Source of the DNA: Apostichopus japonicus
Taxonomy: Eukaryota > Echinodermata > Holothuroidea > Aspidochirotida > Stichopodidae
NCBI RefSeq assembly: GCF_037975245.1
Contig: NC_092580.1
Location: forward strand, 22,990,501 to 23,054,500
Direction: 5' to 3'
Length of the DNA: 64,000 nucleotides
This document shows, piece after piece, positions 1 through 64,000 of the stretch. Each line of letters begins with the position of its first letter. The first letter of the stretch is position 1. Both the position numbers and the translations under genes were made by a program. Under the pieces are notes generated by a model, which searched no databases, was not told where the DNA came from, and saw only the letters and a program-made list of their open reading frames with translations.

Positions 1-547
1 CACACTAGAGGTAAATTTACAAATTTATATATTTAAAGCTCTACCATGTATTTAATGTCTGTTGGGAAACTAATTCCTGATTACTGATATATCCTGCCAG
101 TTTATTACAGATCACTTCCAGTATTGGGTAACTTGACCACCAGGAAGTACGGTATGTTGGCTTAAAAGTAAAATAACCAGAACTTTATTAGAAGCAATCA
201 ATTACATGCACAAAATGAAGATGTACAAATGTATCCATTTTCCACTGCATTAAATTATTAACATCAAGGTACATGTGTTCTGTTATTTCCGAATAATGTA
301 AGCCACAAAATTTCTTATTATTAGAACTTTAGCTACTTAAATAATGAAGGCAAAAACAGAATGACTGCCACTTGTGGGAGATTCATGTGGATTTGATGAC
401 TAGAAAGTATGTTGTAAGTGGACATATTTATGAAAAATTCCTTCTGATACATGTTTTCAATTCAATGAATAAGTTAAGTATACATTCACTGTACACATAC
501 TAAGGTAGTATAGTTCATATACTGGTAGTGTACTCCTGTACTGAACT
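1..547. other. No gene seen
   Basis: AT-rich sequence without a convincing open frame, RNA gene or repeat. The last 60 bases grade into the tandem repeat that follows. Confidence 0.6.
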
Positions 548-1012
548 GCATTAAACTGTACTGTCATGCACACTGCATGCCAAGTGCATTGCACTGCACT
601 TCAGTGTATTGTCCTGCCACTGCACTTCAGTGTACTGCTGCCTCTACACTATACTGAACTACATTGTATTGTTACAAATAATGTATTGTACTTTCATGCC
701 ACTGCACTGTACTGTCCTGCTACGTGCACTGTACAGCCATTGCGCTGTACAGCCATTGCACTGTACTGTTATGTCATTGCACTGCACTGTTCTGCCATTG
801 CACTTTCCTGCCATTGCGCTGTACTGTTCTGTCACTGTACTATTCTGTCAGTGCACTGTATTGTCATGGCACTGTACTGTCCTGCAATTGCACTGTACTG
901 TACTGTCCTGACACTGTACTGTCCTGCCACTGCACTGCAATGTTTGTACTGCAATGTACTTGCTCTTTGGCACTGCACTGTACTACACTGTGCTGAACAG
1001 CACTCAGTATTT
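548..1012. repeat. Minisatellite, unit about 21 bp
   Basis: Degenerate tandem repeat whose units read roughly TTGCACTGTACTGTCCTGCCA with substitutions and short indels. Because the period is close to a multiple of three and lacks stop codons, all three forward frames are open for 90 to 150 codons and translate to Cys/His/Leu/Thr-rich repeats. This is a by-product of the repeat rather than a protein signal: there is no start context, domain or splice site. Confidence 0.9.
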
Positions 1013-2691
1013 TTGTAACTTAATTTACTTTAAAGACACACTTGAAGCAGTCAAAAAAAATAATACCAACTACGATGACTTGAGATTCATAACCAATTAT
1101 GCACCAATTTTCTACTACTGAAACTACACTGATGTACACACTGGTTACAGACAAACTTAGAGATACTGCATATCACTACAATAACCACAAGAATACATGT
1201 ATACTTTGTGAATGATAGTTTCAGAAGGAGGTGATGGGCGATGACCTGGAGGGTTGGGGAGGGGGGGGGGTTGGGCCATGCTAAAACATTACCAGTTATT
1301 AGACCAGGCAGATGGGAAGATGCAACCGTAGAGTCCAGACAGGTAAGAGAGGGGCACAGGTAATATATGTGTATACATACAGCACTTGCAAACACACGTA
1401 GACTTGTCGTTCTGTACAGTCTTTCCTATCTACTGCACTGCACATAATTTCAAATTTACATTCCCTCTATTCATGTACAAAACCATTCTCCAAAATAGGC
1501 CTAACTTATAAACATGCATGGTAACAGTAACTTTTAACAGACTAACACCAATGTCATCATACAATCTCTCTCCAAGACTTTAATGATAAAACTTGGGCAA
1601 AAGTAGAATCTCTGCGAGAAACCTCAATTGGATATTCTTATTAACGATGTGTCCATTAAAATAGAAACCTCCTATAGAATACTGTACATTCAGCATTCAA
1701 CCAGGTATCAAAGAAAGTCATCTTGTTTATAATAACTTCTTGTTTATATACCGCAGCTCGAACGTAATCAACCACCGACTATATCGTTCGTTACAATTAA
1801 ATGACGGAAGATTCCTGTCTATTGACTATCTGAGTCGATTTCATGATCCGGTCGTTACAAAGAATACGCCTCAGTATCGCCCAGATAGGCTGTAGCTCAT
1901 CACCATTTATCACCGCCAACAACTCCTTTTGATGATCTGTCTACACTCAATGAAAATTTATCACACTGACTGGTTCAACGTCTTAGTAGTAAATCTACAT
2001 TTTCGGTGTTTGTCCCATACTGCTTTTAACTTTGGCGATTAAAGTTAACATACAAGACCGAATGACAAAATTGTCATTTATAGAAAAACCAAACTATTTA
2101 TGTCATTCAAATCAATGTAAAAGTTACATGAAAATATATGATATTCCTTACAAATTTTTCACCAGATATTTTTCTTCTCTTAGAAGACCAATTAATGTTG
2201 AATGGATTCAATGCAATTAACGCGTTTTTATGTTTTAAGATTTTTATTTCCTGGGAATATTACAAAAATATGAAAAATGTGGAGAAAAAAATGAAAAGAA
2301 AACCCAGAGTACAAGTTAATGAGCAGCAACTCGAGTAACAAACATCCTTCTTACTTTACCTGCACCTGACAACTATATTGAAATATTGATGAAAATCTGT
2401 TTAATTTCTTGCCAGTTAATGAAGATCTCTGCCAACACATTACTTTTGTATGATACTGTCAGGATACAGGTTGGAGTGCACGCATGTTGCATAGACACAA
2501 GGCTGCACGTTAGAGTGGAGTAAAGTAAATTCACAAAACAGTAGATTGAAAGAGTGAGTTTACGGGTCTTGGATATTGACCCCAAAGTGGGTCAAACAGG
2601 GGGACGGTACCGAAATATTACCAATTTATAAGACTACTTGGGTGGGAGAGTGAAACAGCAAAGTTGAAGACATCTATGAGGTGAGCTCAGT
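1013..2691. other. Noncoding; one dispersed repeat copy
   Basis: No gene recognised. About 1,236-1,366 holds a G-rich segment, including a run of G around 1,259-1,271, followed by a stretch resembling 4,690-4,835 and the right arm of the hairpin at 9,695-9,785. The common parts are TGCTAAAA..TTACCAG near the start and GACAGGTAAGAGAGG near the end. The remainder is AT-rich and featureless. Confidence 0.5.
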
Positions 2692-2880
2692 ACAGTGGTT
2701 GTGTTATACTGTATACAGTGCTGGTGTTATACTGTATAGTGTATACAGTGGTTGTGTTATACTGTATATAGTGGTTGTGTTATACTGTATACAGTGCTGG
2801 TGTTATACTGTATAGTGTATACAGTGGTTGTGTTATACTGTATATAGTGGTTGTGTTATATACAGTGGTTGTGTTATATA
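2692..2880. repeat. Higher-order tandem repeat, 23/30-bp units
   Basis: Units of 23 bp (ACAGTGGTTGTGTTATACTG plus TAT) alternate with a 30-bp variant that has GCTGG in place of GGTTG and an extra AGTGTAT. The order 23+30+23 gives a 76-bp higher-order period present about twice, followed by shortened units. The block is nearly uniform, which suggests recent expansion. Confidence 0.92.
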
Positions 2881-5800
2881 CCTGTAAGTAATTTGATCTT
2901 GATAAGCTTAGTTTCAGTTAACCCTTGAAGTCTGGAGCATTCATAACAAATCTGTGACTTTTTTTCTTAAGTGTAATTTTAATTGAAAAGTCAAACAATT
3001 TTTACTTTTCTGAAAACATTACTGTACATGTCTTACATGACTAAACATACATGCATATTCATAGTCTCAAAGTCGTAGATCTGATCAATCAATGATGTAA
3101 TGCTTAACCTTTTGGATTATAATGTACATAATCTTGGGAAACAGAAACTTTGATTCTCCTCACAATCAGTAAATATTTTTAGAGATTTTTCAAGAACAAC
3201 CCCTGGCTGATCCATCACTTCATATAATTACACAGGACAGGTGCTGTGCATAATTTATTCTTTATGATACAATTCTGACACCATCAGCAACAAAATATAT
3301 ATATATACAGTACTGAATAATTAAGAATTGTGAAATATCCATTACACTGCTATATTAACAGATACAACTCCTATTTATTACTACAAGTTTAGATATTTCC
3401 TATAGGAAATACAGAGACAGGAAACATATGTCTTATGTTTTTGGAAGGTTTCCTACTTTCTGTTTTGACTTTGCAGTCCTTTATGCTTTTGGTAAACCGT
3501 GTTGACATGCATCATGCCACTTCACATTAATCATCGACGGGTTTCCCACGGTGAAGGACGAATGATTTAGGATGAAGAGAAACTAGAAAAATCGTTGGCA
3601 CGTGTCTTGAGAGCAAATCAAATTATCGGTGTCATCTCAGATCGAGGGAAAAAGTCAAAGAGGTAGTATTCAAGTGTCTTAACTTCAGTCTAAGGAACAT
3701 CGAGAGGGAAATGAAAATGATCTGATCAAGATGAGTGACTCATCATCACCGGGAGATAAACTCCGTTTTTTCTTCTTTTTCCTGGTTTCCTATTCGGCTG
3801 TCCGTCCGTTCAAAAAAATCTAGGACGTTGGAGAAGGAAGAAGTGACCTTAGAGAGAGGGCAGTATCATAAGGTATGAAGCATACAGTGATCAGTGGTCC
3901 TGTTCTCATCAGGAGGTCTTACGGTCTTCAAACAGTGTGTCAGTTATAATGCTAGCTCGTGGAAATGACCTTAAGATCTTAAATACATACTGTACAACAA
4001 TCTGTGCTGATGCTAAACACATGTACAGTTATGAATAAAAGCAATTTTCCTGGACGGAGGAACAGTAGGTGAAATCTTCTATATGGAACTATTGCAATTT
4101 ATGCTATACAATTGGTCAAAATATGTTAGAAAGTGCATAGTGAACTGTTACCCTGGTGAAACTAGATCTCTGATCTACAATATGTCTAAATGAGGGCAGA
4201 GAAGTTTTCTTTCTTTTGTGGACAATATTCTCTCGATTTAATTTGCCAACAAACACTTCTTCATGTTCATAAAACAGGGATTCCCAAAGCTTGCTTGTAG
4301 TACAAAGGAAATTTAGCACATGAATGAATTTAAAAGATACATGACCTCGGTGCCTACTGTAGGAGAAATACTGCATATGTTGTATCTCTGTGTCGCTCAC
4401 TTTCCATGCTTTAATGTTCTGTCCGGTTCAAAAAGTTAGCTTCAATCTAGGTTTATTTAAGAGAATAGACCTTTCAAGCATTTATAGGAAGTGCATGCTG
4501 AGACAAACAGGAGATCACCAGTAAAGACAAACAGTGAGTCCATACAATATAAGTCAAGAATAAATAAACTGGAGCACAGAAACATCATTTAGATTCACCA
4601 GAGGGAAAAGCATACCAGGAGTAATTAAAATAAATAATTGGTGTGTATTAAAGTGTTTCAGAAATATTAAATTAGTAACTCCGCAGGAAGAGAGAGTGTG
4701 CGGTGACCCGTAGGAGAGTCACCGGGGGCACAGTGCTAAAATTTATACCAGTGGCGTCTAGGTACAGTAGACAAGGAAAGGTGCGTTAGTGTTGTAGGAG
4801 ACCGGTAAGAGAGGAGTGAAGTAAATTAAAATATTAAATTAGTAACTGCTTCAAGTACTGATGTTAGAGTTCATTTAGTTTGGTTGTGAAATGAAGAGCG
4901 GGACGCTTGGCATACAAAGGAGCTAACAACAACAGCACCCCCAAAAAAGGGAGGGGGTTGCAAGGAGCTGGAGACCATGTCCCAATCCCCCCCACCTCCC
5001 TCCCTCCCCCATCCTTTCCCCCCAAGTTTTTCCAGCAATGCTAATTCTCACACTATACTGGCACAGATGGCAATATCAACATATACCTCTGAACATTGGT
5101 CTGACCACAGGGCCTCCTCCCTTCATTGGCCCCAAACCCCCTCCAGTCTAAAACATGTTTCAAAGGCCCCCAACAGTGATTGATTGAATGCTAGTTGCAA
5201 TTTAGCCAAATCTTGAGAAATTATGGGAGGAAATTAGTACGTTTAACAATGATCCTCACAATAAATCTATAACTGAAACAAGGAAAAGCACCGTTATACT
5301 ATGTATAATCATAATAAACAAACTATCTGTTTGTTTGTTGAAATTAAACATAAACGTAAACATTTCTTATCGTTTCCACTTTTCTGTTGACTTGTCATTA
5401 ATATGATATCCCACACTGAAGTCAGTTTTGATAAATGACCAAGGAATATTGGACACAATTCATAAATGTTGTATATACTGCATTTCAAACAAACATGCTA
5501 TAGTTATAATCTGCAACACTGTGCAAAAATCTGGCTGTTCCTGGTCCGAGTTTTGTGAAGCTTTTAATCCTATTTTATACACTAACCCAATGTTGCTTAA
5601 TAATCTCAACTCACCAACTGGTTCAAAAGCTAGATACTGTATATCCCATTTACTGTTTAAATTACACACTGGAGGTGCATGGTCTGTCTAGTGTCGACTG
5701 TATTTTGTGCATCACTCTAGAAAGTAGAACTGCAGTAGATAACATACATACAGCATACATACGTCTACACGCAAAGATTGATATGCTCAGCTTTTGTGTA

Positions 5801-6381
5801 CTGGAGCCATAGTATTTTTATCAAAGACACACAAAACTAAACTTCACAATATTAGAACACTAAATACTATTTCCCTACATTCTGTTATTGTCAAAAAATT
5901 ATGCAAGATATGCAGTGCTAGCATCATGCCAGAAAACCTTCCATATCAGTATACTGCCAATCAAATCATACACTATGCCCTACATCAATGGAAGAAACAT
6001 AAATGGACAAAGGCATACTGTACATACATACGATGTTGTGCATATTTACTGGTTTTTTTAAATCAATCAGCAACTAGAAGCGTCCACCAAAGTATTGATT
6101 TCTATTAACTACTGTGGATTTACCAAGGGCAGAAGGCTTAATATTTGTTAGAAAAACTAATTATCGTAATATTATAACAGACCATCTTTAATAGCTTACA
6201 TAAACTTTTGAAATTTTTGGGAGGATTTTTTTGTGTGTGCTAGAACCAAACCAGGCACCTTAAAGCAGCTTTCCAGTGCTATAATTACACTTCCCTTCAA
6301 GCAAATATGAAATATTTCTTTCTCACTTCAAACTGTACAAACAGCTGGCAAGAACTTCTTATACAGTGAATGCTTACTTAC
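2881..6381. other. Noncoding; repeat copy at 4,690-4,835
   Basis: No gene recognised. 4,690-4,835 (GTGCGGTGACCCGTAGGAGAG onward, ending GAGAGGAGTGAAGTAAAT) is a member of the small dispersed family that also forms the hairpin at 9.6 kb. 4,930-5,030 is C-rich. Open frames at 4,116-4,400, 5,428-5,812 and 5,794-6,108 have no domain, start context or paired splice sites. Confidence 0.5.
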
Positions 6382-6420
6382 AACTTTAGTGCCACAAAGT
6401 AGGGCAGGCTTTATAGATAT
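6382..6420 (-). CDS. Candidate 39-bp internal exon, product unknown
   Basis: On the minus strand a very good acceptor (AAATCATTTTAATTTTCAG) and a near-consensus donor (GTAAGTAAG) enclose 39 bases. Only the frame with no carried-over bases is open; it encodes ISIKPALLCGTKV and leaves no partial codon, while the other two frames hit stops. This is what a small phase 0-0 exon looks like. Nothing in 13 residues identifies a product. It could belong to the same minus-strand gene as the start exon at 34.6 kb, or be a chance pairing of splice-like sites in AT-rich DNA. Confidence 0.3.
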
Positions 6421-6685
6421 CTGAAAATTAAAATGATTTGTTGCAGATCTATAGTCTCAGGTGCTAGTTGACCTTTAATTTGAAAAGTGACACTTCTTGG
6501 TCATATTAAGACACAAAGTCTTGCCACTTTAAATGCACTTTACAAGCTATGTTCATGTATTATTTGTATGGTGGAAAATGAAAAAAAAAAGAAACATCTG
6601 CAATAAGTTGGCTTCCTTCAGGTCAATGAAAATCTTAAAACTTACATTAAAAACCATTTCTTTGCTAGCTAGGGATTGATATATA

Positions 6686-6998
6686 TATTGTAACACTGTT
6701 ACTGTAAAGTTGTGGAGCAATGGGAGTTCTGTGTGGAACCATTGTGGTAGTTTAAATCCCCTTGGAATTATATAGGGGTTATCTCTCCTGGCATTAAGTA
6801 AACCAGTTGTAATTGTTGGCAGATTATGGCTTTTGGGGCTGCTTCTATGGATCGGCATTTGGTATCAGGCTTATCCTGGGATTGTGATGTAACACATGTG
6901 TTATTTTCTAGGGATACTCATGTGATCACATTCATCTCTGTAAAGGAGTACAATTGTTGGGGATGGTAGGAATGCACTTAAGCTAAGTTGTAGGGTAA
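6686..6998. repeat. Partial copy of a miniature element (partner at 18.57 kb)
   Basis: About 290 bases match 18,566-18,890 at roughly 90 percent or better by eye, beginning TTGTAACACTGTTACTGTAA and including the landmark GAATTATATAGGGGTTATCT. This copy lacks the part around GTAGTATTTGTGTATTTTGT and has no right-hand inverted terminus, so it looks truncated or internally deleted. Confidence 0.85.
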
Positions 6999-9574
6999 AG
7001 TTACTGTAAGAAGTTTTCTTTTCAATATATCACTGTTAAAAATACCATCACCTCTCTGGATTTATTTTGTGTACATCTTCATTCTCTGGCCAATTACAAT
7101 ACAACATCTTAGGCCAAGAAACCTGAATCAGCTGGTCGGTGCTACTCACAGAGGAAAGTGTTACAATATATATTCAGATACTGTACTTTCAACATCCTTC
7201 CATACCAAGTGTCACATTGAACTTTCTGATATTAATAATAAATATAATTATTACACATTGGGTCTATGTGGAACCCAAACAGTCTCTTTGGGTATTTATT
7301 TACTGAGCAATATATTTATGCAACTTAGATTCTCCAAAACCACTGAAACTGTGATAGAAATGTTGATGTACTGTTGTATGCATGTAGCAGTTGATGTATT
7401 CTGACACCATTTTAATATACTGTTGTCTACCATATGACAGCCACCAGTTTATTTGCACCTATGATTGATAGGTACAAACTGCGTAGTTAATTAAATCACC
7501 ACCGTACATCCTTCCCTTACCTTGCATAGGACTCTCTCTCTGTATGTTACACAGAAACTCAGGGTACTTTTCTTTTAGGAAAATTTTGGGAAAATGGTAC
7601 TATTCTACACGAAGATTAGAACTATGATAGTTGACGACATTGCAGTAAACAGTTGAAAGTCAAACTGTACAGCTTGGTGAACAGCCAAAAGAGACTGGGA
7701 TAATTAGTTGTTTTCATCACGGGAGTTTATCGCCTCACTGAGTGGAGGTCCACGGGGGAGGGGGGGTGGGGAGATGAGGGGTGATGGGGAAGGATGTATA
7801 AACTAATCAATAGTTGTTGTGAGCATAATATCTGCTGACACAGTGTGAGGATTATTTCCCACATTGACAGCGAGATCACAATATACATTTTTGCTATATA
7901 AAGTACTGTACTTCTAAAAACTGTGTAATGTTGTCCACAGTTCTAGGCTTATGGTGCAAAAAGAAAATCCTTACTTTTTTAAATGAAATGTTATGTAAAA
8001 AATTGTCTGAATTGTCCCACTTATTTATAATAAAATACACCATGCATGTACATGTACATGTTGACTTGAGCTCTTAATTGCCAAGACTCACATGAAAGCA
8101 AATAAGCATCTTAACATACAGTAGGCCTTGTGTTGTGTACACCTTTAGCAATAAGTATAGTTATGTTTATTGTTGTGCGTTGGATGAATTACTGTTATCC
8201 CAACAACAAGAAAACAAACAAAAGACTCAGAAGGGAAGTTTAATCAGAGAGGATACATGGTTAATGGCCAGGTAGTTTAACTTTAAGATGTAGTGAATTA
8301 AAGCTGAGCGGTCTCATAGGATATATATACCAGATTACTATATTGTCATTTATATGCAGGTACACTATAATACAGTACTTAGTTTAAAATGAAGGTGAAA
8401 CATAAATTGACTACATATTGAATAGAATGACTTTTAGCACAAAACACCATACATTATATACTGTGTTTCCTGCCTACATTTATGAAAAAGAAAAAAAAAG
8501 ATTTTCAACATGGAAGAAATAAAATTTTCATGCTTTCAAATGACAAAATCAACTTTGAGACTATTAATCTAGTCTTGACTCAGCATTTACATAAGAACCT
8601 ACAGTATCTATATACAGATGGCTGATTATTGCCTATCAATAGTGTGTTTGAGTGATTTCCAGTCAATGCATACTTTATGCATGCTCCATTAATTCTATTT
8701 ACACATGGAACAAACGGTTGCTGATGTATTACCTGAAATGGCTTCTTTAAACGCAAGAAAGCTGCTGACAGGAGGAAGCTTCTGTGTGCCTCGCACGCAA
8801 AATGATGTTAGTTTGAAATGACTCAGATGGGTTTCGCAAACCTGTTGAATGTCTTTCTTTGTCATATTTAGACAGTTCAGTCAAACGGCAATTTACCTAA
8901 CAATGTTAATGTATAAATGTATGTTGGCACACAAATCCCCAAACCTTACTGGTTGGGGTATTTTAAACGAACTTACGTATGCATGGGTGTATGTATGCGT
9001 GTATCTATCTGTGTGCATATATGTGTGTGCGTATGTATGTGTGTATGGGTGTATGTGCATATGTATGTAAGGGTAAGAGTAATAACTTTATTGATCCTTA
9101 ATAGGAAACTACAGTGCTTGCAAGGCAATAAAACATAAAAGAGTAAGAAGTAAACTAAAACGAAAACAAAAACATGAAAACAAAAGCAATGTCAGCAATA
9201 GCAGCAGGTTGTATGCACACAGATTTATTTTTGCTGACCTTTGTGCAAAAGAAAATTGTAAATTTTTTTATGATTGCTTCAAGTGAAATTTAACACCAAT
9301 TTAGAAGATACTACTAAAGGCACTGAACACTAAGCTGTTTACTTCACTGATTATAGGCTTGTTCTGACTATTAACGAAGTATTGATACCATTAGATGATC
9401 ATATTCTATATGTGCACATGCAGAAGACTGTAGATAACCACTCCAAAAATTCGCACACCTAAAAGAGTTTTGAACCGCAGCGGTGAGTCATGCACTGTGT
9501 AATTCATACGTTGCCACTCAATTTCCAAAACTTCAATATTATAAAACTTACTGGTTTATATATTTACGAGTGAC
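6999..9574. other. Noncoding; GT-rich microsatellite near 9.0 kb
   Basis: No gene recognised. A G-rich tract lies at 7,750-7,775. An imperfect GTAT/GTGT microsatellite covers about 8,975-9,070 and opens two overlapping spurious frames rich in Cys, Tyr and Val. The 111-codon frame at 7,069-7,404 has no domain or splice context. Confidence 0.5.
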
Positions 9575-9771
9575 CCACTTACCTGTCTCCCCACAACCTA
9601 TGCACCGCATTCTACCGTGTCTAGAATGCCCTGGTAATCTTTTAACACTGTACACCCTCACTGGCCCTAATGGCCTTCCTTCATTTTTCTACCCACAGTG
9701 TTAAAAGATTACCAGGGCATTCTAGACACGGTAGAATGCGGTGCATAGGTTGTGGGGAGACAGGTAAATGG
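9575..9771. repeat. Near-perfect 77-bp inverted repeat (foldback hairpin)
   Basis: The left arm 9,575-9,651 is the reverse complement of the right arm 9,695-9,771 with a single mismatch (9,578 against 9,768). The arms flank a 43-base spacer. The right arm reads ACAGTGTTAAAAGATTACCA onward and runs into GGGAACGAAGTAAAT just outside. A transcript in either direction would fold into a 77-bp duplex. The arm resembles single-armed copies near 1.3 and 4.8 kb, so this is probably a foldback-type miniature element or a head-to-head duplication of one. Confidence 0.95.
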
Positions 9772-10317
9772 GGAACGAAGTAAATATCATGAAAATCACA
9801 TGATACTTTCTCCTAAAATTTCCTGTTCTGGATGCTGCAAATTCTTCTTTACGTTTAAAATTCAACTGTTATTAATAGACCGACAGATTACTTATCGATT
9901 TTGACAGTGCTGGCCAACAAGGAATACTATCAGTCAGTTCTCCTTATTTACATAATTGTTTATTTTTTTGCATAAATTGCACATATCTATATATATATAC
10001 TTTCATGTTTGTTTATTTAGTTGTACAGTTTCTTCCTTTTTGTTCTATCATAAGGGGTCTAATCGCACTAGCTTTGTTATCTTAGACCTCCTCTACTTCC
10101 TGTTCACAAACATTGAGCGTTTTTGTTTCAATTTCTAAGCTTACTCTTTGTTTGCATTGATAATTAAACAGGTAATCTTGTTTCTGATTTGAAGCTATAT
10201 AAATCCCCCGTATTATTATTTAAGATCTTTCTTTTCTTATTTTTCATTTTTTCTGAAAGTAGATATCAAGCTTGCATCTTATTATCACGTATACCTGTGG
10301 TCAACAGATTTTTTTTA
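9772..10317. other. No gene seen
   Basis: AT-rich, T-tract-rich sequence; the 60-codon open frame at 9,956-10,138 is low-complexity Phe/Leu and not convincing. Confidence 0.55.
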
Positions 10318-10690
10318 TTCCTTGCCAGAGGCAAAGGAATCTATGCAATGGTGATGGCATGTGCATGACTTGGAAGTTGTATATATGTGACACTTGCTTG
10401 TAAACAAGGTAACTCAAAACGTTAATGGTGAATTAATTTCACACTTGGGGTGTGGAGTCACCTTATTGAGCACGAGATGCCAATTGTTTACTGTGAAGTT
10501 CAATGGTCATTTGGTGTCAACAGAGGTCAAAGTCTGAAACTTTGTGAACATGATAACTCAAAATGTACATCTTTGTTGAACTTGAGCCTTGTTGAGTACA
10601 AGAACCCTTTTGCAATTGGTGGAGGTCAAAGGTCACATGAGGTCAACAGGCATCAAAGTCTGGAAAGTTTTTAAACATGATAACTCTCAA
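10318..10690 (-). repeat. Repeat with terminal hairpin, reverse-oriented relative of the 16-18 kb block
   Basis: It begins with a hairpin (left stem TTCCTTGCC, loop AGA, right stem GGCAAAGGAA, one bulge). The hairpin and the following bases (GGAATCTATG.. then ..TGACACTTGCTTGT and TAACTCAAAA) align, in reverse complement, with the end of the repeat block at 18,130-18,253. The body carries direct AGGTCA repeats. The far end is unclear; similarity of style continues to about 10,690. The element class is unknown. Confidence 0.7.
10623..10645 (+). promoter_or_regulatory. DR1 and DR4 nuclear-receptor-type repeats
   Basis: Three exact AGGTCA hexamers lie at 10,623-10,628, 10,630-10,635 and 10,640-10,645. 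Their spacers are 1 base (DR1) and 4 bases (DR4). These are the textbook half-site arrangements for RXR heterodimers and HNF4/COUP-type receptors (DR1) and for LXR/thyroid-type receptors (DR4). They sit in repeat DNA, so binding is possible but function is not shown. Confidence 0.45.
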
Positions 10691-10699
10691 ATTAAGACA

Positions 10700-11939
10700 A
10701 TTAATCTGTGAATTCTCCAATGCTATGATTTTCTTATGGTGAACATAGTTTAGTCAAATTCAGTTCAGTTTAGTCTGTGAAGGGGCCCAATAGGTCTTCA
10801 ACGAAACATACCTCCCATCCAGGTAATGAAATCTGCAAAAGAGTTACAGTATGCTCTTGCTTTAAACGTGCACTTAAACCTCCTAGATCAGTTTTCATCC
10901 TTTGAGCTTCAAGTGGTCAACAGGTTATCTCAAATGGGCACAAACTGGCTCAATTAAGGGGTCATAAGATTTTCTCAAACGGTGGAAAAATATGCCATTT
11001 TTTTTCAAAAAAAATATAAACAATGTCATGTAACTCTCAACAATTATTTAAGGATTGCTAATTCAAAATTGGTGAAATGTATCTATATTTTACATAGGAA
11101 GACTGTTTTTTCTGGAAATTTAAACCCTTTAGTTTAAATTTTATAGGTGTTAAATCCTTATGAGTGGATGACATGGTTGCCCACAATGGATTGCTACAAA
11201 TCTTTGCTGGTTCTCACTTACAGTACAGTAATTCGTGGACAAATTTAACTCAATTGCTCTACATTAGTCAGATAGTTATTGTAAATTTTGAGCAAACTGT
11301 ATGGCAAGGAATTACACAGCTAACTGGCTTTTCTGGTTAATATCTAAAAGCAGAATATTAGCAAATTCCAAGCCATAATGGTCTTTATCCTTAGAAGTGA
11401 CATTTAAAACTTATTGATGTGAGCAACTGCAAAAAGCTATAAGAAAATCATGCTCTGTATGGGAGATAAATTACAATGGTTTGAAAATTGTGTCAAGGAG
11501 CATGCAGGCTGTCCATGTGTGCATGACCTCACTATGAAGTACCCGAATTAAAACAGTGAAACTTTTACATTACTTTTCCTTAAATTGCTTTTCTGTACAT
11601 AGTACTGAAAGTAACAAAACAGTATTTTTTAATGGAAACTCTACATTAAAGACTCAAGGATTTACAGTCAGTATTGGCAAAATGCAGATCTCAATCAAAG
11701 AAAAATATGCAGTGTATGCACACAATTCAAACACAAGTGGCTCCGTGATGTGATATAATTAAGAAAATTTCAACATCAATTTTTTTTTCAATTTCTTTAT
11801 TCCAGTATAAATTACAAAATAAGGACACATAATAATGATACACAAAAGACGTAAAAATGTACAATCATGAAAGCATAAGAAATAAGATGGAGGATTAGAA
11901 GGTTGAAAGATTAAAAGGATTATAACAGAGATTGTAAAA
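10700..11939. other. No gene seen
   Basis: AT-rich sequence without a recognisable gene. The 65-codon frame at 11,556-11,753 and the minus 69-codon frame at 11,759-11,968 have no domain or splice support. Confidence 0.5.
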
Positions 11940-14846
11940 GGGCCAAAGCCAAAATTGGTCATCCTCAAATCCCAAAAGTAAAGTTATTTCTGTGGGAGAA
12001 ATTTATTTTGGGCTCATGGCAGTACTAATTTTCACTTCAGAATAAAAAAAAAAAAATCTGAAAAATTTCGTTATCAGTGACATAGAGGTCGTTGAAATCT
12101 AAAAAGATGCGCACTAGGTGCGAGGGACGGAATTTAGTCTTATTGACCTAGCTGAAAATAAGGATGTGTGAGGTAAATTTGGTTTTCTGTAATTTGATGT
12201 TCATCTCTAGTGCAAATTATTCATTGGAAAAGTTTGGAATTTTTTTTTAATAAAAATGAAGAAAAATAGGAAAAAACGGTTCAAAATTCCGTCCCTCGCA
12301 TTTTTTGACACAATTGTTTTTTTTGAGAGAGAGAGGAAATAGTACAGTATGCATAAAAATCTGCAAAGTATCAACTATCAGTGACTTGAACATCTGTAGT
12401 GATGAAAGAAACTGAACAAAAATATGAATGGTGCATTATGGGTAATCAACATTTTCGCGAGGGACGGAATTCAGTGCGAGGGACGGAATTCTGTTACAGT
12501 TTGGTGCTACACGTCTGTAGTCCTAATCTGTAGCTAATAGAAATAGTTGACAGAACATATGTGTAAATTTCAACGACACAACTATAGCAGAATTCGACAG
12601 CATGCTGAACTTGCAAAGTTGAAGAAGGCACTTCCAGGAACAAATAGTGCTATCGATCATCCCAGTGGACTTTAGCGAGAACTATGCTAACAACTAAAAG
12701 AATGAAATACAGCATACTTTGGCCACGAGAATTTCACATTGTACACTGTTTGTGCATGGTATGCTGAAGGTGAGGAAGGTGAAGTGCAAAACCTTCTGTG
12801 TCATCAGTGATTACATGTCACATGACAAGTTCTAAGCTTTGCACTTCAATAAAGCTATCATTGAAAAGGTTCAACAATTTGTCCAAATCTGGATGAGAGG
12901 TTCAATTTTGGTCCGATGGCTGTGCTAGTTTAAATCAAAATATTGCTTTTACTTCCTTGCCACCCAGTACCCATGTGACATTCCAATAACATGGAGTTAT
13001 ATTGAATCTCACCATGGGAAGGGCCCAGTAGATAGGGTGGGAGGGGGGAAGATAAAATCAAGTGTGTACTGTGATGTCAAAGCAGGTAAAACTGTCATCA
13101 CTAGTGCCAAGCAGTTTGCAGAATATGCCAACATAGAGTGAATGCAACAGATACATTCTATGTAGCTGCATATGGCATAACCGTGCCTTCTATGCCAGGC
13201 AAGGTACCTGAAGTACCAGGTACACACAAGGTCCATTTTATTGACCGTACATGCAGTAATGGTAAGAGCAAACTGACTTTCTTCCTACAGAGTCAGTTTT
13301 GTGAACCAGTTGAAGAGATGCTCAGGGAGCAGTTGTATGACTTAAATGATGGAGTTGAAAGTCAGGTAGTCGTGAGCTATGATCAGGAACCAGATCCTAA
13401 TCTGAATAAAGTGGAAAACAGTGGTCAGGTTGAGTAGAATGGGGATCAAGATCAAATTGGTAGTCAGCTGGTTAACAATGATCAGTTACCATGGAAAGTG
13501 GTGGGTGGGTGATAGTTGAGTATAATGGTCAGTTGTATCCAGGAGAGGTGGAAAACATAATTGTCAGTAATTCACAGGTTAATGCCATGGCAAAAACAGG
13601 GAAGTATTGGAAGTGGCCAGAGGCAAAAGACCTACTGTGGTATTCAAGGGATATGGTGAAAGGAAATATAGCCCCTGTTCCCCCTGTATGCTTAACCAGA
13701 GACCATTATTTGTGTAATGAATTGTAAGCATTCATATCAATTCGTTGCACTATGGTGAGCTGTTTGTTGATTTCCAAATCTACATCATATCCAAGAGTTT
13801 GACATGTTAATGTTCCAATTTATACTGAATTGCATTGATGTATGTTGTGTACAATAGTTCATTTTTCTTATTAATGACAACTTAATGAGTTAACGTCATG
13901 ATGGGGGAAGAAGTTTTTAACTCTTTCATATGCTGTTTGGACCCGAATCTAAGCAGAGTTTTGCTAATGAATATGTGAATTGTCAATTTGAATTACAATG
14001 GTGACTTTGTTTCCTTGTATAAAGTATAAATGTTGAATTTGTACAGTAAATTAGTTTTCAGTTTCCAAATTTAAAAATTATATATTGTCCCACACTGTTG
14101 AATACACCTACAATATAAAGGTGGAAAATAGATTTAGTATTTGTGTTGGGTTTAAGATTCCTCATTTCAGGGAAGTGGTGGATGGAGGTGACTTAATTAT
14201 TATTCACCAAGGCATTTGAGTGGTGAGTGATGGAATGAATTTCAATTTTGATTCCAATTTACCTACATTTCACCCATCATCCCATCACCACCCCCATCTG
14301 TTCCTTGAATGTGTGTTCATTAATTGGATTGTGTAATTTGTGATAATATTCCCACTGCTTGTGGGAGCTTGGCAATGACAAACAGACTTTACAACAGCTT
14401 TTTCTCTAATTAATCAACATAAACAGCAATTCCGTCCCTCGCATTCCGTCCCTCGCGCTGACTTTTTTTGTGAAATTAAAGCGTAACCTAATTTAGCTAT
14501 GAGATTTTTAAAACACATTTCAGTTAATATCAGAAGAGTAATTGATCTTGTTATAAATGGTATGATTGGATATAGATTCCTCCTAAATTTGATAATAATA
14601 CGTCAAATGTTTGGAGTGCATGCAAACCCAGTTTTTATCATTCCGTCCCTCGCGCCAATTAATGTTCGTTGCTATGGCAACATGTTAAATTTTGAATATG
14701 TTTCAATTGTTTTATTATGTTGTATGTTACTCTCTTTATTTAACCTACTACTGGATTTTTCATATTTCACTACTGTTGAGCTGGAATAAATGGAAACGTA
14801 TATCAAATTCCGTCCCTCGCACTTACGGAGGTTTTGGCTTTGGCCC
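11940..14846 (+). mobile_element. Decayed DNA transposon with iterated subterminal 15-mers
   Basis: A 15-bp inverted repeat GGGCCAAAGCCAAAA lies at 11,940-11,954 and, inverted, at 14,832-14,846. Inside are eight copies of GCGAGGGACGGAATT. Forward copies are at 12,120-12,134, 12,457-12,471 and 12,476-12,490; inverted copies are at 12,285-12,299, 14,428-14,442, 14,443-14,456 (one base shorter), 14,640-14,653 (one base shorter) and 14,806-14,820. Left-half copies are mostly forward and right-half copies all inverted, the layout of subterminal transposase-binding repeats. A broken transposase-like gene lies between. The outermost 15-mers extend to an 18-bp inverted pair (12,118-12,135 and 14,805-14,822), so the true ends could be nearer these. 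No target-site duplication was found. Confidence 0.7.
12626..13727 (+). pseudogene. Transposase-like protein, broken by frameshifts and stops
   Basis: Reading across frames gives an ordered series of motifs: VDFSENYA (12,665-12,688), then in the next frame FGHENFTLYTVCAWYAEGE, then VISDYMSHDKF (12,800-12,832, followed by a stop), FWSDGCAS (from 12,906), SYIESHHGKGPVD (to 13,033), DVKAGKTVITSAKQFAEYAN (13,073-13,132) and VNATDTFYVAAYG. The C-terminal part has GGWVIVEYNGQLYPGEVE and WKWPEAKDLLWYSRDM, ending at 13,727. At least four frame changes and several stops separate these blocks, so no functional protein can be made. I recognise the motif series from a family of uncharacterised, multicopy animal proteins that behave like transposon genes; I cannot name the superfamily. 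The acidic and His positions in SDG and ESHHGKG could be catalytic, by inference only. Confidence 0.75.
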
Positions 14847-16019
14847 AAAAACCCATTTTAAATATAAATGGCTGCTCTGTAGATAAATGAGTTCTTAAAA
14901 AGCATAATTCTGAAAGTTGGCAAGATAGTAGGATTTCGTAGATTGTACTTGTTTGTTCTATTGCACAGAGAGATCAACTCGGAGTATTAAAAGTGGGTGA
15001 TCTTTAAATAGAACTATGTATATTCTCAGCTAGTCTTATGAAGTCATTTCTAGCAGCAGTGTTTATTTTACCAACCAAGCTTTCATATTCAAGATAATAT
15101 ATATTTGAGCAGTATTTCAAGAAACTTGTTCAAATCATGAGAGCCACATCATCTTTCAAGTTTTATCTGATAAAATTTTGCCATATATAGCTGTTTGCTA
15201 TCCGAGACTATCACAACAGACATATATCTGTTAAAAGCAGATATAAGATGATCGTTGGTTCTGCTTCTTCGAGTAAAAGCAAATTGTACAAATTCTTCAC
15301 AGAATTTTTTGAACAGAATTGTATGCCCTTGCCTTTTCCTAAAAAAATGTTTTCTTGAAATTCATATCACCCTGGACTATTTAACGTAAAGAAAGTCTCA
15401 ATCTTCAACTTATTTTTTTTTTGTACTCAGTTGGTTGTGTTTGTTGCTGGTACATCTTAATGTGCCTTCCTACAATACGATGCATTGACACATGATACTT
15501 CGCCAGAACTGAGCAAATTGCTTCAAAGTGGGTTACAGTCTTTATATTTACAAACAAAGATACAGTTCTGTGTATGTAAGGTGTTGTCTTCTTAGCTACA
15601 CTGATACATGTATAGTACACATAATACAGACTAGAATCAGCATTTCTAAAGATTCATTCTAAAATACCTAGATGTAAATAAATCAACAAAATGATTTAAA
15701 AATGACTGTGGAACTTGATTAAATAAACAAATTTTGGAACGTTCCAGAACCTTTCTGGCCTTTGGATCACAAGTCCTGAGCTATTTATACCTATAAATTG
15801 TATTTGGAATTTGGATTGCCTGAACCTATCCCTATTATCATTTGAACCTTACATTGTGCAATAATACTGAACAGGTTGGTAAATAAACCAGAATGAAAAC
15901 ATTTCATGGTTCCTTGCTGCTGTTCATTAGTTCCATTCATAGGGAAATTTCTAACAAAGCCCTAATACAACAACAGTAATTTATGCTCACAAACTTTTGT
16001 TGCCAAAGTAATGCTAAGC
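14847..16019. other. No gene seen
   Basis: AT-rich sequence; nothing recognisable beyond a minus 71-codon frame at 15,405-15,620 without domain or splice sites. Confidence 0.5.
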
Positions 16020-16817
16020 CCTGATATCAATTGCAACACACATCAGTGTGTGAAGACTATCTACCATTATCATCATACCAAGTTTGACGAAATTCCCATT
16101 AGTAATAGTAGCCAAGTAATTGCAATTTGGAGTATTTCACATTTGACCCCATGACCTCATTAATATTCATGATATGAGCACCAAAATCAACAGGGTTAAT
16201 CTACTTACTATTGGCCACCCACTCACCAAGTATGGTAATGATTGGTCATTCCCTTGTTGAGTTATTGTGCATACAAACTTTTCATAACGAAATAATGCTA
16301 GGCCCCCCCCCCCCTAATAAACATGCATGATATCAATTGCAACACACATCAGTGTGTGGAGACTATCTACCAATATCATCATACCAAGTTTGACGAAATT
16401 CCAATAAATAGTAGCCAAGTTATTGCAACTTGGGAGTTTTTCACGTTTGACCTGTGACCTCATTTATATTTTTTAACTTTGACCTCGTATAACTTCGCAC
16501 ACGAAGGTCACACGGGGGTCAACCTATTGACATTTATGATCAGAAGGTACCTTTGACATTTTTGGTGACCTCGGATCACATGACCGTTAAGTTTGAAAAT
16601 ATTCCCCTATACCATTTGCAACTTGTCCCAAAATATCAACCGTGTCACACCTTGGAACTGAGAGTTATTGCATTAAATGTCTGAAAATTAACTTTGACCT
16701 CGTATAACTCCGCACACGAAGGTCACACGGGGGTCAACCCATTGACATTTATGATCAGAAGGTACCTTTGACATCTGAAAATAGCATCGAAACTGTAAAA
16801 ATCCCCAAAACATGAAA

Positions 16818-16851
16818 AGGTCACCAGAGGTCAAATTGAGGTCAAGGGTCA
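16818..16851 (+). promoter_or_regulatory. DR4-DR5-DR1 cluster of AGGTCA half-sites
   Basis: AGGTCA at 16,818-16,823, 16,828-16,833 and 16,839-16,844, then GGGTCA at 16,846-16,851. Spacers are 4, 5 and 1 bases. DR5 is the classical retinoic-acid response spacing; DR1 and DR4 suit other RXR partners. The same cluster recurs at 17,772-17,805, so it is part of the repeat unit. Confidence 0.4.
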
Positions 16852-17543
16852 CCCAGATGCGGGTCGACAATTGGATTAAATTGAAGCAACTCCCAACCCT
16901 AACGGACAATTCATTCTCAAGTTATCGCAAAAATACTAGTTTTTTATCATTAATTGACCTTTGGTGACCTCGGATCACATGACCGTTAAATTTGAAAATA
17001 TTCCCCTATACCATTTGCAACTTGTCCCTAAATATCAACCGTGTCACACCTTGGAACTGGGAATTATTGCACTAAATGTCTGAAAATTTACTTTGACCTC
17101 ATATAACTTCCCACACAAAGGTCACCTGGGGTAAACCTATTGACATTTTTGATTGTTGAGACGTGAATATAGCATCAAAACTGTAAGAATTCAAACATTT
17201 TTTTCTTTGCCCATTTTCTCACCGAAAATACTAGTTTTTTAACATTAATTGACCTTTGATGACCTCGGATCACATGACCGTTAAGTTTGAAAATATTCCT
17301 CTATACCATTTGCAACTTGTCCCAAAATATCAACCTTGTTACACCTTGGCCCTGGGAAGTTATTGCATTAAATGTCTGAAAATTAACTTTGACCTTGTAT
17401 AACTTTACACACAAAGGTCACCCGGGTGTCAACCCATTGACATTTTTGATCGGAAGGTACCTTTGATATCCAAATCTAGCATCAAAACCAAACATTTTCT
17501 TTTTCGCCCGTTTTCTCCCAAACTAAGCACATTTTTTCTAATG

Positions 17544-17564
17544 TGACCTTTGACCTTTTGACCT
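17544..17564 (-). promoter_or_regulatory. DR1 plus DR2 half-site triplet
   Basis: TGACCT at 17,544-17,549, 17,551-17,556 and 17,559-17,564, spaced by 1 and 2 bases. On the minus strand these read as AGGTCA direct repeats DR2 then DR1. Confidence 0.4.
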
Positions 17565-17771
17565 TGGTTTCAAATGTAGTTTGATCTGCTGATTCCAAAA
17601 ATCAACACGATAAGTCTGTACAGCCATCCTAACTCTGACCGAAAACTTTGACCCCATATAAGTTCGCACACAAAGGTCACACGGGGGTCAACCTATCGAT
17701 ATTTATGATCGGAAGGTACCTTTGACATCTGAAAATAGCATCGAAACTGTAAAAATCCCCAAAACATGAAA

Positions 17772-17805
17772 AGGTCACCAGAGGTCAAATTGAGGTCAAG
17801 GGTCA
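17772..17805 (+). promoter_or_regulatory. Second DR4-DR5-DR1 cluster
   Basis: Exact duplicate of the arrangement at 16,818: AGGTCA at 17,772, 17,782 and 17,793 and GGGTCA at 17,800. Conservation of all four half-sites and spacers between the two copies shows the cluster predates the duplication. Confidence 0.4.
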
Positions 17806-18187
17806 CCCAGATGTGGGTCGACAATTGGATTACACTGAAGCAACTCCCAACCCTAACGGACAATTCGTTCTCAAGTTATCGCAAAAATACTAGTTTTTTA
17901 ACATTAATTGACCTTTGGTGACCTCAGATCACATGACCGTTAAGTTTCAAAATATTGCCCTAACCAGTTCACAACTTGTCCCAAAATATCAACCTTGTCG
18001 CACATTGGCACTGGGAGTTATTGCAGTTTTAGTATTTTGGGTTTTTGGACCATAACTGACCTTTGGTGACCTTTGTGGGCACCAAAAACAATAGGGTTCA
18101 TCTACTCACTATGGGCCACCCACCCACCAAGTTTGATCATGATCAGTCAATCCCTTGTTGAGTTATCGTGCATACAAGCTTAAGCGT

Positions 18188-18210
18188 CACACACACACAC
18201 ACACACACAC
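18188..18210. repeat. CA dinucleotide microsatellite
   Basis: Uninterrupted (CA)n of about 23 bases at the conserved position between the TAACTCAA-type segment and the terminal hairpin of the repeat block. Confidence 0.95.
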
Positions 18211-18565
18211 GCCAACCTGAATACATAGGTTCCTTTGCTTTCAGCAAGGAACCAAAAACCCCAATATTGTTAAACAGCACAGTTGAGAAAACTAGAGCAT
18301 CAGCACTTGTGGCAAATTTCGACAGAGATAAACAAGACCTAGTATTTATGAAATTTGACCATTACAGGTAACAGGAGATATATCTTTAGTGGATTTAGCA
18401 CTTTGGCATACATAACCCACTGTCAGCCAGTCAATTAATGACTTATTAATCAACCACTAATCAATCGCTAAACCACAAACAACAATTCACCAGACATTTT
18501 TAAGGCAACTAAGAGAATATTCTCCAAATGGCTCCATTCAGGAAATTGCTTAACAATATTAATAT

Positions 18566-19112
18566 TGTAACTCTGTTACTGTAAAGTTGTGATGCAATGG
18601 GAGTTCTGTGTGGAAGGTGTGGAACCATTGTGGTAGTTTAAATCCCCTTGGAATTATATAGGGGTTATCTCTCCTGGCATTAAGTAAACCAGTTGTAGTT
18701 GTTGGCAGATTACAGTATGGCTTTTGGGGCTGCTCCTATAGATCGGCATGTGGTATTAGGCTTATCCTGGGATTGTGATGTAACACATGTTATATTTTCT
18801 AGGGATACTCATGTGATCACATTCATCTCTATAAAGGAGTACAATTGTTTGGGGATGGTAGTAATGCACTGTAGTATTTGTGTATTTTGTCTTAAGGTAA
18901 GTTGTAGAGTAAAGTTCATCATTTGTATACATGTGGTATTTCCACGTATTGTTAAGGGATTAAATGCTAATTACCTGGGAGGGACAGAACAGTCTTCTGT
19001 TGCTGTTGGATGAAACACTCTTGATGGTAGGCTTCAGGGCACCAATACCACAGTGCATTCCTATCATCTCCAACAATTGTACTCCCATTGCATCACAATT
19101 TACAGTAACAGC
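18566..19112. mobile_element. Miniature inverted-repeat element
   Basis: Left terminus TTACTGTAAAGTTGTGATGC.. (from 18,577) is matched by an inverted right terminus ending about 19,112 (reverse complement TTACTGTAAATTGTGATGCA), each running on into AATGGGAG. Further in, GGAGTACAATTGTTTGGGGA near 18,835 is also matched inverted near 19,060-19,090, so a long palindromic structure surrounds an asymmetric core. No transposase frame is present; a partial copy lies at 6,686-6,998. Target-site duplication not resolved. Confidence 0.7.
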
Positions 19113-20806
19113 TTTACACTATATAATACTGTACCTTATTTTTAATCACCCAAATGTCCCTACTCCTCCTTTGCATCGCTTTTTGTTAAATCTTTTTGTA
19201 TTAATGTCTCTGTGTCCTTACATTTATTAGTTTAACTAAGTTGCTTAAACAGGGAAACACCAACGAGACAAGCCTACAAAGGTTTTCTAGGTCACTTCCT
19301 TAAATAGCAATGTACGTCATCACAAATTAATTAACCTTGTTCCATATGCAGTATATGTACCCTGTGATAAAACAAATAAATGATATGAAAATGAAATGAT
19401 TACGCAAGTGAAGACGTGTAAATTTAACTTCCTTTTAAACACTATTTACATTTAATCAATATTAATATGAACCTTCATTGTTATCAAAAGTCTAAATTTA
19501 AAGAAAGTGCAAACCTGACATAACCTCCAGATTAAAACCATGTTACAAGATTTCACTAAACTTTGTCAAAGACTGACTCTTAAGTACCATCCTGTAAGAA
19601 AAATTGAAAATTGTGCAATTTCTTAAAAACATGTCGTGCAGCAGTCTGGAAATGCCAGTAATGTCACATCAACAAAAGCAGGCTTAACTGAGTCTAAAAT
19701 AATATCTTCTCTTTCTTTTTCTTCGGGGGGGGGTGGGGAGGAAGGGACAAGGAACAGACATTCCTAAACACCATGATTGTAAACACCAACATAATGACCA
19801 TAACCTCTGCAGTCACTTATATCTCAAATAAGCAGTTATATATCGACCTACTGCTGTGTATAACTATCAATCTCCCTACCAAACAACGAAATTTACCAAT
19901 TATGACTGTGATTTTTTTCAAATTCAACAGGACAAATATCTTGCAAAGGTTTATAAGCAATTTGAACATTTGAATATAAGATTTTTCACAAGGTAACAAC
20001 TCAGTAGTTAAACTCAATCTCTAATAACTTTTATAATTGCACTAGCAAAGCTCCACTCATTTTCATATATTGTTTAAACAAATCAAGGATTTCTTACTCA
20101 ATTGGAAAGTTGTGTGCATGGTTAAATTAGAATATGAACTGCAAGTGGATATTATACCTGACATTCACAATACATCTATGCAGTTCAGCTGAACAGAATT
20201 AAAACACCAAAGTGCTGTGATAACAGTTGCCATAGCAACCACTCTTAAAATCTGTAAGTTATGGGAAATTGTACAAATATTGCAAATCTAGTTACAGGCA
20301 ATATCAGTTCAAGTAATAACGAGCCACCCAAAAAAAATCTTCTAAATATTAGGAAATATATATAGTGAATACTGAGAGCTACTATAGCCCAAATACAGTT
20401 AAATGAAATGCAGTTTGAAATGACTAATTATAAGCAACATGGGTCTAGTATGTAATGAACAGTGCACCAAGCAGTATTACATGTATAGGCCTGCACCATG
20501 AAAGATATATCTATCTATTTATAACTATTGAACTACTGTTGCGTCAATGCGCCATGAACGTAGTCCATGTATGCATAATATGTACAGTACTTAGTTATTA
20601 CAGAAGGTGCTTAAATTTTTTATCGATTGACAGTGACTCATAAAGTACCTAGGACAAAGAACATGATGACTTCTACATATTTACTACAGTTATCAAATTA
20701 CAACAAAATACACCGATTTTAAATCCATGAATAGTCACAATGCTAACAAACCCTAACAACACAATGAGTAATACTGAAAACATGTATAGTCTAACAGTCT
20801 CCTTAC
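19113..20806. other. No gene seen
   Basis: AT-rich sequence with a G-run around 19,726. Open frames on both strands at 19,773-20,017 lie over each other and lack splice or domain support. Confidence 0.5.
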
Positions 20807-20874
20807 CATACCTGTAGGTATGCGGAAGCTTTTCAATCAACCTACATTTTGTCCCAGTTTTACACAAACACATG
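20807..20874 (-). CDS. Candidate 68-bp internal exon, product unknown
   Basis: On the minus strand TTAAGCAATCTCAG precedes and GTAAGGAG follows a 68-base segment with only one open frame (one base completes the incoming codon, one base is left over). It encodes MCLCKTGTKCRLIEKLPHTY and then RY, with a plausible mix of charged residues. An alternative acceptor ending at 20,842 would shorten it. The acceptor is only moderate. No family is recognised and there is no proof that it joins its neighbours. Confidence 0.25.
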
Positions 20875-23800
20875 CTGAGATTGCTTAATAAGTCCTTCAT
20901 ATAATATACTGTATTGTAGTGCTTGGTACAGTACAGTAGTATATACATGATATTGTGTCACACTACTCGATTGATCAATGTTCACTTGAAGACACAGGTA
21001 GCAAACATTTCCATCAGGGGGCATTCATTTTCCCCACTGCAGCTCATTGGGGAAGTCTAGTATTAAAGATTAATCATTGATTGTAAACAGGAAGTGTCTG
21101 TACATAGTAGCCTGCTAGAGGTGAAATAGCACATTACATAAAATGTAAGATATATTGATACAATTAAAAATACAGATCACAATTTGTGATAAAATTTTCA
21201 AAAGTAAAGTAAACTGGCATCCAATGGTTAAGTAGACTGTTTCCGTTCGGATGTGCATCGAATACTGCTTGCAACGTCATAATGCTTAAATTGCAAGGAT
21301 GAAGGATTAGATGGGTCCCGTAACGTGAGCAAGGCCAATGGCCCACGGACCAAGGCTTCATCTCCTCTCAAACTCAGCCCACTGCCTACTCATAAATTAC
21401 AGTGCAGGTTGATTGCAGAAGCTCATTTAATCTTATTGTTTATAGAGTACAGAAGCTCAGTCTTAATTTCCCTTGGTAAGTTATCCAAAATGATTAATGT
21501 TAATACGGCAGCTTTAACAATGCTGAAGTTTGAAAATTTTGGATTCCAATGATACTTCTAACAGTCTGCTTCAAGTCATCGTAATATAATATGTGACACT
21601 AAATATTATAACAACTTAGAAGACCCTTGTTTCTACTTTTTGAAACTGATAGGGAGTACACAGATATGTTCTCAAGCCGGATGGTAGTGGGCACCTGGCA
21701 GTTTTGAATGCCGCCCAGCACAAACCGTATTTGAAAAATTTCTGCCCAGCGCTATTTTCGATGATTAAATTTAACAACTTTTACTATTACCAAAATATGG
21801 GTGAATACTTGGCATAGAAGTTAGCTCCAGAATAGGAAAATGATTGAACAATTTGCAATCTAAGCATACTTCCTTTGCATAAATTTCTAAAGCAGAGAGG
21901 GATACCAGTTGACATATATTTTAGACCCCTCCCCCAGGAATGTGGACCACACTATCGTACAAATCCGCCCCGGCACTCAAATATTCTTGAGCACATTCCT
22001 GAGTATAGGAAACTTCAAAGAATCTCAAATTCAGAGCCATAAAGTGTCCCACCAATAAGACCAAAAATAATCTAGTGACATCATATGTCAATTTTTATCA
22101 ATATCACATTTATTTCAGGAGGAAATTCAAGCACAATAGATTCTCTATATTTTCCGCTCATTAAATAATGATTTCCCAAAGGTCCAATAATTTCCAGATA
22201 TTTCCCAGTTTTGGGGATACATTCATATTGACGGCCATTTTCATGGCAGTAGAATCCAAAACTATACCTCTTAATTTCTGAGCCTTACAAGCAAAGCTAT
22301 GTTAATATCAGCAATCAGAATAAAGTGTATGATTGCAAGGGAAATTTCCTGATTAATTATGTAAAAATGAACATAAAATTTATAATCAGTCATTTCTCAG
22401 GTCAACATAATGATGCTCTCTTGTCAAGAGATCATGTCAGAGTTCTTTTAATTAATAGCTTGAGACATTACAGTATGATCAACTGTAATTATACACAATG
22501 AGTGTTGTGATCATGATAATTGTCATGTTATCATAGCCATTTGAAGGGAAATTAATTCTCAAAGAATAACATTCATCACAAGACTGGTTCCGGTTGATAT
22601 AAATGCCAGCCAGAAAACGTGCTCTAATAAGGTATCTATAGCTGGTGCATGGATTGGTAGATTACGCAAAAATAGTGCAGTGGGTAGTGACCCCTCCAGA
22701 CTAGAGGGTCATTTGGGGTAAAACAGAGTGCATACATACATGTAAATGAGACAGGTATTAAGAGGAGAGCAGTAAATGATCAAAAGTGTCTTGTACTACA
22801 CATTTTCAATAGCTTCATATGCATGAAATAACACAGTGTCCGTTTGTTGACCCATAACAACTCACCACCAAAGTCCTTTCTTTTAGTAACATATTGATGC
22901 AGCACGAGAAACATGTTAACTTTTGCTTTGCATTCATCCCAATTATTAATCATATACACTGTACTGCATTTCTGAATGCAAATTTGATATTGGGACTCTC
23001 TCCATGCAGTCACTCCCAATTGTTCTAGTTCTGACAAACTTGACAAGTTGCACCATGAGTTCATATAGTAATGCAGTATGGTAGTAATTTCATTTGTAAT
23101 TATTGGAAGAAGAGTTCTGGTAACATATTCAAAGTTTCAAGTCATATAACTGTTTTAAGCAGATAAGCACCAGCTGATAAGTACAGTAACTTTAAGGGTT
23201 TTCTTGGCAACAACCTGGAACTGCAAAGTCAATCCCACACAATGGTTTTGTTTGAATTTCCTGGTTCCTTCATGACCCCATTCAAATTTCCTTTCTTCCA
23301 ATTATTACCATCGTTTCGTTCTGTTCTTTCGCAAAATCCCCTTTTCAATCTCACACGTATGCTATGCACTATTGGACAGTCAAATTTGTACTGTATACCC
23401 TTTCTCACTATGCATAGCAATTGTGTTTATAATGACATTTACTGATTACAATATTGATTTTTACTTGGCTGTACACTATTCAGTTGCACACCACAGTCTA
23501 ATACCAACAACTGCACAGTAACCTTGAAAACCAATAGTGTAACAAAACTGCTTAAATGTTCAAAAAATTTGCTGCACTACCGTATGTTGTATACAAGTGT
23601 ATTCTAACACACAGTTTCCCATACTATAGTACCTTTGACCACAGACACAGTACCAATATTTATATCTTAGTGGCAAATTTATTGCTGGATGCATGCATTG
23701 CTAGAAATCGACACCAGATTTAATAATACATTATTAATATTAGGTATATTTCTGTAACAGCAAACATTAGTAGGCTCTTTACACCTCAAATATACATCTC

Positions 23801-24376
23801 ATCCATCCTTTTTAATGTAACAGAATTTGCGACTAAATTTTGTTTCTGCAATTCTACAGAAACTCAGAAAATGTGCCAGGTGGGCATGGTTATGTACATA
23901 CAATATGCACACAGGAAGGGGGTCCCAGTTAAGCAGTTAGGTTTCCACATATAAGATCTTAATACATGCCTGCCAATGCTCTGTTGATAACTTTATAAAT
24001 AGACAGAGCATTGAAAAACAGGTCTGATGAAAGAGATTACCTCAAGATCGACTTACTAGTAATCCTGTGGTCACTATTTTCAGTCCTGTTTTTCTAGTGA
24101 AAAATTAACTTTGAAATTTTGAAAATTGTTCTTAATTTCCAAGACAATTTTTCTAATATTGTTACTCTATCGCAACAAAAAAGGCAAATTTCTCTGGAAA
24201 ACCCTTCCTTGCCCACTTCGAATGAAAGCGAGCTGTGATCCCTGGTTACAAGTGAGATGGACAATGTACGATACTGCAGCTTCTGACTGGTCCTTCAGCC
24301 CCCTCCCCCCTTTGCCTTCCCCTCCGCCTTCCCCCTCCCAGCAAGGATTGTTTATATAGGGATTGCCACCAACTAA
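20875..24376. other. No gene recognised
   Basis: Mostly AT-rich intron or intergenic-like DNA. 21,660-21,990 has locally GC-richer sequence with weak similarity between its ends and may be an old miniature element. The minus frame at 22,780-23,064 (94 codons, Trp- and Cys-containing) is followed by a GTGAGT donor-like site within it but has no clear acceptor or known domain. 24,300-24,345 is C-rich. Confidence 0.4.
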
Positions 24377-24450
24377 GATCTGGGTAGCTCAGCTGGTAGA
24401 GCAGATGATCTTTATTCCTGAGGTTACTGGTTTGCATCATATTTTAGCCA
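24377..24450 (+). repeat. Degenerate tRNA-like segment
   Basis: Contains a perfect A-box-like GGTAGCTCAGCTGGTAGAGC with a pairing D-stem (GCTC/GAGC), but the anticodon, T and acceptor stems do not pair and the B box (GGTTTGCATC) is damaged. It is probably a tRNA pseudogene or the remnant head of a SINE. Confidence 0.4.
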
Positions 24451-27400
24451 AATATTTCTTTGCTCTTGACCTCTTTTTTTCTCTCTCCTTTTCTCTTTTG
24501 TGAGAAAATCTAAGACTTAATGCAATATGCAGAGTGGTTAGCTCTATAGATCTATACATGAACACAATAATGAGATTTGAACAGCCAATTTCACGTTATT
24601 CTGTCCTACAGTATACAGTAGATTACTGCATGCTGTACATGTACGTACGTGCACCTCATCGCAGCTGTTTGATGCAGCAATGTAGTATACATGTGTACAT
24701 AAATCCTCGTACTTGAGACTGACAATGATGAATATAGTGTAAATTAACTGGAACACTTAAATTCTCTATTTTAATTGGTCCATTTTCATGCTTTTTGAGA
24801 TACAGTGAAAATAACACAGCTGTGGAAGTGGAACACCAAGTGACACATCAAAATATAGTTCATGGTGTGCCATATAAAAGGATGGAGAAATGAGAAATCT
24901 AGGTTAGGGATCAAGTGTAACTGACAGACTTGAAAAGGCACTGGCAGGTTATCTTGATTTTGATATACTGTACTGTACTGTAGTGGATAACAAAGATGGT
25001 AGCAGAAACAAATTAGTGACCTCATCTCTCACAATTGGTTCCACTAGCTGACTGCAATACTTTACACGATACACCATAGATCACGAGAATCCTATGGAAC
25101 TACAAGTCAAAATGTATTGTTTCTTCCTCTACTTCTTGAAACATAACACTAATTACTGTACATACTTCATTTCATCAAAATAATACGAGGACCTGTGTTG
25201 TGGTCCGTAGGGGAGGGGTGAGGGGGAGAGATAGTTAAACTTTGTAACTTAATCAAGTAATTGAAAGCCCTAAAAGTTCAAATAAATCTATATGATTTTC
25301 CAAGGTCACTATGAAGTATGATGCAACATCATAGCATAGAGATTTCTTAAATTTTATTTTATAAAATAAATTACAAAATACACTTTATACATAAAATACT
25401 CTTTTTTTTGGGGGGGGGGGCAAACTTCTTATTTACCTACAGTACAGGTCCAAATTATAAATAAAAAAATAAGATATGCCAGACCCCTTTGTGACAGCTG
25501 TAAAGCACAGTCAAGTACAGTACAGTGAAATCACACAGAATTTGCATTACACTAAAACAAATCTTCAAACTAGGAATTGGGGAAGTTTATTCCGATTCCC
25601 ATACCTCTAAATGCAGCTGTGATATCCATACAATTTGCATACAGGATTTTCTGACTATACTGCCAACATCATTGCAAGTGGGGATGAATTTATCACAAAT
25701 AATAAATTCATGTTTATATCTACAGTACAATGGCTATCACAGCCTTGTAATATATGCTGTGTAGCATGTGTATGCATTATTACACATGTATATACAGTGG
25801 ATATAGATGTCCACAAGTATGGGACTGAATCAGCATAATTCGTTGGTGTTTGAGTTTCACGGATGAATAATTCCATTGCTTCTATTGTACCTAGCTAGCA
25901 GGGCCTTTTCCCATCAACAACTCTGTGTACAGTGTAATGGCATTGTGAATATGAACAGTGACTTTCTGTATAATCAAAGGCTTTGCAGGGTGGAGACTTT
26001 GATTGCCATAATATTGTACTAAGAGAAAATCTGCCACCAAATACCGTCATGAATAAACTGGCATATTATGGGACCCAAGACAGAATGGTGTTCATAATAT
26101 TTGTTGATTGCTTGTTGATTTAGTAAACTTTGTAGAGTGCTACAGTACAGTACGTTGATAAAGTACAATTATTTTGTCATTTATTCAAAACCTGCAAAAC
26201 TATTAACATGATCCTTTGACAGAAGGTCACTAAACTTGCTGTTTGGCAAAAGTTAGCAATGGGTAATTGCAAGGTAGTAGCAGAGGGGGGGGGGGGGGGG
26301 GTAGGAACAGCTCTTCTAAACTTTAAACCAGAGTATACAACAGACTATTAGACCATTGCTTAAACAATAATAAATCTTATCACGTCAGTTTATATATTTA
26401 GTAATGTGGTAAAACAGTTCTCAATGAATGGTCCACCTATCTCAGTTTCCACTGCAAGTTGCTTGTAATACTATGACTGCAAAGAGTACATTGCAAATTT
26501 AAGTTTGAAATCAAGTTACTGAAATTTATAACTGTTATGCTCTTCATAATTTCTTCATGTGTAATGTATGACTCTTTTTGTGAAAATGTATTTAATTTAA
26601 TAATCCCAAGCAAATTTAGGATCTTGAGTTAAGCCCAGCTGTCATTCAACTCATGAATCTATAAACAACAGATCAATAAACTGTAACAGAGCAAATATAG
26701 CTTGTTTGTAAACCAAATTTACTTTGTTCTTTGTCATACAGGAAATCTTGCCTCCATGCACCTTTGCGATGAAACAAAACATCTGTGTTGAGGTGCAAAC
26801 AGACAAATTTACGTCCAATGTAGTTCTTTACATGTGTGCAATGCAACGTAACTGCTAACGTATGCATGCACAAGCTGTGTGTCAGCTATAACCTTCATTG
26901 TAAACAGAACCATGTATGTTTAATTATCAAGATTGAATGCACTTTGTGAAACAGTTTTATATCACAATCCAAAGCTCCCTTCTACCACAAATCCCATAAA
27001 AGTGAGGAAAACCATTGGTGATAAAAATTAACACTCCCCCCCCCCCATTCTCCCCAATCCCTCCCTCCTTTCAATATTTTTTTTTAATTTCTTTTAAGGA
27101 TGGGAGCTCGGATGTAACATTTTTACCTTTGATCTCATTCATTCTGGTAGAGTTCTTTGTTTTCATTTCATCATCATAAGTTTGCAAGCTTTCCAAAAAG
27201 CTTAGGGACAATTACTGAATTTCTAACCCGACCGTACATTTAAATTTCAAATATGATGAAATAGATGACCAACTATGCAACACTGCACTTTGGGTGAAGG
27301 TCGTTCTTCCATGTTACCTTGACGATGTACTTTGTAGTTAGATCATTCCTCGAACCCCTTTCCAAAAAGATCTATTACTTATGTTTTTACACACATGAAT

Positions 27401-29181
27401 TCATTTGAAACCATCCAAGACAGTCAGTCTATTCGTTTAGCTGGTTGATTAAAGCCTTGGTTCCTATGATCAGACATAATTTACTAAACACTAAAATCCT
27501 CCTGATTCAACATTTCATAAATCATGCCTGGTGAGCCTTTAGGCTATACAACCAGCAATATAATAGCTGCTGGCAATGTCAATTCTTGTGTACACAGAAG
27601 ACTGCATCAATCTCTCCAATGTTAAAGGATAAGTCCAATATTGTTTTTCCCTAATATATTTTCCACCAATGTAATTAAGTATTGCATGACATTTAGAGTA
27701 TATACCTCAGTTTGCATGATATGTTAGAAAGGGCAACATCCCATCACAAATGAGATAGGAGTACGGTACTGTGGTGGGTGGGTGGGGGAAGTGGAATGGC
27801 CCGAATGGGTACATTGGAGTAGTGTTTCAACCACTGTGAACTTGTTGGGACGTTGAGCCGGGCACAGCAACCACCAAGGGGTACTGTACATGCAAAGGCC
27901 TGCCCCTGATGGAATTCAAAACAAAATCTGTAACTTAGGGTACAGTAGGCACCAGGATTCAGGCCCTTGGCACGTTGTCAACTTTTACAAATAGAACTGA
28001 ACACAAAATATTTTGCTTACATGTACTAATATTTTGATGCCATGACTGGTGCTACCATGTACGGTAACAGGTTAGACAGTTAATTACCATTGCCCAGCAC
28101 GAGCGATATTCTCCCGTATCCTTTCTTGCTATGATTCACTGTAAGTAGAGACTACACTATAAACACACTTATTAAGTTACTGAAAAATACAGTATACTTC
28201 AAAAGCTAATTTACCACTGGAGAGAATATTAACTGATTATGTACAGTATGAATATAGTAGAGTTAAACATTTCATAAACAGACTTCCCGTTTAAAGGCAT
28301 CACCTCCCTGCTTGAAGCCAACTCATAAACTAGCTTCAACACAAGGTTCTAAATTACTCGGCAAATATGATGAGAAAGATTTAAATTAATTTCAATGTTC
28401 ATACACTGGTGCTGAAAGAATGGAGTGCTGTTTTTCACACTCAATTACATCAAGGATTATGGGAAACCACCCCAGGGGGTAATAGCAAACAAAATTATTT
28501 ACCGCTGGGAGGACACAGAAGCTGAAGAGACAAGACATTGAGAGAGAGCTTTGAACATTTTTTGAACTCTGAGGATATTACTGTCATCTTATCCTGCTTC
28601 TGTAATACTTTATCATACCATAGTACAGTGTACACAGTTCTGCTAATTTATCCCACGGGGAAGTCACAGTTTGTTCAAAGTACAGAGTACACAAGTGCTG
28701 TAGAAAAAGTTACTTTGACAACCGAGTGAAGGATATCACAAGGGGCAACACAATAAAGCTCAATGAACAAAAACTCTTTTTGTATGACTATAATCCACAT
28801 ATACATATGCAAACAGCTTATTTCAGAGAGAACTCCCAACAAAGTGGTTGTCTTGAAAATCAACATCAAATTGACAAAAGGTGGCTATTTAAAGAGGCTG
28901 TTTGAACAAGCTTAAATTCTGCATAAATTTTGCATTGAATTTCTGATTCTTGGTGGTACTACTGTACTCACTCTCTGCCATTAAACTAAAGGTCAACAGT
29001 ATCGGTTCCAGATTTAAGCACGCTAGAAATTAGCTGAGAACTTTCCAAAAAATAGTTCCTCAGAGACTCTGATCCTCCAAATTGTTCCCATGATGATTTT
29101 TTTAAAACAAAAGACAATGTCTCAGTCTGGATAACTGCTCTTAGAGTTGCAGCAAAGTGCTTGTTGAATTATTTAGTAAGG
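24451..29181. other. No gene recognised; homopolymer G/C runs
   Basis: AT-rich noncoding sequence. It contains runs of G or C at about 25,410-25,420, 26,284-26,302 and 27,036-27,046. No domain-bearing frame is seen. Confidence 0.45.
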
Positions 29182-29346
29182 CTGATATTCTGATATTTGT
29201 TTGTCTATCTTTTTGCCGTCCTTTTTGTGCTTTTGGATGTTTACTGTTTTTCTACTGCATTATATTGTATATCTTTTGTATTGAGGGCTCCTCTGGAAAG
29301 CAGTGCTTCTGCACTGAGCAGAACTACCCTCATTAAACATGACAAT
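29182..29346 (+). mobile_element. LINE 3' end
   Basis: About 165 bases that recur in reverse orientation at 40,345-40,492. It contains GAGGGCTCCTCTGGAAAGCA and a hairpin CAGTGC-TTCT-GCACTG, and ends CATTAAACATGACAATAATC. A conserved 3' hairpin followed by a short A-rich tail is typical of L2/CR1-type LINE tails, which is inference here. There is no reverse-transcriptase frame, as expected from a 5'-truncated copy. Confidence 0.65.
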
Positions 29347-29949
29347 AATCAAAAAATATGAAAAAAAGACCATTATCTGACAGTCTGGTATATTTGGGTA
29401 GCAATACTGATGTCCTTGAAAGTAAAGATGTCACGATATCTGAAACACAGTCTGCTACTGTACTTTAATAACAGCGCTGCTATAATGATAAAGTTTACTT
29501 TATACTTAAAAGCAGATTGTTACTGGTAGTCTGATAGTAGGAGGCGACAAAATTTCTGTCTAATGGACTACCAAAATCTGCTGTGGAGGTTGTCTGGCGA
29601 TGTACTTGTTGCTTAACATCAAATTAATGAAAAACCCACAAAAATGTTAAATGATAATAATTGCTTTAACCTCTGCCCCCCCCCCACCCCTCCCTGGTGT
29701 TCATCAACCTACTGTACACATCTCTCCTATGTACAGTGTACATCCTACGGTAACATTCTGGTCTTTTTCATTTTGAGCTACATTTGATCAGACGTCCAAA
29801 TTTGCTCTTCGGACGACCAAACTTTAAGTCCTAGTTGTCCTGAGGGATATGTGAAATGATACTATAAATCATGACACTAAATTTTTTGTAAGACCCAAAT
29901 TTTTGGTATATATTATATTCAACAATTTTTTTATTTCTACAGTACTTAC
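29347..29949. other. No gene seen
   Basis: AT-rich; a C-run at about 29,677-29,690. Nothing recognisable. Confidence 0.5.
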
Positions 29950-30065
29950 TTGTAGTTCTAGCTTTAGAAATAAAAACAGACTGATTGTTGTCACCATGGG
30001 AACGGGAGTGGGATTGGTATGCCATGAGTCATCTCTGGGAACATAAATAACATTAATCCTCCCAA
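29950..30065 (-). CDS. Candidate 116-bp internal exon with hydrophobic segment
   Basis: On the minus strand a strong acceptor (TAGTTTTGTCCATTTCAG) and a consensus donor (GTAAGTACTG) bound 116 bases. After two bases completing the incoming codon, 38 codons are open and end exactly at the donor. They begin GRINVIYVPRDDSWHTNPTP and end in a hydrophobic run TTISLFLFLKLELQ that could start a membrane segment. A second good acceptor at 30,035 (ATTTATGTTCCCAG) would give an 85-base exon in the same frame. No family is recognised. It could be downstream of the start exon at 34.6 kb, but phase 0 there means at least one exon must lie between. Confidence 0.35.
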
Positions 30066-30686
30066 CTGAAATGGACAAAACTATGTTGCTGAAATTATTA
30101 ACTTGAAGAGCTCTCTATTCTTTAAATGTTATTTTTTGTCTGATTCTCTTCTCTCTTTTTTTGTTATTCTAGCTTGGAATATTCAATTTCAATTTTACTT
30201 TCGATTTGTTACACAGCTTTGCAGCTGGTAAATATAATATTTCACAATTTGAAAAGTTACACAAACATGATGACATGAACAGCTGACTCCACAGCACATT
30301 AGGACTTATATTACGAGAGGTATAAGACTCAGGTAATACGTGCATTCGGTAAATAGTCTGTATAATACTGTCAAACTATAAACCGGTATAAAAATTATGA
30401 ATTTGTCTTGACAGTTTTTCGGCCTTTACAAACATTTTGGAAGGTGCTTGCTTCACTCGAAATGGCATTCCTTGTTATATCACATCAATCACTTGAGATC
30501 AAGGCTAGGATTGACATGTCCGCCAACACCAACAACAAACTAACTGTTTAATCACTGTACAGTAGGACCCTACTGTAGTGTACTGCACACTTAATCTGTT
30601 ATGTATGCAAATTGGGTAGATTGCAAAGCCCAATGCCTGAAAAGATGTATCCAGCAGCTTTTACACACTGTACCTGAAAACACTAG

Positions 30687-30741
30687 GTGGGGAGGGAAGG
30701 GAGAGGGAAGGGAGAGGGGAGAGGGAAGGGAGAGGGAGGGG
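30687..30741 (+). repeat. Purine (GGGA/GGA) tract
   Basis: About 55 bases of almost pure purine on the + strand made of GGGAAGGGAGAG-type repeats; a polypurine mirror-like tract able in principle to form triplex DNA. Confidence 0.85.
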
Positions 30742-30991
30742 GTCAATTAAGCCATACACACTATATAAATACAAAATGTGAACACTTAAACTTATGTACA
30801 ATTGTGATACACTGATATATACTGTACAATGTTTTACACCTATATCCACATAACAAGATAAACTGCCTAGATAAAATAAACCTATGTAACATTAAAAGTT
30901 TACCATTGGCTATGAATTCAATTTCATAAGTCATCATTTTTTGTACATAATGTATTCATTTCTAATTCATGCTGCAATCTATAGTGTGATT
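30742..30991. other. No gene seen
   Basis: AT-rich spacer between the purine tract and the putative miniature element; the 30,066-30,686 side is likewise featureless apart from CTGTACAGT-type words. Confidence 0.5.
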
Positions 30992-31448
30992 TAGTGTTGG
31001 CCGGGAAATACCGGTGAGGGAAGTGCCGGTACTTCCTGTTTTGCAGCATTTTGCAGGTCTACCAAGTCTGTTCCGTAGTTTTGTTTGTATTGTCCCCAAG
31101 TTGGAGAAGACTCGCTCTATAGGTGCAGAGCTGGCTGGCAGGAACTTCTTTCATTGCATGAATAATTAGATGAAACTAATCAGTAAGTTATATACTATAA
31201 TTGATTCTTATTGGATATCAGACACCATTTGAATGAAAATCAGTATAATTAATGAGTGCTCACTGAACAATATAGTTGCTTCTCACATGATTTTGTATTC
31301 ACCAATATTTCCCAGTGTTTACCAATGCTTGCCTTATTTCCCACTATTTTCAGGTATTTACCAACATTTCATGGTATTTCCCAATAGTTCCCAATATATC
31401 CTGCCTGGCTGGGAACTATTTATAGTACCCGGGAAATAACCAACTCTG
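30992..31448. mobile_element. Probable hAT-like miniature element
   Basis: Left end TAGTGTTGGCCGGGAAAT and inverted right end CAGAGTTGGTTATTTCCCGG share 7 of 9 terminal bases plus an inner GGGAAAT/ATTTCCC correspondence. The flanks GTGTGATT (30,984-30,991) and CTGTGATT (31,450-31,457) match at 7 of 8 positions. The interior repeats phrases such as TTTACCAA and TTTCCCA. No coding frame. Ends are worn, so the call is tentative. Confidence 0.5.
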
Positions 31449-32236
31449 ACTGTGATTCATCAACTTGATTTCTTTAAGCAGTTTGTATCAGACTGTGGGC
31501 GAATATGTTCAAACAATAACGAGATGAAATGCTATGTAATTCATAAATTGCAATATTTGTAAAAAAACTTACTACTCAGAGATAATATGAAAAAGAGTTT
31601 GATTCTGTCGTCTGCTAGTTGACTATGAACAGACTGCAGCATATATACATGTATGAGATGTCATTCAATCATGTTAATGCAAACCTTCTAGTTCCATTAG
31701 ACTGCTAACTGGTACTTTTTTGAGTGCAGAAAGCTTCAGGAGTTTAGTAATTTCATGGTCATTCAAATATTGTTATCAGTTTTATGACATCAGTTGAGAA
31801 ATTAGAAGAAGACTGTTAGTTTGTGAGGCAGCTAATAGGACTAGTGCACTACTCTGAATGTAAAATGACACATGAGTTGAGTATATAACTATCACTGAGG
31901 AATAACTAAGCCCTACTGTGTGTATGTATCTATTCTTGAGATCTACTGGTAGTTCACTCAGTATCCTTTCTGTTTACTGTTTATATGTTAAATAACATGA
32001 AACACCTAAACCATTGATCCCTTCTGCACTATTAAGTGATACATTTATGTCATTAATCTGCGTGTATATCGTACAGTGGTTAAGTTAAGCACATGTACAT
32101 GGCACATTGCAATACACAGTTTGATAAAACACTGCAAGGAGCTCTTAGTGTGAAGAAAGGCACTGGAGGTAAAACAATGATAAAGAGAGACAGAAATTAG
32201 CCTCCTGTGATTACTTATACCCTTTCTGCATTTCAG
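31449..32236. other. No gene seen
   Basis: AT-rich noncoding sequence. A 62-base segment at 31,572-31,633 (minus) has a good donor but a weak acceptor and two open frames, and is not called. Confidence 0.45.
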
Positions 32237-32370
32237 GCATACATGATCTGATGCCCATACGACAAGGAAGATCAACATGCAATGAAAATTATATTGGGTT
32301 TAAGCTAGGCTACATATCTCTGTTATTAAAGGCATTGAAGGCTCGCCCCAAACCGCTTGCCGCCCTCTGA
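32237..32370 (+). CDS. Possible 3'-terminal coding exon
   Basis: A strong acceptor (ACCCTTTCTGCATTTCAG) is followed by 43 open codons after two carried-in bases. The reading begins IHDLMPIRQGRSTCNENYIG and ends LKARPKPLAAL before a TGA. The lysine/arginine-rich end and strong acceptor are suggestive, but the antisense strand is also open here and no upstream partner exon was found. No family recognised. Confidence 0.2.
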
Positions 32371-34580
32371 AAAAAATTAACTTTCCGTTGCTTGCAAGTG
32401 AAGGTTTTTTTCTTGTCGCTACAAAATGCAGACAGTAATAAAACATGATATCTTGTTATCTTTTATCTGGACCTGAGATGTCCATCGCTGCTATGTACAC
32501 TGTGTTGTGTGTATTGACCGTAACTGCATGTATCAACTGTACACTAGTGTCTTATTACCGATGGTAGCAAGCTGTGTGTGTATTTTTTGGGATTGTTGGT
32601 GGCGTCTAACACTTCTGATACAACTCATTCGAAACTAGGTCAGAGTACCGGCATCAGACGTTTCTTTGTGCGCAAGTCTTCACTCTCTTTAAGATGTGGT
32701 AGGTTTGACGCTGAAGTACACAGTGTTGATGTTTGTTTTGAAAAGCACTCAAATTTCTCATAATTAAGTTGATCAGACACTAAATTATTCCCTAACAACT
32801 ACACTAGAAAATTTTACACAAAAACTGCCTTGAAGGGACTATGTCCTTATTAATTTGTACTCGCTACTAAGGTGGATCTACAAAGCAAGTATTAAGTCCA
32901 TATAAGCTGTATTTTGGGGGTTATTTTATTCACCAGGCTTTTCAGTTTTTCCTCTATTGACCTCAAATAACCTTAACCTCCACCTATCAAAACTGAATGC
33001 AAATTTCACCAGGTAGCTAATTAGATCACAATCCTGTTGTACATCAATTACACAATAACCTCTAAACTATCCTATCAACTGAAACAGTCTATATACAGTA
33101 CCTCTTTACTACTTTGACTACAGCCGAAATGACGATACTTTGTTCGGGGAAATGCAGCAAAGTTGTATTATTTGAATATGTATAACAATTACAGCATGTA
33201 CACTACCCCATTGGAGAAGTAGGCTACAGTACTTATTTACAGACGTTTTTCAAATTTACTATAATATACATCATGTTAAATGGGCAAAATGGTCCAAACA
33301 AAACATTTCCTTTAATTGCATGCTACCAGTAGCTCAAAGTTGGGTCCAGGGTATTAAAAGAACTAGATGTTTTCAGCACAACGGTTAAGTCCCACCCACT
33401 TTTGATAATTTGCATTAACACTCAGTGTCCAAAGGAGTACAGTATGTCAAGCAACAATGAAGGCAGACTTAGGGATTTTGCAAAGCTAAAAGAATGCTAA
33501 GCTTCAAACATGTATCAAGAATTGGCTTATAACCAATTGTAATGCTTAGCTATATCTTTCAATAAACATAATATATATACTACAAAAAAGATAGAATTTT
33601 GTATTGGTGAGCTAGTGTACATGAACTGCATGAAAAAAGTGCAAATTCCTTACACTGAATGTATAAGAGGTGTACAGTATACAGTACAGTCCAAAACAAA
33701 AAAGGGAAGGGGGAGGAGGGAGGTTCATGGACCTTGGTGATGAGACTAGATCAGATATTGTCACTGGGGTGGGCTCACTTCCATTGGTACAGGGTGTTGC
33801 CAGTGGTAACAGGAGCAGAAAATGGATCAGAAATGATTCCCCTGCCTTGTTGAATTTGAAATCAGAAAGCTTTGCCGTCAGTCTGTATTTGTCAAAAATA
33901 ATTATGCTGTATACTTTCAAATGCACTAGCCTACAGTGCACATGACTTCCTGATGCTTCAAGTTACACACACTAGGCTTGAACTTTATATTCAAATCATG
34001 CACAAAGCCATTGATGACCAAAATTTGGGCCATTATTGAAAGTCAGATCCATGTATGTAGCAATACTAACATTTGACTATTTGCTTGGTATTTATTTTTG
34101 TGTAGAGCGATAAGGCATTAATTAAACAGTTATCAGACCAACTCATATATCATGAGGTCCTTTTGCAATTTTATAGCCTAACAGGCTAACAGTAACATGA
34201 CTGTAAAAATAACAAGGTCAATGTCGGGAAAATATAAATGTTTGCCATGTTATATCTGTGCCCAATGCCTTGTACTAGTTCCTTTGGAATCTAGGCTTTG
34301 GCTTCAACAGTAAGACTTGCCAGGCAATTTAGTCTAGGCGGCTATGCCAGTTTCATTTGCCCAGGCCATAACAATACACGGGAAGTCATTGGTACGCAAT
34401 CTGTTGCATATAACTGCAACTCGCGTTACACATAGGGCCCAGTTTCTAGTTCTATCGTTCTGAACATGTAAATGAAACCCCGAAAGATTAACGATCCGGC
34501 TTATAGCCTATTTGGTTAACCCCCAATTATGTATTAGTCCTAAGTTAGACTTAGACAAAGTAATGCGGAGGCCAGCCTAC
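32371..34580. other. No gene recognised
   Basis: AT-rich sequence, putatively the first intron of the minus-strand gene starting at 34,667. The plus frame 32,578-32,763 and the overlapping frames at 33,612-33,945 lack domains and splice support. Confidence 0.4.
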
Positions 34581-34667
34581 CTTCTTGACACTTGTATCAA
34601 TCTCCTTTACTGAGGGGTACATGTAAGACGGCAGATCAGGATCAGTTGTATTCACTGCGGTCGACAT
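34581..34667 (-). CDS. First coding exon of an unidentified gene (partial)
   Basis: Minus-strand ATG at 34,667 in good context (GGACAATGT, A at -3), with an in-frame TAA 18 bases upstream. It opens 29 codons that end exactly at a donor AAG|GTAGGC. The peptide starts MSTAVNTTDPDLPSYMY and ends VKEIDTSVKK; it has no signal peptide and looks like a cytosolic N-terminus. No bases are left over (phase 0). Codon usage and GC content are higher than the surrounding AT-rich DNA. The remainder of the gene should lie at lower coordinates, possibly including candidate exons at 29,950, 20,807 and 6,382. I do not recognise the family. Confidence 0.5.
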
Positions 34668-36103
34668 TGTCCTTCCTTTGCCTTAATAAACTAATTCAAA
34701 ATCGAAGAAGATATTGCAAAGATAAAGCGAAGATAAGCAGCTTATGGATGTATAAACCTTGGAAATCCACGTTGGAGAACAAACTTCCACTTGACAGAAG
34801 AATAAGCTTGACTTTTACTGATGTGATCAGATGATGGACCACTTGTGGTATGTACAATTAGTGTACTAACGATTTAACTAACCCAACGCACTTTTTGCAC
34901 ACCATCAAGTAGTTCACCGAAGTGCATCCAACAGAGCTCTTAAACAATCACTAGACACGTTACACGTGTGGGCTGTGCTAATGGCCAACGCTGTTTCAAC
35001 TGCCTAAAAATCGTGTTGGTGGCGTTGCTTTAAAAGTGAATAAGCTTAGACATCTGTATCTTTTGGTGGTGGTCATTTTGAAATAGGGAAAATGCTTCAT
35101 TATCAATGGCGTCGTCCAGATGTGACAAATTGAACTAAGGACCAAAAGAATGTGAACCAATTATTATCTTTTTACTTGGGAGGATGGGGAATGTTAGTGG
35201 CTGAGGCACATTTTGTCTGCACAATGCAACTTCATACACGCCGGAAATACAAGCCACTAAATTAAATTATTTTCTATGTATTCAGAAAAGAATATCAGCT
35301 TCAAATTAGAAAATTTGGATTTACGTGATAAGTATGTAAATCTTGTAAGATATTATCCTGTTAATTGAATAGGATGTTGGCCAATCTGTTTAATAAGACC
35401 AGTTCGTTGATCTATTGCTCATTTTTAATTCCATGTCTTTTGAAAAGGCTTAATTTGACGAGGAAAAAGTAGGTGCGATACCATCGTATCCGGAATGAGA
35501 GCAATGCTGATCGACGATACTGGCACCTGTAATGTTTGTGAAATGATATAAGCATGCTGAAAACCATGCGCTTAGAGAAGAATCAAATATGCACAAGAGC
35601 CTTCAATATACCCACGTGTTTTATTTTTTATTGTTTTTGTTACATTTGTGATAAGAAAAAATAAATAGCTAACGTAATGCACCTGCAGTATAGTGGAACT
35701 AATATGGCTCAAGTTTTACTGGCACAACGCCACTCTTATAAATATAATTGTACAGTGATGGCATAGTCTAGTAACTATAAGAGATCGTTGTTCATGGTAG
35801 AATCCTGTTGCACTACACATCACCCGGTTACGCTACGGATAGTATTGACTGACTTTGAATTTCACGCACAGGTGTGGCGACTACTTTTAGTGATGGCGCT
35901 AATCCTCAAAACCTAACTCGAACTACAACAGCTGTGGCTCAAACGTTTTTATACGGAAACTGATTAGGACATGCTGAACTTCCTTCATATATTTCTCAGT
36001 CTTACCACAATATATCTAGAAAATATATACAAAGTGAACATAACATCAGCATGAACTTGAGAGACATTTGTCAGAATAATGTATGCCATAACTGTATTTT
36101 TAC
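34668..36103. other. Putative upstream region of the minus-strand gene; no gene seen
   Basis: Contains the 5'UTR and presumably the promoter of the exon at 34,667. No TATA box or other element can be assigned with confidence. Confidence 0.35.
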
Positions 36104-36134
36104 CTCGGGTACTAGCCACCATCATTGTTGACAT
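36104..36134 (-). CDS. Weak candidate first coding exon
   Basis: Minus-strand ATG (A at -3, in-frame TAG nine bases upstream) opens MSTMMVASTR and one extra base before a GAG|GTAAAAAT donor. A 31-base start exon of this kind is expected by chance several times in a window this size, so this is listed only as a possibility. Confidence 0.15.
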
Positions 36135-37858
36135 TGTATTCTATTTACAGACGTGGATACTACAAAACTAGTCATGTTAGCTGCATAATTATTGTACGAG
36201 CGAATTTAGAGACAAACTCACTCTTCTTCCCTATACCTAGCCACGCGAGCTCCCCATCTCTGATCTTAAATCTACTGAAATAAAACTAATAAATGTGAAT
36301 ATTTTAGATTTTTTTTTCGAAGGAAATCTCCCACTGTTTCTTTATCTTATTCCTTTATTTTTCACTTAAAGTCTTATTTCGGATAGTTTCGAGGTAAAGG
36401 ACCCACCGGATTACTTCTTGATGTTTTTCTAGCCTATATGTCTACATATTACAATATTATGAAGATGAGGATACATTATTCTTTGTCCCATGTTTCCATG
36501 CTCCCTGCTGGACCCCGGGCCCATGATTGTAGCTCGCCTCTCGTCAAGCCTGAATATGTGGTGCTTCCATCATGTAAGCTTATATATGCTGGAGTTAAGC
36601 ACATCATTCAGGCTCACTAAGAATAATAAAAACGAGGTTCTTAAGAAACATACGTAATACCGTGGACTTAAAGATTTCACTGAGCACCCTGCTAGTACGA
36701 GGCAGTTGAGTCTAATAATATTTGGTTTTGCTATTTACTATAATATTGACAAGTTGCGATAGTACGTTGAACACACTTAGGTTATGAACAGCAGTGCAGT
36801 TTGCAATCTAATAACATGTTTCAACTATGCTTTATTACGCTTGAAGGATAGTCTGTAACAGTATAGGCATATAGGTTGTGTAACCGACTTCATTCGGCAC
36901 CTGAACAAAAGCATAAAAAGGCATTAAAAGCATTAAAATTAATCGGCGGAGAAAAAGGACAAAAAGCCAGCTGCTGCGTTGTAATCTAAATAACATATTT
37001 TTTCCCAATGCAATTTGTCAAGGTATCTCGACGAAGTTTAAAGTGAATCATTTTTACTAACTGTTAACATTAAGCTAAAAAAGTCTTTTCGATATGGAAT
37101 ATAAATGGTTAAATTGCAATATGAATATTTCAACTACAATAGTACTGCATGTGAGAGACAATAACTTCCGGGCACACTTTTAGTGTTCAGCAGGTGTTGT
37201 GATAAACACTTCTGCTACTTGTTTACATATAGTTGATCCTTTCATGCATGGTGCCTCAAACTATCGAAATGGCGGAGTGGACAATAAGGGAACAAATGTT
37301 GACAAGTATGGTTAAATATTTGCCACAAAGTAACCGTTTAAATTAATATGACGGACAATTAAGCTTTATAAAACATTAGGCATGGAATACTTATATGATT
37401 TTTTTTTTGCGGAACTATATAACACTTAGTGAGTGGTTACCAATTTAAACAAGATCCATCATTAATTGACATTTGTAGTGGATTTATCCTTCCGCAAGTG
37501 TCAGCGTTATGAGTGATGAGTATACACATGAACCGGGGAACTTGACGAAAACTTGAAAAATAAAAATCATGTTTATGGACCACGCCTGCTAGTCAAACCA
37601 TGCACAATTATCACACAGTCATTGAGAAATCCACCATTTCAGAAAGCACATAATTGAATAAAAATATGCACGAAATATTTAAAATTATGCACAAACACAA
37701 ATGCATACATATACGGCGGCATGTATAGGCCTATATGTGTCTGCATCAACGTACAAAGGTGTATACGTCAAACGGTGAGACATATATACCGTATATATGT
37801 ATTATAGTAATATCAAGTATCTTCCCATAATTATTGTCTTCTCCTTCTCTCTTCACAG
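36135..37858. other. No gene recognised
   Basis: AT-rich. A segment at 36,520-36,571 (+) has an acceptor-like site, a short open frame and GTAAGC after it, but the acceptor lacks a pyrimidine tract and it is not called. Confidence 0.4.
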
Positions 37859-37937
37859 ATATAGCTCGTCAAAAGCGAACACGACAGAAATGAAAGCTAA
37901 AGATGCGTTTCATATGGACCAGGCCAATGTTCATTAA
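37859..37937 (+). CDS. Candidate 3'-terminal coding exon
   Basis: One of the best acceptors in the window (TTGTCTTCTCCTTCTCTCTTCACAG region, 37,834-37,858). One base completes the incoming codon, then YSSSKANTTEMKAKDAFHMD and QANVH are read before TAA at 37,935-37,937. The other two frames close within a few codons. Hydrophilic, lysine-rich composition fits a protein C-terminus. The upstream exons would lie left on the + strand and were not identified. It could instead be a noncoding last exon. Confidence 0.35.
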
Positions 37938-38711
37938 CATTTTTTAATCTTCTATTAGTACTGTGTGAGAGAATCTTATTACTTTATGTTTATACATTTA
38001 GGCAAATGTATATCCGACTTTCAGGACAAACTGAAAATGATGTCCCAATTTCACCTCTATCACACTTCCTTTCCCCATCCCATCCCAATCCCCCCACCCC
38101 CTCCCCCTCACCTACCCACCAGGCCTCCTCGGGTGCTCCTCGTGTATAACCGGGATCGTTCAAACAGTGTGTCATTTACCGTGCAAAATTTAAGTTGTAT
38201 CCGTTTCTATTGTATCGATTCATTAAGGTATAGGTTATGCTTGTAAACCAAACGAGGTACCCAAGCACCACGATTTGCAGTCATACCTTATTCGAAGTTT
38301 CCGTGAAGAAACATTTTGCGTTTAATTTAATTACCGGTAAAATAATCAAACTTGAAAACTAAAATACTGAAACATAATATGTTACCATTCGTCAGATTAA
38401 TGGTTTGATCTCGACCAAAACAATAACAAAGAACCTTTGTTTTTGGTTTGTATTTTGCATTCGCTCGATCTCTGTGAGAAGGCCAAAATTTTAGTTTAAA
38501 AAAAAAAAAAAATCGTGATTGTGTGATAATTTATTACACAATATAACTGCGAAATCAAGTGCTGTTGTAGACCGTCGATGTTGAATGCATAATATAGTAG
38601 CTTTAACATGCACCAGTCCTTTAAACCGGGCATGTGTGGTTTTAAGTACTGCAGAACATTTATAAAGGAAATATTCGGAAATGAAACGCATTCTCTAGGA
38701 GTGTTCTTTTA
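37938..38711. other. Noncoding; C-rich stretch at 38,070-38,120
   Basis: Could hold the 3'UTR of the exon ending at 37,937. The C-rich run creates overlapping frames on both strands with no domain. Confidence 0.4.
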
Positions 38712-38945
38712 GGAGTGTTAGCTCAGTGGTTAACGCCGGTGCCTTTCGATCATAATTAGGTCGCGAGTTCGAGTCACTCCAAGATTAATGTATGTCGTCC
38801 ATTTACAATTACAGAGTTATTGACAAATGACAATTCAAAATCATGGACGTTAAATATGAATATAAGAGACTGACTTCGGTCAGCTTGCGGTTTAAATAAG
38901 CCAATGATGGCTTCTTCGCGAGTTCCTGCTTGCAGGAGGATCTAA
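38712..38945 (+). mobile_element. tRNA-derived SINE, full-length copy
   Basis: The head 38,712-38,781 resembles a tRNA: GGAGTG at the 5' end pairs with CACTCC at the 3' end, an A box TTAGCTCAGTGG and a B box GAGTTCGAGTC are present. The body continues with GACTGACTTCGGTCAGCTTG and the tail has the hairpin CCTGCTTGCAGG before GATCTAAAATAC. The body recurs inverted at 47,109-47,275 without the head. The two pol III boxes and second copy make a SINE the best call. Confidence 0.85.
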
Positions 38946-39423
38946 AATACATTCATACACTCTCATCAAACCATTCAGTCTTCCCCTACAGACATTCTCA
39001 AGGACAAATTGACACAGAAACAAGGATCTGACTTACGTATGTAAGTGCGTGTGTATGTATGTATGTATTTATAATGGTCACAACGATATTTCCTCGTTTC
39101 AAACGCATGTGATATTTTGACTTTCTGCATGACTCTGAGATAAAACTCGTGTACTCGTGCATCTCATGATTTGTGTGACGGGATACTTGGATTTACCAAC
39201 ACAGTCCAACTGCTATAAACCGGTATGTTCCTTTAAGCTTTTTGAAACCGGTACAAGGACTTTTTGTGTGTGTGCAAGTATTCTGATATTAGTATTATTT
39301 ACACATAAGCTCAATCGAACACATACCGTATAGGCCTACATATACAAAATAAATTTTAGTGACTATAATGAAGTTATACAGTTATATAAACAGTTGAACA
39401 ATAATTACAAACTATGATATTTT
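38946..39423. other. No gene seen
   Basis: Short GTAT microsatellite at about 39,040-39,070; otherwise nothing recognisable. Confidence 0.5.
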
Positions 39424-39500
39424 GGCTAGATCGGGATTCGCACCAGTGATATATACAAGATATACAAGCCCGGGGTTTGAATAAATGTGCTATCCAGTCC
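39424..39500 (-). mobile_element. tRNA-like head, probably a SINE remnant
   Basis: Read on the minus strand, the segment begins GGACTGGATAGCACA and ends GGTGCGAATCCCGATCTAGCC-like. The 5' bases (GG.CTGGA) pair with the 3' TCTAGCC as an acceptor stem, and GGTGCGAATCC resembles a B box. The anticodon arm is not well formed. No second copy was seen in the window. Confidence 0.45.
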
Positions 39501-40344
39501 TTGTTAGTGGAAATCTCTATATAGCCATGCATATGCTCTGGCACCAGCCAGGAGCCACACCTTCTTTACCGCGTGTAACCAGGGATCTCATCCCAATAAG
39601 TTCACCCGATGCAACACAGGAATAGACAGGGAAAGGATGTCAAGAGGAATTTGTCTTTTTTTATGTATATTATTTAAGTAAAATAACATCAGAGAAGTGG
39701 TTGTAAAGTTAAGTCTTTGTCTTTAGCATAAATATAGCAGGTTTCTTTTATTAACGCAAAGATTTATAGTGGATCGAAACAGGTAATTTCGGTTGTCAGA
39801 CGCTTAATGATGTAATTTAAAGTACACTTTTATTAGTAAGGTGAGAGTTTCTAACTTAAAGGAAATAGGTGCACGCTCTTATATTATATAAATGCTGAGG
39901 TCAAGAACTCCAACGACGTTATACATTTACAACCGGGCATATAAGCTTACATGAATAACAACATGTGACGAGTTTCAATTCGTAGCAGTGGCCATAACTA
40001 AATTACATACTCGAGTCCGTAGACGTTAATCTTTTACTGATGATCAGGAAGTTGAATTGAAACTTTCTAGAAATAATATTGTTAATATCAGCCGGATGAA
40101 AAACTGAGCTGTATATTGACAAGTAAACGCTTTGATGAAATAGCAGCCAGTCCGTCGCCAACTGAATAAGACACTCGTTGCCATGACGTGTTGCATCACG
40201 GGATAGTCAGAGTAATACTTCCTTGGTGTTTAGTTGTCTCAATGTGCAGATGTACATGTCGTTACTGGCGATGTTGTACGGTAGGCTATATAGACCTATA
40301 GTGCTTACAGATATCACCGGTGTCCCTGGTGTTGTTTTGTTGTT
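39501..40344. other. No gene seen
   Basis: AT-rich noncoding sequence with no recognisable element. Confidence 0.5.
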
Positions 40345-40492
40345 GTTTTTTTTTATTTTTGTCATCTTTAATGCACTGCTTTCCAGAGGAGCCCTCAATA
40401 CAAAATACATATACAATATTATGCAGTAGAAAAACGGTAAACATCCAAAAGCACAAAAAGGACGGCAGAAAGATAGACAAACAAACATCAGA
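40345..40492 (-). mobile_element. LINE 3' end, second copy (inverted)
   Basis: Reverse-complement match to 29,182-29,346, with a short internal deletion removing most of the hairpin after CAGTGC. It terminates in ATTAAAGATGACAAAAAT and an A-rich tail. The overlapping open frames here are on the repeat and are not genes. Confidence 0.65.
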
Positions 40493-41266
40493 CATCTAAA
40501 CAAGATGTATAAGTTTTCATATTGCGTTTAAAAATATTAACATTTGGCAAGCATTTTAAATTTGGGGGAAGACTGTGTTAATGTAGAGAAATGTGTTAAC
40601 TTAAATATGCGTTGATGTTAGGAATGGTACAGTTCAAATACAAAGCAACGTATACCCCGCAATTATTAGAGTGACCTACTTGGAATGAGAGAAGAGCCCG
40701 CTGGATATCTATATATTGGTCAGAGATAACTACTTTACCGCGTGTTCACGGTTGTAATTTGTACTGTAGTATGTACGATATATAGCCTACTGCAACTTTC
40801 ACTGAACTTTCCTGTTTCACAAGGAAAAGAATGAAAATATTTCCTAAAGATCACTTAATGAAAGCATCACGAAACAAAATACGTATTTTTGCCGTTTATT
40901 CACAGTATTCCTTTCTTTTTATCGTAAAAACCACTGACGCCTTGAAAAAATGACGTTTACATGTTTGCGTGTATGTATATCTCATAGCCAAGCCTATAAC
41001 GGCTACCTTGTGATTCTGAAAAGAGACATTAAGTTATAGTTTTCTTTTTCGGGGGGGGGGGGGGGGTATTTCTCTTCGTTTCAAAACTCAACACCAGAGA
41101 GAGATAATAAACCTGAACTCATCACCTTGATATTTCTATTGGATTTTTTTTTCTCAATGGTAATCATAAACATGTCGCAACGGATATTCGGACACATAAA
41201 AGTTCACAATAGACAGAAATCGTAGTCTTGCAAGGCAGTGGTGCGTGTTATAGCCATATATTATGT

Positions 41267-41269
<3 letters not shown>
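40493..41269. other. Noncoding; G-run at 41,051-41,067
   Basis: AT-rich with a 17-base G homopolymer; no gene seen. Confidence 0.5.

Positions 41270-41350
<81 letters not shown>
41270..41350. repeat. (TA)40 microsatellite
   Basis: Uninterrupted alternating TA over about 81 bases. It opens Ile-Tyr repeats in both strands. Such perfect tracts are cruciform-prone and highly mutable. Confidence 0.98.
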
Positions 41351-41352
<2 letters not shown>

Positions 41353-41517
41353 CTGTCTGCATCAGTAATCTTGTTACTTTTTTGAGTCACTATAATAAAA
41401 CTTCGGACAAGATCAATACATAAGTTCAAAGATTTTCCTGCCTTTGATCAATAAAGTATGAAGTATGCAATTGCTTTCATTTCTGGATCGCTGGGTTTTC
41501 TCATGATGTAACCTTAC

Positions 41518-41572
41518 CGGTTTCTTATTGAATTCTTTCATCAGCGAGTGAATCATGCGTACATATACAACT
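41518..41572 (-). CDS. Candidate 55-bp internal exon, product unknown
   Basis: On the minus strand, ATGACATTAGTACAG precedes and GTAAGGTTAC follows 55 bases. After one carried-in base the open frame gives VVYVRMIHSLMKEFNKKP and ends without leftover. The other continuous reading ends in a stop before the donor. The peptide is amphipathic and basic. The donor is good, the acceptor has a weak pyrimidine tract. No family recognised. Confidence 0.3.
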
Positions 41573-42907
41573 CTGTACTAATGTCATCTGATATTTATGT
41601 AGCCTAAAATCTGACGTTATTGGATTAAACTCAATTGTGAATCCTTTTTTGATAAGTGCACCAGCTCGGGTGCACCGTATATACTTATGATTATTTAATT
41701 TGCAAGACAAAGAATACTTGCATGTTTATGCACGACGGGTGGCTATGATATAGTGATATGAACTCTATATATGATATCGTTGTGTTTGTATGTATTTCGC
41801 TAATGGCAGAACATATGAACAACCGTTAACATGATCTTATAGATATAAATAGCATTTTTTACTTGGTGTGAAACCTCGATAGGTTAACATCCAAGTTATG
41901 AGTATTATTTGTGCGTGTGTGTGTTATATTTATATATGAGGGAGTATATTGTAGAAGTATGTGGCACATTTTACGTTAAAAATTCATGCTCTTATTTAGA
42001 ACGGCAGAGTAACACCTCCCCGTGTATCCCTCACACAACCACAATTCATTTTGTCACCCCCCGGCCCACCCCACCCCCTCCCTATTAGCTAAACTCCCGT
42101 GGAAGCCTAGTGAAATGTTGCATTATTTATAGCTTCTTGCCATTTTCGCAAGAGGCGCTCAGTATTAAAATATTGTTCTTATTGTCCATATCAAATTCAA
42201 AGAGGGTTACGAATAGTTAGAGTGAGTTGAAATAATTTCATTATTGATATAGGGTTAGGCAATACTGCATACCTCGTTTTTATAATGCATAGGCCTACAA
42301 CCAGTGACAATTCTAGGGCTGGGATGGACCCGACTTCGGCGAGCTCATATATAACCCAGTGGTAAATATTAGAATTTAGAAATGTGTATCAAAGTCAAAG
42401 ACAACCGGATACTTTGCATAATTCGTTTTCAACCTTTTTGCTTCTAATTGCAGCAATGTAACTTTTGTCAAGTTGTAATGGGTCTCGTCCTACACGACCT
42501 AGTGACGGAAGCAATACTTGTAAACAAAGTTCACGGACTTACCCTGTAATTTCTTAACTGTATATAACATGAGACACTGCACCAGACGTATGGTTTACGT
42601 TGTCAGGATGAAATTCAAGCCGCAGATTACAGAAAATTTCTACGGAAGTGGTGGTTATAATTCAAATTGAAACATCATGTTGTAGTAGTGGATTGTGGAC
42701 TGTGTGCGTTACATGTTTGCGTGCGACAAAGCACCAATGCAAGGATAGTATCAGACAATTGCCATGCTGGCGTCACAAAGGATTGGTTAATGTTCCGTTT
42801 ACATGTGTATAACTCGATTCAAACCATCAAAGCAATTATTAACAAACCCCTCAGCTTCGCCATCGAGACACAAGTTTCGGAGCCTCTATATACAGTTTTG
42901 TTTCAAA
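41573..42907. other. No gene recognised
   Basis: AT-rich. A donor-like GTAAGTCC at about 42,540 (minus) is preceded by short open frames but no clear acceptor. Confidence 0.4.
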
Positions 42908-43281
42908 CAAGGGCGTAGGAACCGGGGGGCTGGGGGCGCCAGCCCCCCCAGTGAAAAATGTGGAGGGGCGGAAGTATCATTCCGCCCCCCCCCGGTTCGC
43001 AAGTCAGAAAACCCCTTTTTCATTTCCAAATGAGAAAAAAAAATCTCATTTGGAGCACCAAATTGCATCTAAGGCCAGGTGAAAATACAAAATTAAGTTT
43101 ACAAAATGGAGTGGGTGTTGAAGTGTGCTATATTGCACCAAATTGCATCTGAGGCCACCTGGAAATGCAAAAAATTCCAAAGGGGAGGGGGACACCCCCT
43201 CCCCTTAGACCCCTCCCCCAGGCTGGCCATCAGTCTTCAGCCCCCCCCCCCCCCACTCAAAAGTACCTTCCTACGCCACTG
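42908..43281. mobile_element. hAT-like miniature element with perfect 8-bp target duplication
   Basis: The 374-bp element is flanked by identical GTTTCAAA at 42,900-42,907 and 43,282-43,289. Its termini, CAAGGGCGTAGGAACC and (inverted) CAGTGGCGTAGGAAGG, share a 10-bp core GGCGTAGGAA. The 8-bp duplication and CA-starting termini are hallmarks of the hAT superfamily. The interior has runs of G and C (imperfect palindromes) and no transposase, so it is non-autonomous. Overlapping open frames here are repeat artefacts. Confidence 0.9.
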
Positions 43282-44169
43282 GTTTCAAATAAAATATGTT
43301 AAAATCTGTCTTGTAGATACAAATAATGTTAACGAAGAATCTATTCTCCTCGCAACCCGGAAGTAACATAACCTCTTAGTAATCAGCTAATGATTGTGAG
43401 ATAGGCAAATAAGTAATATGCCTGTACCTATGTATAATGACATATAACGTATCATCTTTCCTATAATTGAAGTCTCGACATATACGGTATACACTGTATA
43501 CGTTTCGTATAAATCATGTGGCGTACAGGTTATACAGCCAAGTAAACTTATAGGCGGATTATCTCTGTATAGATAAGCGGGTCAAACATACAGTGCCAGG
43601 TGTAGAGGCCATGTACAGTGGACTGTGGACTTATGTGCATTCGTACATAGTTATACCTCAAAATGGTTGAAATAAATACGTCTGTTTACATGCTGCTAAT
43701 ATATTATATCCATAATGGTTTATCAAGCAACTGTATAATGTGACTTTAATGTGAGTCCGCACTTCTACCCGCATTCTGAATTCAATTAGCCTGCATGTGT
43801 ACTCGACCACGTCGATTTGTACTCGTTTAGGTCAATTCGTACTCCGGCATTTTGGGAGATCTAGTGTATTGATACTGTAGTGTAAGATTGAGTACAGGGG
43901 ATGCAGGTACCCAGGCTTATATAACGTTGCACTCGTATCAGGTACAGAGGTAGTACTCGTACCAACCGTTTGGCATTCTTCTTATATGACTATACTTATA
44001 CGGTCGAATACTCATGCTTGCTGTATACTCCTCGTAGGCTATACCAAAAGTTTGGATTAGAAAGCCTCCTCCGCTAATTTAATAATAGAAGTAACCACAT
44101 TTTGATTCCATTAGATTTCTTCTTCCATCGCGCATTTCAGGCCAACCGATGTGATACATCATCATAGAT
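43282..44169. other. No gene seen
   Basis: Noncoding spacer between two miniature elements. Confidence 0.5.
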
Positions 44170-44575
44170 CAGGGTTGTCCAACCTACGGCCCGCGGGCCA
44201 CAGTCCGGCCAGGCGCAGGGTTGCGTCCGGCCCGCCAGAGATGCTCTACGGTCCGAAATTTTAGTGACCAGATTTATTGATAACAATTTGAAGCTATATA
44301 ATCAATCATTCGAATCTTCTGGGTCCAAAAAACTGCATACAGGTCAGTTTGTGTGACACTCTCTCAGCGGAGGGGGGGGGGGCGGCTCGACTTTATTCAA
44401 CTGTTTTATCAGGAAGGAAAATAAATAAGTGAGCTCCGCGCGCAGTGCTCACATTTTGTTGCCTTGGGCTTCGGTCAAAAAAAAATCGAAAAATCGAGCG
44501 TAGGGTTCATGCGGCCCCCTCCTTCATCATAATCATTCCATGTGGCCCTCCACTGCAAAAGGTTGGACAACCCTG
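44170..44575. mobile_element. hAT-like miniature element with perfect 8-bp target duplication
   Basis: The 406-bp element has 16-bp perfect terminal inverted repeats CAGGGTTGTCCAACCT (44,170-44,185 and 44,560-44,575) and is flanked by identical TCATAGAT at 44,162-44,169 and 44,576-44,583. The subterminal GGCCCGCGGGCC palindrome and the GGCCC-rich interior match a widespread style of hAT non-autonomous elements. No coding capacity. Perfect termini and duplication argue for a recent insertion. Confidence 0.95.
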
Positions 44576-45033
44576 TCATAGATGTTGTTGAGCTATCTGT
44601 TTCCAATATCCGGCTTGGCAAAGTTCCTCAGGCTAAAACAACACTATCAAGTTCAGACACTGCTAGGTACCGGCTTGGAAGGTGGCGTATCCTATAGTTG
44701 TAGCCTACATATGATAACTATACCGTACAGAACACAACGTTGGATTATAAATTCAATATGAGGGTTCAATGAAAACCGAAACAAAGGTTGAAGTAGTATA
44801 TAAGAAAAACAATGATATGTTAGGATTATTGTCATATGTTGACCAGTAACATCATACAAATGCTACACACATCTAGCTATATGATATAGACAAACTCAGT
44901 GTAGGTTATAATCAACAGTCACAGCATACTTCCATTCATGCATGGATATAACAACCTCATTTGACATATTCATTTTTACAAAATTAAAAAAAAAATTGCT
45001 AAGAATTGTGTAACAAGATTAATTTCTACTTAC
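44576..45033. other. No gene seen
   Basis: AT-rich; would be the first intron of the gene proposed at 45,066 if that exon is real. Confidence 0.4.
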
Positions 45034-45066
45034 GTTTGCCAAGTCTCCTCTTATAACATCAGCCAT
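45034..45066 (-). CDS. Candidate 33-bp first coding exon
   Basis: Minus-strand ATG (G at -3, G at +4; in-frame TGA six bases upstream) opens MADVIRGDLAN and ends without leftover at a consensus donor GTAAGTAG. Small initial exons like this are common in animals, but a chance occurrence cannot be excluded. Any continuation lies at lower coordinates, where 41,518-41,572 is a possible but phase-incompatible neighbour unless another exon intervenes. Confidence 0.3.
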
Positions 45067-46930
45067 TTCTCAATATGTTTTCTTGCTAACAATGATATTA
45101 TACTATTGCAGTAGCCTGTGTGTGACACTTCAGAAGTCAGAGATTTTCGACGTTTCCTATCCACAGTGCTCAATAGCAGTTGATTACTTCCGCGTAGTTC
45201 TGAATAGTGAACGGTCGAGTTACAAGTACGTGTGCGATGATGGATAAAACCTATAAAAACGAAAGCAATAATTCAGTTGAATCATTCACTTTCTCTTCTG
45301 GCAACCTTAAAGCCTTAATATGTCGACTCCGTCTGTGTTTAGGTCTCCGTATGATCTCTCAGAATTTGAAGAATGTTCTTTTCTATAGGATTCACTAGAT
45401 TATACGTTCTTTCCTACATCCCCGACTCAAGATTCAAGTTGAAACTATATCAATTTGGTTCTGCTATATGCATGGAAATCTCCGGTTTCCCCTCGCACTC
45501 CGTGTTAACGTGGCAACCAACCAATCTTAAAGAGAATCTCTCACACCTTCTTGGATATCCCTGCATGTGAACAACTTTGATTTCTCTAATGGATATTTTT
45601 AAGCCTTCGCCCTTTCAAATCGGGTATAGAAAAAGCTACATTTTTTTTTAAATCAGCTTGATTGCATGATGTTTTCTCTTATCTTGTATTATTTTGATTT
45701 ATAACAAAATAAAAGCTATGGTTACTATTATTACATTTTTTGGAGCGCGAGGGGTGGGGGCGGGTGAAGTAGGAAGTACGGTAGTGAGGCAAAGGCATAG
45801 CATGACAAGGTTGGTCGAAGGTAATAGGTGGTGTTCAATAACCATGGCCTAAAATTAATACAGTTGATCCTGAATATTGCATACCATGACAGTACAAACC
45901 GTTACTAAAGAAGAATATAGGCCTAACGACACATGATTTGTAGCCTACTACAGGAATACGGGACTAGTGGTAGTATAGCATCATAATTATAAATAAGTCA
46001 ATGTTTTGGAATATTTTGTCTTAGTTCAGTTTTGAGGTGACACTGGCTCGCCAAAATCTACGAGGAATGCGAACAAGAAGAGGGAAGGAGGTGGGAGATG
46101 GGTGGGGTGGGGTGAGGGTCGGGGTGGGTGAGCACAGGCGCTACTCATAAAGTGCTTGCTTTGAAAACCCTTGAAACGAAAATGAATTGAATTGGGACAA
46201 AGTTTCATTTAACCTCATTTTTATTTCCGATTTCCCAACAAAATGAAGTTATATACTGTATGTTCATCATGCTATCGTCTTGTTGTTTACCGACTATAAG
46301 TAAGAGGTGTGTTATACATATCAGCCGATCCACATCGAGTGTAGATACCGGTACCTGATGATGCGAGTCAGATATTGCGTCAGCGGCGAAAAATGGGTCA
46401 AATGTTTATCCGGGTCCGACATATACAAACAATTTAAGGATATCTCCAACATGTATTGTTAATCGAAAATCTGCCCCACCCCCAATTCCCTTTCCCTGAC
46501 AATATTATACAATTGAAACGACTTTTGAGTTATGATTACAAATGAGACCAAGTAAAGAAATCTAAAATCTTATACTTATATCAAGCAATATATGTCTGTC
46601 TACTATATCTGCAACGTAAATAATTTCCTATGTGACCATTCCTTTAAATAACAAATGCGCGGTTAGTTTTCATAGCAAACGGAAACCTCATGAGGAGAAA
46701 CTATAGGCGTTACTTCCTACTGCAAAGGGAATACACAAGTAATTTAAATGTGCTGCACTGTAACTGCAAGAAGAGTTGCCTGCGTAGCCGACCCGCAGTT
46801 CGACTGAGGGACTCAGAAGAAAGCTATTACGAGGGGTGCAACAAACAACAGTTCAGCAGAGGTACGCTGCTATATGTGTGGAAACAATGTCTTACTTGAC
46901 AGTCGGTATAATAATGCCATATATATAGAG
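45067..46930. other. No gene recognised
   Basis: Overlapping plus frames at 45,207-45,398 and 45,373-45,570 are in different phases and have no domain. G-rich/C-rich stretches lie at 45,742-45,760 and 46,085-46,130. Confidence 0.4.
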
Positions 46931-47686
46931 CAGAGTTTCCTTAACTTTGCCCCCCCCCCCCCACGACCCCCCCCCCCCGTGGATGTCAGAGTTGTCCACG
47001 ACCCCCAACTTTGCAAGACACGATCTGAGTCATTATTATACTATAATACGCATAACAGTGCTTCTTAAAAGATCAAGTTCATAGTGTAATATTGTAAAGT
47101 ATTTTGTTAGATCCTCCTGCAAGCAGGAACTCGCGAAGAAGCCTCGATCATTGGCTTATCAAAGCCGCAAGCTGACTGAAGTCAGTCTCTTACATTCATA
47201 TTTAACGTCCATGATTATGAATTGTCAATTGTCAACAATTCTGTAACTGGACGACATACATTGGAGTGACTCGAGCCGGGGTAATGAAATGGGGTAATGG
47301 GGAAATGCAATGAAAAGTAATGAAAAAAGACAAAAGATAAACAAATATTTATTTGGAAACTTGAAGATCAGATCAGCTCTTAATCTTTCACGACGTACTG
47401 TCATGCGTACTCCAACTTCACCAAAGTCATGCGGCCTGTGTCTGTTTCATAATTCAGTTATGATCACATGCACGGAACGGTACTACTATGGCCACATATG
47501 CGTATGGAACGCGAAAAGAGTTTGTCGATAGGTACGACTTTTGTACATTACTAAATTATATGATATATCAGATTTTAGTTCAACAAAAAGAACTCTAGTT
47601 TTGACTTTCAGAAACATCTCACGAACCCCCTGGGATGGACTCACGCAACCCCTGGGGATTCACGTCCCCCAGTTAGGGAACCCCTG
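46931..47686. mobile_element. hAT-like element with perfect 8-bp target duplication and nested SINE
   Basis: The 756-bp element is bounded by CAGAGTTTCCTTAACT (46,931-46,946) and the inverted CAGGGGTTCCCTAACT (47,671-47,686), matching at 13 of 16 positions. It is flanked by identical ATATAGAG at 46,923-46,930 and 47,687-47,694. Near both ends are C-rich runs and CCCCTGGGG-like phrases. A SINE copy sits inside. The 73-codon frame at 47,310-47,531 lies within the element and has no recognisable domain. Confidence 0.9.
47109..47275 (-). mobile_element. 5'-truncated SINE nested in a hAT-like element
   Basis: Reverse complement of the body and tail of the SINE at 38,712-38,945. It starts with the tail hairpin (AGATCCTCCTGCAAGCAGG) and ends at CTCGAG, just inside the tRNA-like head, which is missing. 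Identity is around 90 percent by eye. 5' truncation is the usual outcome of target-primed reverse transcription. Confidence 0.85.
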
Positions 47687-49140
47687 ATATAGAGAGAGAG
47701 CATCACAAACTGAATGACAACTTGTCTATAAGCTTAAAGCTGCAGTAGGAGTTGAATGGCGGGGAGATGCCTACGTCATTATCATATTGCTATACAAATC
47801 ATTCGTTGATAGTTCTTAGACTGCTTTATCACGATAACAAAAGAGTCAATAAAATTTGTTTTATAAGCAAATTAGTGGATGATCATGAGCTTAAATGTAT
47901 CACTAATGTAATGCTAATGTGAGAAACGTCACATCTGTGGATTTCCCAGTTCTTGAAGAATACTCCCCATCCGCTCTTGTATCCCCCTTGTTCTGCCTTA
48001 CCCGACGCTAAACACTATTCTACTTCTTCCAAAATGATGTAACGGTAAAAACGTTAAAACAACGTAAACATATACTACTATAGTGCTGGAAAATATCCTT
48101 ATTCTAACCATGGAGGTAACACAGACCCTCCATGTTCTAACCCTGTTAATTAAAGACCTTCTCCTCTGGTTTCCAGGCTAGTACATCACTCAGCTAAAAT
48201 TTCCCTTCACGCGATAGAATTCGTAAGCCAGGGGAGGCTTCTGTGCTGGTTAGATGTAAAGGGAGGGCGGGGCGGGGGGGGGGGGGTAGTTTAGGAACGC
48301 CGTAGGCTACAGTGCTTCAGAATTAAATTCGTCACAGGTACCGCTTTTGTTTCTGTTTAGTTGTTATTTTTTCTTGAGAAGGGTGGCAGGTCTGGGGCAT
48401 ACCCTGAATGAAATGAAGCTGTTTTCTGCAATAGTCTCCTGTTTTTATGTTTTTGTTTGTCATTGTTTTAAGTACCGTATATGTTACTGCTTCCATCTGT
48501 CGGAAGTAACTTCCTGTTTTTGCCTATATATTATTTTGCTTCTCATTTCTCATAAATTATCAGTTTTTACCTAAATCTCTGCTAACCTGAAGGAGTTGCA
48601 CCCGTGTAGCTCACACAGGAGTCACATCCCTGTCCCCACACAACGTAAGCCTATAAGAACTTTGTTAATTTTCACCGCTTCATACGGTAATCTATGTCGC
48701 GGAGCTTCATCATTTTTTACCATTCTTTATTAATTCATACAGCTTGGCGCTTATAGAATCCTTTAGTGCTATAAAACACAAGTTGCGTAAATTTACTATC
48801 GTCTGCTCCAGATGCAAGCATTTTCCTTGGAGACTGTTAACATTTGCAGCTAGTCCATACGGAAAACTACAACTAGATTTTTGTGTGTGCCTAATTACCC
48901 TCATGCATGCCTGCTCTATATTACCTCTGCATTGTCTTACAATAGACTCTGCTCCTCAATGTATTCATTAACTGTGAATCAATTGAATAGGTTTGCATCC
49001 ATTTCGTATGCAATGTTAAGTCTGGCTACTATATGTATATAGGCTTCGATGCCCGTCCGTAGGTTTTGTGTTACCTGAGTGCATATAGTGTTGTACACGG
49101 CTGTCAGTGCAGAAACGAAACAGTCTCTCTGACAAGAAAA
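47687..49140. other. No gene recognised
   Basis: A G-run lies at 48,275-48,287. The minus frame at 48,710-48,904 has a coiled-coil-like stretch (LHLEQTIVNLRNLCFIALKD) but no start context or splice partners; it may be an old transposon coding fragment. Confidence 0.35.
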
Positions 49141-49290
49141 GAGTTTTGTAGTTCACCCAATTCTTTAATTTCCAAACAAAAGCGTAACAAGGGTTAGTAT
49201 AACAACAGCATAAGAACAGAGTTTTGTAGTTTCCCCAATTCTTACATTTCCAAACAAAAGCATGGCAAGGGTTAGTATAACAACAGCAAG
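49141..49290. repeat. Two-copy direct repeat, 78-bp period
   Basis: GAGTTTTGTAGTT.. at 49,141 and again at 49,219, each ending TAACAACAGCA. The two copies differ at a few positions (for example AATTCTTTAATTT against AATTCTTACATTT). Confidence 0.9.
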
Positions 49291-51754
49291 CGGTCTACCG
49301 TTACCAAAATTACAAATACACATCTCAAAAACAAAACAAAACAAGTCAAACTACAGGACCTATTTAAATATACAGTCAGCTCGAATCAAGCGCCCTCGGT
49401 GTTTTATTTGATGATGATCATGTATATAGCTGATCAGAAATCATACAGAACTAATGATGTATTTCATTGTCACGTCTTTAACGCAAATCAGACGAACGGC
49501 GAATAGACTAATTAGACAAAATGATGATGCATCACGGCTCCCGGCACTAGGTAAAAGTTTAAATACATTCATGTGACGTCAAGAGAAAATGAAATACTTC
49601 CTTTTTTCCACCTGTTATTTATGGAAGCACAAGTTTGTTTTATATTGCACGGAGCTGCCTGTCTGTCCGGTGACTCATCAAAGTTCATTGTTCTATAATA
49701 AACTTTCTTTCGATTCAGAGATCAACGAGTGATAACTTCTTTGTGTAGTAAGAGAAAGAGAAGTAAAGTAAAGTAAAGTAAAAAAAAATGCAAAACATTA
49801 CCAGTCAGAAATTAATTAATTATCAATGGGAGTAAGTTTATTACTAATTCATTTTCGTTTCAACAACGGTGTTTCTGTGGGAGAGAAAATATCGACTATT
49901 TGATTTCAAGGTTTTTGTCTATTTTGGACTATTTAATAAAAAATTGTTTGTATCGAAATGTTGCCGGAGCATTCAAGGTTCGACTATTTTATCGTACAAC
50001 TTATTTTTCTTATTTTAAAATGTGGGGTGGGGTGGGGTTGAGAATCAAAAGTGACAATCAAAGTTGGTCTCAAGTCCTTTGCCTATAGTCTGTCTCAAAC
50101 TTAAAGCCGAAATTACCGTGGTCTTGAACACTTGAACGTTAGAGTAATAACATTTAATATGAAGAAATTCCAGATATGGATGATATTAGGCTAACAGTAA
50201 CAGGCTATACAACTTCCGGAGCATTTGTAGTAGGCCTACATTCCGCTGAAAATGAATTTCCTCTCAAAAATATATTTCTGTGCTTTAAATAAAAGAGGAC
50301 ATTAATATTTACAAGCGCGGTAGTCCTCAGGATTACCCACCTGCAGAGCTTGGAATACATTCCAGGGATCTGTTAACCCCTCTTTCTGAATTGTGTTTAC
50401 GTGTATTTATGTTCGCCACGAGAAAACACAGAAATATGACGAAATGCTAAAGCTTCCGGCATCACACCTAAGGGATTTGGGGACAAATTGAACGGTCTCT
50501 TTCTCGCGGTATATTTGTGCTTTAAAATCGCTACGAGAAATCTGAAAATGATGCAGCTTCGGTAGTCTTGTTCAAGACCCTATAGCATTCTGCTGTTACT
50601 TTGCCTGTTACAATTAATATGAGTGCGCCCTCGTATCCTCTTTCGAAAATCTGTTAATCCCCTGACAGGCAGATTTGTGGAAGGGCGCCCTCAGTTAGTG
50701 TTATAATTCGACGGTATTTATATATATATATAACGAATGTCTTGCCCAAAGACTACATCTTCCGTGGCTTTTGCCTCCCTTGACCCCAACTAGGGCTCTA
50801 AGATACATTCCATAGTAAATCATCTCCTTACGTGTATTTAAAAGTTTCTTGTGTCTAAAAATGCTGCAGCCCCCGGGATACTTTGCCCCACCCGTGTACT
50901 CCCACCTAATGACAGTGTGAAGTTGTAATTATAACACAAATTGCAACTTTACAATGTGGTTTTCTTTCCAATTGTTGCCCGGCTGCGAATTTTTTTTTCC
51001 CAAACAGGTATGCAATTACGGAGTTTTCAGCCAATCAGATTGCTCGTGACGTCAGCATCAATAATGACCAACGCTTGGAAGTTCGAAGACATATACTGAG
51101 TTACACACTGACACTTGATTGAGTCTAGTTAAGGGGTCTCCCTTCAAACGCCCTAACATTACTTTTAATTCTTGGATTGCATGTTGACCTCACTATGATA
51201 CATACGCTACATTCTATTTGGTTCGTGTTTACGTGATCCACTATTCGTGAGCCGTTCTATTGAAATCAGAATTCGTTTCGTGGAATGGGTAGGCCTACAC
51301 TAAAAGCAACTACACGACGCGAGTTCACGAGTCTTGAGTGAATATACGCAAAACAGTATAGTGTATAGTATGATATATTTCCGTCACTGCACTGTGTACA
51401 GACTTATAATACATATAGGCCTACAGCGCATGTGTGATGCACCCTGTACGAAACGTTCACTGTGCGATGTTATCGATTAATGCCTTCACAGAAAAGTTCG
51501 ATCAAAGTAGATCATACAATACTATAGTGTGCTAAATATATCTAAACCAATTCCAAACATATCTAAATATATGTACGAAAAGCTACGGGTAATTTTGAAC
51601 GGGTATATCTTCGTTGCAACAAATGGATGCAGAACCTCGAAGTGAAGGTTTCTATGGTGATGACGTAACTTTTCCGACCAATCATGAACGACTATTTACG
51701 CACACTTGCAAACCTGCAGCTGCTTGGGAAATAAAATTCGCTGCCCGGCTATAG
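49291..51754. other. No gene recognised; small GTAAA repeat
   Basis: (GTAAA)4 at 49,763-49,783 and a TA run at 50,720-50,735. Otherwise AT-rich with nothing recognisable. Confidence 0.45.
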
Positions 51755-52257
51755 CAGAGCTCCCAACTGTCCCGCAATTCGCGGGTTGGACCCGCATTCT
51801 AACACCCAAAACCGCTGACCTGAGCAAGCGTCCGAAAACCCCGCATGGTAATTGTCAAGTAAACATAAAAAAAAATGCAACAAATTTTGACTTAGCAACC
51901 ATCATTTCTTTAGCATTTAGCATAATAGAGTATTAAACCTCCTTTACAGCATCATTTGAACCTCAAATTAGCTTATATTTCTTTTCATTGGGGCGAGCAG
52001 CGAACATTTTCATGCCACGGGAAAGAATGAATTATCACCTACTGTTCAATTTATTGATGTTACACACAAAAAATGCATATTTCTCAGAAAATTTTGGGTG
52101 ACAAAAGCCTTTCTAAGTGCCACCATTTTACATGTAGGCATCAACAGGATTCCCAAAAAAAAAATCAAAAGGGGACACCCCTCCCCTTATACCCCTCCCC
52201 AGGACGGTGATTCGTGGCACGGACCAGCATTTGCCTTCTCAAGAGTTGGGAGCTATG
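51755..52257. mobile_element. Miniature element with 6-bp target duplication
   Basis: The 503-bp element has termini CAGAGCTCCCAACTGT and (inverted) CATAGCTCCCAACTCT, matching at 14 of 16 positions. It is flanked by identical CTATAG at 51,749-51,754 and 52,258-52,263. The left side carries GTCCCGCAATTCGCGGG; the right side carries GGGGACACCCCTCCCC, also found in the element at 42,908. The termini look hAT-like but the duplication reads as 6 rather than 8 bases. No coding capacity. Confidence 0.8.
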
Positions 52258-55144
52258 CTATAGTCACTAAAGTAGGTCTCGAGAAAAGCTTGTCAGTCTC
52301 GAAATCACTCTACGTCCATTTGGAATATAGTGAATGCATACACCCGCGTGTAAGATAGTGTATATAGTTGGAAACCAAGGGTAACGAAACGTCCACTTTC
52401 ATAAAAATAATTTACTATATTTCTTTGCAAACTCTTTTATGTAACTTCATGCAGGCAAGATTTTTCGGCAACACGTTTTGTATTACTTTTGAACATGGTA
52501 TTCGAAAGATTATTATATACAGGTGTTTTAATATTCATTAAACAATTACTGTCTCGTTCGATAATATGAAACAGACTATTCAAATTTCTATTGTTTTATT
52601 TAAGCACCCATTAGCAATTAGTGAAGAGGAACAAAAATCATAATCCTCCTCACAATTTTCATTGATGGGAAGTTGGTGGGGGGGGGGGGATTTTCATATG
52701 TGGGGAGTAGGGAAGTTATAACTACCCCTCTGCCCCTTACAACAGTATATTTTCATGGTGAAGCAAACAGTGTAGGCTATATAGAAAGCTGCCATGGTAT
52801 GAAGTAATAAACTGTTACTTAGAAAATATAACAATAATAATGATTATAAACAATGTAAACTTTGATTTCAAACACTGATCGAATAATGTGCACGAGGAGT
52901 CAGTGAACTTCATGAAGCATATCGAGGACACAATATTTCACCACTATAGGTTGAAGTTAGCTGAAATGAAAATATTTTCAACCGGTGAGAACGATAAAAC
53001 CGGTATGTCAACAGCAATTTGTTATTTACATGGATGCATCCTCTTTTCCGATTTATGACATCATCTGTGTCAATTGAGAGAGTCCTACTCACCCTCCAGC
53101 GACGAACTGGACTTTGAAAATGAGGGCAAACGTTACATTACATGAGTAAATGCATCGACCATTCGCATTTTGAGCCTGGAAGGATATCGATTTGTTTGTA
53201 GTTAATATACACATTTAGAGTTCATTGCTCTCAACCTTTTGAGAGAGTAGTATTAACATATAAATAAATTTCGCGATTAAGGAAAAGATAAGAAACACAA
53301 TGCTCAATTGTTCATATGGATTCCTTGTGGAACTCGGCACAAAACACCTCTTTACGCAGCAAATATCGCTACAAAATAAGTACAATTCGCGCTAACTCTT
53401 TTCATAACTTTTTAAGTGTTGCACTCAGAAAACTGTTTCTTATATCATTTTGAAGAATATTGTGTCCTCTTTACAAAAATGTGTCGTTATTTATGATGCG
53501 TGTGAACTAAACCTCGTTCTTTTTAATCTGAGAAAGTAAAAACCACTTCGGAAAGCAGTGAACGTCTTCAAAACATCCCTATCTCGCAAGGCTTACATTG
53601 TGCTTGCTTGGAGTGTGATTGCGTAACCAATTTCTTTCCTATGCCAAAGAAAAGTTCGTTGACTCCTCTCTCTAGTGATAAAACTCGACTTGATTGGTCA
53701 ATATTAAGGCTCGTACTTTTCACCAGCAAATCAAAAGCATCGTAAGAAATTTTGGGAAGTCCTCCTGTGCGCGGCTAATCACCACAGTGTGCAGTGCTCT
53801 CACAGCAATTTCGGAGAGTGAAAACCGCAAGCTTCCTGTGCGTATACAACATGGATAATGGGCCGTTTATAGAGCAAAAGTTTCCATATGTAAACTAATG
53901 ATACAGTCCAAAGTATCCAATTAACATCTCCATATTTGTCAAACCAGACATGGATACATAAATATTTCCTATTCTCTCAAAACTGGCATCACGCGATTTC
54001 GTTGTAATAAAAACATCAGCTGTCTTTTGTCTTTATTATTTATATGCAAAGTAGGTCAAGTGTGTTCCATGAATGAAATTTAAGTTGTTGAAATCCAACC
54101 ATGTTGTATTAATTTGTAGATGTATTACTTGGCTTTTTATAATGCAATAATTTTTCTTGGAAATTCAAGGATAAAATAATTGATTTCAATTGGTCTTCTT
54201 CTACCTATAGCAACGCCGTGCCATGTCAAGGTGTGAGCGCGCAGCGCGGCGACTGTACTTGTTCTTACTATTTGTCAGGCCAGCTGGAAGCTGCTGACCA
54301 ATAGCAACAGCCTGCCGAATCTGCTATGTAAATTCCTCATTCGTAATCATCCTACGCTGAGCAATGACCTACGATAAACGTGGTGGTTGGGTTTACTTCT
54401 CCTCTAAGCGTATAGTCCAGAGTCGTTTTCATATTAACTATAGATAACCGGCCGCCCCTAATTCCGCCAGCCCCCTCAACCACCCCCTACCCCTCCACCA
54501 CCCCCCCCAAAAGACACCAAACCATTTGTATATATTTGAATTACAGCGTTGAGAGAAATGACATTTCAAACTTAAATATAGGGGGGCATGTGTCTGTATC
54601 CAACTGTATGATCCTTCGCAGGCGCATCCCTCCTCAACGAAAATCAAACCATGCACATGGCTCATCACATTACAGATATTTCTGTGCTTAACATGTAAAT
54701 CTATATATGCAAATCTATTTCCTATTTCTCGTTGTCAACGGCGATTCTATGTCATTGAAACGGAAGATCCTTGTGATGTTTATAAACACAACGCGGGATG
54801 CTCATTGCCTTTTAACAATGAAATGAGGTATGTATTCTTCCAGGAATATCTCCTATATATAGTATAACAGCAGCACAGAGTTTTCCATAATCAAAAGTGA
54901 TTGATCGGAACTGTTCATATTCATGCAAGGGAGAGTGTTAACATATACCTGCGCGTCAGGCCCGGTATTCATCGGACTCACAAACTGGTAAAGCCTTCGT
55001 CGTTTTATTCATCTATATTTGGTTAGAACTAATAGCTGACCTAAGCTATCGATACAGTGTTGTCTGATATTGAACCGGCTTTATTCTGCATTTAGTTTGA
55101 ATAAATGTAAATTTTTATGTTTGTCAGCAGCGGATTTCATGATC
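52258..55144. other. Upstream region of the LRR-Ig gene; no gene seen
   Basis: AT-rich, with a G-run at 52,679-52,690 and C-rich stretch at 54,480-54,515. 54,225-54,255 is locally CpG-rich (GAGCGCGCAGCGCGGCG). The promoter and first noncoding exon of the LRR-Ig gene probably lie here but cannot be placed. Confidence 0.4.
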
Positions 55145-55184
55145 TCGGTTTTCTTTCCTTCCATGTTTTTGTTTGCTCACTCAG
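55145..55184 (+). promoter_or_regulatory. Splice acceptor of a 5'UTR intron
   Basis: A long pyrimidine-rich tract (TTTTCTTTCCTTCC..GTTTGCTCACTCAG) ends in CAG at 55,184. The exon would start at 55,185, 109 bases before the ATG, so the gene probably has an upstream noncoding exon. Confidence 0.6.
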
Positions 55185-55293
55185 GGGTTTCAACTAACGG
55201 ATTTATGTTATTGTGATCGTGAAATTTCGTTTGTACATGAAAAGAACCACAGTGTAGTAAATTTACCCACTTGAAGGTGAACCCAACTCATCC

Positions 55294-56814
55294 ATGATGA
55301 TGCTGTCATATACTGGTCTGCTATACATAGTAATATTATTGCCGACCAATATTGCGTCGGTGTCATCTTCCATCCAAGACTGTGGAATCACGGAAAGTAG
55401 CAACCATGTATTGGTAGATTGTTCATCGATTGGACTTCTTCAAATACCGCCTAAGATACCGGTTACCGTCACTAGCTTGAAACTCCAAAATAACTCTATA
55501 GAAACTATCGGCGCATCCGATTTAAGAGATTTGTTAAATCTTTCTCAGTTGGATCTTTCGAATAATCGCATATCGTGGATACACGACAAAGCTTTTGACG
55601 GTTTGGCCAACCTTTGGGATTTGACCCTTAGCCACAATCGTTTGACGAGAATCCCGGACGGTGGTTTTGACGGTTTAATACAACTATATACATTGACATT
55701 AAATCATAACCTTTTGACTGAGGTCAACCTATCTTTAATCACGCATAAAACTCTCATCGCATTGAACTTACGAAATAACAACATCTCGCGCATTGGGTCA
55801 AGTTTTATCAATAGAGAGGATGGGAATTTCTCCAGCTACCATGACCTAATCGAGTTGGAGCATTTAGATCTCGGTGATAACCAATTACAGACCTTACCTA
55901 ATGAGATATTCTACGCATTATCATTGGAAACTGTTAATCTGTCTGGAAACCCTTGGAGATGTGATTGCCATCTTAAATGGCTTGCAAAATGGCTGACGGT
56001 TCACAGGGAAACGACACAGCCCACTGAAATTGAACCAACTTGTGGCAATTCTGGACCTAACATAGGAAAACGTATTCGACGGGTTGAGTTTAATGATTTC
56101 GTTTGCGGTCCAACACCAATTCCACATTCGTCCACGATCTTCATCAGAGAAGGTGCTTTATCCGAAGTTCTCTGTCCAGTTTCTGCAGACCCACGACCGG
56201 ATATACGATGGTTTGTCAACGGTAGTCTTGTTACTTCTAATGATGTTAACGAGCCCATGATATTACAGTACGTATTAGTGACGCAAACACTGAGCATAAT
56301 GTTATTCCCATTGAACACTCAAGCCACATACCTTCTTACTTGTCAGGCAAATAATACAGCGGGGTCATTGTTAATCTCATTTTTAGTCCAAGTTGTTAAA
56401 TCAAGCGACTGGAAGTCAAAGTCTCACTTGTCAAAACTAGGTACTTGCTTTGATGACTTGACTAAACTCTTGGCATTTAGTACAGTCATATCAGGATTGG
56501 TCAGTGTGTTTACGCTATCGATGATTTTTCACGACAAGTTGAAAAGGTACAAGAGACATAGAGCCCAGAGAAACATGTATGTAATGTATAGGCCACCGCA
56601 GACTCGAGGTGACCATTACACAGAACCGTGTTACGCCCTCCTACGACAGGGTCAAATCAGCACTTCCGCCACCCCTCACCAACGTACTACTCCAGAGATA
56701 ACCAGAGTGGAGAATAGCCAGTCATCCGAAGTTTCAGACCGTTCCTCTCAATTTTCAAGCTATGACTCGTCCGGTTATCTTATAGTCTCTGATGGTGAAA
56801 ATACTGGGGAATAG
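55294..56814 (+). CDS. LRR-Ig single-pass membrane receptor
   Basis: A 506-residue cell-surface protein. A signal peptide occupies about residues 1-26; a short LRRNT cap (C30, C43) is followed by seven LRRs (LxxLxLxxNxI, about 60-219), then a complete LRRCT (PWRCDCHLKWL with C223, C225, C250, C271). One Ig domain follows at about 280-366 (C294, W306, C350, then CQANNTAG); the Tyr usually two residues before the second Ig Cys is Leu. A transmembrane helix lies at about 392-412, then a 94-residue cytoplasmic tail. N-glycosylation sequons occur at N66, N82, N145, N163, N178, N215, N309 and N353. The tail has YALL (Y447) and SGYLIV (Y495), the latter fitting the ITIM consensus. In-frame TAA at 55,258 supports the start; three Met codons in a row leave the exact one open. 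The intronless coding region and layout resemble LINGO/AMIGO/LRIG-type adhesion or immune receptors; orthology is unknown. Confidence 0.95.
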   Translation: MMMLSYTGLLYIVILLPTNIASVSSSIQDCGITESSNHVLVDCSSIGLLQIPPKIPVTVTSLKLQNNSIETIGASDLRDLLNLSQLDLSNNRISWIHDKAFDGLANLWDLTLSHNRLTRIPDGGFDGLIQLYTLTLNHNLLTEVNLSLITHKTLIALNLRNNNISRIGSSFINREDGNFSSYHDLIELEHLDLGDNQLQTLPNEIFYALSLETVNLSGNPWRCDCHLKWLAKWLTVHRETTQPTEIEPTCGNSGPNIGKRIRRVEFNDFVCGPTPIPHSSTIFIREGALSEVLCPVSADPRPDIRWFVNGSLVTSNDVNEPMILQYVLVTQTLSIMLFPLNTQATYLLTCQANNTAGSLLISFLVQVVKSSDWKSKSHLSKLGTCFDDLTKLLAFSTVISGLVSVFTLSMIFHDKLKRYKRHRAQRNMYVMYRPPQTRGDHYTEPCYALLRQGQISTSATPHQRTTPEITRVENSQSSEVSDRSSQFSSYDSSGYLIVSDGENTGE

Positions 56815-57257
56815 TCATGACACGTGCATGCTGACTATATCAGTGCCTCATAGTTGTAGCAGATGGGCCTGTAGGCTGGAGTGCAGCAGTAAGGACGAGT
56901 TTTAGGATCAGTGTATACGAAAGGATACCGAATAATGTTACTCCCCTTGCAACCCTTAGTCTTATCTGAACGTGTAACTCTCCTCATCGCGAACTTTAAG
57001 TGACATTACATATACTGGTATTGGTCCTATAGTTTAGATATATGTGGCGTTTCTTTCTCTATTTTATTTTCACTGTTATACAATGGTCCTTGACATAATC
57101 AAACCATGATTTTCTTCCGTTTATGTATATCCAATGTATATATTGTACATAATTTGTAGCAACGTAATCAAAGCAATTAACATCACTGCCGCGGAAACGG
57201 GATTCCTCCAAAGACTGGACCCGGGAGACACGAAAATACTAACGATAGTAAAAATGT

Positions 57258-57263
57258 AATAAA
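57258..57263 (+). terminator. Possible polyadenylation signal AATAAA
   Basis: First AATAAA after the LRR-Ig stop, about 445 bases downstream, giving a 3'UTR of ordinary length. No strong GT-rich element follows closely. Confidence 0.3.
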
Positions 57264-58154
57264 TTCCCGCCGCAAATAGTACGTAATCTTTTTTCCACTC
57301 ATGTGTATACACCTTGTTTTGCGCAAACTTATACTTACAGCTAACACTGACTGCCAACGAGTTCTCGCAGAATGGCCATGCTCCGGACAATCCTCTCCCT
57401 TCCTGGTCTCGCAGATTAACACATTAATGTATATCAATAGCTATATTGTTATGTCAGTCTAGACTATAGAGCCTCGTTTGCTTTAGACTCGAACTTGGAC
57501 TAGGACTCGTGAAGGCTTCGGTGGTTTAGGTATGCCCTATAGCTCGCCGAGTACCATACATGGACACGAACTTGTGGTCCTATTAAGAGAGTCAACCCAC
57601 CTTTTTATAAACTCCTCCGGTAATATATACGAGGTAATAATAATAGTATCCTTTCTACCTCAAGAAAAGTCACTTGATCGTTAGCACCTTTGCACGAAAG
57701 GGCAAACGATGTTATCCATAACAGCCTACTTAGTGTCGTTACCACGGGGATATGCACACGACGATGCTGTGTTTATATAGGGCAGTAACAAGATTATATT
57801 GAACAGTAATTATTATTTCACACAGCTATCTTAGCCAAAAGGCTTTAGAATGTTATAATGACTCCTTTAGCGGGTATTGGCAAATTTAGCTGATAGAGGG
57901 GAAACTGACACGCACATACACACGCACACACCCACACACACACAAACAGCAATAACAAAAGCAAAAACAACAGCAGAAAAGTTTCAAATTGCACAATTTT
58001 TATTTATCTTCTTGTAAGATCCGTTGAATGTCTATATTATGTGGGCTAGTTGTATATTTGCATTCAGGTTCTAAGGAACTTAATGGTGACATGTATATTT
58101 AATATAATTAAATAACAACATCGATCATGCATAATGTATTGTAGATTAACATAT

Positions 58155-58160
58155 AATAAA
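58155..58160 (+). terminator. Alternative polyadenylation signal AATAAA
   Basis: AATAAA followed within 25-50 bases by a GT/T-rich stretch (GTTTTTGTTTGACTTTC), a better downstream element than the one at 57,258. It would give a 3'UTR of about 1.35 kb. Confidence 0.35.
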
Positions 58161-58369
58161 GCAACTGATATCAGAGTTAGTTTTTGTTTGACTTTCATTT
58201 TCTTTCGTTTTTATATCTATGTTTGATAAGATACTGACATTTGAATATTGCCATTGTTAATTCTTGTCACCTGCTGATGCATGCGTAACTTGACTTCATT
58301 AATATATTTTAAGTTTCTATCACTGGTGTGGCTATACCCCATGATTTCTTTATTTTCTATGAATTTCAG

Positions 58370-58675
58370 AGGGTAGCATTGCAAAGGCAAACTGACCAGC
58401 TGAGACAGAATCCAAATCTCCCTTTAAAACAATGCAATGTTCAGGGTATATTTGCTGGTGTTATTTCATTATGGAACGATTTATTTTCTCGGGCCAGGGT
58501 CGAAAATCTTTCGCGTGCTACATTTGAGAATGCCCGCGAGGTCTACACCGTAATGACGTCCTATCTGACATGCAATTACAAAGTAACGGCAACAAGCTTC
58601 TTTCTTATCCCAAAACAAAACAAAAAACAACAATACATATATGCAGGGAAATTTATCATCGAAGCGCTTGGCAAT
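58370..58675 (+). CDS. Candidate 306-bp internal exon, product unknown
   Basis: A strong acceptor (TTTCTTTATTTTCTATGAATTTCAG) opens a phase-0 frame of 102 codons without a stop, ending exactly at a consensus donor AAT|GTAAGTTAT. It begins RVALQRQTDQLRQNPNLPLK and includes SLWNDLFSRARVENLSRATF. The N-terminal two-thirds is polar and protein-like; the last third (from TSFFLIPKQNKK) is less so, and earlier donors (GTAATG after EVYT, GTAACG after NYK) could shorten it. No domain recognised. A 102-codon stretch free of stops between good splice sites is unlikely by chance in this AT-rich DNA. It may belong to a gene downstream of the LRR-Ig gene. Confidence 0.4.
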
Positions 58676-59896
58676 GTAAGTTATATAACCAGCCTCTAGT
58701 GACGTCAGGTTTTAACTCCTCTGGAATATTACAGAACTCACCAAGCAAGTTTAAATTATTCTTTACATGTACAATAGAAGTTTGTCCCCGAACCAGTGAA
58801 GCATCCTGACGGCAACCAATAGCTTGTCCCTCCCTTCCAAATGCACACATTTTCCGTCATTAGCAAAAGTCGATTTACTACACGGAGTAGAAACACAACA
58901 TCCCTCAACGTCTGATCTATTTCAAGTGGCATATACATAACAAATTAGTTACCTGTGTTAATTCGTGTTGCTCAGTCAAAAATGATCTCCAGCCTTTAGC
59001 CCCATTACCTTTGTGATTTATGGTGGTTCTACATCTTGACGGAGACACTGAAATCATTTCTTCATTTTCAAAATGATTTTGTCGATAACTGACTATATTT
59101 CTCGTTTTCCGCCGGCGATTCCCCCACCCCCCATCACCAGCTTCCAGTCATGAGCAAATTATAACTTGGAAAAACCCTGAAGAATCGAACTCCGATGATA
59201 CATGTTCCACCCTCAATCTATCGGCCAAAAGACACGGATAATTTATATGATGAAGATTTTTTTTATATTCCACATATACTCCAATGAATGCGCTTTTGTC
59301 ATTGTACATTCATACAAATCGGTATATATATAGTCGAGAAATTTAGTCTTTTCCCACTAAATATGTCATGTTTAGTTTAAAACAGTTCAGATATACAAAA
59401 GTTCAATCACTTCAAACATTTTAATAATTCTTCATTAACGTAGTCACATTATACCTACAGTAAGCCGTTGTCCCATTTCTTTGTAGTTTGAAAATCCGTT
59501 CAAGGTGTTGCCCCTAAATGACATAAAAGAGTCCTTTGAATAATTCATTCACACTATAAGAATAACTGGGATTTTACTTCCATTTTTCATACATAACTGT
59601 AATATTGAGGCAACGCTAAATGGTACAGAAATTAAGCAACGACTACCTTGAATTAATTGCCTATGTAAGATAAACTTGGAACACAAATTGGTCTTCTCGA
59701 ACTTTCATAATAAAGAAATAACTCTTACATAACTCCCAAATAGATTGTGACCTGCATATGTAGCTATTTTGGGTCATTGTCTGTTTATACCTTTATAAAC
59801 GGTATGTACTATTTTCGCCAAGATCTGACTGTCAACGTGTGGGCCCCATCGATACTATCGTTTGCCCTCTATTTTCCTCACAATACTTTGTTGCAG
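58676..59896. other. No gene seen
   Basis: AT-rich noncoding sequence, perhaps an intron between the flanking candidate exons. Confidence 0.4.
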
Positions 59897-59977
59897 ACGA
59901 ATGTTGGACATCCGGGAATTCGAATCAGAAATTTTTGCATATTCATTACTAATCATAGAAGATGGCGAACTCCACAT
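59897..59977 (+). CDS. Candidate 81-bp internal exon, product unknown
   Basis: A long pyrimidine-rich acceptor (CTCTATTTTCCTCACAATACTTTGTTGCAG) and a consensus donor CAT|GTAAGTCAAG bound 81 bases. With one carried-in base the frame reads RMLDIREFESEIFAYSLLII then EDGELH, leaving two bases; this is strikingly protein-like and acidic. The phase-0 frame is also open (TNVGHPGIRIRNF..) and is the one compatible with the exon ending at 58,675, so the true frame is undecided. No family recognised. Confidence 0.45.
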
Positions 59978-61469
59978 GTAAGTCAAGTCATTGTCTTTTC
60001 TTTTATTAATGATTTCCCCTCTCTGGTGAATGTGCTCGGAAGAAGAAGCAAAACTGAATTTTAAGTTAACTCTTAAAGTTTCTGTCGGTGAAAGTTGCAA
60101 TGCCTTTGTTCCAAATGTTGTTAAAAATCTTATGACTTTACGCAGGTGATGTTCCTTCTCGTAACCACTATTACTGGGAGTATGAGGACATAACGTAAAA
60201 ATGCATTAGCAATTTGTGAGTGATTTTGCACAGTTCACTGTGTGAGGGATCAGATTCACGACATAATTCGAAAGGTCGTTTCCTTCACTCATTAAGCATC
60301 GACCAAACATTCAACTTCAAGTGTTAAGTAGTTGCAGGCTGCAACTGTTACGTCCTCAGATGTATGATAACTTGTAATCTTCAAAATGCAATATTTCTCA
60401 GATCTTCATCCTTTTGTAGATTAAAATGTTATGATTTTAGCCTTGGTTAGGGCCAGGGACAAATGTTGGTTGTTACGCTTGAGAATCCGAGTAGGCCTAG
60501 CACTGTAGAAGTTTAATTGAAACTTAATTAGTATTACCAAAAGTAGCACCACAATTCCATACCATTCTGAAATATTTCCATCGTTGACTGTAAATCAAAA
60601 GATTTCTTATTCACATTGCATATGTTTTATCCCGCCAATTTGCATAATGTAGCTGGATAGGCATAGCAAACCAACAATTCACATTGCTAAAAAGTAGCTG
60701 ATGCTCAATGCTAATTGTGATAAGATACCTTGGTTGGCCAGAAATTCATCCTGGTTTCTGAAGTTGTAATCTTAAAGCTCATAAAAAACATATATACTTC
60801 TGATGATAAGTAAGCACTAAAAGTGATAGTCTGGTCTGAATAATGCAAACATGTGGCAAGTTCAGCTGTGATTAATTTAGAATATTTTATCTTGAGACTT
60901 ATAATTGACAAGGAATAGTTTTTTTTTGCTGAACATAAAATTATTATGATCCCTTGAACTAAAATTTTAGACGATGAAATCACCGAAGGGTGTGCCATTT
61001 CTCTAGATACTTACATTGCAAGTGCATTTGGCTGCAAATGCGTATTCAAAACTAACAAAACTAAATCATGATACTCTACAGTAATTGCTTGATTGAATGG
61101 TGTTGTATCATCCATATTCAGTCATATATTGATGACTGGTGTTTGATTTTGAAGTTCCATACATCATTTTAATGATAAGAAATACAGTAGTGTGTCAGTT
61201 TCTTGTTTTACATGTGATATTGAATATTTTGTTATATAAAGTCTTTGGACTATCTGTCAGCAGCTTTAGCAATTTGTATCTCGAAAATCCTAACATCAAT
61301 CAAGCTGTGTTCTGTTTTCCTCTGGACAGCCTTTGATCGAAATTTCAGGAAATGTTGAAGGTGTCATCTATTTTGTTTGGTGGTTTAGGATAAGTGTATT
61401 TCTTGCTAGTTCGCTGAGATTTTGACCAATAAAAAGTATTTTTTGTGGTCATGCCTTACCTATCCTGCT
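59978..61469. other. No gene recognised
   Basis: AT-rich. A site at 60,145 (GACTTTACGCAG) followed by a short open frame ending at 60,196 could be a terminal exon but is not phase-compatible with 59,897 in its more protein-like frame. Confidence 0.4.
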
Positions 61470-61783
61470 ACTTGAGCCTAAGTTAGTGGGCTAGTAGTAT
61501 TTAAAGAATGGTTTCTTCCAATGAGGCTTGTCAATCGGGAGGTTCCGGGTTCGAAACCCGACCGGGTCATAGTGAGGTGGGTTTCTTCATCCAAGAGCAA
61601 TCTAAGTTTTTCCCATCTGAAATGACTTGCTAAATTGAAAAGATTTCAAATTTGCATTAAAGTGTTGAATTGGAAGCCACCCGACGTGTAAGTTGTAATC
61701 CATAAGCCCTTGCGGGTTTCTCCCACATTTGTGGTTGCTTAAGCGGCATAAAAATAACTGCTGATTGTTTATGATTATTATTT
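61470..61783 (+). mobile_element. tRNA-derived SINE
   Basis: A near-perfect tRNA T-arm and B box (CCGGGTTCGAAACCCGACCG, 61,545-61,564) follows an anticodon-arm-like GGCTTGTCAATCGGGAGG. The 5' part with the A box is worn. The body (AAATGACTTGCTAAATTGAA.., AGCCCTTGCGGGTTTCTCC) ends in AAAAATAACTGCTGATTG and an ATT-rich tail, as in SINEs. It differs from the SINE at 38.7 kb, so the window has at least two SINE families. Confidence 0.75.
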
Positions 61784-64000
61784 TAGAACTTGGACCACCA
61801 TTCTGACATTAGGTACCCATGACTTTGTACTGGGTACCACTGAACTGATTGCCGTAATATTAAGTAGTAATATATTAACCTTGAAAGTTCCGGGGTGGTA
61901 CCATTCATGGTCTAGTATCATCTTATACGCATTTTTCGATACAAGAAAGACTGGTTGGCAGGTCTGATGCAATACTGTACATAACTAGCGCAATTGGCTG
62001 CAAAATGATCAACATTGATTATAATTATGGCGATTATGTTTTAAACTCAGAGGGTAATGTTAGTGTTTTCTTACTACTGGTCAGTCAAATCCATTACATC
62101 CACCAGATTTAAATTACTACTAAGTAGGTTTGGAAACATTCTTGATATGTTCCTGTTAATGTTCAAACCTTGATAAGTGACTTTATAAGTTGGAAGGTTA
62201 TAATATGAAAATAGAAGGAACCTAAGCTGTAGAAACAGAAAACAGAGATAGACTTGACAACTGTAATATGGTAGCACAGTAATTCCTATAAGAGTTAGAT
62301 AGAGCAGCATACTGGGGAAACAACCACATTCACATACAGTACTAGATATCTGTAATTTAGACATGTGTCTTAGATTGGGAGGGTAATAGGAACAAAGGGA
62401 ACTTGAAAACTAACTTTTCAACCAATAAGTGAGATATTATAGTATCAGGAGGGAGAGTAAGCTATTTATAAAGACAATCCGGTATGTTTTGAGGTTGCTT
62501 CTCTTACAAGCCTTTATAGAGCTGTATTGTATCTTTACATATTTTCATTGTTAAGTCACTGTAAACCAACTCAGCTTAAATACCTGTAGAAGGTTAAGTA
62601 TTAATTAAATCTGATTGTAAAATTAGACAAAGTTTTGAACTTGGAAGTTCTGACTAGTGGAATGGCCCATTGTGACTTAATTAATTTGTAATTACACTGA
62701 TTTGGTAACTAGTCTTGCTTGTGTGTCTAGAAAACAAGAGGCTGTTTGTGTTGTATGGCGGTTATGGCTGTGAGTTACACCCAAAGTTTGCAATCGTTAT
62801 TGGTGCTTTTGTTTTCAATGTTTTAATTGATAACCTGTGAACGATACACTGGAAGCAAGCCACATTAATTGGAACAGAATATGTACAGTACAAGGCATAC
62901 TGTAGTAACAAAGACAATCAAAGTTAGTGAGAATAGTAACATCCAGTAGAGAATCTTGTACAACATGTTAAGACACTTCCTTGTGTACTAGATGGTGTAA
63001 GTATCGGGAAAGTACACAAATTTATTGACGTTACGACTCCTTCCTGTTTGTAAATATATGGGAGTTCTGAAGCAGTTGTCTTTGAAGTGGAAAGATGCAC
63101 ACATGTTCTCTCAATATGAGTTAGGTATGTGGTGCATTCTCTCCTCTGGAAGCTGAAACATTCCACTTCCTGTTTGAGAATTTACTCATTCTGAAGATGA
63201 AGATGAAAAAAAGTAGTGATGAAGAAGCCATGTGGCAGTTGGAAGCATGGAATCAGCTACTGTACATGTTCCTTGTACAATACTACAGTATGGATGCTAC
63301 GTATGAAACTTCCTTATTTAGTGTACTTGACGGTACTCTGCAGTCGGTACTGTAGAGTCTTACATACTCATTATTGGGTGTGTTTTTGTATGGTTGTCAC
63401 CTTCAAGAATGTATTTCGGTAGCAGTCCTCATTCAGTTCCATCTTCCTCCAATAGATTCTGACTAAGGTAAACGTAACTAGTATGACTAAGGTGCCACTG
63501 TAAGGTATAACATAGATGCCAAGTGTTTTCTTAAATCTGCTGTTGGTGTGGTGAAACTGTTGGAATACGTGAAAGACTGTTCTGTGCTATAAACTGCTGT
63601 TAATGTTGCAGAAACAGTACATGTTCAAGGAGACAAACTATGTTACAGCCAATAATAATTGTGTTCTGATGTGATGATAATTTAGCAAAGTACAAATTTT
63701 ACTTACTGTTGATGAGTATCTTGTTTGAATCATGAAGAAAAGAAACCTTGCAGTCATGCTAATGTGTGTGTACTATATACATGTACATGTTTGTTTGCGT
63801 ACACAACTGCACATGTGATACCTTCATTTAAATAGGATGTCACAAGAAAGAGACTTGGACAATTAGATATCAAAGTTTGTCATTAATTGAAAAATGCAAA
63901 TTTTGTTGCTGTAGGTGATCCTTTTAATTCAATACCAATGAAAAACAGCTGTTGAAGCATGTATATACATATCTCAATTAGGTATTGACCTTTTGAATAC
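61784..64000. other. No gene recognised
   Basis: AT-rich DNA. A 52-codon frame at 63,197-63,355 (starting MKMKKSSDEEAMWQLEAWNQ) looks protein-like but has no splice or domain support and is not called. Confidence 0.4.

Follow-up and report, generated by a model that had tools for sequence, protein, structure and literature searches.

We believe it likely that the element at 11940-14846 of the window (the whole 64-kb stretch of Apostichopus japonicus DNA that was analysed) is a non-autonomous cut-and-paste copy of a Sola-like transposon, probably of the Sola2 group. On the same reading the array of short words inside its ends would be the sites of its own transposase, with a spacing set by the transposase complex and a word that is specific to the family. 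The original prediction had described a transposon carrying eight copies of a 15-mer around a decayed gene, and had suggested that the family may be new.

The window element and its copies

The element is made up as follows; A and B name its right and left ends.

11936-11939, no strand: target-site duplication AAAA, left copy, the same letters as at 14847-14850
11940-11954, + strand: terminal inverted repeat of the left end (B), GGGCCAAAGCCAAAA; all 15 of its positions pair with those of the right end
12120-12133, + strand: array site B1, GCGAGGGACGGAAT, 180 nt from the left end
12286-12299, - strand: array site B2, 346 nt from the left end, the sole reversed site of the left half
12457-12470, + strand: array site B3, 517 nt from the left end
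12476-12489, + strand: array site B4, 536 nt from the left end and 19 nt from B3
12662-13138, + strand: decayed remnant of a transposase catalytic domain with stops and frame breaks, a tblastn match of P0001
13105-13724, + strand: more open stretches downstream of the remnant (13105-13434 and 13482-13724), from the open-frame list
14429-14442, - strand: array site A4, 404 nt from the right end
14443-14456, - strand: array site A3, 390 nt from the right end, adjoining A4
14640-14653, - strand: array site A2, 193 nt from the right end
14807-14820, - strand: array site A1, 26 nt from the right end
14832-14846, - strand: right (A) terminal inverted repeat, the reverse complement of GGGCCAAAGCCAAAA, by comparison with the left end
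14847-14850, no strand: target-site duplication AAAA, right copy, by comparison with the left one

The predicted boundaries are exact, with 15-bp inverted ends and AAAA on either side, and the claim of a DNA transposon stands. Allowing three mismatches, GCGAGGGACGGAAT(T/G) has eight copies in the window and all of them lie within the element; 0.40 matches are expected, and no more than two were seen in any of 100 shuffles. The 15-mer matches start at 12120+, 12285-, 12457+, 12476+, 14428-, 14442-, 14639- and 14806-. This gives the order + - + + in the left half and - - - - in the right, so three of four left-half copies are forward and all four right-half copies inverted, as had been said. One adjacent pair was also described correctly (12457/12476); the other is 14428/14442, its members overlapping by one base, and not 14428/14443. 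The 15-mer was held to be kept almost exactly, and six of the eight sites are exact while the other two have G, not T, as the last base. Because of this difference in the fifteenth base we take the 14-mer GCGAGGGACGGAAT as the constant word.

The gene between the array halves is indeed decayed. Its remnant (G000:C20:23003162-23003638) matches P0001, an open 176-aa stretch of the copy L030 of the same family, with an E of 3e-56, 67% identity and three internal stops. The open stretches downstream, 13105-13434 and 13482-13724, are like the C-terminal part of the intact relatives P0002 and P0003 when judged by eye alone, and they have no Pfam match. Just beyond the element are two 87-nt direct repeats (16022-16108 and 16328-16414), 93% identical and 306 nt apart from start to start. 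At 55261-56811 on the + strand the window has a 517-aa open frame in which Pfam recognises leucine-rich repeats and an immunoglobulin I-set domain; it resembles an ordinary animal cell-surface receptor.

The genome searched is a 671.6-Mb assembly of 35 contigs in which the window is C20:22990501-23054500. The 14-mer occurs exactly 175 times and the reversed-pattern control never. A word scattered through the genome is ruled out, since, of the 100 places listed, 94 belong to 15 clusters with three or more members and six stand single (counted by eye). The exact adjacent pair is found at 21 places, the window's own among them. There are 72 exact copies of the 15-bp end GGGCCAAAGCCAAAA (42 forward, 30 reverse; control 0), and 42 of these form 21 inverted pairs by our count by eye; 19 pairs span about 2.5 to 2.9 kb, one 3.6 kb and one 6.7 kb. 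Some of the unpaired ends are copies whose second end carries mismatches. We call this family F1. BLAST puts the copies that were compared at 91-98% identity with the window copy, and among themselves they reach as much as 99.7% in the alignment. Aligned loci have common boundaries and target duplications; exact 4-bp duplications (ATAT, AAAA, AGGT, TTAT and others) are present at 17 of 19 copies, L009 and L035 being the exceptions, in a count run on F1 and the sister family F2 together that omits L012, L025, L037, L042, L051 and L063, where an end is missing, diverged or outside the fetched stretch.

The words are better kept than the rest of the element. Over 19 copies, 141 of 152 array sites are exact and all 152 are within two mismatches. 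Substitutions fill 13 of 2128 cells in the words against 818 of 52284 elsewhere, and in CpG columns there are 9 changes in 665 against 78 in 953. Fisher's test gives 1.6e-10 for the CpG columns, a value made optimistic by the kinship of the copies, whose cells are not independent, and a block permutation against random 14-nt blocks gives only p = 0.03. L013 and L016 were left out as duplicates of L012 and L014, and the conservation count further omits L012 (a single end) and L031 (a large insertion).

In the main F1 group, 13 of 15 copies have TAA at one place in the gene; of the remaining two, one has TAC and one is without the region, and five copies of another branch read CAA there. A stop shared by 13 of 15 copies, together with copies up to 99.7% identical, suggests that the group spread after its gene had died and that the array was kept. 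The main F1 copies thus probably multiplied as non-autonomous elements, with the protein coming from trans. No intact F1 or F2 transposase was found in the genome, though identity between the closest F1 copies is 99.7%; one may lie in stretches missing from the assembly. Candidates for an autonomous F1 were rejected at L012 and L036 (7.3 kb), which are without the right end and without a full transposase, and at L031, which carries an insertion. L031 (G000:C19:17924239-17931346) is an F1 element of 6.7 kb whose intact ends, flanked by ATAT duplications, enclose several kb of other sequence, and just three words are left in it, at one mismatch. Two pairs of copies have matching flanks, L012/L013 (C4:1961107 and C4:1990971) and L014/L016 (C7:3046058 and C7:8973146), the latter as reverse complements, which suggests segmental duplication or an assembly artefact.

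Sister families with other words

A second family, F2, has the same 15-bp end as F1, and its adjacent pair occurs at 21 genome places. Eight F2 elements were fetched with both ends, seven of about 2.5 kb and one of 3.6 kb. The F1 word is absent from all eight at two mismatches, and F2 was taken as array-less until repeat finding gave the same array with another word: each of the eight has eight copies of GTGGTGGGACGGAAT at no more than one mismatch, in the same places and directions as in F1. Exact 4-bp duplications are present at seven of the eight, and L019 fails. Of the 60 pairs that the shared-half pattern GGGACGGAAT finds, 38 carry the F1 word and 21 the F2 word, and the remaining one is an odd pair at L041. 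The odd locus (G000:C3:30290900-30294300) has at least six one-directional copies of TTGCGGGGACGGAAT, with the GGGACGGAAT half, and no recognisable copy of the element ends was found for this array. The F2 copy L034 (G000:C20:20318287-20322334) is longer by about 1.1 kb in its interior and has the full set of eight words. L063 was tried as an autonomous F2 and rejected, as it has no frame recognisable by eye as this transposase.

The arms of F1 and F2 still align (z of 11.6 and 6.9). Comparison of the window copy with the F2 element L020 shows a different left half of the word at eight of eight sites; the right half GGACGGAAT is the same at seven of eight, and site B3 of L020 reads GGACGGAAAC. 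Left flanks agree at 66 of 120 positions for the same site against 233 of 840 for different sites (Fisher 5e-9), and right flanks at 46 of 120 against 224 of 840 (Fisher 0.006). A C preceding the word is common to both families at B3 and A2, not at A3, and a G after the word is common at A2. Because the flanks agree site by site, we regard the F1 and F2 sites as positional homologues.

A tblastn search of the genome with P0001 gave 110 matches, none of them in the fetched F2 loci. Several of the relatives fetched are array elements with a word of their own:

F3: word GTTATGGACGGAAT; L058, with pieces in L046 and L049; 11 sites
F4: word GTGACGGACGTACA; L043; open transposase frame of 737 aa, duplication ATTT
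F5: word GTGACTTACGTGAC; L044; open transposase frame of 674 aa, duplication AAAT
F6: word GTTACAGTGTGACA; L054; duplication AGTT
F7: word GTTACTCACGTTAC; L059 and L060; duplication ATAT

The ends of F4 and F5 were found first by eye and their duplications afterwards. The duplications of F6 and F7 are not independent evidence, because the end scan required a 4-bp repeat. The fetched F3 copy is flanked by ATGT and ACGT, which match at three of four positions. Each of nine representatives of the seven families has 8-11 sites of its own word, and the words of the other families are absent from all nine at two mismatches. Exact words number 164 in the genome for F2 (reversed control 1), 108 for F3 (0), 172 for F4 (7) and 223 for F5 (2). 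Among 100 listed places for the F5 word, 12 loci including L044 share the spacings 167 + 15 and 22 + 367-368 by eye. At G000:C12:28953474-28973198 the F5 words stand in regular units about 4.5-6.6 kb apart, which suggests a tandem array of F5 elements. The relatives L047, L052, L053, L055, L056 and L057 have no comparable array in the fetched stretches, and their element ends were not found; L055 and L057 have local clusters of other short repeats. Single chance off-family words turned up in L063 (F4-like, two mismatches) and in the L045 region (F3-like). L045 has four F7 words at one mismatch or less.

What the seven families have in common is the spacing. Sites lie 12-26, 182-194, 371-391 and 392-406 nt from end A and 345-364, 516-530 and 536-551 nt from end B in seven of seven families; a site about 180 nt from end B (slot B1) belongs to F1-F3 only, and one at 559-572 nt (slot B5) to F3-F7 only. 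The geometry of F3-F7 comes from one or two fetched elements per family. The mean distance to the nearest site is 6.5 nt at end A and 19.6 nt at end B, where random placement gives 48.6 +- 8.2 and 65.5 +- 11.3 respectively. None of 2000 random placements was as tight as the observed one at either end, under a null that places sites uniformly and independently and so ignores clustering and shared ancestry. The test omits three sites outside the simulated 430 nt, one of F1 with three mismatches (A 610) and two of F3 (A 557 and A 571). With the words masked, 36 of 42 arm comparisons are below z = 3 against shuffles; the six comparisons at or above it are F1/F2 in both arms, F1/F3, F2/F6 and F4/F6 in arm B, and F3/F5 in arm A. 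On these comparisons the families' sequence has been replaced while the spacing was nearly kept.

The scheme is not a rigid one. The sites point in different directions from one family to another, some families lack slot B1 or B5, and the F5 gene runs opposite to the F1 and F4 genes relative to the ends. There are eight sites in F1, F2 and F5-F7, 11 in F3, and in F4 nine at two mismatches or ten at three, the outermost A site being the one at three mismatches.

It could be argued that the sites were homogenised by gene conversion or late duplication and that it means nothing for function that they are so uniform. Either process is expected to leave the same word at eight places. However, conversion tracts would need to be about as short as the word itself, given that same-site flanks agree better between F1 and F2, and the slots are common to families whose arms mostly no longer align. 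We consider this explanation highly improbable.

The words themselves seem to be related. Set by eye in one register they read GCGAG-GGAC-GGAAT in F1, GTTAT-GGAC-GGAAT in F3, GTGAC-GGAC-GTACA in F4, GTGAC-TTAC-GTGAC in F5 and GTTAC-TCAC-GTTAC in F7, and these five look like versions of one bipartite word, laid out as a half of about 5 bp, a 4-bp middle and a 5-bp half. In F5 and in F7 the word consists of a directly repeated 5-bp half. The F2 word has one base more in its left half, and the F6 word fits the register poorly. Identity is 11/14 for F1/F2, F1/F3 and F5/F7, and lowest at 3/14 for F2/F6. A tree of the catalytic domain (residues 400-585 of P0002, F3 being a fragment and F2 without a protein to place) joins F5 with F7 (96) and F4 with F6 (62), splits F1 and F3 from the rest (100), and puts the array-less relatives L047, L053 and L055-L057 in one clade (100). 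The tree neighbours F1/F3 and F5/F7 have words alike at 11/14 positions. The F4 word, however, is nearer to those of F1, F3 and F5 (9/14) than to that of its neighbour F6 (8/14; support 62). On this evidence the words follow the transposase tree in part only.

The transposase and the reading of the array

Searches of the transposase against Pfam and NCBIfam gave no match above the cut-off, and a sequence search of the PDB gave nothing usable. The gene remnant's relative in F4, a frame of 737 aa, is predicted to have an integrase-like fold. Its model (pLDDT 71) has an RNase H-like core at residues 391-570 whose structural neighbours are retroviral integrases, a moderate match (7ouf_B, Z 10.2, rmsd 2.8, 140 aligned), and it superposes more poorly on the Mos1 transposase (rmsd 4.7 to 21.9). 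Before re-ranking, Foldseek gave one match at E <= 0.001, to IsrB, and a weak one (prob 0.57). D410, D490 and D531 are invariant in five sequences, with only D490 above 90% in a 13-row alignment, and in the model they appear to lie where a triad is expected. Six cysteines upstream of the core are invariant in four sequences and may form a zinc module. The part of the protein that holds these cysteines, the presumed DNA-binding (middle) region, is poorly modelled (pLDDT 59). Around residues 664-721 of the same frame, in L043, strands are predicted and a barrel is possible; Foldseek matches tudor and agenet domains (2ro0, prob 0.99; 6ie7, prob 0.97), with the C-terminal location inferred.

The original prediction saw in the array the geometry of protein-binding sites, which the results support; from sequence we infer the binding itself, and that the protein bound is the family's own transposase. 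Several transposase subunits would occupy the roughly four sites at each end and draw the ends together, and the catalytic domain would thereby come to sit on the short inverted repeat. It is the geometry of the multi-subunit complex that would set the spacing, as with the Hermes octamer in what could be seen of its description (PMC10368747). The word would be the family's identity: when the specificity of the transposase shifts the sites would follow, and the change would stop cross-mobilisation between sister families. F1 copies would have been moved by transposase supplied in trans.

A different idea is that the words bind a host protein, such as a transcription factor, a silencer or a nucleosome positioner, and that the arrays are promoters or host control sites. 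Many transposons have promoters in subterminal DNA, and successive outer sites are about 156-198 nt apart, which is close to the nucleosome repeat length. But such a protein should be met by one shared word, and seven families of one host differ in theirs. Escape from a host repressor would lead to loss of sites, not to a new word in every slot. We regard a host reader as quite unlikely.

Going beyond binding by the transposase, these families may combine a fixed ruler with an exchangeable bipartite 14-bp word, which was replaced in concert at almost all sites as the transposase changed, in F1 and F2 in one half alone, so that sisters become invisible to each other. We find the case for this extended proposal evenly balanced. 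If it is true, the arrays are a natural record of a multi-site recognition system changing its specificity with its function kept. The question is how a protein that binds many sites can change what it recognises when each single-site change should hurt. It becomes testable with seven families in one genome whose words differ while their layouts almost coincide, long open frames being present in two of the families, and with the sister pair F1 and F2, whose words differ in one half at eight of eight sites. The array families are also candidate transposon systems without mutual interference.

Comparison with known systems

Judged by ends, duplications, size and predicted fold, the elements probably fit the Sola superfamily, and within it Sola2. 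As far as the accessible text of PMC10741241 and PMC3627910 goes, Sola2 elements have AT-rich 4-bp duplications, short inverted ends, a length of 2-9 kb and a large DDD-type transposase; that text makes no mention of a word array. Here exact 4-bp duplications are present at 24 of 27 copies of F1 and F2, several of them containing G or C. The window element has inverted ends of 15 bp, for a Sola minimum of 11 bp, and the representatives are 2.5-4.6 kb long, within the 2-9 kb range. The suggestion of a new family is supported only in part, since the element fits a known kind. What the original prediction could not see is that further families of the genome share the layout and have words of their own. 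The literature searched, which takes in few subscription journals, gave no paper that treats such arrays in Sola elements.

Transposons of the hAT superfamily make 8-bp target duplications. Ours are 4 bp, and a 5-bp match is present at none of the 27 copies. The hAT element Hermes is similar in its many short repeats inside both ends, bound by the BED domains of an octameric transposase, and in ends that are arranged differently, in the portion of PMC10368747 that was available. Its motif is short and occurs 17 and 14 times at the two ends (PMC10368747, same portion), whereas the words here are of 14 bp, mostly four per end, and differ between sister families. Galileo of the P superfamily also has multiple sites for its THAP transposase in its ends, according to the part of PMC3688188 at hand. 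Galileo has those sites within inverted repeats of great length; in our elements the inverted ends measure 15 bp and the sites lie further in.

The VANDAL elements of Arabidopsis offer another way to read the words, as targets of a regulatory or anti-silencing protein encoded by the element, like VANC, rather than of the transposase in its cutting complex. The available part of PMC5735166 describes VANC targets as short words to which the protein binds, which vary from one related family to the next and change along with that protein, and family-specific words are what we find here; six of the seven family words contain CpG. In the F4 and F5 stretches a single reading frame apiece exceeds 200 aa, so a further large protein in one frame is not seen, though a spliced or smaller one would be compatible. 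VANC targets are often tandem repeats in non-coding DNA (PMC5735166, in that part), but here the sites are spread out, each at a set distance from one or the other end, with no more than small clusters of two to four among them. We allow this alternative a small chance and prefer sites read by the transposase. The mode of change sets the two systems apart as well: VANDAL words evolve jointly by tandem repeat formation, as far as that part of PMC5735166 tells, while in these elements dispersed sites, homologous in position, differ singly with the spacing nearly fixed.
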